Below, in pieces: positions 1-51,705 of a stretch of 51,705 nucleotides of DNA. The position numbers were made by a program, and so were the translations under genes. Under the pieces are notes generated by a model. The model searched no databases. It was not told the DNA's origin and saw nothing but the letters and a program-made list of their open reading frames with translations. Source of the DNA: Acidobacteria bacterium RIFCSPLOWO2_02_FULL_61_28 (GTDB taxonomy: Bacteria > Acidobacteriota > Terriglobia > 2-12-FULL-54-10); NCBI GenBank assembly GCA_001767035.1, contig MEKR01000095.1, positions 1 through 51,705 of the forward strand, given 5' to 3'. Position 1 is the first letter of the stretch. Each line of letters starts with the position of its first letter.

Positions 1-1695
1 CGTTGCCCGTCAGCCAATAGAGCACCAGGCCGCTCGACATGCTCCAGAACAAGAACAGGAACATCACCGGCATGAACATCATCATTTTCTGCTGCATGGG
101 GTCGGGCGAGGGCGCCGGACTCATCCTCTGCAAGACGAATTGGGTCGCGCACAGCAGCACGGGCAGCGTCTTGATGGGAAGGTGCTCGGACGCCGAAAGG
201 TCCTGAATCCACAAAATCCACGGGGCGTGCCGCATCTCGATGCTGACCAGCAGCACATTGTAGAAGCCCAAAAAGAACGGGATCTGGAGGAGCATCGGGA
301 GGCAGCCGCCGACGGGGTTGACCCCGTGCTTTTTGTAGAGAGCCATGGTCTCCTGCGTCATTTCCTGCCGCCGCGGGTCCCGCGTTTTCAGATGCTTGTA
401 CTTGTCCTGGATCGCCCGGAGCTGGGGCTGAAGCTGCTGCATCTTCATCGCCGACCGCATCGTCTTGAGCTTCAGCGGGAAGAGCGCGAAGTTGATGAAG
501 ATGGTGAGCAGGATGATGGCCCAGCCATAGTTGGCGACGACGTGGTCGTAGGTCCACCGCATCGCCAGAAACAGCGGCTTGGCAATGAAGGGGAACCAGC
601 CGTAATCCACCAGCTCCGGCAACCGCGGCTCGATGGCGGCCAGCACCTCGGTGTCTTTCGGCCCGACATAAACGCGCAGGTGGTTCACCGGCGAATCGGC
701 TCCGCCGACCGCCAGTCCGACCGTCGGGAATTTATTCTCCTGTCCAGGCAAGGCGATCTCCTGGCGGAATCCGGTCACGCGCAGCGCGCCCGGTCCTGCG
801 CTGACCGACGGAGCGGGCCCGGATCCCGCCGGGGAGGACACCGGGGGGGGCTGGGGCAGGAAGACGGCGGCGAAGAAGTGGTCCTGGATGCCGGCGAACG
901 GGAAGAGGCCGCTCACGGCGCCCTCCTGCTTTTCGAGGTCCTTGGGGTTCCAGCGCATCAGCTTTTGCGATTCGCGGAAGAAAATCTGGGCGCTGCTCCC
1001 GCGCGTGGGAACGTCATGAACATCGCCAAACCCGCCCTGCCAGGCCAATGCGTGGACTACCGGCTTGCCCTCGCTCGAAAGCTCGGTGGTAAGGTTTGCC
1101 ACGTAGCTGTCGCGCGCAAAGACGAATTGCTTGCGCGCCGTGATCCGGCCGTTGTTATATTCGAAGGTGAGCGTGGCGGGGGCCTTCAGGGAACCTTTGG
1201 CGGAGGGCACAAACAGCGAGGCGTTGATTTCCCGGCGGAGCGTCTCGTCGGAGACCCAGAACGAGAACGGATCGCCGTATTGCGCGGCGGCGTCCGCGTT
1301 CACCAGGTCCAGGGGGTTATTCTGTTCGTCGCGGTACCGGCGCAGAGTCCAACTCTTTACCGCTGCTCCGCGGGTCGAGAAGACGACCTGATAGAGATCA
1401 CCCTCCACCGTGATCTGTTCTTCCGCCGATCCCTGCCTGGGTTCGGCGGGCAGGGCGCCTTGCCCACTACCCTGCGGTCTCGCTCCGCGGGCTGGCGGGA
1501 CGGAGCTTTGGCTCTGGGGAGCCTCCCCGGGAACGGCTGCGGGCGGCGGTGCCGGTGCCGGTTTGTTCGCAGTCTGCTGCGGTGGAGTCGGCGGCGGGGG
1601 GAACAGGAACCGTTGGGAGAGGAACAAGATCACAAAAGAAGCCGCGAACGCCAGCAGGATACGAACTTGCAACGACGGTTCTTTGGGTTCCATGT
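1..1695 (-). CDS. yidC: Membrane protein insertase YidC (3' end cut by window edge)
   Basis: Reverse-strand reading from ATG at 1695: MEPKEPSLQVRILLAFAASFVILFLSQ... with YidC/Oxa1 core ...VANYGWAIILLTIFINFALFPLKLKTMRSAMKMQQLQPQLRAIQDKYK...VNPVGGCLPMLLQIPFFLGFYNVL...; adjacent to yidD, rnpA, rpmH. Confidence 0.95.
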
Positions 1696-1771
1696 GAAAT
1701 TGAGTCGAGTCCCGGTTTTTCCTTTTCGGCGGTTGGTTCCCGTTCAGAATGGAGTGACCGCGAACCGCAGT

Positions 1772-1981
1772 CTAACCAACCGGATCATAGCCGCCGGGAT
1801 GAAACGGGCGACAGCGCAGCAGCCGCCCGGCCGCCATCCAAAGCCCTCGGCCGGGACCGTATTTCCGAATCGCCTCCGCCGCGTACGCCGAGCAGGTAGG
1901 GTAGTACTTGCAGAACGAGGGGAACACGGGAGAAATCGCCTGTTGATAAAACCCAACCAGTGCCAGCAGGAATGGTTTCAT
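1772..1981 (-). CDS. yidD: Membrane protein insertion efficiency factor YidD
   Basis: MKPFLLALVGFYQQAISPVFPSFCKYYPTCSAYAAEAIRKYGPGRGLWMAAGRLLRCRPFHPGGYDPVG; characteristic YPTCSxYA and RCRPFHPGGYDPV motifs. Confidence 0.93.
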   Translation of the reverse strand: MKPFLLALVGFYQQAISPVFPSFCKYYPTCSAYAAEAIRKYGPGRGLWMAAGRLLRCRPFHPGGYDPVG

Positions 1982-1991
1982 GAGTGCATCG

Positions 1992-2372
1992 TCACACGGC
2001 CGCGCCTGGCGGGATGGCTTGCGCGCAGGCCAGAAAAAATTTTTGGACCGTTTCTTCCAGTTCCGCGAAGGGGACCGTTTTGGCCGCTGTGCGCGGCTGG
2101 AGAATGATATCCCACCCCGGCCCCAGCTCGGCCCGGTGCTTGCGAACGGCTTCACGCAGCCGCCGCTTGAGCCGGTTCCGTTCGACGGCCCCACCCATCG
2201 CGCGAGAGACGGTCAGTCCGATCCGGCTCGCGCGCTCCCCATTGATCCGGGCGAACCCCACCAGGAGTCCCAAGTTGCGGCGGCGTCCCTCGGCGTACAC
2301 TTTGCGATAGTCGGCGGTGCGCAGCAGGCGCGCGCTCTTCGGAAGCCCGTGCTGTCGCTGGGAAGTCCGCAC
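1992..2372 (-). CDS. rnpA: Ribonuclease P protein component
   Basis: 126 aa, ...LTVSRAMGGAVERNRLKRRLREAVRKHRAEL... RnpA RNR motif; located between rpmH and yidD. Confidence 0.93.
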   Translation of the reverse strand: MRTSQRQHGLPKSARLLRTADYRKVYAEGRRRNLGLLVGFARINGERASRIGLTVSRAMGGAVERNRLKRRLREAVRKHRAELGPGWDIILQPRTAAKTVPFAELEETVQKFFLACAQAIPPGAAV

Positions 2373-2442
2373 CGTGAGCTTTCCCCCATGACGCTGAAAG
2401 CGGCGTCCTGGGGACCCCGGATCGTTGCCGTGCCGAAGCCCC

Positions 2443-2589
2443 CTACTGGGAGGAAACAGTCAGGCGCTTGCGCCCCTTCCGGCGGCGGCGGGACAGAACC
2501 TTGCGCCCCCCCGGTGTGCTCATTCGCGCCCGAAACCCGTGGGTCTTGGCCCGCTTCCTCTTCCGTGGCTGATACGTCCGCTTCGGCAT
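2443..2589 (-). CDS. rpmH: 50S ribosomal protein L34
   Basis: Manual translation [48 protein letters not shown]; canonical L34. Confidence 0.96.
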
Positions 2590-2722
2590 GTGGCTTCCTC
2601 AGTAAACTCCCGGGCCAAAAGCCCAAACAGCCATCATATGATTGCCGGGAGAGGACTGTCAAGGCGGCGACCTTGGGAAAGCCTATGACGAACGGCCGCG
2701 AAGTCTGGTATTCTAGTTCTCG

Positions 2723-2956
2723 ATGAGCTGGCAAGACCACATCAGCATAGACCCCCAAATCCTGGTGGGAAAGCCGGTCGTGAAGGGTACGCGCGTCGCC
2801 GTCGAACTTGTTGTCGAGCTGATGGCCAACGGTTGGACCCAGGAGCAAATCCTTGAGAACTACCCCAATCTCACGGCTGAGGACATCCGCGCCTGCCTTG
2901 CGTATGCGAGCGAGGTACTCCATTCGGAGCGGGTCTATCCAATGAAGACTTCATGA
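2723..2956 (+). CDS. DUF433 antitoxin-like protein
   Basis: MSWQDHISIDPQILVGKPVVKGTRVAVELVVELMANGWTQEQILENYPNLTAEDIRACLAYA; typical DUF433 (VapB45-like). Confidence 0.9.
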   Translation: MSWQDHISIDPQILVGKPVVKGTRVAVELVVELMANGWTQEQILENYPNLTAEDIRACLAYASEVLHSERVYPMKTS

Positions 2957-3312
2957 TCTTTCTTGCCGACGAGAGCATCCCTCGTGCGGCTTTCCGAGTT
3001 CTGCGGGAGCAGGTCTTTGATGTAGCTTCGGTTGGCGAGGACAGTGCCGGTTCGACCGACGAGGATGTCCTTGCCGGATGCACCAGCGAGAGGCGCACTC
3101 TTCTTACACTCGACAAAGATTTCGGCGAACTCGTTTTCCACCGAGGCTTGCCGGCTGAATGCGGCGTGATCCTGTTTCGGGTTGACGCGGAATCTCCATC
3201 CGAATTCTCCGAAATGGTCTTGGCGGCTCTCCGATCCAGGAACAACTGGAGTGGCTTCTTCACCGTCGTAAGTCGCGATCGCATCAAGATGAGGCCTCTC
3301 CCCAAGTCCTGA
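2953..3312 (+). CDS. DUF5615 PIN-like toxin
   Basis: MIFLADESIPRAAFRVLREQVFDVASVGEDSAGSTDEDVLAGCTSERRTLLTLDKDFGELVF; overlaps the DUF433 gene by 4 nt. Confidence 0.88.
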   Translation: MIFLADESIPRAAFRVLREQVFDVASVGEDSAGSTDEDVLAGCTSERRTLLTLDKDFGELVFHRGLPAECGVILFRVDAESPSEFSEMVLAALRSRNNWSGFFTVVSRDRIKMRPLPKS

Positions 3313-3319
3313 TCGGTAC

Positions 3320-4477
3320 TCACACTGTTGAACCCAGCCACCCCAGCAGCGCGCCCGCTAGAGCGACTTTGATGAAGCTGATCTTGTAGCGGTGGAGCGC
3401 CAGCAGCGCGACGGCAAAAAGCCCGATGGAAAATAGCCCCAAAGGGAACGGCTGGAGGAGCGATTTCGCGGAGAGCGTGAAAAAGGACCCCAGGATCGCC
3501 CCCACGGCCGCTGCGTTCACCGGCTTCAGGAACGCCTGGACGTAGGGGGAATGCTCGATCTTTTCGAGGTACGCAGCCCCGATGAAAATGAAGACGAAGG
3601 AAGGGAGAAAGATGCTCACGGTGGCGATCAGCGCGCCCCACCAGGACGCCACCTTGTAGCCGATGAACGTCGCCGTGATGACGACCGGGCCGGGGGTCAT
3701 CTGACCGAGCGCCAGCCCGTCGAGAAACTCTTTCGGCGTCATCCATCCCAGGGTATTGACAACTTCTTTCTCGATGAACGGAACGATCACCAAGCCCCCG
3801 CCGTAGATGAGCGCGCCGACCTTCAGAAAAAACCACGCCAGTTGCAGCAGCACTCCCAGAGGAGCCACCGCCAGGCACATGCCCGCGGCCGGCCGGTGTT
3901 TGCGCCCGGGTCCGTAGGCCAGAATCCCGAAGATGCCGGCCAGGACAAACAGCAGGATGATATTGATGGAAACGAGCGCGACGAGCGCGGCGCTCGCGGC
4001 GACCGTGGCGAGGAGCGTTTTATCCGGTGCGACCGATTTCCCCAGCCGGTAGCCCGACGAAAGGATCACGGCCAGCACCACGGGGGTTATTCCATTGAAG
4101 AGATGCTGGACAACCGGGATCGTCCCGAACCGGAAATAGAGCCAGGTGAGGATCAGCATCATGACGAACGCCGGAAGGATAAACGCGCAGCCGGAGACAA
4201 TGCCCCCCAGGTATCGCCGCAAGCGGAAGCCGATGTAGATGACAAGCTGGGTCGAGGCGGGGCCGGGGAGGGCCTGGCTCAGCGCCAGCCCTTGCAGGAA
4301 GTCCGGTTTCTGGAGCCACGGGCGTTTTTCAACGGCTTCGTTCTCGATCAACGCGATGTGGGCAAGCGGGCCGCCGAAGCCGATCAAACCGAGCTTCAGA
4401 AAGACCCGCCCGATCTCGGCGAGCGACGTGGGAGGAACCCCGGCGCGCCGGGGAGGGGCTTCAGGAGGAAGCGGCAT
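3320..4477 (-). CDS. chrA: Chromate efflux transporter ChrA family (two-domain form)
   Basis: ...GRVFLKLGLIGFGGPLAHIALIENEAVEKRPWL...LSQALPGPASTQLVIYIG...FLKVGALIYGGGLVIVPFIEKEVVNTLGWMTPKEFLDGLALGQMTPGPVVITATFIGYK; duplicated CHR domain. Start set at MPLPPEAP. Confidence 0.9.
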   Translation of the reverse strand: MPLPPEAPPRRAGVPPTSLAEIGRVFLKLGLIGFGGPLAHIALIENEAVEKRPWLQKPDFLQGLALSQALPGPASTQLVIYIGFRLRRYLGGIVSGCAFILPAFVMMLILTWLYFRFGTIPVVQHLFNGITPVVLAVILSSGYRLGKSVAPDKTLLATVAASAALVALVSINIILLFVLAGIFGILAYGPGRKHRPAAGMCLAVAPLGVLLQLAWFFLKVGALIYGGGLVIVPFIEKEVVNTLGWMTPKEFLDGLALGQMTPGPVVITATFIGYKVASWWGALIATVSIFLPSFVFIFIGAAYLEKIEHSPYVQAFLKPVNAAAVGAILGSFFTLSAKSLLQPFPLGLFSIGLFAVALLALHRYKISFIKVALAGALLGWLGSTV

Positions 4478-4771
4478 GGCTGTGTCTCCCGAACCAATCA
4501 ATTCTGGCGATGGGTGGAAAGACCCAGTTGCCAAGGGCATTTTGCCCTGCGGCATTGCTCCCCAGGCACCCTTTTCCGTCCCAGACCATAACTGGCATAG
4601 GGCTCTCCAAAGAATCTCGAAAACCCAGATACTATAACCCAAAACCGGAAAACGCCACCGGGGCTGCGAAAGGTTGTCGGCAAGGGAAACGACTCGCGCC
4701 GCCCTGGCTGGGGAATGGCACGATGGTTGCTCCGAGGACTGGGGTCGAGAAATCCTTCGCGGGAGAGTCCT

Positions 4772-6736
4772 ATGCAATTGAATCGTCCGGGAATCGGGAA
4801 GTTCCCCCACATTTTTGAAGAAATCAAGGTCGGCAGCTTAACCTGCCATAACCGGGTGAAGTACGCCGCCTGCTCGGTATCGAATTTTAACAACCGGGAC
4901 GGCTCGCTCACCGACCGGGAATACGCCCGCATGGAAGTGATCTCCCGCACCGGCGCCGGCATGATCACCAACCAGGGCGCTTACCCGGACCCGGACGGTG
5001 CCGGCAAGGCCTATTACCGGCAATTGAGCCTCGCCGATGACAAATACATCCCCGGTTTCCGCAGGATTGCCGATCTGCTTCACGGCGCCGGGGCGATTTC
5101 CATTCAACAGATTCTGCATTGCGGCCGTTACGGGGGAGTGGACTCGACGCACTGCCTGCAACCGTCGGAGGTTCCGCAGACGCTGCGCCATTTCCGTCCG
5201 CCGCGCCAGATGAGCCGGGACGACATCCGCCGCTGCATCCGGGAGCACTGCGAGGCCGGGCGGCGCTCGATGGAGGCGGGGTTTGACGGCGTGGAGCTGA
5301 CGGCGTTCATGGGGTATCTCCTCGCCAACTTTCTCTCGCCCTTCACCAACCGGCGCACGGATGAATATGGCGGGTCGCTTGAAAACCGGGGTCGTTTCAT
5401 GGTCGAGGTGTTGACGGGCTTGCGCGAGACCATCGGGAAAGACAAGCTGCTGGTGATCCGCTTGAACGGCGACGAGCTGATGGACGAGCTCGGGGGAAAC
5501 AGCCGCGCCGACTGCATTGAATTCATGAAAATGGCGGAGCAGGCCGGGGCCGACTGCATCAGCATCGTGGTCGGCTGGCACGAGTCCACCCGGGGAGCCT
5601 TGGGGCGGGACGTGCATGACGACCAATGGCTGCCGCTCGCCGAGAGCGCCTCGCGGGCGCTGCGGATTCCTGTGGCGTTTGGCCCGCGCTTCTGCGATCC
5701 GGTCAAGGCTGAACAGGCCCTCGCGCAGCGGGCCTTCGGGATGTGGGAAGTGTGTCGCCCGTTCTTGGCGGACCCGGAACTGTTGCACAAGGTGGCCGAA
5801 GACCGTCTGGAGGAGATTCGTCCGTGCGTGGGCGGGTTGCTCTGCCTCTCGCGCATGTTTCGCAATCTCCCTTACATCTGCGCCGTGAATCCCCGCCTGG
5901 GCCACGAAGTCGAGCCGGAATATGAGCTGCGCCCGGCCCGGGTTCCCAAGAAAGTCTTGGTGATCGGCGGAGGACCCGGAGGCCTGGAATGCGCGATCGT
6001 GGCGGCGCAACGCGGCCATACCGTGATCGTGTGCGAAAAGAGCGACCGGCTGGGGGGGCAATTAAATCAGGCGGCCAAGGAAATCGGTGGAGGACAGATC
6101 TTTCTCGACCTGATTCGACATTACGAAACGCAACTGAAGCGGTGGAACGTGGAGGTGCGTCTTGGCGCCGAAGTCACTCAGCAACTCTGCGCCCAACTCG
6201 CGCCCGACGTGGCCGTGGTTGCCGCCGGGTCGGAGATCGAGCCGTATCCCTTCCCCGGAGGCAATCGCAGCCATGTGGTCATCGCCCACGAGATTCTGGA
6301 GGAAGGTTCTCCCTGCGGCGACCGGGTGGTGGTGTTAGGGGGCGAGCGGATCGGTCTGGTGGCGGCCGAGTACCTGGCTTCCCGCGGCAAACACGTCACG
6401 CTGGTCGAAATGGGGAGACGGCTGGGCGAGGATGTGATCGCCACCTTCAAGTGGCGACATGCAGCCTGGGTCCGCGAACTGGGAATCCAGACCCTGCTCA
6501 ATACCCGCGTCAAAGAGATTACCGACCAGGGAGTCCTCGTGGCGGATGCCGGCGGAGCGGAAACCCTCTTGCCGGCCGACACCGTGGTCCTGGCGATTTC
6601 GCGCCGCTCGTGCCAGCGGCTCTTGAGCGAATTGGAATTTTTCTGTGACGAACTCTACGCCATCGGCGACGCCGTCCAGCCCCGCTCCATGCACAATGCC
6701 ATCCGCGAGGGATACCTGCTCGGGATTCGGATTTGA
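4772..6736 (+). CDS. NADH:flavin oxidoreductase (old yellow enzyme / 2,4-dienoyl-CoA reductase-like), FAD-dependent C-terminus
   Basis: OYE barrel start FPHIFEEIKVGSLTCHNRVKYAAC...; C-terminal Rossmann VLVIGGGPGGLECAIVAAQRGHTVIVCEKSDRLGGQL. Confidence 0.9.
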   Translation: MQLNRPGIGKFPHIFEEIKVGSLTCHNRVKYAACSVSNFNNRDGSLTDREYARMEVISRTGAGMITNQGAYPDPDGAGKAYYRQLSLADDKYIPGFRRIADLLHGAGAISIQQILHCGRYGGVDSTHCLQPSEVPQTLRHFRPPRQMSRDDIRRCIREHCEAGRRSMEAGFDGVELTAFMGYLLANFLSPFTNRRTDEYGGSLENRGRFMVEVLTGLRETIGKDKLLVIRLNGDELMDELGGNSRADCIEFMKMAEQAGADCISIVVGWHESTRGALGRDVHDDQWLPLAESASRALRIPVAFGPRFCDPVKAEQALAQRAFGMWEVCRPFLADPELLHKVAEDRLEEIRPCVGGLLCLSRMFRNLPYICAVNPRLGHEVEPEYELRPARVPKKVLVIGGGPGGLECAIVAAQRGHTVIVCEKSDRLGGQLNQAAKEIGGGQIFLDLIRHYETQLKRWNVEVRLGAEVTQQLCAQLAPDVAVVAAGSEIEPYPFPGGNRSHVVIAHEILEEGSPCGDRVVVLGGERIGLVAAEYLASRGKHVTLVEMGRRLGEDVIATFKWRHAAWVRELGIQTLLNTRVKEITDQGVLVADAGGAETLLPADTVVLAISRRSCQRLLSELEFFCDELYAIGDAVQPRSMHNAIREGYLLGIRI

Positions 6737-6795
6737 AGGGAACCAGCCCCGGTCTGGCGCGGAGAGCTCGGGGCCGGCGAAGCGCCCGGCTCGCA

Positions 6796-7947
6796 TCAGC
6801 GGAACATCACGGCGACGCCGCACTTAGTGGTGTTGTGGAATTTGACGGAATGGCTGCGGACCAGTTGGGTCTTCAAAGTCCGCAGCGCTTGGCCGAGCAG
6901 CATCTCGGTGGAAACCATGAACTCCACCTCGATGGGGCTTTCGGGGTTGGGGTCATTTTCGAGCAGGAAATACGCGCCCCCCAGGGAGAGGTTTTCGAGC
7001 ACGGCCTCCTCTTCAAAGGGGGTCCCGTCGGCTCGCATCCCCTGCACCCGCAAGGGGACGTGAATGGGCTGGCGGCTTCCGGTTCGCCGCTCGGCGGGAT
7101 CGCGCGGGTGGGTGTGCTCCCCCGAAGCCAAGTCAATCCCCATCCCCTCCCAGGCCATCACCGAGTTGGGGAAAAACTTTTGGGTCTCGCCGAGCACGGA
7201 GTCCAGGAAGCCGTCGTTGTGGTCGGGGTCGTGGTGGAACAAGACCAATTGGCCGACGCGCGCTTCCTGGGCGATGTTGACGGCTTCCCGCCAGGTGGAG
7301 TGTCCCCACCCTTTCTTCAGGCTGACGTATTCGAGCGGCGTATATTGGGCGTCATAGACAAAGACGTCGGCCCCTTCGGCGAGCTTCCGCACATTGCGGT
7401 CATGCTCCGCCGAGCCCGGTTCGTTGTCGGTGGCGTAGACCAGCGCGTGGCCGCCGCACTCGATGCGGTACCCCAGGCATCCCTGCGGATGGTTCAGAGG
7501 AATCGTCTTCACCACCACGTCCTGGAACGAGAGGACCTCCTGAGCGATCTTGTGGAATTTCCGTTGCGCCCGCATGGCGGTCATGTCCACCGGAAAATAC
7601 GGGTTGGACATCTGGTCCCCCAGCGCTTCCTCCACGTCGCGAATGTGCGAGGGAAACGAGTGGAAGGAGAACGAATTTTCCGGGTTGTAGAGCGGCTCAA
7701 AAAACGGGATTCCTTGAATGTGGTCCCAATGGAAGTGGGAGAGAAAGACGTAAGCCTGAACGGCGCGCTGACCGAATTCCGCCAGCAGTTGCTTGCCGAG
7801 CATCCGCAGGCCCGTGCCGCAATCCAGGATCAGGATTTCTCCGCCGGGAGTCCGCACTTCCACGCACGACGTATTGCCGCCGTACCGATAATTGTCCAAC
7901 GTCGGCGTAGGCGTGGAACCCCGTACTCCCCAGAAGCGCATCTTCAT
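6796..7947 (-). CDS. Metallo-beta-lactamase fold hydrolase fused to C-terminal PilZ domain
   Basis: MKMRFWGVRGSTPTP...LILDCGTGLRMLG...LSHFHWDHIQGIPFF...; C-terminus ERRTGSRQPIHVPLRVQG...ENLSLGGAYFLLE carries RxxxR and NxSxxG. Confidence 0.87.
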   Translation of the reverse strand: MKMRFWGVRGSTPTPTLDNYRYGGNTSCVEVRTPGGEILILDCGTGLRMLGKQLLAEFGQRAVQAYVFLSHFHWDHIQGIPFFEPLYNPENSFSFHSFPSHIRDVEEALGDQMSNPYFPVDMTAMRAQRKFHKIAQEVLSFQDVVVKTIPLNHPQGCLGYRIECGGHALVYATDNEPGSAEHDRNVRKLAEGADVFVYDAQYTPLEYVSLKKGWGHSTWREAVNIAQEARVGQLVLFHHDPDHNDGFLDSVLGETQKFFPNSVMAWEGMGIDLASGEHTHPRDPAERRTGSRQPIHVPLRVQGMRADGTPFEEEAVLENLSLGGAYFLLENDPNPESPIEVEFMVSTEMLLGQALRTLKTQLVRSHSVKFHNTTKCGVAVMFR

Positions 7948-8293
7948 AAGCGTTTTCTGCGACCAGATACTTCCCGGCTGCGAGCGACCTGTACTCCTCG
8001 CCGCCATGTGGGAACGCGGGGGGAAAGCGTCTTCCGTTGCCGGACAGACTGGGAAAACCTATCATAGTGTCAAAGTGTCTCGCAAGAGGGTATTTCACTC
8101 CCGGAGAAAATATAAGTACTAGGTACACCATTCGGCACAGGGGCCGAAAAAACGGGCGGATAGAGCCGGTTTCGCAGCGGGTTCGGCGAACCCCTCGGGC
8201 CGCTTCCGGCGGCCCCGGCTTCCAAAGGTGAAGCATACTTAGTGTAGACTGATAGTTGCCGGCCTGCGGTTACAAGGAAACGGGCCGAAAGCT

Positions 8294-8884
8294 ATGCGGG
8301 AATCCAATCGGATGGCGCTCAAGGAGTGGGCCGTGGTCGTCCAGGCGCTCGCCGAGGGCGCGCAGCTTCTCCTGTTGCGAAAAGGCGGGATCGCGGAAGA
8401 AGATGGTGAGTTTCGCCTGGCCACCCGCGAGTTTTTCCTCTACCCCACGTGGGAGCATCAGCAGGAAGCGTGGCTCCAGCCCCGGTACGGGGCCGCCTTC
8501 CGGTCGCTGCGGGCCGATGCTCCGGCGGGTTCGGAGCTGCCGTTCGAGTATTACGCCGCGGTGACCGACGTCTGGCCCGCTCCCGGAATGGCCCGCATGA
8601 AGCAGCTCCAGGAACTGTTTGTGTGGAATGAGGCGTTTCTCGAGAAACGCTATGCCTACAAGCCGCAGTTGCCTCTGTCGGTTTTGGTGGTGAGGACCTA
8701 CCGGCTGCCGCAAGCCCTGCGTGCGCCCTATTTGGAGCGATACGCGGGATGCCGCTCCTGGGTGGAATTGGACGAAGCCCTCCCCACGCGCGGCGCATCT
8801 CCTGTATTGGACGATGCGGAATTCGAGCGCCGCCGCGACTCCCTCCGGGAGCGCTTGGCCGGAAGAGCTGCGGTGCGAGGGTGA
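8294..8884 (+). CDS. DUF1802 family protein
   Basis: MALKEWAVVVQALAEGAQLLLLRKGGIAEEDGEFRLATREFFLYPTWEHQQEAWLQP; typical DUF1802 opening. Confidence 0.8.
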   Translation: MRESNRMALKEWAVVVQALAEGAQLLLLRKGGIAEEDGEFRLATREFFLYPTWEHQQEAWLQPRYGAAFRSLRADAPAGSELPFEYYAAVTDVWPAPGMARMKQLQELFVWNEAFLEKRYAYKPQLPLSVLVVRTYRLPQALRAPYLERYAGCRSWVELDEALPTRGASPVLDDAEFERRRDSLRERLAGRAAVRG

Positions 8885-8885
8885 A

Positions 8886-9323
8886 ATGAACGAGGATTCC
8901 ACCGTCATCATTGTGTTCGCTCACGGCTCGGCGCTGCCGGAAGCCAACCGGGAAGTGGCTCGGCTCGCCGAGGAGGTCTCCCGGCAGGCGCGGTGTCCGG
9001 CCCGCTGCGCGTTCCTGGAACTGGCGCAGCCGGATTTGGGGGCCGCCGTGGCCGCTGCCGTGGCGGCGGGCGCGCGCCGCATTGTGGTGATCCCGTATTT
9101 CTTGACGATGGGCGTCCACATGCGCCGGGACCTTCCCCGCTTGCTCGCCGAGCAGCAGGCTCGCTTCCCCGCCGTGGACCTCCGGGCCGCGCAGTCGCTC
9201 GAAGGCTATTCCGGAATGGCCCAGGCGCTCCTCGACCGTGTGGAAGAAGCCTTGTCGGACAAGGAGATTCTCGGAGGCGACTCCAATTTCCCTGACATCC
9301 GTTCAAGAGAAAAGGATCGGTGA
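8886..9323 (+). CDS. CbiX/SirB-type (sirohydrochlorin) chelatase-like protein
   Basis: MNEDSTVIIVFAHGSALPEANREV...CAFLELAQPDLGAAVAAAVAAGARRIVVIPYFLTMGVHMRRDLPRLL; CbiX motifs HGS and PYFLxxGxHxxxDLP. Confidence 0.9.
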   Translation: MNEDSTVIIVFAHGSALPEANREVARLAEEVSRQARCPARCAFLELAQPDLGAAVAAAVAAGARRIVVIPYFLTMGVHMRRDLPRLLAEQQARFPAVDLRAAQSLEGYSGMAQALLDRVEEALSDKEILGGDSNFPDIRSREKDR

Positions 9324-9394
9324 ATCACTCGGTGCGGATGGGTGGGCTGTAAAGCGTGGCTTGACACGCGACACTCTTTCCACTAGCATTTCCT

Positions 9395-9685
9395 ATGAAG
9401 ATCCGAAACGTGGTCCATCGGGGGCTGCGGCGCTTCGTACAGCGCAATGACGCTTCCGGGTTGGCCCCGTCTGTTGTGGAGAAGGTGCGCAACATTCTGA
9501 CCTTCTTGCTGGAAGTGGAAGACGCCCAGGAACTCCGAGACGTCCCCGCCTGGAAAGCACACCAACTCACGGGGGATCGCAAGGGAACCTGGAGCCTCAC
9601 GGTCACCCGCAACTGGCGGATCACGTTCCGAATCAACACGAGCGAAAGAGAAATCTTCGACTTGGATTTCGAGGATTACCACTGA
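9395..9685 (+). CDS. higB: RelE/HigB-type toxin
   Basis: ...VRNILTFLLEVEDAQELRDVPAWKAHQLTGDRKGTWSLTVTRNWRITFRINTSEREIFDLDFEDYH. Confidence 0.93.
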   Translation: MKIRNVVHRGLRRFVQRNDASGLAPSVVEKVRNILTFLLEVEDAQELRDVPAWKAHQLTGDRKGTWSLTVTRNWRITFRINTSEREIFDLDFEDYH

Positions 9686-9697
9686 AAGGAAACCAGG

Positions 9698-10012
9698 ATG
9701 CGAATGGCACGTCCGGCTCATCCGGGGCAGTTCATCCGGATGGAAGTGATCGAGCCTCTGGGTCTCTCCGTAACCCAGGCTGCCAAGGTACTTGGTGTGA
9801 CCCGGCCCGCTCTCTCCGCCCTACTCAACGGCCGGGCCGCACTCTCACCCGATATGGCGTTGCGGATTGAAAAGGCTTTCGGCCCGAAGATGGATACCCT
9901 TCTTCGCATGCAGACCGCCTACGAGATTGCCGAGGCCCGCGACCGGGAGACCGACATCAAAGTGAAGCGCTACGTGGCGAAGCCATCCGCCCACGAACAG
10001 GCCAGGCTTTGA
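9698..10012 (+). CDS. higA: HigA-type HTH antitoxin
   Basis: AHPGQFIRMEVIEPLGLSVTQAAKVLGVTRPALSALLNGRAALSPDMALRIEKAFG. Confidence 0.94.
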   Translation: MRMARPAHPGQFIRMEVIEPLGLSVTQAAKVLGVTRPALSALLNGRAALSPDMALRIEKAFGPKMDTLLRMQTAYEIAEARDRETDIKVKRYVAKPSAHEQARL

Positions 10013-10149
10013 ACAGCGCAGGCGCTCCTCGTCCGGGCGCAGGAAGCGTTGAAGAGCAGTGATACGTGAATAGTGACGAGTGAATAACAAGAGTCTAGTT
10101 GCCGACGCATTTCCTAACCACTAACCACTAATCACTTACAACACCCTAT

Positions 10150-10989
10150 ATGCAACGAGCACTTTCTACTTATTTGTTTCGTGACTGGGTTCTGGGGGTT
10201 CCGCTGCTCGACCAGATCGCGCGGGCGGGAATCGAACAGGTGGAACTCTACTGCTCCCGTCCTCATTTTGATTACACCAACCCGACCCACGTTCGGGAGA
10301 TTGCGGGCTGGTTCTCCGACTCCGCCGTGCGGCTCCATTCCCTCCACGCGCCGCTCTCGCGCGATCCACAGGAGACCTCCCATCACGCCGTGGTCTCCAT
10401 CGCCTTTCTGGATCGCCAGCGCCGCCAGGACTCCATGGATGAGATCAAACGCGCGCTCGAGGTCGCCGAATACGCCCCGTTCCGCTACCTGGTGGTGCAC
10501 CTGGGAGTCCCCGGAGAAGAGTTTGGCCTGCAAAAGTTCGACGCCGCTCTCACGAGTCTCGAACATTTGCGCCTGTTCGCCGGCCAGCGGGGCGTGGAAA
10601 TCCTGATCGAAAACATCCCCAACGATCTCTCGACCGCGCGGCGGCTCCTCGAGTTCTTCCGGCATGCCCATTTGCAAGACATGAGCGTATGCCTGGACAC
10701 GGGCCATGCCCAGCTCGACGGCGACGCGCAGGAGGCCTTGAGCCTGCTGAAGGGCCGCGTGGCGATGGCGCATCTCCATGACACGGGCGGGGCCTGGGAT
10801 GACCACCGCCTTCCCTTTGACGGCGTAATCGCCTGGGAGGACCTGATCCGGAAACTCGCCGGCGCGGCCCCGGAAGCGTCGTGGGTGATGGAGGTTCGCG
10901 GCGAGGAACACAAGGCGCCGGACCTCGAACAGGTCACCCGCGTCTTCGATCGCTTCGAGCGAATCCAGGAGGAGGAAGGCAACTCATGA
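10150..10989 (+). CDS. Sugar phosphate isomerase/epimerase-like TIM barrel (AP endonuclease 2 superfamily)
   Basis: ...GIEQVELYCSRPHFDY...VRLHSLHAPLS...LVVHLGVPG...ILIENIPNDLSTARRLLEFF...CLDTGHAQLDGD...AMAHLHDTGG..DDHRLPFDGVI. Confidence 0.87.
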   Translation: MQRALSTYLFRDWVLGVPLLDQIARAGIEQVELYCSRPHFDYTNPTHVREIAGWFSDSAVRLHSLHAPLSRDPQETSHHAVVSIAFLDRQRRQDSMDEIKRALEVAEYAPFRYLVVHLGVPGEEFGLQKFDAALTSLEHLRLFAGQRGVEILIENIPNDLSTARRLLEFFRHAHLQDMSVCLDTGHAQLDGDAQEALSLLKGRVAMAHLHDTGGAWDDHRLPFDGVIAWEDLIRKLAGAAPEASWVMEVRGEEHKAPDLEQVTRVFDRFERIQEEEGNS

Positions 10990-11010
10990 GCGCGGGCGCG
11001 CCGGTCCCGA

Positions 11011-11040
11011 ATCCGAGCCGCGACCGTCAGGGAGCGGGCC
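11011..11040 (+). repeat. Dispersed 30-mer (family D), copy 1
   Basis: atccgagccgcgaccgtcagggagcgggcc; 29/30 identical to 46601..46630. Confidence 0.8.
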
Positions 11041-11050
11041 AAAGGGGTAG

Positions 11051-11083
11051 GGGTAGCCACGGCACGCTGTTTGTGCCGTGGGT
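11051..11083 (+). repeat. REP-like palindrome (family A), singlet
   Basis: gggtagccacggcacgctgtttgtgccgtggg; GTAG foot plus CCACGGCAC/GTGCCGTGG stem. Confidence 0.85.
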
Positions 11084-11090
11084 TTTTCAA

Positions 11091-11118
11091 TCAGAGCCGC
11101 GACTGTGAAGGAGCGTCC
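11091..11118 (+). repeat. Dispersed family D, degenerate copy 2
   Basis: tcagagccgcgactgtgaaggagcgtcc; shared core GAGCCGCGAC. Confidence 0.55.
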
Positions 11119-11138
11119 ACCCAGCGGAAGGAATCACC

Positions 11139-11342
11139 ATGAGAGCGAGCTACGACCCGAAAACCGATGCCTTGAGCTTCATCTTGAAGGAAAACGCCCA
11201 GGTTGCAGAAAGCGACGAGGACAAGCCCGGCGTCATCCCCGATTACGATGAGCGCGGCGACCTCGTTTCCATGGAAATCCTGGACGCTTCGCGGCGCGTC
11301 ACCGAAGCACAGAAGATGGAGTTCCAGATCGCGGGAGAGTAA
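11139..11342 (+). CDS. DUF2283 domain protein
   Basis: MRASYDPKTDALSFILKENAQVAESDEDKPGVIPDYDERGDLVSMEILDASRRV; typical DUF2283. Confidence 0.85.
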   Translation: MRASYDPKTDALSFILKENAQVAESDEDKPGVIPDYDERGDLVSMEILDASRRVTEAQKMEFQIAGE

Positions 11343-11483
11343 CCCCCACTCCGCGCATTGCAGAAGCGATGAGATCACTATCAAGGAATCGGGTGGAATC
11401 TCTCCCAGGTTGAAGAGCCGTCCAGCTTGTCTTACAAGGGAAGGAACCGAAGCCGATAATGGCTCATTGCCGTCCGCTACAAT

Positions 11484-12038
11484 GTGAGGTCAGTCGTGAG
11501 CCATCTCTACCAGGTCGGGAAACCCTACATCGCGGGACGCCGGCGGTGGCCGGAAGCGGTCTACTACAGCTATCATCGCGGCGGGCACTGGCTGCGTGTG
11601 TTTTTCCACTCGCTTAGTGTGAGCGAGGTTGAGGAGGTCGAGACGGGCGAATGCGACTTTGCGCTGGCAGTAGACGGCCCCATTATTTTCCTGCTGTACC
11701 GCTTTGGAGACACCTCCCGGTGGCAACACGCTTCGTATTCGTGGCATGTGGTACCGGAGCGGGAGCGGAAATTGCCGAAACCGGGCACAGTGGAAAGCCG
11801 CGCGTTTCTCAGCGTGATCCTGGTTGCAGCCCAGAGCGGAATGGTTCGGGCGGTGCGTCGGTTTTCGGTCTCTCGGGAGTTCACTCAGGCTCTGCACGCG
11901 GCGATCCGGGACCAGGCGGCTTCGCCTTGGCCAGGCCGGGCGGCTTACGACGCGGCACTAGCCGACACGTACAGGCGCTATCCCACCAGCACCGATCTTC
12001 TCTCGCTCGCCCTGGCCCGCTGCCGAGGCGGGGAATAG
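11484..12038 (+). CDS. Hypothetical protein
   Basis: 184-aa ORF, GTG start, coding-like composition; no family recognised. Confidence 0.6.
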   Translation: MRSVVSHLYQVGKPYIAGRRRWPEAVYYSYHRGGHWLRVFFHSLSVSEVEEVETGECDFALAVDGPIIFLLYRFGDTSRWQHASYSWHVVPERERKLPKPGTVESRAFLSVILVAAQSGMVRAVRRFSVSREFTQALHAAIRDQAASPWPGRAAYDAALADTYRRYPTSTDLLSLALARCRGGE

Positions 12039-12041
12039 AGC

Positions 12042-12079
12042 CCGGTAGCAACAGCACGCTGTTTATGCCGTGGGTCTTT
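12042..12079 (+). repeat. Degenerate REP-like copy (family A)
   Basis: ccggtagcaacagcacgctgtttatgccgtgggtcttt; matches family A with substitutions that break the stem. Confidence 0.6.
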
Positions 12080-12129
12080 CCTTCCGATTGTGGCGTTCGC
12101 GGTACAATGTTTTCGGAGGCAATCAACCG

Positions 12130-12351
12130 ATGCCGGATTATGAATTCACGGTGGTGATTGAGCGGGACGAGGACGGGCGGTTTGTGGCGATTTGTCCGGC
12201 CCTCCAGGGTTGCTACACCGAGGGGGAGACCGAAGAGGAAGCGCGGCAGCTCATCGAAGACGCCATTCGGCTGCATGTCGAAAGCCGACTGGCGAGGAAT
12301 GAGCAGATCTACCAGGAGGTAGGCTCTCACAAGGTGCGAGTCGCGGTGTGA
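12130..12351 (+). CDS. hicB: HicB-like antitoxin
   Basis: MPDYEFTVVIERDEDGRFVAICPALQGCYTEGETEEEARQLIEDAIRLHVE; GGAGG upstream of ATG. Confidence 0.92.
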   Translation: MPDYEFTVVIERDEDGRFVAICPALQGCYTEGETEEEARQLIEDAIRLHVESRLARNEQIYQEVGSHKVRVAV

Positions 12352-12572
12352 CTCCGAAGCTCCCCTCGTTCAACGCCTGCCAGGTAATTTCCATTCTGAA
12401 GAGGCATGGTTTTGCTTTGGACCGGCAGTCGGGGAGCCATGCCGTCTTCATTCACTCCGACGGGCGCAGGACAACGGTTCCCATCCACGGCAAACGCGAT
12501 TTGGGAAAAGGAATCCTCCACCAGATCATGAAGGATGCCGAGCTAACACTTGACGACATGATGAAGGGATGA
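12348..12572 (+). CDS. hicA: HicA-like mRNA interferase toxin
   Basis: FNACQVISILKRHGFALDRQSGSHAVFIHSDGRRTTVPIHGKRDLGKGILHQIMKDAELTLDDM; GTGA overlap with hicB. Confidence 0.92.
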   Translation: MTPKLPSFNACQVISILKRHGFALDRQSGSHAVFIHSDGRRTTVPIHGKRDLGKGILHQIMKDAELTLDDMMKG

Positions 12573-12587
12573 GCGGTGTAGCAACCC

Positions 12588-13934
12588 ATGAGCGAAGCAG
12601 CATCGGCCTCCGCAGCACAGACCGAATCCCAGCCCCCCATCGTTCCCATTGACCAGATCGCGCGCTGGGAAGGCAAGCCCGTCACCATCCGGGGCTGGCT
12701 CTACAATCTGCGCGCCTCCGGCAAAATCCTCTTCCCGATCTTCCGCGACGGGACGGGACTGCTCCAGGGCGTCATCGTGCAAAAGGCGGTTTCCCCGGAG
12801 GTCTTCGCCCGCGCCAAAGAGCTGACCCAGGAATCCTCGCTGATCGTCCGCGGAACGGTCCGCGCCGACACGCGCGCGCACGGCGGGTATGAGCTCGATG
12901 TTTCCGACCTCCAGGTGCTCCAGCTTGTTCCCGTGACCGATCCCTTTCCCATCACGCCTAAAGAGCACGGCGTCGAGTTCCTGATGGACCGCCGCCACCT
13001 CTGGCTGCGCTCGCAGCGCCAGAACGCCATCCTGCGCATCCGCCACGAGATTTCGAAAGCCTGCCGCGACTTCCTCGACCAGGAAGGCTACCTCCTCGTG
13101 GACGCGCCCATCCTGACGCCTGCGGCCTGCGAGGGCACCACCACGCTCTTTGAGACCGACTACTTCGAGGAGAAGGCCTACCTCACGCAGTCCGGGCAGC
13201 TTTACAGCGAAGCGACCTGCGCCGCCTTCGGGAAGGTCTATTGCTTCGGGCCGACCTTCCGCGCCGAGAAGTCGAAAACGCGGCGGCACTTGACCGAGTT
13301 CTGGATGGTCGAGCCGGAAGCGGCCTTCGCCACGCTCGACGACATGATGGACCTCGCCGAGCGCATGGTGACCTACATCGTCAAGCAAGTCCTCGCCAAC
13401 CGTCGCCGTGAGCTGGCCACGCTCGAACGCGATGTCTCGAAACTCGAAGGGATCGAGCCGCCCTTTCCGCGCATCACTTACGATGAAGCCGTCGAAATCC
13501 TCAAGCGCAAGGGCAGCGCGTATGAATGGGGCGGTGACTTCGGCGGAACCGATGAGACGCTGCTCGGCGAAGAGTTCACCAAGCCCGTGCTGGTGCACCG
13601 CTTCCCCGCAGCGATCAAGGCCTTTTACATGGAGCCGGACCCGGAGCGCCCGGAACTCGCCCTGGGCGTGGACATGCTCGCGCCGGAAGGCTATGGCGAA
13701 ATCATCGGCGGGGGCCAGCGCGCCGCCGACTTGAACTTGCTGCTCCGCCGCATCGAGGAGCAGAAGCTGCCGAAGGAAGCCTTCGACTGGTACCTCGACC
13801 TGCGCAAGTACGGCGCTGTCCCGCACGCGGGCTTCGGCATGGGCATCGAGCGCGTCGTGGCCTGGATTTGCAAGCTCGAGCACGTCCGGGAAACCATCCC
13901 GTTCCCGCGAATGCTCTATCGCCTGCGACCATGA
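12588..13934 (+). CDS. asnS: Asparaginyl-tRNA synthetase
   Basis: [31 protein letters not shown]...[32 protein letters not shown]...[23 protein letters not shown]...[36 protein letters not shown]. Confidence 0.95.
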
Positions 13935-13939
13935 AGCAT

Positions 13940-13971
13940 GGGTAGCCACGGCACGGTTTTTGTGCCGTGGG
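13940..13971 (+). repeat. REP-like palindrome (family A), left bracket of RAYT
   Basis: gggtagccacggcacggtttttgtgccgtggg; exact reverse complement of 14503..14534. Confidence 0.93.
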
Positions 13972-14001
13972 TTTGTTCTTAGATCGCAATGGGTTTTGCC
14001 C

Positions 14002-14499
14002 ATGTCGAACGTCAAGCGTCTACTCCTCAGCAACCGGACGTTCTTCGTCACTATAAATCTTCGCAAGAACCTCTCGAAGTTCAGCGATGAGGAATTTTCG
14101 CTGCTTCTCGCCGCAATCGAGGAATCCCGGCGCAAGCTGGCCTTTTCCCTTTACGGCTATGTGCTCATGCCGGATCATTGGCATGCATTGATCGGAGTGA
14201 GCAACCCGCTGACAGTGTCTCGCGTGGTGCAGAATATCAAGTGGATTTCCGCCCGCCGCCTCAACCGCCACAGAAACAGCGCCGGACCCTTGTGGCAGCA
14301 CCAGTTCTGGGATCGCTTCGTCCGTCACGACAAGGAATTCGGCCACCGGCTGGCGTATATGCACCTCAATCCCGTCCGAAAGGACCTGGTGAAACATCCC
14401 GAGGACTGGAAGTGGTCAAGTTATAATAATTTTTCGCTGGACCGATCTCTCGTGGCCAGTTGTCCCATTAGGATTGATTTTGTTGACGGTCTAAAATAA
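14002..14499 (+). mobile_element. REP-associated tyrosine transposase (RAYT, Y1/IS200-like)
   Basis: HUH motif in GYVLMPDHWHALIG; ...RVVQNIKWISARRLNRHR...LWQHQFWDRFVRHDKEFGHRLAYMHLNPVRKDLVKHPEDWKWSSYNNF with conserved Tyr. Confidence 0.93.
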
Positions 14500-14502
14500 A
14501 AG

Positions 14503-14534
14503 CCCACGGCACAAAAACCGTGCCGTGGCTACCC
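14503..14534 (-). repeat. REP-like palindrome (family A), right bracket of RAYT, inverted
   Basis: cccacggcacaaaaaccgtgccgtggctaccc; perfect 32-nt inverted match to 13940..13971. Confidence 0.93.
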
Positions 14535-14580
14535 GGCTGAAGAGCGAAGCCCGAAAATCCGAAAAGTGCGAGGAGGTGGC

Positions 14581-15225
14581 ATGAAACTCTCCCACCAAGT
14601 GCAGTTTGTGGAAATGGAGTTTGTCAATCGCTGTGCAACCATAAGGTCCTTCTGTAGCAATGTGTACCCCATGCTGAAAGCTTCCTATGAAGTTTATGAG
14701 CACATTCGTGCGGAAGCTAGAGCGCGAGATATTGAGGCCGACGGGGACATCCCTAATGACGCGACATATGAACATGGTGAAGAAATCGAGGTGGCCTGTG
14801 AACAAGCCCCGGTTTCCGAAGCTATTGGGCTTGTGGGATTGTTTTCCCTTGTTTATATTGTGTGCGCTCTCGAAAAGTTCTTCGAAGCAGTTCTCAAATC
14901 GTGTGGCTGGAAGACACAAGAACCCCTCAAAATTAAACGTGCACTAGCAACCATTGAAAAAGAGGTGGGCGGAGAGGTATTGCAAACAGACGAACGGGAA
15001 CTGCTGAACGAGGTCATCAATGCAAGGAACGACTTCGTTCATCGGAGAGGCCGAGCAGACCGGGCGAAAAAGTTCGTCCGGGACTGTGGGGTTGATGCTG
15101 ATGGCAATCCCGTCCGTGAAATAAGCTTTACCCGCGAAAATGTAATAGAAGTCACGACTGAACTGGAAAGAATCTCCTCCCATTTAGTCGAGGGATGTAA
15201 ACCCTTTAGTGCTTCATTTCCGTAA
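14581..15225 (+). CDS. HEPN-like domain protein (putative)
   Basis: All-helical protein with Rx4H motif ELLNEVINARNDFVHRRGRAD; AT-richer than flanks. Confidence 0.55.
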   Translation: MKLSHQVQFVEMEFVNRCATIRSFCSNVYPMLKASYEVYEHIRAEARARDIEADGDIPNDATYEHGEEIEVACEQAPVSEAIGLVGLFSLVYIVCALEKFFEAVLKSCGWKTQEPLKIKRALATIEKEVGGEVLQTDERELLNEVINARNDFVHRRGRADRAKKFVRDCGVDADGNPVREISFTRENVIEVTTELERISSHLVEGCKPFSASFP

Positions 15226-15288
15226 CCATTCCATAGATGTAGAGCCAGGCAAAGGGTCTATTCCGCCCATCGGTTGGGACCAAGGGTC

Positions 15289-15561
15289 ATGCAGCATATA
15301 ATCACTGTCCGATACGACGAGAATCACCTCCGGGCCTCTTTGTTGTGCCCTCTTTGCAAGGAGAATTGGGAATTCCCTTTTTCAGCGCGGGAAATCTTCG
15401 GAAAGCCACAACCTTCGCCTGAAATAATCGTCGCGCTGCATCTTTACGGTGCTGGACCCGAGCAAACTCAGTGCCGAGGTTTTGATGTGGGTTCCGTTAT
15501 CCCACGAATAGAACGAAGGGATACGAATACGCTAGAGCTTACGCTTGAGCCGATTAAGTGA
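15289..15561 (+). CDS. Hypothetical small protein
   Basis: MQHIITVRYDENHLRASLLCPLCKENWEFPFS...; one CxxC pair; no family recognised. Confidence 0.45.
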   Translation: MQHIITVRYDENHLRASLLCPLCKENWEFPFSAREIFGKPQPSPEIIVALHLYGAGPEQTQCRGFDVGSVIPRIERRDTNTLELTLEPIK

Positions 15562-15571
15562 AAGCGGGTAG

Positions 15572-15649
15572 GGGTAGCCACGGCACGCTTTTTGTGCCGT
15601 GGGCTTTTCCGGAACGACCCCACGGCATAAAGAACATGCCGTGGCTACC
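15572..15649. repeat. BIME-like pair of opposed family A REPs
   Basis: gggtagccacggcacgctttttgtgccgtggg-cttttccggaacga-ccccacggcataaagaacatgccgtggctacc. Confidence 0.88.
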
Positions 15650-15655
15650 AACACA

Positions 15656-16564
15656 ATGCGCAAGATCAGAATCATCGGCGTGCCGCTTGACCTGGGCCAG
15701 GAGCGCCGGGGCGTGGACATGGGTCCGTCGGCGCTGCGCGTGGCGGGGTTGAACGACCGCATCCGCGAGCTGGGCTTTGAGGTCGAGGACGCCGGCAACC
15801 TCCACGTCCCGATCCGGGAGATGCAGGCGGTCGGGAATCATCGGGCCAAGTACCTCACGGAGATTGCCGGCGTCGCAAAGCACCATGCTGCGTGGGTTCT
15901 GCGAACGCTGCGCCAGGGTTATTTGCCGCTGGTTTTGGGCGGGGACCACTCGATTGCCGTCGGCACGGTCGCGGGAGTCTCGGCCTACTACCGGCGGAAG
16001 AATAAACAAATCGGGCTGATCTGGGTGGACGCGCACGCCGACATGAACACGCCCGAGACTTCCCCGAGCGGCAACATCCACGGGATGCCGCTGGCGTGCT
16101 GCCTGGGCTACGGACCGAAGGAGTTGACGAGCCTGCTCGGGTTCTCTCCGATCGTGCCGCCGCGCAACGCCGTGCTGGTAGGCGTGCGCGAAGTGGACGC
16201 GCAGGAGAAGCGCATCGTGAACGAAAGCGGCCTGACGGTTTACACCATGCGCGACATTGATGAGCGCGGCCTGCGGACGGTGATGGAAGAGGCCATCGCC
16301 ATCGCCGACCGCGACACCGCCGGCTTTGCCGTCACGCTCGACATGGACTTTGTGGACCCATCGGAAGCTCCCGGCGTCGGCACGCCCGTGCGCGGCGGCG
16401 CGACTTACCGCGAGGCGCATCTGGTGATGGAAATGATGGCCGACGCCAAGCGCATACTCTCGCTCGAAATCGTCGAGGTCAACCCCGTCATTGACGTGGC
16501 CAACAAGACGGCGGCCCTGGCGGTCGAACTCACGCTCTCCGCGCTGGGCAAGAAAATCCTTTAA
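15656..16564 (+). CDS. rocF: Arginase (ureohydrolase family)
   Basis: MRKIRIIGVPLDLGQERRGVDMGPSALRVAGL...LGGDHSIAVGTVAG...IWVDAHADMNTPETSPSGNIHGMPLA...LDMDFVDPSEAPGVGTPVRGGATYREAHL. Confidence 0.95.
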   Translation: MRKIRIIGVPLDLGQERRGVDMGPSALRVAGLNDRIRELGFEVEDAGNLHVPIREMQAVGNHRAKYLTEIAGVAKHHAAWVLRTLRQGYLPLVLGGDHSIAVGTVAGVSAYYRRKNKQIGLIWVDAHADMNTPETSPSGNIHGMPLACCLGYGPKELTSLLGFSPIVPPRNAVLVGVREVDAQEKRIVNESGLTVYTMRDIDERGLRTVMEEAIAIADRDTAGFAVTLDMDFVDPSEAPGVGTPVRGGATYREAHLVMEMMADAKRILSLEIVEVNPVIDVANKTAALAVELTLSALGKKIL

Positions 16565-16685
16565 GTGCTCCGTTTCTTCCCGCTCCCTGGCATCGGGCCG
16601 ACCCCGTCATCAAAATCTCACTTCAACGCCCAATCCCTTGGAAAGTCGCGTCTCCTGCTGAATAATAGGGGTTGGCATCCGAACT

Positions 16686-16832
16686 GCCACAGAGGCACAG
16701 AGGAGAGGAGAAGTCAGATCAAGAAAAAACCCCCCTTCGCTGAGTGCCGAAGGGCTCAGGATGACATCCGTTGGTGCATTTTGTTTCCTGACTTCTGAAT
16801 TCTTCTTCTCGGTGTCTCCGTGACTCTGTGGC
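16686..16832. repeat. CACAGAG-type inverted-repeat intergenic element, copy 1
   Basis: Left GCCACAGAGGCACAGAGG, right CTCCGTGACTCTGTGGC; inner AGAAGTCAG/CTGACTTCT. Confidence 0.75.
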
Positions 16833-16848
16833 AAAGGCAATCCACGAA

Positions 16849-17964
16849 ATGATGAAGAAACTGCGCGTAGCGGTTTTATTTGGAGGGCGCTCGGCGGAGC
16901 ATGAAGTCTCGCTCCAGTCGGCGCGGAACGTGATCGCCGCCGCCGACCCCCGCAAGTACGAAATTGTTCCCATCGAGATCACGAAGGAGGGGCGCTGGCG
17001 GGCGGGCATCAGGCCAGAATTTGTTCGTGGAGCGGGCGACGGCAAGCGCGTCATCGTAAAAAGTCAGGAAGTGATCCTGGCTCCGACGCCGGCAGTGCCG
17101 GCTCCGCTGGTCCTGACGAAGCGCCTCGACTCGGCCCGCAGCATCGGCCGGCTGGACGTGATCTTTCCGGTGCTGCACGGCACGTTCGGAGAAGACGGAA
17201 CGATTCAGGGGTTGCTCGAACTGGCCGGGATTCCCTACGTCGGCGCGGGCGTGCTCGGTTCCGCGGCGGGCATGGACAAGGAAGTCATGAAGCGCCTCTT
17301 CCGCGAGCGCGGCCTGCCGATTGTTCCGTATCTGACCGTCCGCCGGGAGGAATTCGAGGCGGCTCCGCGCAGGACGTGCCTCGCCGTAGAAAAAAAGTTC
17401 CGCTACCCGGTCTTTGTCAAGCCCGCGAATCTCGGTTCTTCGGTCGGGATCAGCAAAGCGCGGAATCGGCGGGAACTCGCCGCCGCCCTCCGAACCGCCG
17501 CCGACTACGACCGCAAGATTCTCGTCGAGAAGGCCATTGCTGGGCGGGAAATCGAGTGCTCGGTCCTCGGCAACGATGATCCCATTGCTTCCGTACCCGG
17601 CGAGGTTATCCCTGGAAGCGAATTCTATGATTACGCCGACAAGTACCTGGAAGACTCCGCGAAATTGATCGTTCCGGCACCGCTGCGGCCTGCGCAGACG
17701 CGGGAAGTGCAGCGGCTGGCCGTCGAGGCGTTTCGCGCCATTGATTGCGCCGGGATGGCGCGGGTGGATTTTTTCCTGGAGAAAAGAACCGGGAAAATTT
17801 ACGTCAACGAGATCAACACCATCCCCGGCTTCACCGCCATCAGCATGTACCCGCGCATGTGGGAGGCCAGCGGCCTGCCCTATGCGAAGCTGATTGACCG
17901 CCTGATCGAGCTCGCGCTCGAACGCCACCGGGAAAAAACTCGGACCCGCTACAGCCTGCGATAA
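16849..17964 (+). CDS. ddl: D-alanine--D-alanine ligase
   Basis: KLRVAVLFGGRSAEHEVSLQSARNV...VLHGTFGEDGTIQGLLELAGIPYVGAGVLGSAAGMDKEVMK...FVKPANLGSSVGISKA...VNEINTIPGFTAISMYPRMW. Confidence 0.96.
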   Translation: MMKKLRVAVLFGGRSAEHEVSLQSARNVIAAADPRKYEIVPIEITKEGRWRAGIRPEFVRGAGDGKRVIVKSQEVILAPTPAVPAPLVLTKRLDSARSIGRLDVIFPVLHGTFGEDGTIQGLLELAGIPYVGAGVLGSAAGMDKEVMKRLFRERGLPIVPYLTVRREEFEAAPRRTCLAVEKKFRYPVFVKPANLGSSVGISKARNRRELAAALRTAADYDRKILVEKAIAGREIECSVLGNDDPIASVPGEVIPGSEFYDYADKYLEDSAKLIVPAPLRPAQTREVQRLAVEAFRAIDCAGMARVDFFLEKRTGKIYVNEINTIPGFTAISMYPRMWEASGLPYAKLIDRLIELALERHREKTRTRYSLR

Positions 17965-18023
17965 CCACGGACAACGACAAAGCTGAAGGAGTAACCCCTG
18001 CATCGGGCGTTCGCGCTGCGGCT

Positions 18024-18527
18024 TCAGAACAACCGGCTTCGCGGGAATTTCTGTTTCAGCCAGCCGTCCACGCCGAGCGAGCGGCCCGCGGCGGCAATCA
18101 CGAACAGCAGGTGAAGAAAAATGAAGAGCCGGTTCACTCGGACTTGAAGGGGGTTGGCGCTGGGAATGGCGATCGCGAAGAGGATATTGAAATTGTGAAA
18201 GGCCCCGAACGACGACGCGATCCGCACCAGGCAGCCGGTGACCAGCGAGATGCCGATGGCCATCTCGCCGAACGCCACCAGGTAGCTGATGAAAACCGGA
18301 TGGGGCGCGACGAAGTCCAGGATGAATTCCCGGTGGAAGGCAAGGGGGTCCTTGGCGGCGTCGGCGAGATACTCCTGCACGGTTGATCCGGTAAAAAAGT
18401 TCCCGCTCAGCTTGATCCAGGCCACCTCGACAAAGTGGTAGCCGACCAGGATTCGGACGATCGCCAGGTAGCCGCCGTAGCTGGTCTTCCGAAAACTTTC
18501 CGCGAGCCAAGTCCATGCCTTCCGCAT
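18024..18527 (-). CDS. DoxX family membrane protein
   Basis: RILVGYHFVEVAWIKLSGNFFTGS...ISYLVAFGEMAIGISLVTGCLVRIAS; four TM segments. Confidence 0.8.
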   Translation of the reverse strand: MRKAWTWLAESFRKTSYGGYLAIVRILVGYHFVEVAWIKLSGNFFTGSTVQEYLADAAKDPLAFHREFILDFVAPHPVFISYLVAFGEMAIGISLVTGCLVRIASSFGAFHNFNILFAIAIPSANPLQVRVNRLFIFLHLLFVIAAAGRSLGVDGWLKQKFPRSRLF

Positions 18528-18744
18528 CTGTTCGAACTCCTCCGGTGACGTGGCCCCGTAAAGCTGCGGCCATTGTAGTAACCGGGGCTGTGGGTGTCAA
18601 TCCGCCTGCGCGGATTTTGCCGCGCAACTTGCTCCGCATTGAGTGGGGATGCTAGTCTGCCAAAGGATGTAGCCAAAGCATATAGCCAAGGGTTTAGAAA
18701 GACCGGCGGGTTTTGCGCGTCCATCCAGCACAGCGGGGAGAACG

Positions 18745-20181
18745 ATGCCAGAAGCAATCTCGAATCCACTTCGGCCACTTGGAACCACGGGGCTTTCGTG
18801 TCACCTGATGGGCTTCGGCTGCTATCGCGTGATGGAAGGGAGCGCCCAGCACGAGGCCGCGCTGCGCGACTACCTCGAACGCGGCGGCAACCTGATTGAC
18901 ACGAGCGCCAATTACGGCGACGGGCGCGCCGAGACGCTGGTCGGGAAGGTGCTCCCGGATTTCCCGCGCGACCGCGTGATTGTCGTGACCAAGGGCGGCT
19001 ACATCCAGGGGCAGAACCTCGCGCTCGCGCGCCAGCGCAAGTTCCCGGAAGTGGTCCACTACGGCGAAGGGATTTGGCACTCCATTCATCCGGAGTTTCT
19101 TGAAACGCAAGTCGAGATGAGCCGGGAGCGGATGCGCCTCGACGTGATGGACGTCTATCTGCTCCACAACCCGGAGTATTACCTCGAAGACCAGGCGCAC
19201 CACAAGGCCGTTGGCGAAGCGGAGCACGAGGAGTTCTACCGGCGCGTCCGGGAGGCCTTCCGGTTTCTGGAAGCGAAAGTGGCCGAAGGGCGGATTCGCT
19301 GGTACGGGATCAGCTCGAACAATTTTCCCGCGCCGGTTTCGAGTCCCACCCGGACCAGCGTCGATCGCTGCTGGGAAGCGGCCGAGTCCATTTCGCCGAA
19401 CCATCATTTCCGCGTCGTGCAACTGCCCATGAACCTCTATGAAAGCGGCGGCGCGCTCGAACCGAACAACGGCGGCAAGACCGTTCTCGAGTTCTGCAAG
19501 GAGAAGGGCCTGGGCGTTTTGCTAAACCGCCCGCTCAATGCTTTTTTCAGCAACCGCATGATTCGCCTGGCGGACTTCCTGCGGCCCGGCCAGCCGCCGC
19601 CCGGCATCGAAGAACTCCGGGCCATCCTGGAACCGGTGCGGCGCATGGAGCAGGAACTCGAGGAGCAGCACGGCATCCCGCTTCTCTATGGCACTGGAAA
19701 AGGAATCGCGAATTACCTGGAAACCATCGTGCCGCAGATCAAGTCTCCGGCGCAGTGGGAGCAGGCTTTCTACGAGTACATCATCCTGCCGATCGAGCGC
19801 TGGGCCGTCGAGCGCCAGCAGCTTTTTGGCGGCACGGAGGAGTGGGATGGCTGGTGGAACCGCTTCTCCCAAAGCCTCCCGGCGGTTTTTGAAGAGGCGG
19901 AACGTTTTGTGGGTTGTTCGCAGCAGGCGGTGTCGAATGAAATCCGGGCACAGTTGCAGCGCGCGGGCTATCCGCCGAACGGCGAGACGCTCAGCCGCAT
20001 GGCCCAGAACGTGTTGCTCGGTCTCGACGGCGTTTCCTGCGTCCTGAACGGGATGCGGCGGCCCGCCTACGTCGCGGACTCGATGGGGACTATCACGCTC
20101 GAACCCGTGGACTCGCTCTCGGTCCTCTCGCGTTTCCGCCACCAGATGACGGCCGTGGAGCCGGTCGGTTCGATTCAGTAG
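18745..20181 (+). CDS. Aldo/keto reductase
   Basis: MPEAISNPLRPLGTTGLSCHLMGFGCYRVMEG..ALRDYLERGGNLIDTSANYGDGRAETLVGKVL...VIVVTKGGYIQG...RLDVMDVYLLHNPEYYL. Confidence 0.88.
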   Translation: MPEAISNPLRPLGTTGLSCHLMGFGCYRVMEGSAQHEAALRDYLERGGNLIDTSANYGDGRAETLVGKVLPDFPRDRVIVVTKGGYIQGQNLALARQRKFPEVVHYGEGIWHSIHPEFLETQVEMSRERMRLDVMDVYLLHNPEYYLEDQAHHKAVGEAEHEEFYRRVREAFRFLEAKVAEGRIRWYGISSNNFPAPVSSPTRTSVDRCWEAAESISPNHHFRVVQLPMNLYESGGALEPNNGGKTVLEFCKEKGLGVLLNRPLNAFFSNRMIRLADFLRPGQPPPGIEELRAILEPVRRMEQELEEQHGIPLLYGTGKGIANYLETIVPQIKSPAQWEQAFYEYIILPIERWAVERQQLFGGTEEWDGWWNRFSQSLPAVFEEAERFVGCSQQAVSNEIRAQLQRAGYPPNGETLSRMAQNVLLGLDGVSCVLNGMRRPAYVADSMGTITLEPVDSLSVLSRFRHQMTAVEPVGSIQ

Positions 20182-20186
20182 AAGCG

Positions 20187-20264
20187 GGTAGCCACGGCAC
20201 GTCTTGTGTGCCGTGGGTTCTTGCCGGAACATGCCCACGGCATAAACAACATGCCGTGGCTACC
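20187..20264. repeat. BIME-like pair of opposed family A REPs
   Basis: ggtagccacggcacgtcttgtgtgccgtgggttcttgccggaacatgcccacggcataaacaacatgccgtggctacc; same architecture and CCGGAAC linker as 15572..15649. Confidence 0.88.
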
Positions 20265-20276
20265 CCGATTCGCGGA

Positions 20277-22550
20277 TCAGAACAACTCCGGCCACTGATA
20301 CGTCAGCACGGCGTTCAAGGCTTTATCGGAGATGATCACCGTCTTGTTTTTGGGGTCAAGATCAATGCCCCGCGGCTGCTTCAGCATCCCGTGGGGACCT
20401 CCGATCGTCCAGCGGGGCGGGACGTCGCCGTTGTCTTTCACGCTCCAGACACCGACAAAGGCTCCATCGTAAGGGAACGAGAAGTCGGGTCCGTTCATGG
20501 TGACCAGGAGCCAACCACGGGGGCCGTAGGCTCGCAGGCCGAAGGTCCCTTTGATGCCGGTCCTGGGACCTCGGATCACTGCCTTCGGTGTCGCTTTGCC
20601 GCTGTCGGTGCGGTTGAAAATCTGCAGGAAGGAGTTCGTTTCCCGTGGTCCGTCCCAACCCGCCAGGATCAGCGCATTGTTCACAGGGTCCACGGCAATC
20701 CCATACCAGCGCGCCTTGCCGGTGGATTCCAAAACCCGCAAGGGCGCCACGCTGCCATTGGCATCCCCGGAAAAGACAATGACCTTGTGGTCCTCGGGCA
20801 CAAAGATCTCATTGTGAACCGGGTCCATTTCCACTTTGTCGGGATCTTCCATTTGCGTCAGCGGGCCCTGGATGGTACGAACGGGCTGCGCGTCTCCGGA
20901 GACCCCTCCGCGGAAGACCAAGATCGCCTGGGCGAATGGTTGCGCGACCAGGAATTCGTCGCGGGCCGGGTTGTACGCGATGCCGTGCATGGTGCGGCCG
21001 AGTTTGGTGCGCTGCCCTTCGAGCTTCCGAATCGCCGCCGTGTTGCCATTCGCCACCCGGGCGAATGTCGCAATCTGCGGATGCGCCACTCAGTTCGGCA
21101 CCAGGATTTCTTCCCGCTTGCTGTCGTAGGCCACCGAACCGGGATTGCCGATCATCAAGGCCGGCTTGCCGAGCGGGCCGCTGCGGATCGTGCGCAGAGG
21201 CGGGATGTCTCCCGACGCCGTGGCTTTGTAGACGGTGACGGTATGATTGCCGAAGTTGGAAACCCACAGTTCGCCGTTCTTCGTATCCAGGAACAGGCCG
21301 GTGGGATTCTTGATTCCGCTGCGCGTTCCCCGGAGAATGCGGATCGGCGCAACGTCGCCGCTCGCCGACGCCCGGAAGACCAGCACGGCATCGCCGGAGT
21401 CGTTGGCGACGTACAGTTCGTCGCGCTCCGGGTCCACGACCAGACCGGAGGGCCAGTCGAGCAGCGTCTTGGGACCCGTGATCACGCGCACCGGCGGCGC
21501 GTCCCCACTGGCGCCCAGGGCGTGAACCGTGATCGAAGGGGGCAAACTGCGTCCCGAGCCGGGGACGGAATCCCGCGACGGGACGCTTGGCCGGTCGGGC
21601 AGTCCCGTGGTTACTTCCTGCGCATCTGCTTTCCCCGCAACGAACTCCTTCTGGCTGCCGTGGTTGGTCACGAAGAAAACGTTGTTCTTGGTGTCCAAAG
21701 CAATCCCGTGGGGGTCGGCCAAACCCGTGCGCAGCCCGTGAACCACGCGGAGCGGCGGGTCATGCTTCTGGGCCATCTTGGGGTAAACCACCACCGAGTT
21801 GGTGTGCTGCACGGTGAGAAACAACTCCTGCCGTTGCTCATCCACGCCAATGCCGAAGGTCCCGTGGGGTGTATAAAGCTCCCGGTCGGGCGGCACATCG
21901 CCCTTGGCGTTGCGGGAGAAGATCACCAGCGTATCCACGGTGTCGTTATTGACGGCGTAGATGTCGCCCGATTGCGGGTCAATATAGAGGCCGCACTGAA
22001 ACTCGATCTTGGTTTGCTTTCCGGCGATGACCCGCTTGGGTTCGGTCATGCTGGCGGTGGGCGGCGTATTGGCGAGCCGGTCATAGACCAACACCTGGAA
22101 CAGGTTTTCGTCCGTCATCACGACCTCGTTCCGGGCCAGGTCCACGGCAACCGAGCTGTAGGAAGCATACGGATCGCGGATCACCCGCAGAGGCGCGCGT
22201 CGTGCCTGATTCGCGGAACTAGCCGTACCGGAAGCCTGCCGTGAGGTCTGTTCCTGCCGCAGCGCCGCGCTCAGCGTCTCGCGGGCGCCCGCCGGAACCC
22301 ACTCGCAGACGGCTCCTTCCTCCACCGGCAGAGGTTCAATCGAAACGAGCCGGGCCTGGCCACCATCGCGGAGACCGGTCGTCAGAGGAGCAGCGCTCTG
22401 ATCCAGGCGCATTCCGGGTCCGGTCAGGACAACCCATCCAGCGAGGAGGGTTACAAACCCGGCCAGGGTCCCAGCCAAAGTCAATCGAAAGCGATTCTTC
22501 CATCCCAGCGAATTCTTCCGCCTGGGGTCAGCTTGCCGAATCCACTTCAT
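20277..22550 (-). pseudogene. Beta-propeller (NHL-like repeat) protein interrupted by in-frame TGA at 21090..21092
   Basis: ORFs 21090..22550 and 20277..21089 are contiguous in one frame and one repeat series: ELYVANDSGDAVLVFRASASGDVAPIRIL / ELWVSNFGNHTVTVYKATASGDIPPLRTI / EILVPN*VAHPQIATFARVANGNTAAIRKL. Confidence 0.75.
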
Positions 22551-22821
22551 CAGCGCCTCCTTGTGATGTCCTTACGTAGGCCTGTTTGCGCGGTCATCCG
22601 CACGATGACCTATTCTCAGTGGAGACGGCGACGGCTGTCAAGGATTCCTCACCGCAGGCTTGCGAGACGGCGCCGGGCAGTTTGCTCCGTGCAACCGCAA
22701 GCCAGATGTGCTTTAATTTTTGTTGCGCCGCCGGGGGCCGGTTTGCGGAGCAGGTCCCGGAGGACCGCGATCCTGGTAGACGTGCCCCGGGTGCGTACGT
22801 TTCCGGTACGAGGTAGGATTC

Positions 22822-23691
22822 ATGACGGTTCAGAATGTGGCAGTGATTGGATCAGGACTGATGGGGCGGGGCATCGCCCAGGTGGCCGCGCTGGGCGGCT
22901 TTCGCACCACGATCGTGGACGTCTCCGAGAGTATTTTGCAGACCGCGCTCACCAATATTCGTTCGGAGATGGAGAAAGGCGTTTCTCTCGGGAAGATGAC
23001 GGCCGAGCAGAAAGAGCAGGCGCTCTCTCGTCTGCTCCTCGAAACGAACCTCGAAAAAGCGGCGCGGGATGCGGACCTGGTCATTGAAGCGGTGCCGGAA
23101 GATATGAAGCTGAAGATCGAAACGTTTGTCCGGCTCGACAACTCGGCTCCGGCCGGGGCGCTTCTGGCGTCGAACACCTCGTCGCTGAGCATCACGGAGA
23201 TGGCTGCCGTGACCAAACGCCCGCGACAGTTCCTCGGGATGCACTTCTTCAATCCCGTTCACAAGATGAAGCTGCTCGAGATTGTGAGGGGCCTGGAGAC
23301 TGCGCCGGAGACCGTCAAGGTTGCCGAGGAAGTCGGCCGGCAAATGGGCAAGGAGACCGTGGTGATCAAGGAATCGCCGGGTTTCATCACCAGCCGGATT
23401 AACGCCATGATCGGCAACGAGGCGTTTTACATGCTCCAGGAAGAAATCGCCACCGCCGCGGACATTGACAAGGCGGTGAAGCTCGGACTCAACCATCCCA
23501 TGGGGCCGTTTGAAATGGCGGACCTGGTGGGCCTCGATACGCGGCTCCATGTGCTCGAGTACCTCCATCAGACTCTGGGCGAGAAATTCCGCCCCGCTCC
23601 GTTGATGGTCCAGTACGTGAAGGCCGGACGCCTGGGGCGCAAGGTGGGCCGCGGGGTCTACGACTATCCCCCGCCCGAGAAAAAGGCTTGA
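22822..23691 (+). CDS. 3-hydroxyacyl-CoA dehydrogenase (HbdA/PaaH type)
   Basis: VAVIGSGLMGRGIAQVAALGGFRTTIVDVS...DLVIEAVPEDMKLKI...LASNTSSLSITEMA...FLGMHFFNPVHKMKLLEIVRG...ESPGFITSRI. Confidence 0.95.
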   Translation: MTVQNVAVIGSGLMGRGIAQVAALGGFRTTIVDVSESILQTALTNIRSEMEKGVSLGKMTAEQKEQALSRLLLETNLEKAARDADLVIEAVPEDMKLKIETFVRLDNSAPAGALLASNTSSLSITEMAAVTKRPRQFLGMHFFNPVHKMKLLEIVRGLETAPETVKVAEEVGRQMGKETVVIKESPGFITSRINAMIGNEAFYMLQEEIATAADIDKAVKLGLNHPMGPFEMADLVGLDTRLHVLEYLHQTLGEKFRPAPLMVQYVKAGRLGRKVGRGVYDYPPPEKKA

Positions 23692-23724
23692 GTGACTTCG
23701 GACCGATTGCAGAGGAGAACATCC

Positions 23725-24498
23725 GTGGAGTGGAAAAATATCAGGCTGGAAGGAGACGGGTCGCTGTGGACGCTCACCATCCATCGTCCCGCGGTGCGCA
23801 ACGCGCTCGATACGCCGACCGTGAAGGAGATGAACGAGGCGCTCGATACCCTGGATGTGTCGCAGCCCGGCGTGCTGATTCTCACCGGCTCCGGGGACAA
23901 GGCGTTCGTTTCGGGCGCCGACATCGCGGACCTGCGCGGCCGGAACAAAAAGCAGGCCCTGGAGGGGATCAACCCCATCCTGTTTACGCGGGTCGAGAAT
24001 TTTGCCTGGCCGGTCATCGCCGCCGTCAATGGGTACGCGCTCGGCGGGGGCTGCGAACTGGCGCTCGCCTGTGACATCCGCGTCGCCAGCGAGAACGCGC
24101 GCTTCGGGCTGCCGGAGGCGAACCTGGGAATCATCCCGGCGGGGGGCGGCACGCAACGCTTGCCGCGCTTGATCGGCCTGTCTCGCGCCAAAGAGTGGAT
24201 ACTGACCGGCGATCTCTATGACGCGCAGGAGGCGCTGCGAATCGGCTTGGTCAGCCGCGTGGTCCCGCTCGAGAAGCTGATGGAAACAGCCCAGGAAATC
24301 GCCCGCAAGATTCTGGCGCGCGCGCCGCTCGCCATCCGCTTAGCCAAGCTCGCTCTGAATGCGTCCTCCCGCGTGCCGCTCGACAGCGGCATCCAACTCG
24401 AGATGCTCATCCAGAGCATCCTCTATGAGTCCAAAGACAAGTACGAAGGCATGACCGCCTTCCTAGAAAAACGCAAAGCGAAGTTTACGGGGGAGTGA
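23725..24498 (+). CDS. Enoyl-CoA hydratase/isomerase
   Basis: WTLTIHRPAVRNALDTPTVKEMNEAL...GDKAFVSGADIADLRG...PVIAAVNGYALGGGCELALACDIRVASENARFGLPEANLGIIPAGGGTQRLPRLIG; GTG start with AGAGGAG upstream. Confidence 0.94.
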   Translation: MEWKNIRLEGDGSLWTLTIHRPAVRNALDTPTVKEMNEALDTLDVSQPGVLILTGSGDKAFVSGADIADLRGRNKKQALEGINPILFTRVENFAWPVIAAVNGYALGGGCELALACDIRVASENARFGLPEANLGIIPAGGGTQRLPRLIGLSRAKEWILTGDLYDAQEALRIGLVSRVVPLEKLMETAQEIARKILARAPLAIRLAKLALNASSRVPLDSGIQLEMLIQSILYESKDKYEGMTAFLEKRKAKFTGE

Positions 24499-24556
24499 TC
24501 CGCACAAGCCCCGCCTCGCTGCCCTTTCGGGTTGTGTGCGCTCTCCCGAAATGCGG

Positions 24557-24571
24557 AGTCGCGGCTCTGAT
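24557..24571 (-). repeat. Fragment of dispersed family D
   Basis: Reverse complement atcagagccgcgact shares 15 nt with 11090 region. Confidence 0.35.
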
Positions 24572-24581
24572 CCTAACTCTC

Positions 24582-24911
24582 CTACTTGGTCTTCGGAGGA
24601 CGGTAGCTGGAGGTGGCCGCTTTTTTCATGGCTGCCAGGCCGTCGTCGGGACTCATCAGCACGGTGGTCTGGGCCGCCTTGACGGCGCCGCCCGCTGCAA
24701 TGGCGATCGCCATCGCCGCGGCGCTGACGTTGTCGGGCATCTCGACGATCAAGACCACGTCGTATTTGCCGAAGCTGAAATAGGCGCCGCGAATCTTCCC
24801 GCCGAGCTTTTCAATCGCCGGCCGGACGGCATCTATGCGGTTCTGGGGTTTCTCGACCAACGTGGACCAGGCTTCCGACGTGTAGGCTCCTTGGTAAAGG
24901 TAGAGAGGCAT
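24582..24911 (-). CDS. GYD domain protein
   Basis: MPLYLYQGAYTSEAWSTLVEKPQNRIDAVRPAIEKLGGKIRGAYFSFGKYDVVLIVEMPDNVSAAAMAIAIAAGGAVKAAQTTVLM. Confidence 0.9.
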   Translation of the reverse strand: MPLYLYQGAYTSEAWSTLVEKPQNRIDAVRPAIEKLGGKIRGAYFSFGKYDVVLIVEMPDNVSAAAMAIAIAAGGAVKAAQTTVLMSPDDGLAAMKKAATSSYRPPKTK

Positions 24912-25085
24912 TGCGATTCTCCTTTCACTGTTTCGCAACAACAACGAGCAGGTGAAAAAGCTACGCCGGCCTCGGCCGATTGTCAAACACTTTTCCATAC
25001 ACGCCGGCTTCGACAGGCCCAAGACACGCGAACCAGTTGCAAATTTTCTGTCAGTCGAATGAGGTAGAATTGGCGCGGAAATATC

Positions 25086-25292
25086 TAGACCATTTTCACA
25101 GTTGGCATATAGTGATGTTGCGTCAGGGCATGGCTTCAGCCATGCCGAAAATGTCTGGCCAACCGGCCGGCTTTAGCCGCTGAGGGTCAGTCCTCAGGGG
25201 CTGAAGCCCCTCTCCTCTTGGGTGGCTCGTTCCGGCACGACTAAAGTCGTGCCCTGACGAAAGCACTCTACAGGAAGCCTGAAAATGGTCTA
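25086..25292. repeat. Composite four-hairpin element (family C) nested in 13-bp inverted repeats
   Basis: Outer tagaccattttca (25086..25098) / tgaaaatggtcta (25280..25292); core 25121..25259 with GGCATGGC-TTCA-GCCATGCC, GGC-TTTA-GCC, GGGGC-TGAA-GCCCC, GGCACGAC-TAAA-GTCGTGCC. Confidence 0.85.
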
Positions 25293-25298
25293 TTGGTA

Positions 25299-25913
25299 CT
25301 AAATCTTCACACTCGTTTGAACGGTTGCCGGGTGGGCTGACTCATAGGCCCGGACGCGCGGCTCCTGCTTGAGGATGTAACCAAGCTGATCTACCCCTGC
25401 CAGCAAGCACTGTTTGGAGAAGTTATCTATGGGGAAGTTGACCGCATGGCCGTTGGGCAGAGTGAGGGTTTGCGAAGCCAGATCAATGGTAACGGAGGCA
25501 TCCGGGTCGCGCTCGACCAGGCGGAACAGCTCCGCGTGAGCGTCAGGCGGGACGACTACCGGCAACAAACCGTTTTTCAATGAGTTGCCCCAAAAAATGT
25601 CGGCGAAGGAGGTGCTGATAATGGCCCGAAATCCGAACGCCAGTAACGCCCAGGGGGCGTGCTCGCGGGAGCTGCCGGAGCCAAAGTTCCTGCCCCCCAG
25701 AAGAATCTGCGCGCCCTTCGCTCGCGGCTGGTTCAGGATGAAGTCCGGCCGCGGAGTGCCGTCGGAGTCAAAGCGCCAATCACGGAACAGGTATTGTTCC
25801 ATGTTGGCCTTGTCGGTGACCTTCAGGAAGCGCGCCGGAACGATGATGTCGGTGTCCACGTTGTCCATAGGCAGCGGGACCATACGGCTGGTGATTTTGG
25901 TGAACGGTTCCAT
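25299..25913 (-). CDS. leuD: 3-isopropylmalate dehydratase small subunit
   Basis: MEPFTKITSRMVPLPMDNVDTDIIVPARFLK...LLGGRNFGSGSSREHAPWALLAFGFRAIISTSFADIFWGNSLKNGLLPVVV. Confidence 0.96.
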   Translation of the reverse strand: MEPFTKITSRMVPLPMDNVDTDIIVPARFLKVTDKANMEQYLFRDWRFDSDGTPRPDFILNQPRAKGAQILLGGRNFGSGSSREHAPWALLAFGFRAIISTSFADIFWGNSLKNGLLPVVVPPDAHAELFRLVERDPDASVTIDLASQTLTLPNGHAVNFPIDNFSKQCLLAGVDQLGYILKQEPRVRAYESAHPATVQTSVKI

Positions 25914-25922
25914 GTTTTTGAA

Positions 25923-26001
25923 GCCACGGAGGCACAGAGAACACAGAGTCTTGTAGATTCTTCTTTTTAGAACTTTCTCTGTGCCTCTGTGTCTCTGTGG
26001 C
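25923..26001. repeat. CACAGAG-type inverted-repeat element, copy 2, in the leuC-leuD gap
   Basis: GCCACGGAGGCACAGAGAACACAGAG ... CTCTGTGCCTCTGTGTCTCTGTGGC. Confidence 0.85.
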
Positions 26002-26016
26002 CGATTCCCTTTCTTC

Positions 26017-27441
26017 TCACAGCAATGTTCGCACGTCGGTGATGCAGCCGTGGATCGCCGTAGCCGCGGCCGTGAGGGGGCTGGCGAGGAACGTGCGCCC
26101 GCCTTTGCCCTGGCGGCCTTCAAAGTTGCGGTTGCTGGTCGAGACGGAGTACTGACCGGGCTTCAGCTCGTCGCCGTTCATGGCGATGCACATGCTGCAT
26201 CCCGGCTCGCGCCATTCACATCCGGCGGCGCGGAAGATTTCGTGCAAGCCTTCCTGCTCGGCCTGCCGCTTCACCTGCTGCGAGCCGGCCACCACCAGAA
26301 CCCGCGCTTTGGGGCTGACCTTGCGGCCTTTCAGGATTCCGGCGGCGGCGCGCAGGTCCGAAAGCCGGGAATTGGTGCAACTGCCGATGAAGACCACGTC
26401 CACGGGATGGCCCAGGAGCGGCTTGCCCGGCTCCAGCGCCATGTATTCGAGCGCATGGGCCAGCGTCTTGCGGCTGGTCTCATCCGTCAGCGAATCGGGG
26501 CGCGGAATCGTTGCCGTGATCGCCATCCCCATGCCGGGATTGGTTCCGTAAGTAATCATCGGCTCCAGGCGCGAGGCGTCCAGCGTGACGGTCTTGTCGT
26601 AGCGCGCGCCGTTGTCGGTCGGGAGGCTCTTCCACTCCTGCAGCGCCGCATCCCAGGCCGCCCCTTTTGGGACAAAGGGCCGCCCGGCCATGTACTGGAA
26701 AGTCGTGTCGTCAGGAGCGATCAGCCCGGCCTTCGCGCCGCCCTCGATGGACATGTTGCAGACAGTCATGCGCTCATCCATGGAGAGCGAGCGGATGGCG
26801 CTGCCGGTATATTCGAGTACGCAACCGACACCGCCGCCCACGCCGATCTGCGCGATCAGGGCCAGAATGATGTCTTTGGCCGTCACGCCCGTGCGGAGTT
26901 GGCCCTCGACCCGGACTTCAAACGTCTGCGGCTTGCGCTGGAGCAGGCATTGCGTGGCGAGCACGTGCTCGACCTCGGTGGTGCCGATGCCGAAGGCCAG
27001 CGCGCCGAAAGCCCCGTGTGTAGCTGTATGGCTGTCGCCGCAGACAATCGTCATGCCGGGCTGCGTCGCCCCAAGTTCCGGGCCGATGACGTGGACGATG
27101 CCCTGGTACGGACTGTCCAATCCGAAGAGCGGGAGGCCGAACTCGCGGCAGTTGATCCCGAGCTGCGCGACCTGCTTGGCCGCCAGTGGATCGGCGAACG
27201 GCAGGGAGCGGTCGTGGGTCGGGACGCTGTGGTCCGTTGTGGCCAGCGTGCGCGACGGCTGGCGAACCCCCAGCTTCTTCTCCCGAAGCGCCTGGAATGC
27301 CTGCGGGGAAGTCACTTCATGGACCAGGTGGAGGTCAATATAGAGCACCGCCGGACAGTCTGGCTCCTCCACGACCACGTGCCGGTCCCAAATCTTTTCA
27401 ATAAGAGTTTGCGGTTTCTGAGAGGCCATTGTTCCCGCCAT
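26017..27441 (-). CDS. leuC: 3-isopropylmalate dehydratase large subunit
   Basis: [13 protein letters not shown]...[17 protein letters not shown]...[32 protein letters not shown]...[17 protein letters not shown]... Confidence 0.97.
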
Positions 27442-27540
27442 GAGTCCTGTTTTTCCGTTCCTCTTCTATTGTAGCTCTCTGCGGCCCCCGCGGGCCAATG
27501 GAACACAGCCGGATAGGCCGCCGTGGGACATCCATCGAGA

Positions 27541-27588
27541 ACTCGGGCGAGCACTCGGGCGAACACTCGGGCGAGCACTCGATCAGCC
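27541..27588. repeat. 12-bp tandem repeat, about 4 copies
   Basis: actcgggcgagc/actcgggcgaac/actcgggcgagc/actcgatcagcc. Confidence 0.85.
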
Positions 27589-29082
27589 GCTCCACAGGCT
27601 GCGGAGCGAGAGGGTGACGAAGGACCCGTAGAAGAGCGCCATCCCCACCAGGGCCGCGCGCCGCCACAGGGGCGGCCGCACGTGTTGCGGCAGCAGCCGC
27701 GTGTTGATGTAGAGCAGGTGCAGCGACGCCACGATGAAGACGAGGCCCGCGACGTTCGCCCCCAGTTTCAGCAGGACGATCGGCTGAGCCAGGCGCAGCG
27801 CCACGATGCCCCACAGGACGGCGGTGGCCAGCACACCGTAGTACACCCGGCGCACGTCGCCACCGCGCCAGGCGCGCACGTGGCGGCTGCCGGTCCAGAG
27901 GATGTCCGTAATGGCGCGCACCATCGCCTCGAGGTTGTCGAGCTGCGTCTTGAAAAGGATCCACGCCCCGAGGAATGCAATGACCCCGGCGAGCAGGGCA
28001 CCCGACTTTCTCCCGACGCTCGACGCCAGCGCGGCGCTGATGCCGAGACCCTGGATGTCACTCCCCCGCGGGATGAACGTCACGTAGAGCAGTGCTGGGA
28101 GCACCATGCCGAGAAGGGCTCCCGTGAAGAATACTCCCCACTGATCTGCCCGGACGACGCGCCACCACCCACTCCACCGGCGCATAGCCTCGGCGTCAGG
28201 CGCGAAGATGAAGCCGCTGTGGGCGAGGTTCACTTTGTGACCGCCGATCGCGGCGGGGATGTAGCCCGCCCGCTCTCCCATGCCGTAGCCCTTGTCTCGC
28301 GCCCAGTTCGACAAGGTGAGGTTGACGACGCCGCCGGACCCGGAGTACGCCACCAAGGCCCCCAGCAAGAAGAAGTCGGTGCCCGATGGAAAGAGGTTGA
28401 AGGTTCCCTGCGCCACGTCAAAGCCCGCAAGCCCGGCCGCGGCCGCCGCCCAGGTTCCCGCCGGCACGAAGAGCACGGCCAAGGCGAGAAAGCCTCCCAG
28501 GATGACAACGACGAGGACCCAGTTGAGCAGTTCGAGTGTGCGCTCGATGCGCCGCCCCACCAAGAGCACTGCCGTACACGCCAGGAAGGTCACCACGCCG
28601 ATGTAGTAGATCGCTGCGGCATCCAGGGGCCCCGGGAGTCGCCGTTCGGACAGGAAGAAGATTGCCCCCGCCGCGGTGGCGGCAAACGCGGGCCAGCCGA
28701 CTTGCAGAAAGAAAAGGGCGGCGTACACCCACGCCCAGCCAGTCGAGGAAGGACGCGTGCGCATGAAGCCGGTGAATACCGGCTCACCCGTAGCCAGCGT
28801 GTAGCGCATCACCTCGGTGTTGAAGACGGTTTGGAGCAAGACCGCGACCGTCGTCACCCAGAGGAGCGTCAGTCCGTGCCGTACGAAGACGGCGGGGCCG
28901 AGAAGGAACTCGCCGCTCCCAATCGAGGCGCCCAGTACGATAACGCCGGGCCCGACGACGCCCAGCCAGCCTAGCCCCTTCGGGGTAGGCGGGGCAGGCA
29001 GGTCCGCCCGCGCCCACGGATCCAGCCCCGAGCGGGCTTCCAGAGCGGTTGCGGTCGTCCGGGCTACCGGCGCAACAGACAT
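27583..29082 (-). CDS. Nramp-like divalent metal transporter family protein
   Basis: GPGVIVLGASIGSGEFLLGPAVFVRHGLTLLWVTTVAVLLQTVFNTEVMRYTLATGE...; many TM segments. Confidence 0.75.
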   Translation of the reverse strand: MSVAPVARTTATALEARSGLDPWARADLPAPPTPKGLGWLGVVGPGVIVLGASIGSGEFLLGPAVFVRHGLTLLWVTTVAVLLQTVFNTEVMRYTLATGEPVFTGFMRTRPSSTGWAWVYAALFFLQVGWPAFAATAAGAIFFLSERRLPGPLDAAAIYYIGVVTFLACTAVLLVGRRIERTLELLNWVLVVVILGGFLALAVLFVPAGTWAAAAAGLAGFDVAQGTFNLFPSGTDFFLLGALVAYSGSGGVVNLTLSNWARDKGYGMGERAGYIPAAIGGHKVNLAHSGFIFAPDAEAMRRWSGWWRVVRADQWGVFFTGALLGMVLPALLYVTFIPRGSDIQGLGISAALASSVGRKSGALLAGVIAFLGAWILFKTQLDNLEAMVRAITDILWTGSRHVRAWRGGDVRRVYYGVLATAVLWGIVALRLAQPIVLLKLGANVAGLVFIVASLHLLYINTRLLPQHVRPPLWRRAALVGMALFYGSFVTLSLRSLWSG

Positions 29083-29183
29083 TCGGTTCCCTCTGGCATA
29101 AGTGTGTTGTTCAGCCGGAGACAAAGGGTGTGGCGGCCTATCTCTTGTTTAGGCTGACCTGGATAAACTTATACCTTTAGGCG

Positions 29184-30566
29184 TCAGGAAGCCAGGTCTT
29201 TCACTTTCGGCTCAAGATTCTCCGGCTCGTTGGGTGCCATTTCATAGACGGAGTTCTCCCCCTGGCGGGAGGCATAGAAGCGTTTGTCCTTGCGGGCGAA
29301 CAGGATGGTCTCCTCTTTGTTTCCTTCGCCGAACGTAACCTTGACGCGCAGCCAGGGCTTATCGAGGCCGTACTGGGCGAGTTGCCCGGGTTTGTCGGAG
29401 GTGAACTGCTGGATGCGCAGATTGTGAACGCTGTTCAAGAAGTCCTCTACTTTGGAGGCGTCCAGTTTCTTCTCGGGCGTTCCGGTCCGGAACCATTCTT
29501 CTCCGCGTTTATCCAGGCGCATCTCCCCTTGGGCCGACAGAAGCTCCACGCGCCGGGTATTGGTTGTTTGGAAATCGAACAGGAAGCGGTTCCGGTAGCT
29601 GTCGAGGTCCTGCTTGAGCTGATCGTAGAGGGCCTGGGTAATCGTAAAGACGACCGGCCAGACGGAGTTCTGCGCATAATAGGAAACGCCCTCCCCGCTG
29701 GCCTTGTTGCCGATCAGGAGGGTCGTCGAGCCGTCCGCCGTTTTCACCGTGAGGCGGATCTCCGGCCGGTCCAGCCCATAGCGGTTCAGCGACTTGGGGG
29801 TTTCCTCCTCGGCGGACTTCATCTGCGCCCCGCTCAGGGTGGTCACAAAGTAGTTGCTGTTGCTGAAGTCGGCCCGCACGGCCGGCTCGGCTAATTCCCA
29901 GTTGCCGCTGGCCTGCTTGGTCAGGACGATCCGGCCGGGCCGCACGGGCAGTGCCAGTTCAATCTGCTGCGCCTTGTCCATGGCAATCGGGAAGAGCCGC
30001 TTGTCGCGCAGGTCAAAGAGCGTTTTCTGCAACGCCGTCGTGTCATAGGTGCCGAGCAGGAACACGCCCGGAGCCGAATCGAGTTTCCCGAATTTGTCGG
30101 AGCCGGTCGGGTTTTCCTTCCCGATGGAGAGCGCGACCGTCTGGCCTCCCTTCAACTTGAACCGGAATGTCTTCTGCGGCTTCTCCAATCCGTACTCACT
30201 CGGTGGAAGGGGCGTGTCGCCTTCGATCGGGGTGTATTCCGAATTGGGAAGCCCTTCCAAAAAGGACTGAATCTGGGAGCCGTCGGCGGCAACCCCCGCT
30301 GGGCTTACAACCTCCCATTGGGCCGCGCTCTTGTCCTCGGGCTTGGCGCCGGGTGTGGCGGCTGCGGCCACGCGGCGAAACGCGGCGGGGGGCTGGTCCG
30401 CCGTCTCAATCGTGAATTCTTCCACCTGGTCGGGCTGAAATACAAAGAGCTTCTTCTTGGCACCTTCGCTCGAAGAAGCCGGCGCAGGCTGCTGGTTGAG
30501 ATAGTAGAAAACTCCCCCCAACGCCAGCAGGATCACGAGAGCAACGATGGTATGTGTAACCTTCAT
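29184..30566 (-). CDS. DUF4340 domain protein
   Basis: MKVTHTIVALVILLALGGVFYYLN...FVFQPDQVEEFTIE...LEKPQKTFRFKLKGGQTVALSIGKENPTGSDKF; next to Gld-type ABC genes. Confidence 0.85.
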   Translation of the reverse strand: MKVTHTIVALVILLALGGVFYYLNQQPAPASSSEGAKKKLFVFQPDQVEEFTIETADQPPAAFRRVAAAATPGAKPEDKSAAQWEVVSPAGVAADGSQIQSFLEGLPNSEYTPIEGDTPLPPSEYGLEKPQKTFRFKLKGGQTVALSIGKENPTGSDKFGKLDSAPGVFLLGTYDTTALQKTLFDLRDKRLFPIAMDKAQQIELALPVRPGRIVLTKQASGNWELAEPAVRADFSNSNYFVTTLSGAQMKSAEEETPKSLNRYGLDRPEIRLTVKTADGSTTLLIGNKASGEGVSYYAQNSVWPVVFTITQALYDQLKQDLDSYRNRFLFDFQTTNTRRVELLSAQGEMRLDKRGEEWFRTGTPEKKLDASKVEDFLNSVHNLRIQQFTSDKPGQLAQYGLDKPWLRVKVTFGEGNKEETILFARKDKRFYASRQGENSVYEMAPNEPENLEPKVKDLAS

Positions 30567-30577
30567 AGCGTTAAACC

Positions 30578-30731
30578 CAGTGACCAGTGACCAGTGACAA
30601 GAGAAATGGAAGTAGAAGTTAGAAGTCAGGAGCCAGAATCGTGCCATTGGCGGCCGGGGCGTTGTAATTCTGACTCCCGACTCCTGTCTTCTGACTTCTG
30701 CTCATCACTTGTCACTTGTCACTCGTCACTG
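30578..30731. repeat. AGTGAC/TCACT-type tandem and inverted repeat element inside an operon
   Basis: Left cagtgaccagtgaccagtgacaag; right tcacttgtcacttgtcactcgtcactg; inner agaagtcaggagccagaatc vs actcccgactcctgtcttctgacttct. Confidence 0.75.
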
Positions 30732-30737
30732 TTTTTC

Positions 30738-32114
30738 TTACCCCCGTCGTTTCCACCACACGCCCAGGCCGCTCACCACGACGATGGCCGGCACGGCAAT
30801 CAGGAGATAGAGAACCAGGTTCATCTGGGCCGGGGTGAGGTCCACGCGACTGTCTTGCGGGTCCTTGGGCCGGATCGAAATCAGATCCTCGTCCGACGTT
30901 AGCCACGCCACCGCGTTCAAAAACAGGTCGCGGTTGCCGTTGAAGCCGAGGATGGCATTGGCCAGAAACTCGGCGCTCCCGGCCACGATGTACCGGCCCT
31001 CCTTGGCGCCCTCGGCGGCTTCCGCCGGCTTGTACGAGCCCGCTCCGAACAAAGCCACCGGCCCTTCCTTATCCTGGCCTTTGCGGAAGCTGATCTGCTG
31101 GGAGCGCACCTGGTCGGTGGCCCAACTGTTCTTCGTGGTCCTGGCGATCGGCTGGAACGTAGCTCCGGCCATCCCTTTCGTGGACGTATCCACGGCGCTC
31201 GCAAACGGAAACAGCGTGGCGGTGTTCGACATGTCCTTGGTCACGGGATGATTTTCATATTGGACCACCAGCGGCATCAGCTCGTCGGTGCCGAACAGCC
31301 GCCCGATCCCGCTGGTGTCCACGACCAACGAATTATGGGCGTCCACGCCGAACTGCTCCAGCAGGCCGGTCAGCTTCGCCGGGGCCTGCGGGTGAACCAA
31401 GAAGAAGACTCGCCCGCCCTTCATGAGGAAGTCCTTAATCGCCGTGATCTCGGGATCGAGCAGGTCTTTCTGGGGTCCGGCGACGACCAGTAAGCTGCAA
31501 TCGTCGGGAATCTTGGGGGATTGCTCCAGCAGAGAAAGCGGCTGGACCTTGTAGTTGGTGTCTTCGAGCGCCTTCTTGGCGGCGCTGTAGCCGAGCCGCT
31601 CCTGGGATTCGACGTCCCGCTCGCCGTGGCCCGTCAGGAAATAGATCGTCTTGGGACCGCCTTTGAGCACCCGGATGATGCTGTTGGTGATTTCCTCCTC
31701 GGTGACCCCTTTGGCTTGCTCGTCGCGCTCGGCGGTCGCCACGACCACCGTGGCATAGCTCTTGATCTTATAGCGGTTGGCCTTGGAAGGCTCCCGGTCC
31801 GGGTCCACGTAGGTCACCTTGACGCGCCGGGACTGGATGGGGAACAAATCCAGACGGTCCCGCGCGCGGTCGAAATTGGCGCGGCGGTCGAAGTAAAGCA
31901 CCTCCACGTCCTTTTGCAGTTCCGACAAAATCTTGGCTGTCTGCGGCGAGAGGCTGTATTGCTTGTTGGCGGTCAAGTCAATCTGCTTGACGAACCGGTT
32001 CGCGATCAGGTTGACGACCACCACAATCGCCAGCGCGAGCAGACAATAGATGGCTGTATTCAAGCCGTATTTGGTCTGCCGGCTGGTGAGCCGGCGTTTC
32101 AATTCCATCGCCAT
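30738..32114 (-). CDS. GldG-family ABC transporter auxiliary protein
   Basis: TANKQYSLSPQTAKILSELQKDVEVLYF..; TIYFLTGHGERDVES...SLLVVAGPQKDLLDPEITAIKDFLMKGGRVFFLVHP; N- and C-terminal TM. Confidence 0.88.
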   Translation of the reverse strand: MAMELKRRLTSRQTKYGLNTAIYCLLALAIVVVVNLIANRFVKQIDLTANKQYSLSPQTAKILSELQKDVEVLYFDRRANFDRARDRLDLFPIQSRRVKVTYVDPDREPSKANRYKIKSYATVVVATAERDEQAKGVTEEEITNSIIRVLKGGPKTIYFLTGHGERDVESQERLGYSAAKKALEDTNYKVQPLSLLEQSPKIPDDCSLLVVAGPQKDLLDPEITAIKDFLMKGGRVFFLVHPQAPAKLTGLLEQFGVDAHNSLVVDTSGIGRLFGTDELMPLVVQYENHPVTKDMSNTATLFPFASAVDTSTKGMAGATFQPIARTTKNSWATDQVRSQQISFRKGQDKEGPVALFGAGSYKPAEAAEGAKEGRYIVAGSAEFLANAILGFNGNRDLFLNAVAWLTSDEDLISIRPKDPQDSRVDLTPAQMNLVLYLLIAVPAIVVVSGLGVWWKRRG

Positions 32115-32118
32115 CGTC

Positions 32119-32898
32119 TCATGCCCTCCATCGCACGGATTCCACGGAGCGGGCCGTCAAGAACAGTCCCAGCCCGATCACGGAGAGGTAGTACACGGCG
32201 TCCTTGAGGTCAATGACCCCTTTGGAGAAATTCTCAATGTGGGTGGTGAGGGAAAGATAACTGGCCAGTTCGCCCATGCGAGTCCCGGAGAATTCACTCA
32301 CCCAATCAATCACCCACAGAAGCAGAAACACGGTGAAGGTCAGGCTGCCGGCGACCAGTTGATTGCGCGTAATGCTCGAGAGCAGCAAGCCGAAGGAAAG
32401 GAAGCACCCGCCGAGCAGCAACTGGCCGAGGTAACCCGCCACCAGGGGTCTCCAGTCCGGATTGCCGTACCGGAACAGGAGCAGAACGTAAAGGACCGTT
32501 AACCCGAGCATGGCCGCATAGAGGAAGAACGCCCCCAGAAATTTTCCGAAGATCATCTGGAGGTCGGTGACCGGCGAGGTCATCAACAGTTCCATGGTGC
32601 CGGTCTTTTTCTCTTCGGCGAACAGGCGCATGGTGATCATGGGAACCAGAAACAGCGAAATCACGCTCAGGTTCATCAGCAGCGGCCGGATGACCATCTC
32701 GTTCACGTTCAGGTGCATGGGGGCCCCATACATCTGCATGTACTGGGCCTGCATAAACGTCTGCCGGATGAACATGGACAGGATGCTGTAGAAGAAGAAT
32801 CCGAAGATCACCGCGAAGACGCCCAGAACGATGTAGGCGATGGGCGAACGGAAATAGGAGTTAAGCTCTTTGCGAGCGATGGTCCAAATATTCCTCAT
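32119..32898 (-). CDS. ABC transporter permease (ABC-2 / GldF type)
   Basis: MRNIWTIARKELNSYFRSPIAYIVLGVFAVIFGFFFY...LFLVPMITMRLFAEEKKTGTMELLMTSPVTDLQMIFGKFLGA. Confidence 0.92.
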   Translation of the reverse strand: MRNIWTIARKELNSYFRSPIAYIVLGVFAVIFGFFFYSILSMFIRQTFMQAQYMQMYGAPMHLNVNEMVIRPLLMNLSVISLFLVPMITMRLFAEEKKTGTMELLMTSPVTDLQMIFGKFLGAFFLYAAMLGLTVLYVLLLFRYGNPDWRPLVAGYLGQLLLGGCFLSFGLLLSSITRNQLVAGSLTFTVFLLLWVIDWVSEFSGTRMGELASYLSLTTHIENFSKGVIDLKDAVYYLSVIGLGLFLTARSVESVRWRA

Positions 32899-33884
32899 GC
32901 GGTAGCCGCCTCCCGGGAAGACTCCGGCGCCGCGACTTCGGCTTCGGCCGGGTCTTCGGTTGTGGTAAGCTTCAAGAAAATTTCTTCCAAACTCAGGCCG
33001 ACCGGGCGCAACTCGAGCAGGCCCCAGCCCGATTCGACCACGGCGCGGGCCAATTCCTTGCGCGAATCCCGGCCCTTTTGCATCTGCACGGAAAACTCCA
33101 CGCGGCCATCGCCCTCCGGCATTGCCGAGACCCCGCCAACGCCGGCGACGCGCGCCAGGCGTTCCCGCGCCAGCGCCTCCGGCCCTTCGATCACCAGGCG
33201 CATGGTTTCAAAACCCTGCAAGCGGGCCGTCAGGTTCTCTGGAGTATCCTCGGCCACCAGCTTCCCGGCATTGATGATCATCACGCGCCCGCAGGTATGG
33301 GCCGCTTCGGGCAGGATGTGCGTGCTCAGAATAATGGTATGGTCGCCCGCCAGACTCTTCACCAGCCGGCGGGTCTCAATAATCTGCTTGGGGTCGAGTC
33401 CCGCGGTCGGTTCGTCGAGCACCAACACATCGGGGTTGTGGATCAGAGCGACGGCCAGGCCCACGCGTTGCCGGTAGCCCTTGGAGAGATGCCCGACAAT
33501 CTTGTGCAGGGAATCTCCGATCGCGGTTTTCTCCGCGGTCTCCGCGATGCGCTGCCGCAACTCCCGTCTCGACACCCCCTTGATCCGTCCGGCGAAGGCG
33601 AGCATCTCGTCCACTCGCATGTCCGTGTACAGCGGCGGCGTTTCCGGGAGATACCCCGTCCGGCGCTTCACTTCGAGCGGCTCCGCCATCACGTCATAGC
33701 CCGCGACGGTCACCTTCCCGAGAGTGGGGGGCAAGAATCCGGTGAGCACCCGCATCGTGGTGGTCTTGCCGGCCCCGTTCGGACCGAGAAAACCCAGAAT
33801 CTCTCCCTTGCGCACGGAAAAATGGAGGTCCTCTACGGCCGTGGTCCGCCCGTATCGCTTGGTCAGTCCCTGAACGTCAATCAC
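32895..33884 (-). CDS. ABC transporter ATP-binding protein (GldA/CcmA type)
   Basis: Walker A LGPNGAGKTTTMR, signature LSKGYRQRVGLA, Walker B VLVLDEPTAGLDP. Start placed at GTG 33884 with AGGAGG upstream rather than TTG 33911. Confidence 0.92.
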   Translation of the reverse strand: MIDVQGLTKRYGRTTAVEDLHFSVRKGEILGFLGPNGAGKTTTMRVLTGFLPPTLGKVTVAGYDVMAEPLEVKRRTGYLPETPPLYTDMRVDEMLAFAGRIKGVSRRELRQRIAETAEKTAIGDSLHKIVGHLSKGYRQRVGLAVALIHNPDVLVLDEPTAGLDPKQIIETRRLVKSLAGDHTIILSTHILPEAAHTCGRVMIINAGKLVAEDTPENLTARLQGFETMRLVIEGPEALARERLARVAGVGGVSAMPEGDGRVEFSVQMQKGRDSRKELARAVVESGWGLLELRPVGLSLEEIFLKLTTTEDPAEAEVAAPESSREAATA

Positions 33885-33900
33885 CGCTTCCTCCTGAACG

Positions 33901-33985
33901 CCCTGGGCCAAAAGCCCTGGGCCAAAAGCCTCTGGCTAAAAGCCTCCGGCCAACAGCCCCGAGCCAAGAGCCTCCGGCAAAAAAG
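33901..33985. repeat. 14-bp tandem repeat, about 6 copies, in 5' region of ABC ATPase gene
   Basis: ccctgggccaaaag x2, cctctggctaaaag, cctccggccaacag, ccccgagccaagag, cctccggcaaaaaag. Confidence 0.88.
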
Positions 33986-34583
33986 CCCCCGGACCGGCAG
34001 GCAGCTTCCCAGGGCGGCTCTTCTCATTCGATTTCTTCCCGCTCGCTCAAGGCTTCGCCGCACTCGATGCTGGCGTATTGCTCTCCGGCTGGCGAGGAAT
34101 ACCCGCAGAATCTTTCTTCCGCCGATCCGTTCTGCAAGGCGGGCCCGAATGGGCACAAAGAAAAATGATAAGAATCTAGCATACCAAAACTACAGCGTCG
34201 CTCCAAGTTGCCAGAACCCGGCGGTCCCGCAGGGACCTGCTCCGTCGGTGTCCCGCGGACGGGTAACCCCGGGTCCTTCCTGCGGCATGAGAGCCTGGTC
34301 TAGCCCCCCGAAAACAGTTAATTTCAGATGCGCCGAACCCCTCTTCCGGTTGCCAGGAGCAGCCGCCCTGGAGAGACCGGTCGAGACAGCCGTTCTATTG
34401 TACTCTCTCTCAATTCGTTAGCGAATTCCCCGCCCCTGCCGGCCTCGTTCCTGGGGGCCATGAAGAACCGCTCGGGAAGGGGCAGGAAGCAGACCCCACC
34501 TTGGTGGGGTGGCAACGAGAGAATATCACTGCGCAAGGCAGCGCTGGGACCGGGTGAGCGTGGAATCCAGTCGCCTCACAATT

Positions 34584-34609
34584 CCAAAGTCAATCGAGCG
34601 GGACTTTGG
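34584..34609 (+). promoter_or_regulatory. Candidate operator (inverted repeat) upstream of acyl-CoA ligase
   Basis: CCAAAGTC-aatcgagcgg-GACTTTGG followed by possible -10 TACAAT at 34612. Confidence 0.4.
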
Positions 34610-34674
34610 AGTACAATGTGTCCCCGCTGGGAATTGGGCGGATTCGACCGCTTTTGGGAATCGGAGGAAGGGCG

Positions 34675-36393
34675 ATGGCTACTAGGACCACCGTGTCCGG
34701 CGGCAGTGAGCGGCAGCTCGCGGCCTCCAGCCGCGCCGCCCGCATGGACGAACGGTTGAACCAAGGCCAGCCGGTCCACTTGAGCAAGCTGACCCCGATC
34801 ACCTTCCTCGAACGCAGCGCCGTGGTCTTTGCCGACAAGCCCGCCGTGATCTATGACGACCGGCAATACAGCTACGCGGAATTTCGCCGGCGGGTTCACC
34901 GGCTCGCCGGAGCCTTGCGCCGCGCGGGGATCGAACCCGGCGACCGGGTCGCGTTCCTCGCGCCGAACATCCCAGCCTTGCTCGAAGCACACTTCGCTGT
35001 GCCGCTCGCCGGAGCGATCCTGGCGGCAATCAACATACGGCTGAATTCGAGCGAAATCGCCTATATCCTCAACCACGCCGAGGCCAAGCTGCTGGTCGTG
35101 GATTCGGAGCTGGCGGCCGTGATTGCCCCGGTCGTGTCCGAGCTTTCTGCGACGAAGCAATTCGTGGTCGTCCGGGACACCCGCGCCGAATCGACGGCCG
35201 CATTGCCGTTTGGGGGACAGGACTACGAAGCCTTCCTGGCAACCGGCCTAGCGACCGGGGAAGACGAGTTCGAGGACTTCCGCCTGGACGATGAGAACGA
35301 TGTCATCTCGGTGAACTACACCAGCGGCACGACGGGCCAGCCCAAGGGAGTGATGTACACGCACCGGGGCGCATACCTGAACGCTCTGGGCGTGACGGAG
35401 ATGATGGAAGTGCAGAGCCATAGCAACTATCTCTGGGTCGTCCCGATGTTTCACTGCAACGGCTGGTGCTTCCCCTGGGGCGTTACGGCGATGGGAGCCA
35501 CGCACGTCTGCCTGCGCCGGGCGGACCCCGAGAAGATGCTCGACGCGATCCGGCGGCATCGTGTCACGCACTTCTGCGGCGCGCCGACGGTGCTCTCTGC
35601 GCTCCTGCATCATCCGGCGGCGCGGGAGTTTCGCCTCGATCATCCGCTGCGCGTGGCCACCGGCGGCGCTCCGCCGTCCCCGGCAGTCATCCGCGACGGC
35701 GAACGCTTCGGCCTGGAGATCGTTCACCTCTACGGCCTGACGGAAAGCTACGGCCCCTTCACGTTCTGCGAATGGCGCAAAGAATGGGACGGGAAGGAGC
35801 TGGCGGAGCGGGCCGAGATCAAGGCGCTGCAAGGCGTGCCGCATGTGCTGAGCGGGACGAGCCTGCGCGTGGTGGACGAGCAGATGCGGGACGTGCCCGC
35901 CGACGGGCAAACGCTCGGCGAAATCGTGATGCGCGGCAACATCGTCATGAAAGGCTACTACCGCGACCCGCAGGCCACCGCCGAGGCCTTTCGCGGCGGA
36001 TGGTTCCACAGCGGCGACCTGGCCGTGCTCCACCCTTCCGGCTACATCGAAATCCGCGACCGGAGCAAGGACATCATCATCAGCGGCGGCGAGAACATCT
36101 CCACGCAGGAGGTCGAGAAAGCCATCTGCGATCATCCGGACGTGCTCGAAGCGGCGGTGATCGCGGTGCCCCATGAAAAGTGGGGAGAAGTTCCGAGGGC
36201 CTTTGTGACGCTGAAGCCGGGCCGTCAGGCCGCCGAGCGCGACATCATTGATTTCTGCCGCCAGAAGCTCGCCCACTTCAAGTGCCCGCACGCGGTCACG
36301 TTCGGGCCGCTCCCGAAGACTTCGACCGGCAAGGTCAAAAAGTTTGAGCTGCGCGAGCGGGAGTGGGCGGGGTATGAGAAACGAGTGCACTGA
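34675..36393 (+). CDS. AMP-dependent acyl-CoA synthetase (fatty acid--CoA ligase family)
   Basis: ...INIRLNSSEIAYILNHAEAKLLVVD...NYTSGTTGQPKGVMYTHRGAYLNAL...HLYGLTESYGP...YIEIRDRSKDIIISGGENISTQEVEKAI; GGAGG upstream of ATG. Confidence 0.95.
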   Translation: MATRTTVSGGSERQLAASSRAARMDERLNQGQPVHLSKLTPITFLERSAVVFADKPAVIYDDRQYSYAEFRRRVHRLAGALRRAGIEPGDRVAFLAPNIPALLEAHFAVPLAGAILAAINIRLNSSEIAYILNHAEAKLLVVDSELAAVIAPVVSELSATKQFVVVRDTRAESTAALPFGGQDYEAFLATGLATGEDEFEDFRLDDENDVISVNYTSGTTGQPKGVMYTHRGAYLNALGVTEMMEVQSHSNYLWVVPMFHCNGWCFPWGVTAMGATHVCLRRADPEKMLDAIRRHRVTHFCGAPTVLSALLHHPAAREFRLDHPLRVATGGAPPSPAVIRDGERFGLEIVHLYGLTESYGPFTFCEWRKEWDGKELAERAEIKALQGVPHVLSGTSLRVVDEQMRDVPADGQTLGEIVMRGNIVMKGYYRDPQATAEAFRGGWFHSGDLAVLHPSGYIEIRDRSKDIIISGGENISTQEVEKAICDHPDVLEAAVIAVPHEKWGEVPRAFVTLKPGRQAAERDIIDFCRQKLAHFKCPHAVTFGPLPKTSTGKVKKFELREREWAGYEKRVH

Positions 36394-36402
36394 GGGACAA
36401 CC

Positions 36403-36972
36403 ATGACTGGACTCCAATCGCCGCAGGACTTGCGCCGCAGTTCGCGGATTACCATTTCCATCCCAGTGGAAGTTTTGGGCCAGGACACGGACGGACAAGA
36501 AATCCGCGCCGCCGCCACGACCAAATATGTGAACCGGCACGGGGCGCTTCTGTTGGCGGACCGTGCGTTCCCGTTGGACGCGGAGGTCACCGTCCGCCTT
36601 CCACATCTGGAGCGCGAGCAGCAGTGCAAAGTGGTTTGGGTGAGCACGGAGAAGGACAAGAACGGGCGTTCGGGCCTCGGCATCCAACTGGAACGGTCAG
36701 AAAACTTCTGGGGCGTCCAGTTTCCCCCGGAGGACTGGGTGGCCTCTCCGCAGGCGCCGCTGGCGGGCGAACTCTCTGGCCCCACCCTCTCGCCGAGCGA
36801 AAGCGACGACAACGAACGGCGCATGATCCGAACGATGCTGAACGCGCTGGTTTCGGTCCTGGAGGAGAAGGGATTCCTGACCCGGGCGGAACTGGCCGAC
36901 ATGTTCCAGCAACTGAGCCGGACCGAAGCGACTGCCCGCAGCCAAACCGAGTCCCGGCCGAAAGGCCGCTGA
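36403..36972 (+). CDS. PilZ-like domain protein with degenerate second motif
   Basis: DLRRSSRITISIPVEVLGQDTDGQEIRAAATTKYVNRHGALLLADRAFPLDAEVTVRLP; RxxxR present, second motif YVNRHGA. Confidence 0.75.
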   Translation: MTGLQSPQDLRRSSRITISIPVEVLGQDTDGQEIRAAATTKYVNRHGALLLADRAFPLDAEVTVRLPHLEREQQCKVVWVSTEKDKNGRSGLGIQLERSENFWGVQFPPEDWVASPQAPLAGELSGPTLSPSESDDNERRMIRTMLNALVSVLEEKGFLTRAELADMFQQLSRTEATARSQTESRPKGR

Positions 36973-36994
36973 GCCGCGCCAACCGCACAATGGA

Positions 36995-37010
36995 GCGGGT
37001 AGCCACGGCA
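36995..37010 (+). repeat. Truncated family A REP (half only)
   Basis: gcgggtagccacggca without the complementary half. Confidence 0.6.
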
Positions 37011-37029
37011 ACTTCGCAGTGTAACAGCT

Positions 37030-37242
37030 TCAAGCAAAGACCAAACGGCCTTTAGGTTGCGGGATGGGGCGGCCCAGTTCTTTGGCGGTTTCGATCCATT
37101 CTTGGATGATGACCTCAGCGTTTTTGAGCGCTTCCCGGCGTGTTCTCCCGTCGGCAGCGCAGCCAGGCAATTCCGGAACCTCCGCGATAAACGCCTGGTC
37201 TTCTTCGCTCCAGTAGATGATGACTTCGTATTTCGCCGTCAA
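37030..37242 (-). CDS. hicB: HicB-like antitoxin
   Basis: MTAKYEVIIYWSEEDQAFIAEVPELPGCAADGRTRREALKNAEVIIQEWIETAKELGRPIPQPKG. Confidence 0.92.
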   Translation of the reverse strand: MTAKYEVIIYWSEEDQAFIAEVPELPGCAADGRTRREALKNAEVIIQEWIETAKELGRPIPQPKGRLVFA

Positions 37243-37493
37243 CTTTGTCCTCCCAATCTGTATCTTAGGATAACATGGCGCACCTGCTTCACTTGATACG
37301 GTTTGGCTTTGCTGCCTTTCGGTTGGAGATTCAGGATTTCCTCTACATCCGAGCGGGTGAAGATGTGATGACTACCGTGAGTCCGTTCGTCGAAACCAAG
37401 TCGCGTCAACAGCCCCCGCAATCCTTCAAAGGGAATATTGGCGTCGGAGGTACCGCGAAGAACCTGTTCGAGAAGTTTGTGATGACGAGCCAC
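37239..37493 (-). CDS. hicA: HicA-like toxin
   Basis: IPFEGLRGLLTRLGFDERTHGSHHIFTRSDVEEILNLQPKGSKAKPYQVKQVRHVILRY; 4-nt overlap with the HicB gene. Confidence 0.9.
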   Translation of the reverse strand: MARHHKLLEQVLRGTSDANIPFEGLRGLLTRLGFDERTHGSHHIFTRSDVEEILNLQPKGSKAKPYQVKQVRHVILRYRLGGQS

Positions 37494-37638
37494 AGGACGG
37501 AGCTTACTCTAAAGCCGCTGACCTGTACAACAGGCCGGAAGGCACGGTAGGGGCGGCAAGGCGCGGATGCCGTGGTAAACTCGGAGGGCACGTTCTGCCC
37601 CTGGCGGCGGTGCTGGGGGGAGTTACGTTAGGAAGCAA

Positions 37639-37658
37639 CTTTCCATTACGATGGAAAG
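37639..37658 (+). promoter_or_regulatory. Perfect hairpin in the leader of the adenosine-specific kinase gene
   Basis: CTTTCCAT-TACG-ATGGAAAG, 33 nt upstream of ATG 37691. Confidence 0.4.
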
Positions 37659-37690
37659 GTCCACCCCAAGAATCGAGTGGAGAGGAACGC

Positions 37691-38173
37691 ATGGAGTTGA
37701 GCGCCGTTCGGATGGAGCTGCCCGAAGGGAGCAACGTGATTGTCGGGCAATCACACTTTATCAAGACCGTCGAGGACCTCTACGAGGCCATTGTGGGAAC
37801 CGTTCCCGGCGCGAAGTTTGGCCTCGCTTTCAATGAATCCTCCGGCCCGTGCCTGGTGCGCGCCGAAGGCAACGACGAAGAGTTGCGCCGCGCCGCCATC
37901 CGCAACGCCCAGGCCATCGCCGCCGGGCATGTGTTCGTCGTTCTGCTCCGCAACGCCTACCCCATCAACCTGCTTTCCCGCATCCGCGAAGTCCCCGAAG
38001 TCTGCTCGATCTTTTGCGCCACCGCGAACCCCGTCGAAATCGTCGTCGCCCAAAGCGAGCAAGGGCGCGGAGTGCTCGGCGTGATTGACGGCTCCCCGCC
38101 CAAAGGCGTCGAAACGCCCGCCGATGTCGCTGCGCGAAATGAGTTGTTGCGAAAAATCGGGTATAAACTGTAA
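37691..38173 (+). CDS. Adenosine-specific kinase family protein (PF04008-like)
   Basis: MELSAVRMELPEGSNVIVGQSHFIKTVEDLYEAIVGTVPGAKFGLAFNESSGPCLVRAEGND..HVFVVLLRNAYPINLLSRIREVPEVCSIFCATANPVEIVVA. Confidence 0.93.
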   Translation: MELSAVRMELPEGSNVIVGQSHFIKTVEDLYEAIVGTVPGAKFGLAFNESSGPCLVRAEGNDEELRRAAIRNAQAIAAGHVFVVLLRNAYPINLLSRIREVPEVCSIFCATANPVEIVVAQSEQGRGVLGVIDGSPPKGVETPADVAARNELLRKIGYKL

Positions 38174-38179
38174 GGTCCA

Positions 38180-38698
38180 ATGAACGAGCTGTGGCAATTT
38201 CTGGAGGCGGTTGCTGAAACGCCAAAGTTCACTCTCATTGTGGGCACAGCAAGTATGCTTGGGCTTGTCTTCAGCTTGCTGGCCTGGAGTCGAGCCGGAC
38301 GCGCTTCAAGAGCTGCCACGCAGGCACGAGATGCAATTACACTTCGTACCCTGGCCGACGAGTTCCAACTGGCCTGCGAGAAGACAGACCAACTCTTGGA
38401 TTTCTTAGCTCACGATAGGCAGCCAGAAGCCTCTTTGAGGGCTCACGAACTGGCCTCCTCCATCAGTGAGATTCGGTTTAGGAGAAGCCCCTACTTGGAC
38501 GAAGAACGCAAAGACGACCTTTTGACTGCCGCACAAGAGGCACGCATACTGAGTGAAGTCCTTGCTTCTGGCTGGCAAACTCCTTTCCCTGACGAGCAAA
38601 AGCAAAAGCTTATTTGGCAATGCGAGAAAATATCCACGGTTCTTAGGGAGAATCTGGGTACAATTAAAGGAGAGTTAGATAGAGGAGCAAAGCAATGA
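38180..38698 (+). CDS. Hypothetical protein with N-terminal TM segment
   Basis: FTLIVGTASMLGLVFSLLAWSRA then a helical cytoplasmic region; 4-nt overlap with next gene. Confidence 0.7.
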   Translation: MNELWQFLEAVAETPKFTLIVGTASMLGLVFSLLAWSRAGRASRAATQARDAITLRTLADEFQLACEKTDQLLDFLAHDRQPEASLRAHELASSISEIRFRRSPYLDEERKDDLLTAAQEARILSEVLASGWQTPFPDEQKQKLIWQCEKISTVLRENLGTIKGELDRGAKQ

Positions 38699-39033
38699 GC
38701 AGCTACTCAACTCAATTCGATTCCGGTCCGCTGCTGAACGCCCTCATCAATAAAACCCAGGCTGGCAAATTGAAATGGGATGAGACGGCGGATGAGGATA
38801 TCTTCCTAGTCAGCGTGGGGGGCAACACGACTCTCAAGATTCGGCGGGAGTTCCTTCGGCATCCGGGCTATCATCGTCATCTCCTAAGTCTTCTGGATGA
38901 AAATGGGAAACTGGTTTGGGAAATAGATGAGCCCGAGGTTCTCATTAGAGAGTTGTTCATCCTGGCCAGAAGGGTTGCTCGCAAGGTTGACGAGAGAGTG
39001 GAAGCCTTAATGGGAACCTTACAAAAGCTTTGA
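38695..39033 (+). CDS. Hypothetical small protein
   Basis: SGPLLNALINKTQAGKLKWDETADEDIFLVSVGGNTTLKIRREF... Confidence 0.7.
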   Translation: MSSYSTQFDSGPLLNALINKTQAGKLKWDETADEDIFLVSVGGNTTLKIRREFLRHPGYHRHLLSLLDENGKLVWEIDEPEVLIRELFILARRVARKVDERVEALMGTLQKL

Positions 39034-39140
39034 CTCTACGTCGAACTCTCGCACCTTGATCCCACACATGCACGAATTTTCCAGGTGGCCTCCGCCGTCG
39101 GCCCTTTTCGCACTCATGCGCAGTTCAATAGGCTGCACCG

Positions 39141-41063
39141 ATGACAAGACAGGCTGAGATGATGCACCCGCAAGTTCGCCGCCTGCTGGAAGAGGCGCGG
39201 GCCGACCGCGACGGCTTCTGGGGGCGCGCTGCCGAGCAACTGCCCTGGTTCCGAAAGTGGGACCGTGTGTATGAGCGCCACTATCCCTCGTTCCGCTGGT
39301 TCATCAACGGCCAAACCAACCTCTGCTACAACGCTCTGGACCGTCACGTTCTCGGCGGGCGCGGCGGCCAGGCTGCGCTGATTTACGAGAATGAAACCGG
39401 GGAGCGCCGCGTGTTCACTTACGCGCAACTGCTCGAAGAGGTCAAACGCGTGGCGATGGCGCTGCGGGGCCTGGGCGTCCAGCGAGGGGACCGCGTCGCC
39501 ATCTACATGCCCACGATGCCCGAGGCCATCGTGGCGATGCTGGCGACGACGCGAATCGGCGCGATTCATTTAGTTGTCTTTGCCGGCTTCGGAAGCTCGG
39601 CGCTCGCCGACCGCGTGCAGGCCGCCGGAGCGCGCGTCATGTTAACGGCGGACGTGACCTACCGCAAGGGCAAGGCCGTGCGATTGAAAGAAATTGTAGA
39701 CGAGGCGCTGGCGGCTCCGGGGAATTGCGTCGAGCAGGTCGTCCTTCTGCGGCGAAGCCGCGACGCGGTGCCGATGACCCCCGGGCGGGACCTCGACTGG
39801 CCGGCGTTTCTCGAGTGCGGCAAAGGGCAGCGGAGCGACTTCGAGAGCATGGAAGCGAACGAACCGGCCTACATTCTGCCGACCTCCGGCACGACGGCCA
39901 AGCCCAAGCTCGCGGTCCATACGCACGGCGGCTACGCGGTCGGCATTCACGGCATGGGCCGCTGGGTGTTCGGGTTGCGACCGACCGACATCTGGTGGTC
40001 CACGTCGGACATTGGCTGGGTTGTCGGGCACAGCTACATCGTCTATGCGCCCCTGCTCGCCGGATGCACGACGCTGGCCTACGAAGGGGCGCTCGACCAT
40101 CCCGGCCCGGACGTCTTCTGGAAGGTCATTTCCTACAACCACGTCACGGGGATCTTTACGTCGCCGACGGCGATTCGGCTTCTCATGCGCTACGGCGAGG
40201 ACCCCGCGCGTCCGTATGACCTAAGCTCGCTCGAACGGCTCTTCAGCGCCGGCGAGGTGCTCAACCCGCCCGTTTGGGAGTGGCTGCAAAAGCAGGTCTT
40301 CCAGGACCGCGTGCCGGTCATTGACCACATGTGGCAGACCGAAACCGGAGGGCCGATCTTTGGCAACCCGTACGGCGTCGGGATGCTGCCGATCAAGCCC
40401 GGCTCGGCGGGAATCCCGCTGCCGGGGATCGTGGCGGCCGTGGTCACGCCCGATGGAAAGCCCTGCGCGACGGGCGAGAAAGGCATCGTCGTCCTCCGGG
40501 AACCCTTTCCCAGCTTGACACCCACTCTCTGGGGCGAGCCGGAGCGCTACGGCGCGGACTATTGGGAGAAAATCCACGGCAATTACTTCACCGGCGACGC
40601 CGGCTACGTGGATGAAGACGGCTACTACTGGTTCTCCGGACGCGCCGACGAGGTCATCAAGATCGCCGCGCACCGCCTAGGCACCATCGAGGTCGAGAGC
40701 GCCTTCCTGAAGCATCCGGCGGTGGCCGAAGTCGGCGTCACGGGCCGGCCGGACGCTTTGCGCGGGGAAACGATTTCCGCCTTCGTCGTGCTGCGCCAGC
40801 GCTACGAGCCGTCCGAGCAATTGCGCCTGGAACTGCTCGCCACGGTGCGGGAGACGCTGGGACCGCTGGCCGTCGTCAGCGAAATTCAGTTCGTGAACCT
40901 GCTCCCCAAAACGCGCAGCGGCAAGATCATGCGCCGCGTGCTGAAAGCCGTCGTGCTCGACAAGGACCCCGGCGACATCACGACCATCGAGGATGCCGGG
41001 TCCGTCGAAGAAGCCCGCCACGCCTGGCAGGAGCTTAAGCAGGCCGTCGAGAAGGCGGAATAG
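39141..41063 (+). CDS. Acetyl-/propionyl-CoA synthetase family (AMP-forming)
   Basis: ...RWFINGQTNLCYNALDRH...DRVAIYMPTMPEAIVAMLATTRIGAIHLVVFAGFGSSALADRV...LPTSGTTAKPKLAVHTHGGY..SDIGWVVGHSYIVYAPL...LPKTRSGKIMRRVLKA. Confidence 0.95.
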   Translation: MTRQAEMMHPQVRRLLEEARADRDGFWGRAAEQLPWFRKWDRVYERHYPSFRWFINGQTNLCYNALDRHVLGGRGGQAALIYENETGERRVFTYAQLLEEVKRVAMALRGLGVQRGDRVAIYMPTMPEAIVAMLATTRIGAIHLVVFAGFGSSALADRVQAAGARVMLTADVTYRKGKAVRLKEIVDEALAAPGNCVEQVVLLRRSRDAVPMTPGRDLDWPAFLECGKGQRSDFESMEANEPAYILPTSGTTAKPKLAVHTHGGYAVGIHGMGRWVFGLRPTDIWWSTSDIGWVVGHSYIVYAPLLAGCTTLAYEGALDHPGPDVFWKVISYNHVTGIFTSPTAIRLLMRYGEDPARPYDLSSLERLFSAGEVLNPPVWEWLQKQVFQDRVPVIDHMWQTETGGPIFGNPYGVGMLPIKPGSAGIPLPGIVAAVVTPDGKPCATGEKGIVVLREPFPSLTPTLWGEPERYGADYWEKIHGNYFTGDAGYVDEDGYYWFSGRADEVIKIAAHRLGTIEVESAFLKHPAVAEVGVTGRPDALRGETISAFVVLRQRYEPSEQLRLELLATVRETLGPLAVVSEIQFVNLLPKTRSGKIMRRVLKAVVLDKDPGDITTIEDAGSVEEARHAWQELKQAVEKAE

Positions 41064-41104
41064 CGCGGCGCAGCTTCCTGGCGGGCCGCGATTCCCACTC
41101 TGCT

Positions 41105-43954
41105 TCAGAAATTCAACCGCAGGAAGAACTGGACCTGGCGCCCTTTGTTGACCGTGTTGGTGATCTGGCCGAAGGTGCGGGCCGAGAACATCACGGGGGG
41201 CTTCTCAAACTGCGCGTGATTGAAGAGGTTGAAGAACTCCGCGCGGAACTGGAGCGACCGCTCGCGCCCGCCGGGAAGGGGGAAGGTCCGCGCAACGGCG
41301 AAATTCCAGTTATTGGTGCCGTCTTTGCGGAACGTATTGTAGCCAAGATCGCCCCGCCCGCCGGGTGGGAGGAGGCTGTTGAAGTATTCCCGCCGGAAGA
41401 TCGAGAGCGAAGTGTCGGGATCGTCCAGGCTCATTCCCAAGATGGCCGGGTTCACGATATTGGGACGGTCATGGCCGACTCCGTCCACGTTGCCGGTGCC
41501 GGGCGCGTCGGAGCCTGTGTGCAGGTGAAACGGAGTTCCGGATTGGAAGATGGTGGTTCCGGAAATCTGCCATCGAGAAAACAGGGCCGAGGCCCATCCG
41601 TTGGTCCGGGCCGGAAACGGAAGCGCATAGCTGTAGCTCAAGACGAACACCTGCGGGGTGTCGAAAAGGGAGAGACCCTTCTGATCGCTGAACCGGTCGC
41701 ACTCCTCGCAGGCAGGGGTGCCTTGTTCCGGCGGAGCTTCCACGCCGGAAGCGGTGTTGGTGAAATCGCCGCCGGTATCAATGCTCTTTCCGAAGGTATA
41801 GGAGGCGCGGAAGGTCAAGCCGCGGGTCATTCGTTTGTCGAGGGCCACCTGGACGGCGTCGAAATAGGAGATGCTGTTGCTCTCCACCATGTTGATGTTG
41901 AAATAACGCGGGTCCGGACGGCGGTCGTTGATGGTGGCCGTGGTTATCGGAATGCCCGGAACTGGCCGGGCGCGGTTGTACTCCCCCAGTGTCAGGATGT
42001 GGAACGACCTCATGCCGATGTAGCCCACCCGCAGCGCGGCGGCGCCGGGCAAGCGCCGCTCGACTCCGAAGGAATACTGATGCGAATAAGGCTGCACGAA
42101 GTCCGGGCTGATGCGATAGAGCGCAGACCGCGTGGAAAGCGGGGTCACGCCCCCCAGCGCATTCACGCCGGCGAACAGGTTCACCAGGTCGGGGTTGAAC
42201 ACCTGAATCACGCGGGTCGCGGGCGGATTGAAGCGCGTCATGCCATACGTGACGGGCTGAATCGGGGAATAGGAAATGCCGTAGGCCCCGCGGAGAGTCG
42301 TGCTGCCGCCGCCCGGATTCCAGGCAAACCCAAAACGCGGACCGAAATTGTTCTTGTCCGCCGGGAAGCCGACCTCGGTCAAGCCGTTCACCTCGACGGG
42401 CGCGGTCATCAGCTCGTATCGCAGGCCAAGACTCAAGCGAAAGGTGGGAGCCACTCGAATCTGGTCCTCGAAAAAGAAGAAGTGCTCCCAGTTCCGGAAG
42501 CCGCGGTAGAGGTTGCCTAACGCGATGGTGAACCCCGTGGGAAGTCCCAGCAGAAAGTTGTCAATGGCGGAGCGCCCGAAGTTACGGTCAAAGTTCAGGG
42601 TGCCGCGGTTGTTATCACTCTGCAAGTCGTTCATCTGAAGGCGCGTGCCGCTCCATCCGGCCTTCAGAGCGTGCCGGCCCGCCGAACGGCTGAGGTCGGA
42701 GTAGAGCTGGAAGCGGTTCTGGACTCGGCGGCGCGGGAACTTCGGGCCGGGGCCGATGCCGGCAGCTTCCCCGCTGATCTCCACGTCGGGAACGGGGCTG
42801 ATTCCGAGCGGCGCCAGCAATTGCTGAAACCGCTGGGTCGGTTCGAGCAGGGCCGCGGCGCGGTCGTAATGAAAGCCGAACCGGCCCACCGACTGCGGCG
42901 ACAGCGATTTCGCCAGACTGCTGTGGAGGCCCTGGTTGCGCAGGTTGGTCTGCGGGTTCTGGCCGACGACGAGCTGGAACGGCTCCTCGACGTAATCGCT
43001 GACCGTGTAGCGCAGGGCCGCGTCCGTGTTCTCCGCCGGCTTCCAATCGAGCCGCACCAGGGCATCGGTCGTGTCCAGATCGCGCGGCGCATTGGAGTTC
43101 AAGCGGCCGTCGCCGAGATTCGGCGCTTCAGCCGGAAAGGCTTTCAGCAGGCTGGCGAGGATCGCATTCACCCGCGGGTCCGCCGCGCGCGGCGTCAGCT
43201 CCGAGAGCGACGGGACCAGGATGTTCGTGTTCACGAAGCCGGAGGTAAGGCTCTGGCCGAATTGCACCAGCAGCGACGCTTTCTCGGAAGCCAGCGGCCC
43301 GCCGGCGGAGAGCGAGTAGGTGTTCGCGCGGGAAGGCCGCAGGGGACCCACGTTGAAAAAGTTGCGCGCATTGAGCGCGCTGTTTTGATGGAGCGCCGTC
43401 CCCGAGCCGCGCCAGGCGCTGACGAGCGGCCGGGAACGGATGACTTCAAAATTTACCAACGCCGCGCCGAACTCCGCCCCAAAGTAGTTTTGTTCCGGCC
43501 GAAATTCGGGGAGATATTGCGGATCAGGGCCGCGGCCCACGTTCAGGCGGTTGCGCAGCTCGTTCAGGTCAATTCGATAGATGAAGATGTTGGGGTTGCG
43601 TTCTTCGGCGCCCCCCACGGTCTGGACGGTGGGGGCGGGGAATTGGAAGTCGGCGCGAATCGAGCCGGCGCCGGACCCGAGCGTCAGCTCGCGCCGCAGC
43701 GGCGGCTGTCCCGAAGCCCCGGCCACGGTGATGGTATAGGCGCCCGACTCCAGGTCCGCGACGGCATAAGTCCCGTCCTCATTGGTCGTGGCTTCCCAGC
43801 GGCCGCCATTGTCCCGATGGACCACCGTCACCTTGATCCCGGCGACGGCGGCTCCTTGCTCGGTGGTCACCCGGCCTTCGATCTGTCCGGCCCAGGCTAT
43901 CGCCGCACCATTCAGGAAAGCGAGGAAAAGTAGAATCTTGCGGCCCAGTTTCAT
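41105..43954 (-). CDS. TonB-dependent receptor with N-terminal carboxypeptidase-regulatory-like domain (Oar-like)
   Basis: IEGRVTTEQGAAVAGIKVTVVHRDNGGRWEATTNEDGTYAVADLESGAYTITV...; C-terminal beta strands ending QVQFFLRLNF. Confidence 0.9.
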   Translation of the reverse strand: MKLGRKILLFLAFLNGAAIAWAGQIEGRVTTEQGAAVAGIKVTVVHRDNGGRWEATTNEDGTYAVADLESGAYTITVAGASGQPPLRRELTLGSGAGSIRADFQFPAPTVQTVGGAEERNPNIFIYRIDLNELRNRLNVGRGPDPQYLPEFRPEQNYFGAEFGAALVNFEVIRSRPLVSAWRGSGTALHQNSALNARNFFNVGPLRPSRANTYSLSAGGPLASEKASLLVQFGQSLTSGFVNTNILVPSLSELTPRAADPRVNAILASLLKAFPAEAPNLGDGRLNSNAPRDLDTTDALVRLDWKPAENTDAALRYTVSDYVEEPFQLVVGQNPQTNLRNQGLHSSLAKSLSPQSVGRFGFHYDRAAALLEPTQRFQQLLAPLGISPVPDVEISGEAAGIGPGPKFPRRRVQNRFQLYSDLSRSAGRHALKAGWSGTRLQMNDLQSDNNRGTLNFDRNFGRSAIDNFLLGLPTGFTIALGNLYRGFRNWEHFFFFEDQIRVAPTFRLSLGLRYELMTAPVEVNGLTEVGFPADKNNFGPRFGFAWNPGGGSTTLRGAYGISYSPIQPVTYGMTRFNPPATRVIQVFNPDLVNLFAGVNALGGVTPLSTRSALYRISPDFVQPYSHQYSFGVERRLPGAAALRVGYIGMRSFHILTLGEYNRARPVPGIPITTATINDRRPDPRYFNINMVESNSISYFDAVQVALDKRMTRGLTFRASYTFGKSIDTGGDFTNTASGVEAPPEQGTPACEECDRFSDQKGLSLFDTPQVFVLSYSYALPFPARTNGWASALFSRWQISGTTIFQSGTPFHLHTGSDAPGTGNVDGVGHDRPNIVNPAILGMSLDDPDTSLSIFRREYFNSLLPPGGRGDLGYNTFRKDGTNNWNFAVARTFPLPGGRERSLQFRAEFFNLFNHAQFEKPPVMFSARTFGQITNTVNKGRQVQFFLRLNF

Positions 43955-44032
43955 GCAAATATCTGCTCAAAAGGACTAACCCTGTTTTATATCACGGAAA
44001 GAAAGGGTTCGTCCACTGTGCGGAGCGGTAGG

Positions 44033-44310
44033 TAGTGTCTCAGTTTGATCAGGGGGTTAATTTTGTCTAGCCCAGGCCTTCAGGCCTGGGTTGGCGATCA
44101 CCACCGATTCTCTTTGAGCCCCGTTCACGGGGCTTCCGTCCTATGCCGAGGCTTCGGACGGCAGGCCGTCCTGTGGTTGGGCTGCTGCTCGCTGTCAGGC
44201 AAGAGCCCCCTAAAGGGGGCTGCTTATTTCGCTGGCACACGAACCCAGGCGTAAACGCCTGGGCTAGAGAAAAGATCGGCGAACATGGGGCAACGCAAAC
44301 TGAGACACTA
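44033..44310. repeat. Composite four-hairpin element (family B) inside 15-bp terminal inverted repeats
   Basis: tagtgtctcagtttg (44033..44047) / caaactgagacacta (44296..44310); inner CCCAGGCCTTCAGGCCTGGG, AGCCCCG-TTCA-CGGGGCT, AGCCCCC-TAAA-GGGGGCT, CCCAGGCGTAAACGCCTGGG. Confidence 0.9.
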
Positions 44311-44541
44311 TCGAGCCGGTAGGACCCCAAGCTCGAAAACCTGCCTCGGCAAAAAGCGGGGGGTACCCCGTACCAAAGTCCTAATCCCCGTTGTTGCAAA
44401 TTAAGACCGGGGGGCTATTGCCCCCACGGAGCCACGAATGTAGACTTATCAGAGGATATGGAAAGGACTCCCCCCTCCTCCGGGGTCGGGGTTCCCGTCC
44501 CGGGGACGAGAGCAAGCGATCGGGGACTGCGGGTACGCGCA

Positions 44542-45126
44542 ATGATGACCCAGGAACTCACCGCCGAATCGGTTTCCCGCCGGGCGCGAGATCGCCGGAA
44601 CGGTTTCAGCCTGCTGGAAACCCTGATTGTCGTTTCGATCGGCATGATCCTGCTTGCCTTTTCGGTCCCCATGGTGCAAAGCGCGCTCCGCAGCTACACG
44701 TTCAACTCGGCGACCTCCAACCTGAGCCGCATGGTACAGCAGGCGCGCTATTCCGCCATTTCTCAAGGCACCGACGTATGCACCGTTCTGGTGGGCAACC
44801 AGTTCGGCATAGACCCGGACTGCGATGGAGCGCTGGCATCCCTCGACCCTCGCGTGCAGCTCCCCGTGGGCGTCACTGTGGATCAGACCAGCACGATCTC
44901 GCTGGCGACCATGCCGTTTCCCGCAGCACCCACGACGTTTAGTTGCTCAACCTTTATCGTCACGTTTAATTCCCGCGGCAGCAAGACAAGCGCGTGCGGA
45001 ACCGCCTCGGGCGTCGCGGTCACCCATGTCGTGTTCATGACCGGCTGGGGAGGCACGAACGCCGTGACGGTCACCGGGACCGGCCGGGCGAGGAGTTGGC
45101 GATGGGATGGATCGGCATGGCAGTAG
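44542..45126 (+). CDS. GspH/FimT-type pseudopilin
   Basis: Prepilin motif NGFSLLETLIVVSIGMILLAFSVPMVQSALRSY. Confidence 0.85.
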   Translation: MMTQELTAESVSRRARDRRNGFSLLETLIVVSIGMILLAFSVPMVQSALRSYTFNSATSNLSRMVQQARYSAISQGTDVCTVLVGNQFGIDPDCDGALASLDPRVQLPVGVTVDQTSTISLATMPFPAAPTTFSCSTFIVTFNSRGSKTSACGTASGVAVTHVVFMTGWGGTNAVTVTGTGRARSWRWDGSAWQ

Positions 45127-45158
45127 GGGGCCAAACGCCGAGGAAAGCAGAAGGTAGG

Positions 45159-45965
45159 ATGGACATGATGGGCAGAGAGCGGGGCTTTTCGCTGGTCGAG
45201 ATGATTGTGGCGATGGGGGTGATGGTCCTGGTCATTGCCAGCGTCCTGCAAATGCTGAGCCAGACCCAGCAGCGGTTTGTCACCACCGCCGCCCAAGAAG
45301 ACCCCACCGCCGCGGGCAGGGAAGCCCTGGACCTGATGACGCGCGAGATCCGGCTGTCCGGCTATCCACCGCCGAGCAGCTACCCCCCCGGGGTCATCGT
45401 TGCCGGAACCAACGAGCAATACGTGGCCATCGGCGGCGGCATTTTGGCGGCCAATCCCTACGCTGTTCAATTTGAAGCGGACATTGGGATTCCGGCGGGG
45501 TGTAATGGGACGACGCTTCAGTTGGCGGACTACCGCTGCACGAGCAATAGCGGCGTAGTCAGTGTCATTAACTACGAGCTCCAGGTGCCCACAGGGGGCA
45601 ACGTGGGCGGCTGCGCGGGCTTGACGGTGAACAATGCGCTGACCATGCCTACTTTGATGCGGAGCCAGATGCCCAAGAACGCCAACGGCACGGCGGTGGT
45701 CCCGGTCTTTGACCCGTTTGTCAATAACGTCATGAACTGCAACCTGAGCCTCCCGATGTTCACGTATTGCGCTGGTCCTCCCGCAGCCGCCGTGGCTGGC
45801 TGCCCCACCATGACCTCCTTGCCGAGTAATCTTCCCGCCCCGCGCAACACCCGGGTCGTGCTGATCCGCATCCAAACGCAAACGCAGAACCGGGACCCGC
45901 AAACGGGACAGTTTTATACCGTCGAATTCTTCAACGTGGCGCAGCGGGTGAACCCGGACCAGTAA
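45159..45965 (+). CDS. PilW-like minor pilin
   Basis: ERGFSLVEMIVAMGVMVLVIASVLQMLSQTQQRF...EALDLMTREIRLSGYPPP. Confidence 0.82.
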   Translation: MDMMGRERGFSLVEMIVAMGVMVLVIASVLQMLSQTQQRFVTTAAQEDPTAAGREALDLMTREIRLSGYPPPSSYPPGVIVAGTNEQYVAIGGGILAANPYAVQFEADIGIPAGCNGTTLQLADYRCTSNSGVVSVINYELQVPTGGNVGGCAGLTVNNALTMPTLMRSQMPKNANGTAVVPVFDPFVNNVMNCNLSLPMFTYCAGPPAAAVAGCPTMTSLPSNLPAPRNTRVVLIRIQTQTQNRDPQTGQFYTVEFFNVAQRVNPDQ

Positions 45966-45977
45966 GCGAGGGTGATC

Positions 45978-46583
45978 ATGAACCGATTTGCAAATCGAAT
46001 GAATCGAGGAAACCGGAAGAACCGAGGCTTCAGCTTGGCCGAGGCCATGGTTGCCATTGGGGTCTTGTCGGTGGGGGTCTTGAGCCTGGCCCGGCTCGTT
46101 CCTTACGCCACGCGGAACGACTACGGGTCGCGGACCGACGCCACGGGGACTTTCATTGCCATGCGGGAGCTGGAACAGATGATCGCCCAACCGTGGGGTG
46201 TGACCAGCTTCACCGACGCGGCCGACGGCAACAGCGCCACGGCGGCAGTCAATATGAGCTGTGCGTGCGCTGATCCTTGCACAACCCCGGGTGAGGCCGG
46301 CGCCCCATTCGTCGGTGGAACTGAGACGATCAACTATTCGGTGGGGGCGGTGAACGGATACCAGCGCACTTACACCATTGTCCAGGCCACGGGCAACACC
46401 GCCAAGATCAATATGGGATCGTACGATGTTCGGTGGCATATCACTTGCTATCGGTATTACGTCGGCGGAGTTGCGAACGGCGGTGGCTTTGACAAGATCG
46501 TGGTCGCCGCCCGGCCCAGCGGCAGCCTCGTTCCGGGAATGATCCCGATCCCGGCGCATATTCGGGCCGTAAGAATGAAGTGA
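45978..46583 (+). CDS. PilV-like minor pilin
   Basis: NRGFSLAEAMVAIGVLSVGVLSLARLVPYATRNDYGSRTDATGTFIAMRELEQM. Confidence 0.82.
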   Translation: MNRFANRMNRGNRKNRGFSLAEAMVAIGVLSVGVLSLARLVPYATRNDYGSRTDATGTFIAMRELEQMIAQPWGVTSFTDAADGNSATAAVNMSCACADPCTTPGEAGAPFVGGTETINYSVGAVNGYQRTYTIVQATGNTAKINMGSYDVRWHITCYRYYVGGVANGGGFDKIVVAARPSGSLVPGMIPIPAHIRAVRMK

Positions 46584-46600
46584 GTCCGAGCCGCGCGCGT

Positions 46601-46630
46601 ATCCGAGCCGCGACCGTGAGGGAGCGGGCC
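46601..46630 (+). repeat. Dispersed 30-mer (family D), copy 3
   Basis: atccgagccgcgaccgtgagggagcgggcc; one mismatch to 11011..11040. Confidence 0.8.
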
Positions 46631-46691
46631 TTGACGGGCGTGAGAAAAAGAAGTGTTCGAGGGGCGGATGTAGCCCCAGGAGCATATTGTT

Positions 46692-48344
46692 ATGACGGAG
46701 AGAAAAGCAGACATACCGAACAGCGGTCAGCCAACGGGAGAGCGGGGCGTGGCGCTGATCATCGCCTTGCTCGCACTGACCGTGCTGACGGGGATCGGCT
46801 TTGCAATCATGGTTTCCTCCTCGACCGAATCCCTCATCAACGCCGGCTTCCGCCGCGCGGGGCTGGCGCACTTTGCCGCCATGGGGGGAGTCGAGGAAAT
46901 GCGGGGTCGAATGGGCCCGGACGCGGCGCCCCTCACCAACAATTTATCCTCGGTCAAAATCCCTTGCTCCGACGGTACCACCTGCCCTCTGCTCTATAAT
47001 ACAGTGACGAGGGTCGCCAATCTGGGTAAGGCATACTATATCCGACTCAGTAACCTCATTGACCCTAGCGACCCGAACTGTCTGTACCTGGGGATGGATT
47101 GTACGGACCCCGACGCGCCCGCCGCATCTGCCGACCGCATCATTTTCACGACCACGCAGCCGGGGACGGCGACGACGATGCCCTATGTATGGGTGAAGGC
47201 AACGTTGGCCACCCAAATGAAGCTCAAACGGAGGATGGGAACAGGGGGTGGGCCATGTAACCCGAGCGATCCGCTCGACCCGAGCTACTGCGATCCAGCC
47301 ACCCTGGACGATGCCAATATGATATGCCGGAAGGGATTGAAACTCATCGTCGGGAACCCTGCCGCTGCTCCCGCGTACTCCAATTGCGGCGATCCGGTCG
47401 TCCCCGTCTTTGTCTACACGGCGTTGTCCATTCAGCCCGGTCGGGCCACGCGCGTGGTTCGAGAACTGGCCGCCGTGGGGAGCATCCCCAATCTTCCCGG
47501 CGGACTCACCTTGGACGGGTGTCCCAGTGTCTTTCCCCCGCCCACTTCGCACCCCTTTGAGCTTTCGGGGATTGATGGAGGCAGCTGCGGGGCAGCTTGC
47601 AACGTGCACTCCGTTGTTACCCGCTGCCAGGCCGACATGGAGACGATTCAGAATCTCATTACCGACGGCAATAAATGTGCTCCCGCGGGCGCTTACACGG
47701 TAGCGACCCCCAATTTCTGTCAGGCAGGTCCGAATCGCAATGGGGATTATCCCGGCGTCGGCAACCAGAATTGCAACAACCCCAACTGCAATAACACCAG
47801 CAACAGCGCGGACATCTTTTATGACGCCTCGATGTCGGACCCGGATGCGCAACCCTTCTTTGCGAACTGCTCCGGCTTGCAGGAATTTGTGAGTTTGGTC
47901 GAGGATTGGGCCGATTACACCTATCCGGCAAACACGAACAGCCTCTCGACTCACGGCGATGGCAGTAACGCGAACCCGGACCTCTGGGACCGCGTCGTCA
48001 ACGTGATCGAGGGCGACGCCAGCTTGTCCCAAGCCGACTTCGGCGACCCCGGGGCCGGGATTATCCTGGTAAAGGGGACCCTGACCGTGAACGGATACCC
48101 CAGCTATAACGGAGCCATTCTTGTGATCGGAACCGGGAACATGGTGGTCTCGGGCGCCGGCAACGGCACCATCAACGGCGGAATTTTCGTGGCCAACACC
48201 AGCACCTGTGCCGGCACAGGCTTGTTGGGACCGGTTAGTTACGACAACCCCGGCGGGGGAACCTTCAATCTGAATTACAACAGCGACGCGATCAAGCCCA
48301 AGGACGGGTTGCTCCCCATGCTGCGGCTGTCGCTGAATTACTAG
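46692..48344 (+). CDS. PilX-like pilus assembly protein with long C-terminal region
   Basis: GERGVALIIALLALTVLTGIGFAIMVSSSTESLINAGFRRAGLAHFAAMGGVEEMRGRM; C-terminal GIILVKGTLTVNGYPSYNGAILVIGTGNMVVSGAGNGTINGGIFVANTS. Confidence 0.8.
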   Translation: MTERKADIPNSGQPTGERGVALIIALLALTVLTGIGFAIMVSSSTESLINAGFRRAGLAHFAAMGGVEEMRGRMGPDAAPLTNNLSSVKIPCSDGTTCPLLYNTVTRVANLGKAYYIRLSNLIDPSDPNCLYLGMDCTDPDAPAASADRIIFTTTQPGTATTMPYVWVKATLATQMKLKRRMGTGGGPCNPSDPLDPSYCDPATLDDANMICRKGLKLIVGNPAAAPAYSNCGDPVVPVFVYTALSIQPGRATRVVRELAAVGSIPNLPGGLTLDGCPSVFPPPTSHPFELSGIDGGSCGAACNVHSVVTRCQADMETIQNLITDGNKCAPAGAYTVATPNFCQAGPNRNGDYPGVGNQNCNNPNCNNTSNSADIFYDASMSDPDAQPFFANCSGLQEFVSLVEDWADYTYPANTNSLSTHGDGSNANPDLWDRVVNVIEGDASLSQADFGDPGAGIILVKGTLTVNGYPSYNGAILVIGTGNMVVSGAGNGTINGGIFVANTSTCAGTGLLGPVSYDNPGGGTFNLNYNSDAIKPKDGLLPMLRLSLNY

Positions 48345-48433
48345 TGCCCTGAGTCCGAAGGTAGGGCGACAAAAAGCATTGTTCGTAGCCCAGGCATTTA
48401 CCTGCATTATTCATGAACGATTGGGATTTTTCT

Positions 48434-48633
48434 CTAGCCCAGGCGTTTACGCCTGGGGGCTGGAGTCTCAAACGATTTTTCCCAGCCCGCTTCAGCGGGC
48501 TTCTCGAAAGCGGCTGGATCGCGCAAAGCGGGACGGACAGGGCTGAAGCCGAAAAGACCGGTAAGCCCCCTGAAGGGGACTAGGAAAATCGGCGGCCCCT
48601 TCAACCCAGGCGTGAACGCCTGGGCTAGAGAAA
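48434..48633. repeat. Composite four-hairpin element (family B), second copy
   Basis: ctagcccaggcgtttacgcctggg ... AGCCCGC-TTCA-GCGGGCT ... AGCCCCC-TGAA-GGGGaCT ... aacccaggcgtgaacgcctgggctagagaaaag. Confidence 0.88.
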
Positions 48634-48655
48634 AGGGGAAAAGCATCAACGATGG

Positions 48656-48742
48656 TGGTAGCCACGGCATGTTTTTTATGCCGTGGGGACGTTCTCGTTC
48701 AGGCGAAAGACCGACGGCACGAAGAAACGTGCCGTGGCTACC
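48656..48742. repeat. BIME-like pair of opposed family A REPs
   Basis: ggtagccacggcatgttttttatgccgtggggacgttctcgttcaggcgaaagaccgacggcacgaagaaacgtgccgtggctacc. Confidence 0.88.
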
Positions 48743-48777
48743 ACTGATTCACGACACGAGTGATCGGAGGTAACTTC

Positions 48778-49284
48778 ATGCTTCCTGTACGGCTTGCAAT
48801 CATCTTACTGGCAACGATTTTGCTGGCGCTCGGGGCAGCGCCGTCCGCCCTCGCGCAGCGACAACGGAGAGTCTTCACGAACGAAGATGTGGCGGCCGCG
48901 GCCCCCGCTCCGCAGGCTGCGACGACTCCCGCAGAAACGGCCGAGGCTCCCGCCGAGAAAGCCGCGGGCGGCGAATCCGCCGCCCCGGCGACGCCCGCTG
49001 CCGCCGAACAGCCCGCTGGCGCTCCGCCCCCAGGAGGAATGGCCCTGGCGCAGTTTCTCCAGGGGATCCTGCGACGCTTCCACACGGAATTCGCCGAAAA
49101 ACTCGAACAGGAAGCCGACCCATCCCGCCAGGCACGCTGGCGAACTATGATGGAGTTGACCATGCAGTTGATGACGCAGAATCAGGTGTACATCAGCGAA
49201 TTGGGAAGCGAGGCCAAAGCGGCCGCTCCGACGGAAAGCCCCTCTACTCCGGAAAGTCCTCCAGCGCCGGCTACTCCTCAATAA
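48778..49284 (+). CDS. Hypothetical secreted Ala/Pro-rich protein
   Basis: Signal peptide MLPVRLAIILLATILLALGAAPSALAQ then Ala/Pro/Glu-rich linker. Confidence 0.65.
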   Translation: MLPVRLAIILLATILLALGAAPSALAQRQRRVFTNEDVAAAAPAPQAATTPAETAEAPAEKAAGGESAAPATPAAAEQPAGAPPPGGMALAQFLQGILRRFHTEFAEKLEQEADPSRQARWRTMMELTMQLMTQNQVYISELGSEAKAAAPTESPSTPESPPAPATPQ

Positions 49285-49340
49285 CAGGTGCTAGGGAACA
49301 GGGAACAGTTGATTCCGGACACCGGAAACCTGCCTTTATC

Positions 49341-49370
49341 TTGTCACTTATCACTTGTCACTCGTCACTG
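49341..49370. repeat. TCACT-type repeat
   Basis: ttgtcacttatcacttgtcactcgtcactg; matches right arm of 30578..30731. Confidence 0.6.
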
Positions 49371-49409
49371 CTTTGGTTATAGTGAAATCAGGCAGCGATC
49401 GGAACGCGC

Positions 49410-50030
49410 ATGAATCTTCCCAATGGCCTGACCATCTTTCGCCTCTTTCTCATTCCCCTGCTCATCGTCGTGCTCCTGACCCGGTTTCCCAACAAGGAAT
49501 TCATTGGGGTCGCCATTTTCCTGGCGGCGGCGCTGACGGACTGGTTGGACGGCTACGTGGCGCGGCGGCGGCGCCAGATCACCGCGTTCGGAACCTGGCT
49601 CGACCCGGTGGCCGACAAGCTCCTGGTTACCTCGGCTTTCATTGCCCTGGTGGAGATGCGCCTGGCCCCGGCCTGGATGGTGGTCATTATCGTCGGGCGG
49701 GAACTGGCCGTCACCGGTCTGCGCAATGTGGCCTTGGTTAAGGGCATCTCCATTGACGTCTCGGAGCTGGGAAAGGCGAAAATGGCCACCCAGGTCCTGA
49801 CCATTACCGCGTTGATCCTGGGAATCCGATTCCCGCTGCTGGAGGCCCTGGGCCGTTGGGCCTTGTGGCTGACCGTTTTCTTTGCCCTGATTTCTGCTTT
49901 ACAGTACTTCCGCCGATTCTGGATTCAGATGGGCGTCCCTCCAGAGCAGTGGAAGACAGAGCGGGAGGGCGGGCAGCCGCTGCTTCACTTCAGCGAGCCG
50001 CCCAAGGGCGATGTCCCCACTCACCGATGA
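49410..50030 (+). CDS. pgsA: CDP-diacylglycerol--glycerol-3-phosphate 3-phosphatidyltransferase
   Basis: MNLPNGLTIFRLFLIPLLIVVLL...AAALTDWLDGYVARRRRQITAFGTWLDPVADKLLVTSAFIALVE; CDP-alcohol phosphotransferase motif. Confidence 0.94.
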   Translation: MNLPNGLTIFRLFLIPLLIVVLLTRFPNKEFIGVAIFLAAALTDWLDGYVARRRRQITAFGTWLDPVADKLLVTSAFIALVEMRLAPAWMVVIIVGRELAVTGLRNVALVKGISIDVSELGKAKMATQVLTITALILGIRFPLLEALGRWALWLTVFFALISALQYFRRFWIQMGVPPEQWKTEREGGQPLLHFSEPPKGDVPTHR

Positions 50031-50619
50031 CGAGAAGCGGTTCTTGCTCGGCTTGGCCCGCCGGAGCCTGGAAGCGTCTGTGCGAGGCGAGAAACGAACC
50101 CGCCCGCCGGAGGTTCCGCCGCGCCTGGAATCGCCCGCCGGCGCTTTTGTCACCCTCCACGAGAAAGGCCATCTGCGCGGCTGCATCGGCTATATCCAAG
50201 CCACCCACCCCTTGGTTCATACCGTGATGGAAGCCGCCGAGGCCGCGGCTCTTCACGACCCTCGGTTCCCGCCCGTCCAGCCCGCCGAATTGCCGGACGT
50301 GAAATTGGAAATCTCCGTGCTTTCGCCCTTCCGGGACGTGCGTCCCGAGGAAATTCAAGTGGGGGTTCACGGCTTGATGATTACGCAACTCCACGCGCGT
50401 GGCCTGCTCTTGCCGCAGGTGGCGCTGGAGCATCATTGGGACCGCGAACGCTTTCTGGAGGAGACCTGCCGGAAGGCCGGGCTTCCCGCGGACGCTTGGC
50501 GCAGCGGCGCAACCATCGAGGCGTTTACAGCGGAAGTTTTTGGCGAGGAACCATTCGCGGGAGACGAACCGAAGATCGCCGCCGGGGCTATTCGAACTCC
50601 ACCTCATCGCCCGGATTGA
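50011..50619 (+). CDS. amrA: AMMECR1 family protein (AmmeMemoRadiSam system protein A)
   Basis: GAFVTLHEKGHLRGCIGYIQATHPLVHTVMEAAEAAALHDPRFPPVQPAELPDVKLEISVLSPFRDV. Confidence 0.92.
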   Translation: MSPLTDDEKRFLLGLARRSLEASVRGEKRTRPPEVPPRLESPAGAFVTLHEKGHLRGCIGYIQATHPLVHTVMEAAEAAALHDPRFPPVQPAELPDVKLEISVLSPFRDVRPEEIQVGVHGLMITQLHARGLLLPQVALEHHWDRERFLEETCRKAGLPADAWRSGATIEAFTAEVFGEEPFAGDEPKIAAGAIRTPPHRPD

Positions 50620-51484
50620 TTTCCTCCCGGCTGAAGGTGATGATCCCGGCAGAACTGTCGTCTTCGACGGAGAGCAGCAGGACTTCGCCCACCACGGTAC
50701 GGGGCAGCGCGGCGCGTTCGGCGCGGGTCAGTCGGCGGCCCATGGACTGCCCGGCGATGTCCGTGGCATAGTTCTGGGTGGCCACCTCGAACGGGTCGCG
50801 TTCCTTACTCAGCGCGGTCCGGAACACGCGGACGTAGCCGCCCACCTGCGCGCCCTGGGTCCTCCCGAGGTTCAAATAGACGATGTGACCTTCGCCGAGG
50901 TTTTGCCGGAATTCCTTGCCGAGCACAACCATCCCGGTAGCCTTTCCCGAGGAGGGCGCGAAGCGGTCCACCACTTTCGGAGAATGAAAGGCAGGAGCAG
51001 TGCGGGCCGTCAATGGAATGGCGATATCCCCCGCCACGGCCGGCTCGCAGGCGTGCAGAATCTCCGCCGTCAAGCTGCCTTCGTGAACGACCCGGACCTG
51101 AATCCGGGCGATCTCCGCATAGAGCGTGCCGAGTTGCGCGGCCATCAGCCGCTGCCCCGGGAACGAATCCCGTGGATTGGTGTCTTTCGCCGCCCGGACC
51201 AGCATATATTGTCCGCCGGGCGCAGCCGCCTGCCCCTTGGTCAGGTAGATGAAGTCCCGGTCTCCGTATTCGTTTTTGAAGCCGCCATCTTCGCTTCCCA
51301 GCACGGTCATGTCGGCTCCCAGCGAGCGATGCGTGAAAAAGCCCGCGCAGTAAATGTCCGTTTCGGTCGGAGCGCGGCCCATTTGGGACGCCGCGGTTCC
51401 TCCCTGCTGACCCTCGATCCGCGGCGGAAAGACCGCCACCACTCCGAGAGCTATGAGAACTACCCAAACGCTCGTTCTACCCAT
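50588..51484 (-). CDS. Hypothetical exported protein
   Basis: N-terminal signal-like segment TSVWVVLIALGVVAVFPPRIEGQ; C-terminus ...ITFSREEINPGDEVEFE; no family assigned. Confidence 0.7.
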   Translation of the reverse strand: MGRTSVWVVLIALGVVAVFPPRIEGQQGGTAASQMGRAPTETDIYCAGFFTHRSLGADMTVLGSEDGGFKNEYGDRDFIYLTKGQAAAPGGQYMLVRAAKDTNPRDSFPGQRLMAAQLGTLYAEIARIQVRVVHEGSLTAEILHACEPAVAGDIAIPLTARTAPAFHSPKVVDRFAPSSGKATGMVVLGKEFRQNLGEGHIVYLNLGRTQGAQVGGYVRVFRTALSKERDPFEVATQNYATDIAGQSMGRRLTRAERAALPRTVVGEVLLLSVEDDSSAGIITFSREEINPGDEVEFE

Positions 51485-51705
51485 CGCTCACCCCCTGATC
51501 CATCCCTTCTCGTCTGACGGCTCGTCTGGCGCACGAGAACCCAGTTAACCCTATCAAAAGGCTGAATACACTGTCAAACAGAAAGCCCTCGCCGCGTACC
51601 TTCCGAGGAACGCCGTCGAGGAACGCCGCGCAGTCGGGAGGAGGCATCTTCCGATGGAACCGACCGTGGCTTCAGGAAGCCGGCTTCGCCCGCGTCGAAA
51701 CCGCC

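Follow-up and report, generated by a model that had tools for sequence, protein, structure and literature searches.

A RAYT gene between inverted GTAG hairpins in an acidobacterial genome: a probable REPtron and its dispersed hairpin family

Between the asnS gene and an arginase gene of an acidobacterial genome lies a small transposase gene, a RAYT (TnpA-REP), that is enclosed by two inverted copies of the same hairpin, or REP. The question raised by this locus is whether it is a REPtron, the transposase of which has supplied the genome with hairpins of the same family (family A), or whether the gene and the hairpins came together in some other way. We analyzed the locus within the whole stretch of 51,705 nucleotides on which it is located (hereafter, the window), which corresponds to contig C95 in an assembly of 3.86 Mb (199 contigs, 91.7% complete).

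An earlier note on this DNA had described a perfect 32-bp inverted pair around the RAYT, and we found the pair to be exact (Table 1). Each REP consists of a perfectly palindromic stem of 9 bp, CCACGGCAC, a loop of 7 nt, and the tetranucleotide GTAG immediately 5′ of the stem; folded as single-stranded DNA, the left and right REPs gave equal structures of −12.3 kcal/mol (z = −5.3). The unit begins six bases past the asnS stop codon, and the RAYT open reading frame, with its ATG at 14002 and its stop at 14499, is separated from the left REP by 30 bp and from the right REP by 3 bp. No terminal duplications were obvious at the ends of the unit when the sequence was inspected by eye. The RAYT protein scored 111.8 bits against the NCBIfam model REP_Tyr_transpos, for which the cut-off is 80, and also matched Pfam Y1_Tnp. 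Its HUH motif is D58-H59-W60-H61, WQ is found at position 98, and the catalytic-type tyrosine, Y119, is contained within YMHLNP. The structure of E. coli TnpA-REP (PDB ID code 4er8) matched the protein at E = 3e-17, with the HUH motif, the tyrosine, W, and Q all aligned. The description of a 165-aa Y1 transposase with these catalytic residues thus stands, as does that of a complete REP-RAYT unit, in which a reading frame with a family match is found inside two inward-facing GTAG hairpins.

Table 1. Positions of the REP-RAYT-REP unit, its left neighbor, and other family A elements in the window
Feature	Position	Strand	Details
Single CAC-type REP	11051..11082	+	2 mismatches to the 32-mer; a partner was searched for and none found
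asnS (asparagine--tRNA ligase), left neighbor of the unit	12588..13934	+	NF003037, 548 bits
Left REP, CAC-type	13940..13971	+	Exact 32-mer GGGTAGCCACGGCACGGTTTTTGTGCCGTGGG; GTAG at outer end
RAYT (TnpA-REP), 165 aa	14002..14499	+	NF047646, PF01797; DHWH, WQ, and YMHLNP motifs
Right REP, same sequence as left, inverted	14503..14534	−	Exact 32-mer; GTAG at outer end
REPIN: CAC-type (+), CAT-type (−)	15572..15650	.	Fold −28.5 kcal/mol; arginase start codon ~6 bp past its end
REPIN: CAC-type (+), CAT-type (−)	20186..20265	.	Begins 5 bp past a gene's stop codon; folds as a hairpin
REPIN: CAT-type (+), slightly degenerate CAC-type partner (−)	48658..48741	.	Hairpin scan and pattern search

Outside the unit, near copies of the 32-mer with one to three mismatches were found at 11051, 15572, and 20186, compared to none in shuffled windows. 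Similarly, a control scan of the window found eight strong hairpins after GTAG and 0–1 after each of 11 other tetranucleotides. The spacers of the two REPINs at 15572–15650 and 20186–20265 have a short CCGGAA core in common, which is possibly a conserved spacer like that of other head-to-head dimers. We also observed that REPs start 5–6 bp after a stop codon in two places, at asnS (13934–13940) and at the gene whose end is at 20181 (20181–20186).

The strict family A pattern, GTAGCCACGGCA-N-TGCCGTGG, gave 152 exact copies in a pattern search of the genome, whilst the reversed control gave none; stems are intact in the 152 copies, and loop sequences vary between them. Statistics on stem types and pairs rest on 100 of the 152 copies, of which 52 have CAC stems and 46 CAT stems. 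These 100 copies include 31 close pairs (within 130 bp) that hold 61 distinct copies, one copy being shared by two pairs, and 30 of the 31 pairs face inward. The dispersed close pairs therefore have the layout of REPINs, i.e., two inverted, hairpin-forming REPs with GTAG on the outside. Moreover, the two stems differ in 29 of the 31 pairs (28 CAC/CAT and one CAC/CAG), compared to a mean of 16 and a maximum of 26 when the labels were shuffled. The pair flanking the RAYT is unlike these dispersed pairs, since it is CAC/CAC, with the loop included in the identity. Judged by eye among the matches listed, CAC/CAT pairs are frequent in other genera too.

The cause of such hetero-dimers was called not obvious in 2013, when protection from hairpin-cutting enzymes was proposed (Di Nocera 2013, PMC3733652). 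For the two intact REPINs in the window, we computed that one long hairpin is favored over two REP hairpins by 6.8–9.0 kcal/mol, and that the same gap would be 13.9–15.8 kcal/mol if both stems were CAC. A tentative idea, which we regard as possible but rather doubtful, is that the RAYT belongs to an acidobacterial subclass of its own (DHWH/WQ/YxHxNP) whose REPINs obey an unequal-stem rule, with CAC joined to CAT, the distant pair of the RAYT identical, and the mismatch freeing the small hairpins. The one-base-pair difference between CAC and CAT would weaken the long hairpin, so that the small hairpins needed by the transposase could form, and the REPs of the RAYT itself would not need unlike stems because they are more than 500 bp apart. 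This folding argument rests on the two computed REPINs and is offered as a test. Alternatively, as Di Nocera proposed, the unlike stems may protect against hairpin-cutting enzymes. If true, the unequal-stem rule would account for the hetero-dimers.

Two further homologs of the RAYT are encoded in the same genome. A second RAYT, on contig C188 (L012, G000:C188:12500-17000, 1904-2620), is 68% identical to the window RAYT and has lost its C-terminus to an early stop, although a C-terminus similar to the normal one can still be recognized in a shifted frame 3′ of the stop. GGCGA-type REPs, a type with only 15 copies genome-wide, enclose this gene; a GGTCAATTG REP is located just 5′ of it. The window RAYT itself is present as one identical copy per genome, the C188 gene with its other hairpin being the sole close paralog. 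The third homolog, on contig C183 (L013, G000:C183:7500-11500, 1094-2029), is a distant Y1 transposase (28–32% identical) that is flanked by a different perfect hairpin, GTAAGGGCACGGTTTCAACCGTGCC, in four copies within 1 kb, arranged as two inward pairs. Repeats similar to GTAAGGGCACGGTTTCAACCGTGCC surround homologs in two other genomes (L110 in G003 and L108 in G005), and the C183 locus may be a further system of the REPtron-like or TIRYT kind, the third in this genome.

The RAYT has its nearest relatives in uncultured Acidobacteriota, many of them named Terriglobia. An inward-facing pair of REPs within 220 bp was found at 19 of 39 non-redundant RAYT loci from relatives. REPs of one locus are alike (mean 0.69, versus 0.30 when permuted; p = 5e-5), and identical flanking pairs occur in three separate lineages (the window locus, L045, and L090). 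Since the matched flanks differ between relatives, they point to a common constraint on the flanks. Across the 19 loci, RAYT identity and REP similarity were correlated (Mantel r = 0.85, p = 2e-4, uncorrected for kinship), as they were within the close clade (0.69, p = 6e-4) and the remainder (0.79), again uncorrected for kinship. In the RAYT tree, the genes with CGACGAG-/GGYGAG-type REPs (L012, L045, L046, and L047) cluster separately from those with CAC-type REPs. RAYT position 75 (V/A versus L) splits the CAC- from the GAG-type, as does, by eye, position 81 (W versus Y/S), both in nine sequences in which the split is confounded by phylogeny. Searching the genome and its relatives for the 32-mer and the RAYT, as the earlier note had suggested, has thus tied this clade to its hairpins through matched flanks, co-variation, and two RAYT/hairpin pairings in one genome. 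However, a cross-search with cognate types showed that hairpin specificity is only loose. CGACGAG REPs are present in G187 and G111, which have the cognate RAYTs, yet six are also found in G004, which has no close RAYT; GGTCAG REPs are most numerous in G183 (34 copies), the RAYT of which has one nearby as well as CAC/CAT REPINs. On contig C6 of G183 (L076), the RAYT is located between two complete CAT/CAC REPINs and is without a close REP pair, and 25 family A REPs are found in that genome besides those of the GGTCAG type.

We consider it very probable that the unit is a REPtron, in which the RAYT nicks and joins single-stranded REPs, moves REPINs in trans, and has populated the genome with family A. 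The layout would be that of a REPIN with the RAYT gene as its spacer and the GTAG ends outward. TnpA-REP is known to recognize one strand of a folded REP, including GTAG, and to cleave and rejoin it (PMC8266576; PMC6006769). Likewise, the RAYT would recognize the single-stranded REP through the GTAG foot and the stem-loop, Tyr119 would nick and join REPs in the manner of IS200/IS605-type enzymes, and small inverted REP dimers would be moved or copied in trans whilst single-stranded, with the ~150 family A copies in the genome as the outcome. We infer DNA cleavage by this RAYT, mobility of the dimers, and a causal role of the gene in the copies; that it is the driver of family A, as the earlier note had thought, is likely, but the link is a correlational one.

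If the RAYT is the driver, how closely does family A follow it in relatives? The genomes available for comparison were mostly incomplete assemblies. Among 399 genomes of the class, the RAYT (E ≤ 1e-25) was detected in 35, family A REPs in 30, and both in 14, a co-occurrence (Fisher p = 6e-9) that is uncorrected for kinship and in which family f4 is dominant. Nor is the tie between family A and the window RAYT a strict one. The earlier note expected these palindromes not to be common in genomes without this RAYT clade, an expectation that holds only in part: they are present in four genomes of the same family that have no close RAYT (G001, G003, G005, and G006, with 24, 8, 14, and 4 copies, respectively), one of which, G005, is 100% complete, but those copies are few compared to the 152 here and are mostly single. 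Family A is also absent from five of 14 genomes with a close RAYT, whose RAYTs may serve other hairpins. We considered whether a distant Y1 homolog of the RAYT-less relatives (31–37% identical) could be the driver of their family A copies, which is unlikely, given that its flanking sequences contain another hairpin, or repeats of other kinds, in place of GTAG REPs.

The single copies in these relatives would fit remnants left after loss of the RAYT, much as REP singlets of Pseudomonas have been proposed to be decayed remnants (PMC3116915). They would also fit the competing explanation that fares best, although we think it unlikely, namely that the RAYT has been domesticated and has lost REP mobilization, its copies being old and kept for host functions. 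That the gene is single-copy and that the loops vary would agree with domestication, whereas the intact stems of the 152 copies do not, and REPs are often joined in intact dimers here but seldom so in the RAYT-less relatives (62 of 100 listed REPs paired, versus 4 of 32 listed; p = 1e-6, where 62 counts two members per pair and the use of 61 distinct copies leaves the result unchanged).

The insertion site bears upon another explanation. Among the loci of the class that we examined, 13 have the asnS-arginase neighborhood, and the gap between the genes is 22–733 bp (90 bp in G004, a member of the same family), compared to about 1.7 kb here. The extra DNA comprises the REP-RAYT-REP unit, two open reading frames without a clear family, and the REPIN before the arginase start. 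One of these frames, at 14581–15225 between the unit and arginase (214 aa), has weak HEPN-like and PhoU-like matches, and no Pfam family scored above the cut-off for it. Because the space is usually short in relatives and extra DNA is present here, the unit was likely inserted into an older asnS-arginase gene pair. The empty site anticipated at asnS can therefore be recognized at the level of gene order, but not base by base, as the sequences downstream of asnS in the same family do not align. Such an insertion would also be expected if the whole 595-bp block were an autonomous IS200-like insertion sequence that moves as a unit with the REPs as its ends, and matched inverted ends in many relatives, together with RAYT loci that are placed differently between genomes (in G002, the RAYT is not on the contig that carries asnS), are in keeping with this. 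We nevertheless regard it as improbable, since there is one RAYT copy per genome, the only close paralog is diverged and has its own hairpin, and REPtrons appear not to move as units in the literature (PMC6006769). Hardly credible, finally, is the idea that the hairpins are host terminators or mRNA stabilizers that spread by other means and that the RAYT inserted between two of them by chance, because, even though REPs do lie just past two stop codons, those of asnS and the gene that ends at 20181, and relatives without a close RAYT hold some copies, a chance landing leaves matched flanks that track the RAYT across the class unexplained, and each of the two RAYTs in this genome has its own hairpin type.

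The REPtron is therefore our preferred reading, and an ordinary one of known kind: the unit has the Y1 core, inverted GT(A/G)G flanks, a dispersed and abundant REP, a single copy per REP type, and the co-evolution by which a RAYT/TnpA-REP is recognized. As far as we found, it is new to Acidobacteriota. A survey in 2013 reported GTAG REPs in Proteobacteria, Cyanobacteria, Chloroflexi, and the PVC group, but not in Acidobacteria (PMC3733652), and a limited search of the open literature found no GTAG REPtrons in the phylum. Based on the subclass motifs in Table 1 of PMC6006769, the DHWH, WQ, and YMHLNP of the RAYT differ both from those of subclass 2.5 (Bertels group 3; DH[LF]H, WQ, and YI[VI]ANP) and from those of subclass 2.2 (Bertels group 2, E. 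coli; DHLH, WE, and YIHYNP), which also has a bulged REP, whereas the stem here is perfect. The RAYT fits no TnpA-Y1 subclass in that table and, judging from its motifs, may represent an undescribed one. GTAG REPtrons are thereby extended to a phylum in which the surveys that we consulted had reported only other arrangements. In addition, two related RAYTs with different hairpins in one genome, along with dozens of matched relatives, constitute a natural experiment, in which the RAYT-REP specificity code and the reason for hetero-dimers become directly testable.

Amongst known systems, the E. coli REPtron (4er8; Y, Z1, and Z2 REPs) provides the nearest solved structure. The earlier note's comparison with E. 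coli TnpA-REP is valid for the GTAG foot, which adjoins the stem in both, but not for the hairpin: E. coli REPs are bulged, whereas the REP palindrome in the window is perfect and bulge-free, as in group 3 systems. Similarly, E100-H101 of the E. coli protein corresponds to D-R in the window RAYT, as in subclasses 2.5 and 2.7. The TIRYTs of Acidobacteria (Di Nocera 2013, PMC3733652) are related tyrosine transposases of the same phylum, and the C183 homolog has terminal inverted repeats of that kind; unlike the window unit, TIRYTs are without GTAG REPs. The REP-rayt-REP units of Stenotrophomonas, Pseudomonas, and Xanthomonas (Nunvar 2010, PMC2817692) are alike in that the RAYT is always enclosed by two inverted GT(A/G)G REPs, and show RAYT-REP co-evolution, REP dimers, and about tenfold more REPs where a RAYT is present, just as REPs are more numerous with the RAYT here. 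That study found no RAYT homologs outside of gammaproteobacteria and a few recipients, whereas the present clade is acidobacterial and has the motifs DHWH/WQ/YMHLNP. Lastly, the REPINs of P. fluorescens SBW25 (Bertels and Rainey 2011, PMC3116915) are likewise inverted doublets with GTAG outward that were proposed to be the mobile unit, and each of the several RAYTs of SBW25 is associated with a REPIN type of its own, as is the case here; the difference from SBW25 is that the doublets of the present genome are nearly always CAC/CAT, whilst the pair around the RAYT is CAC/CAC.
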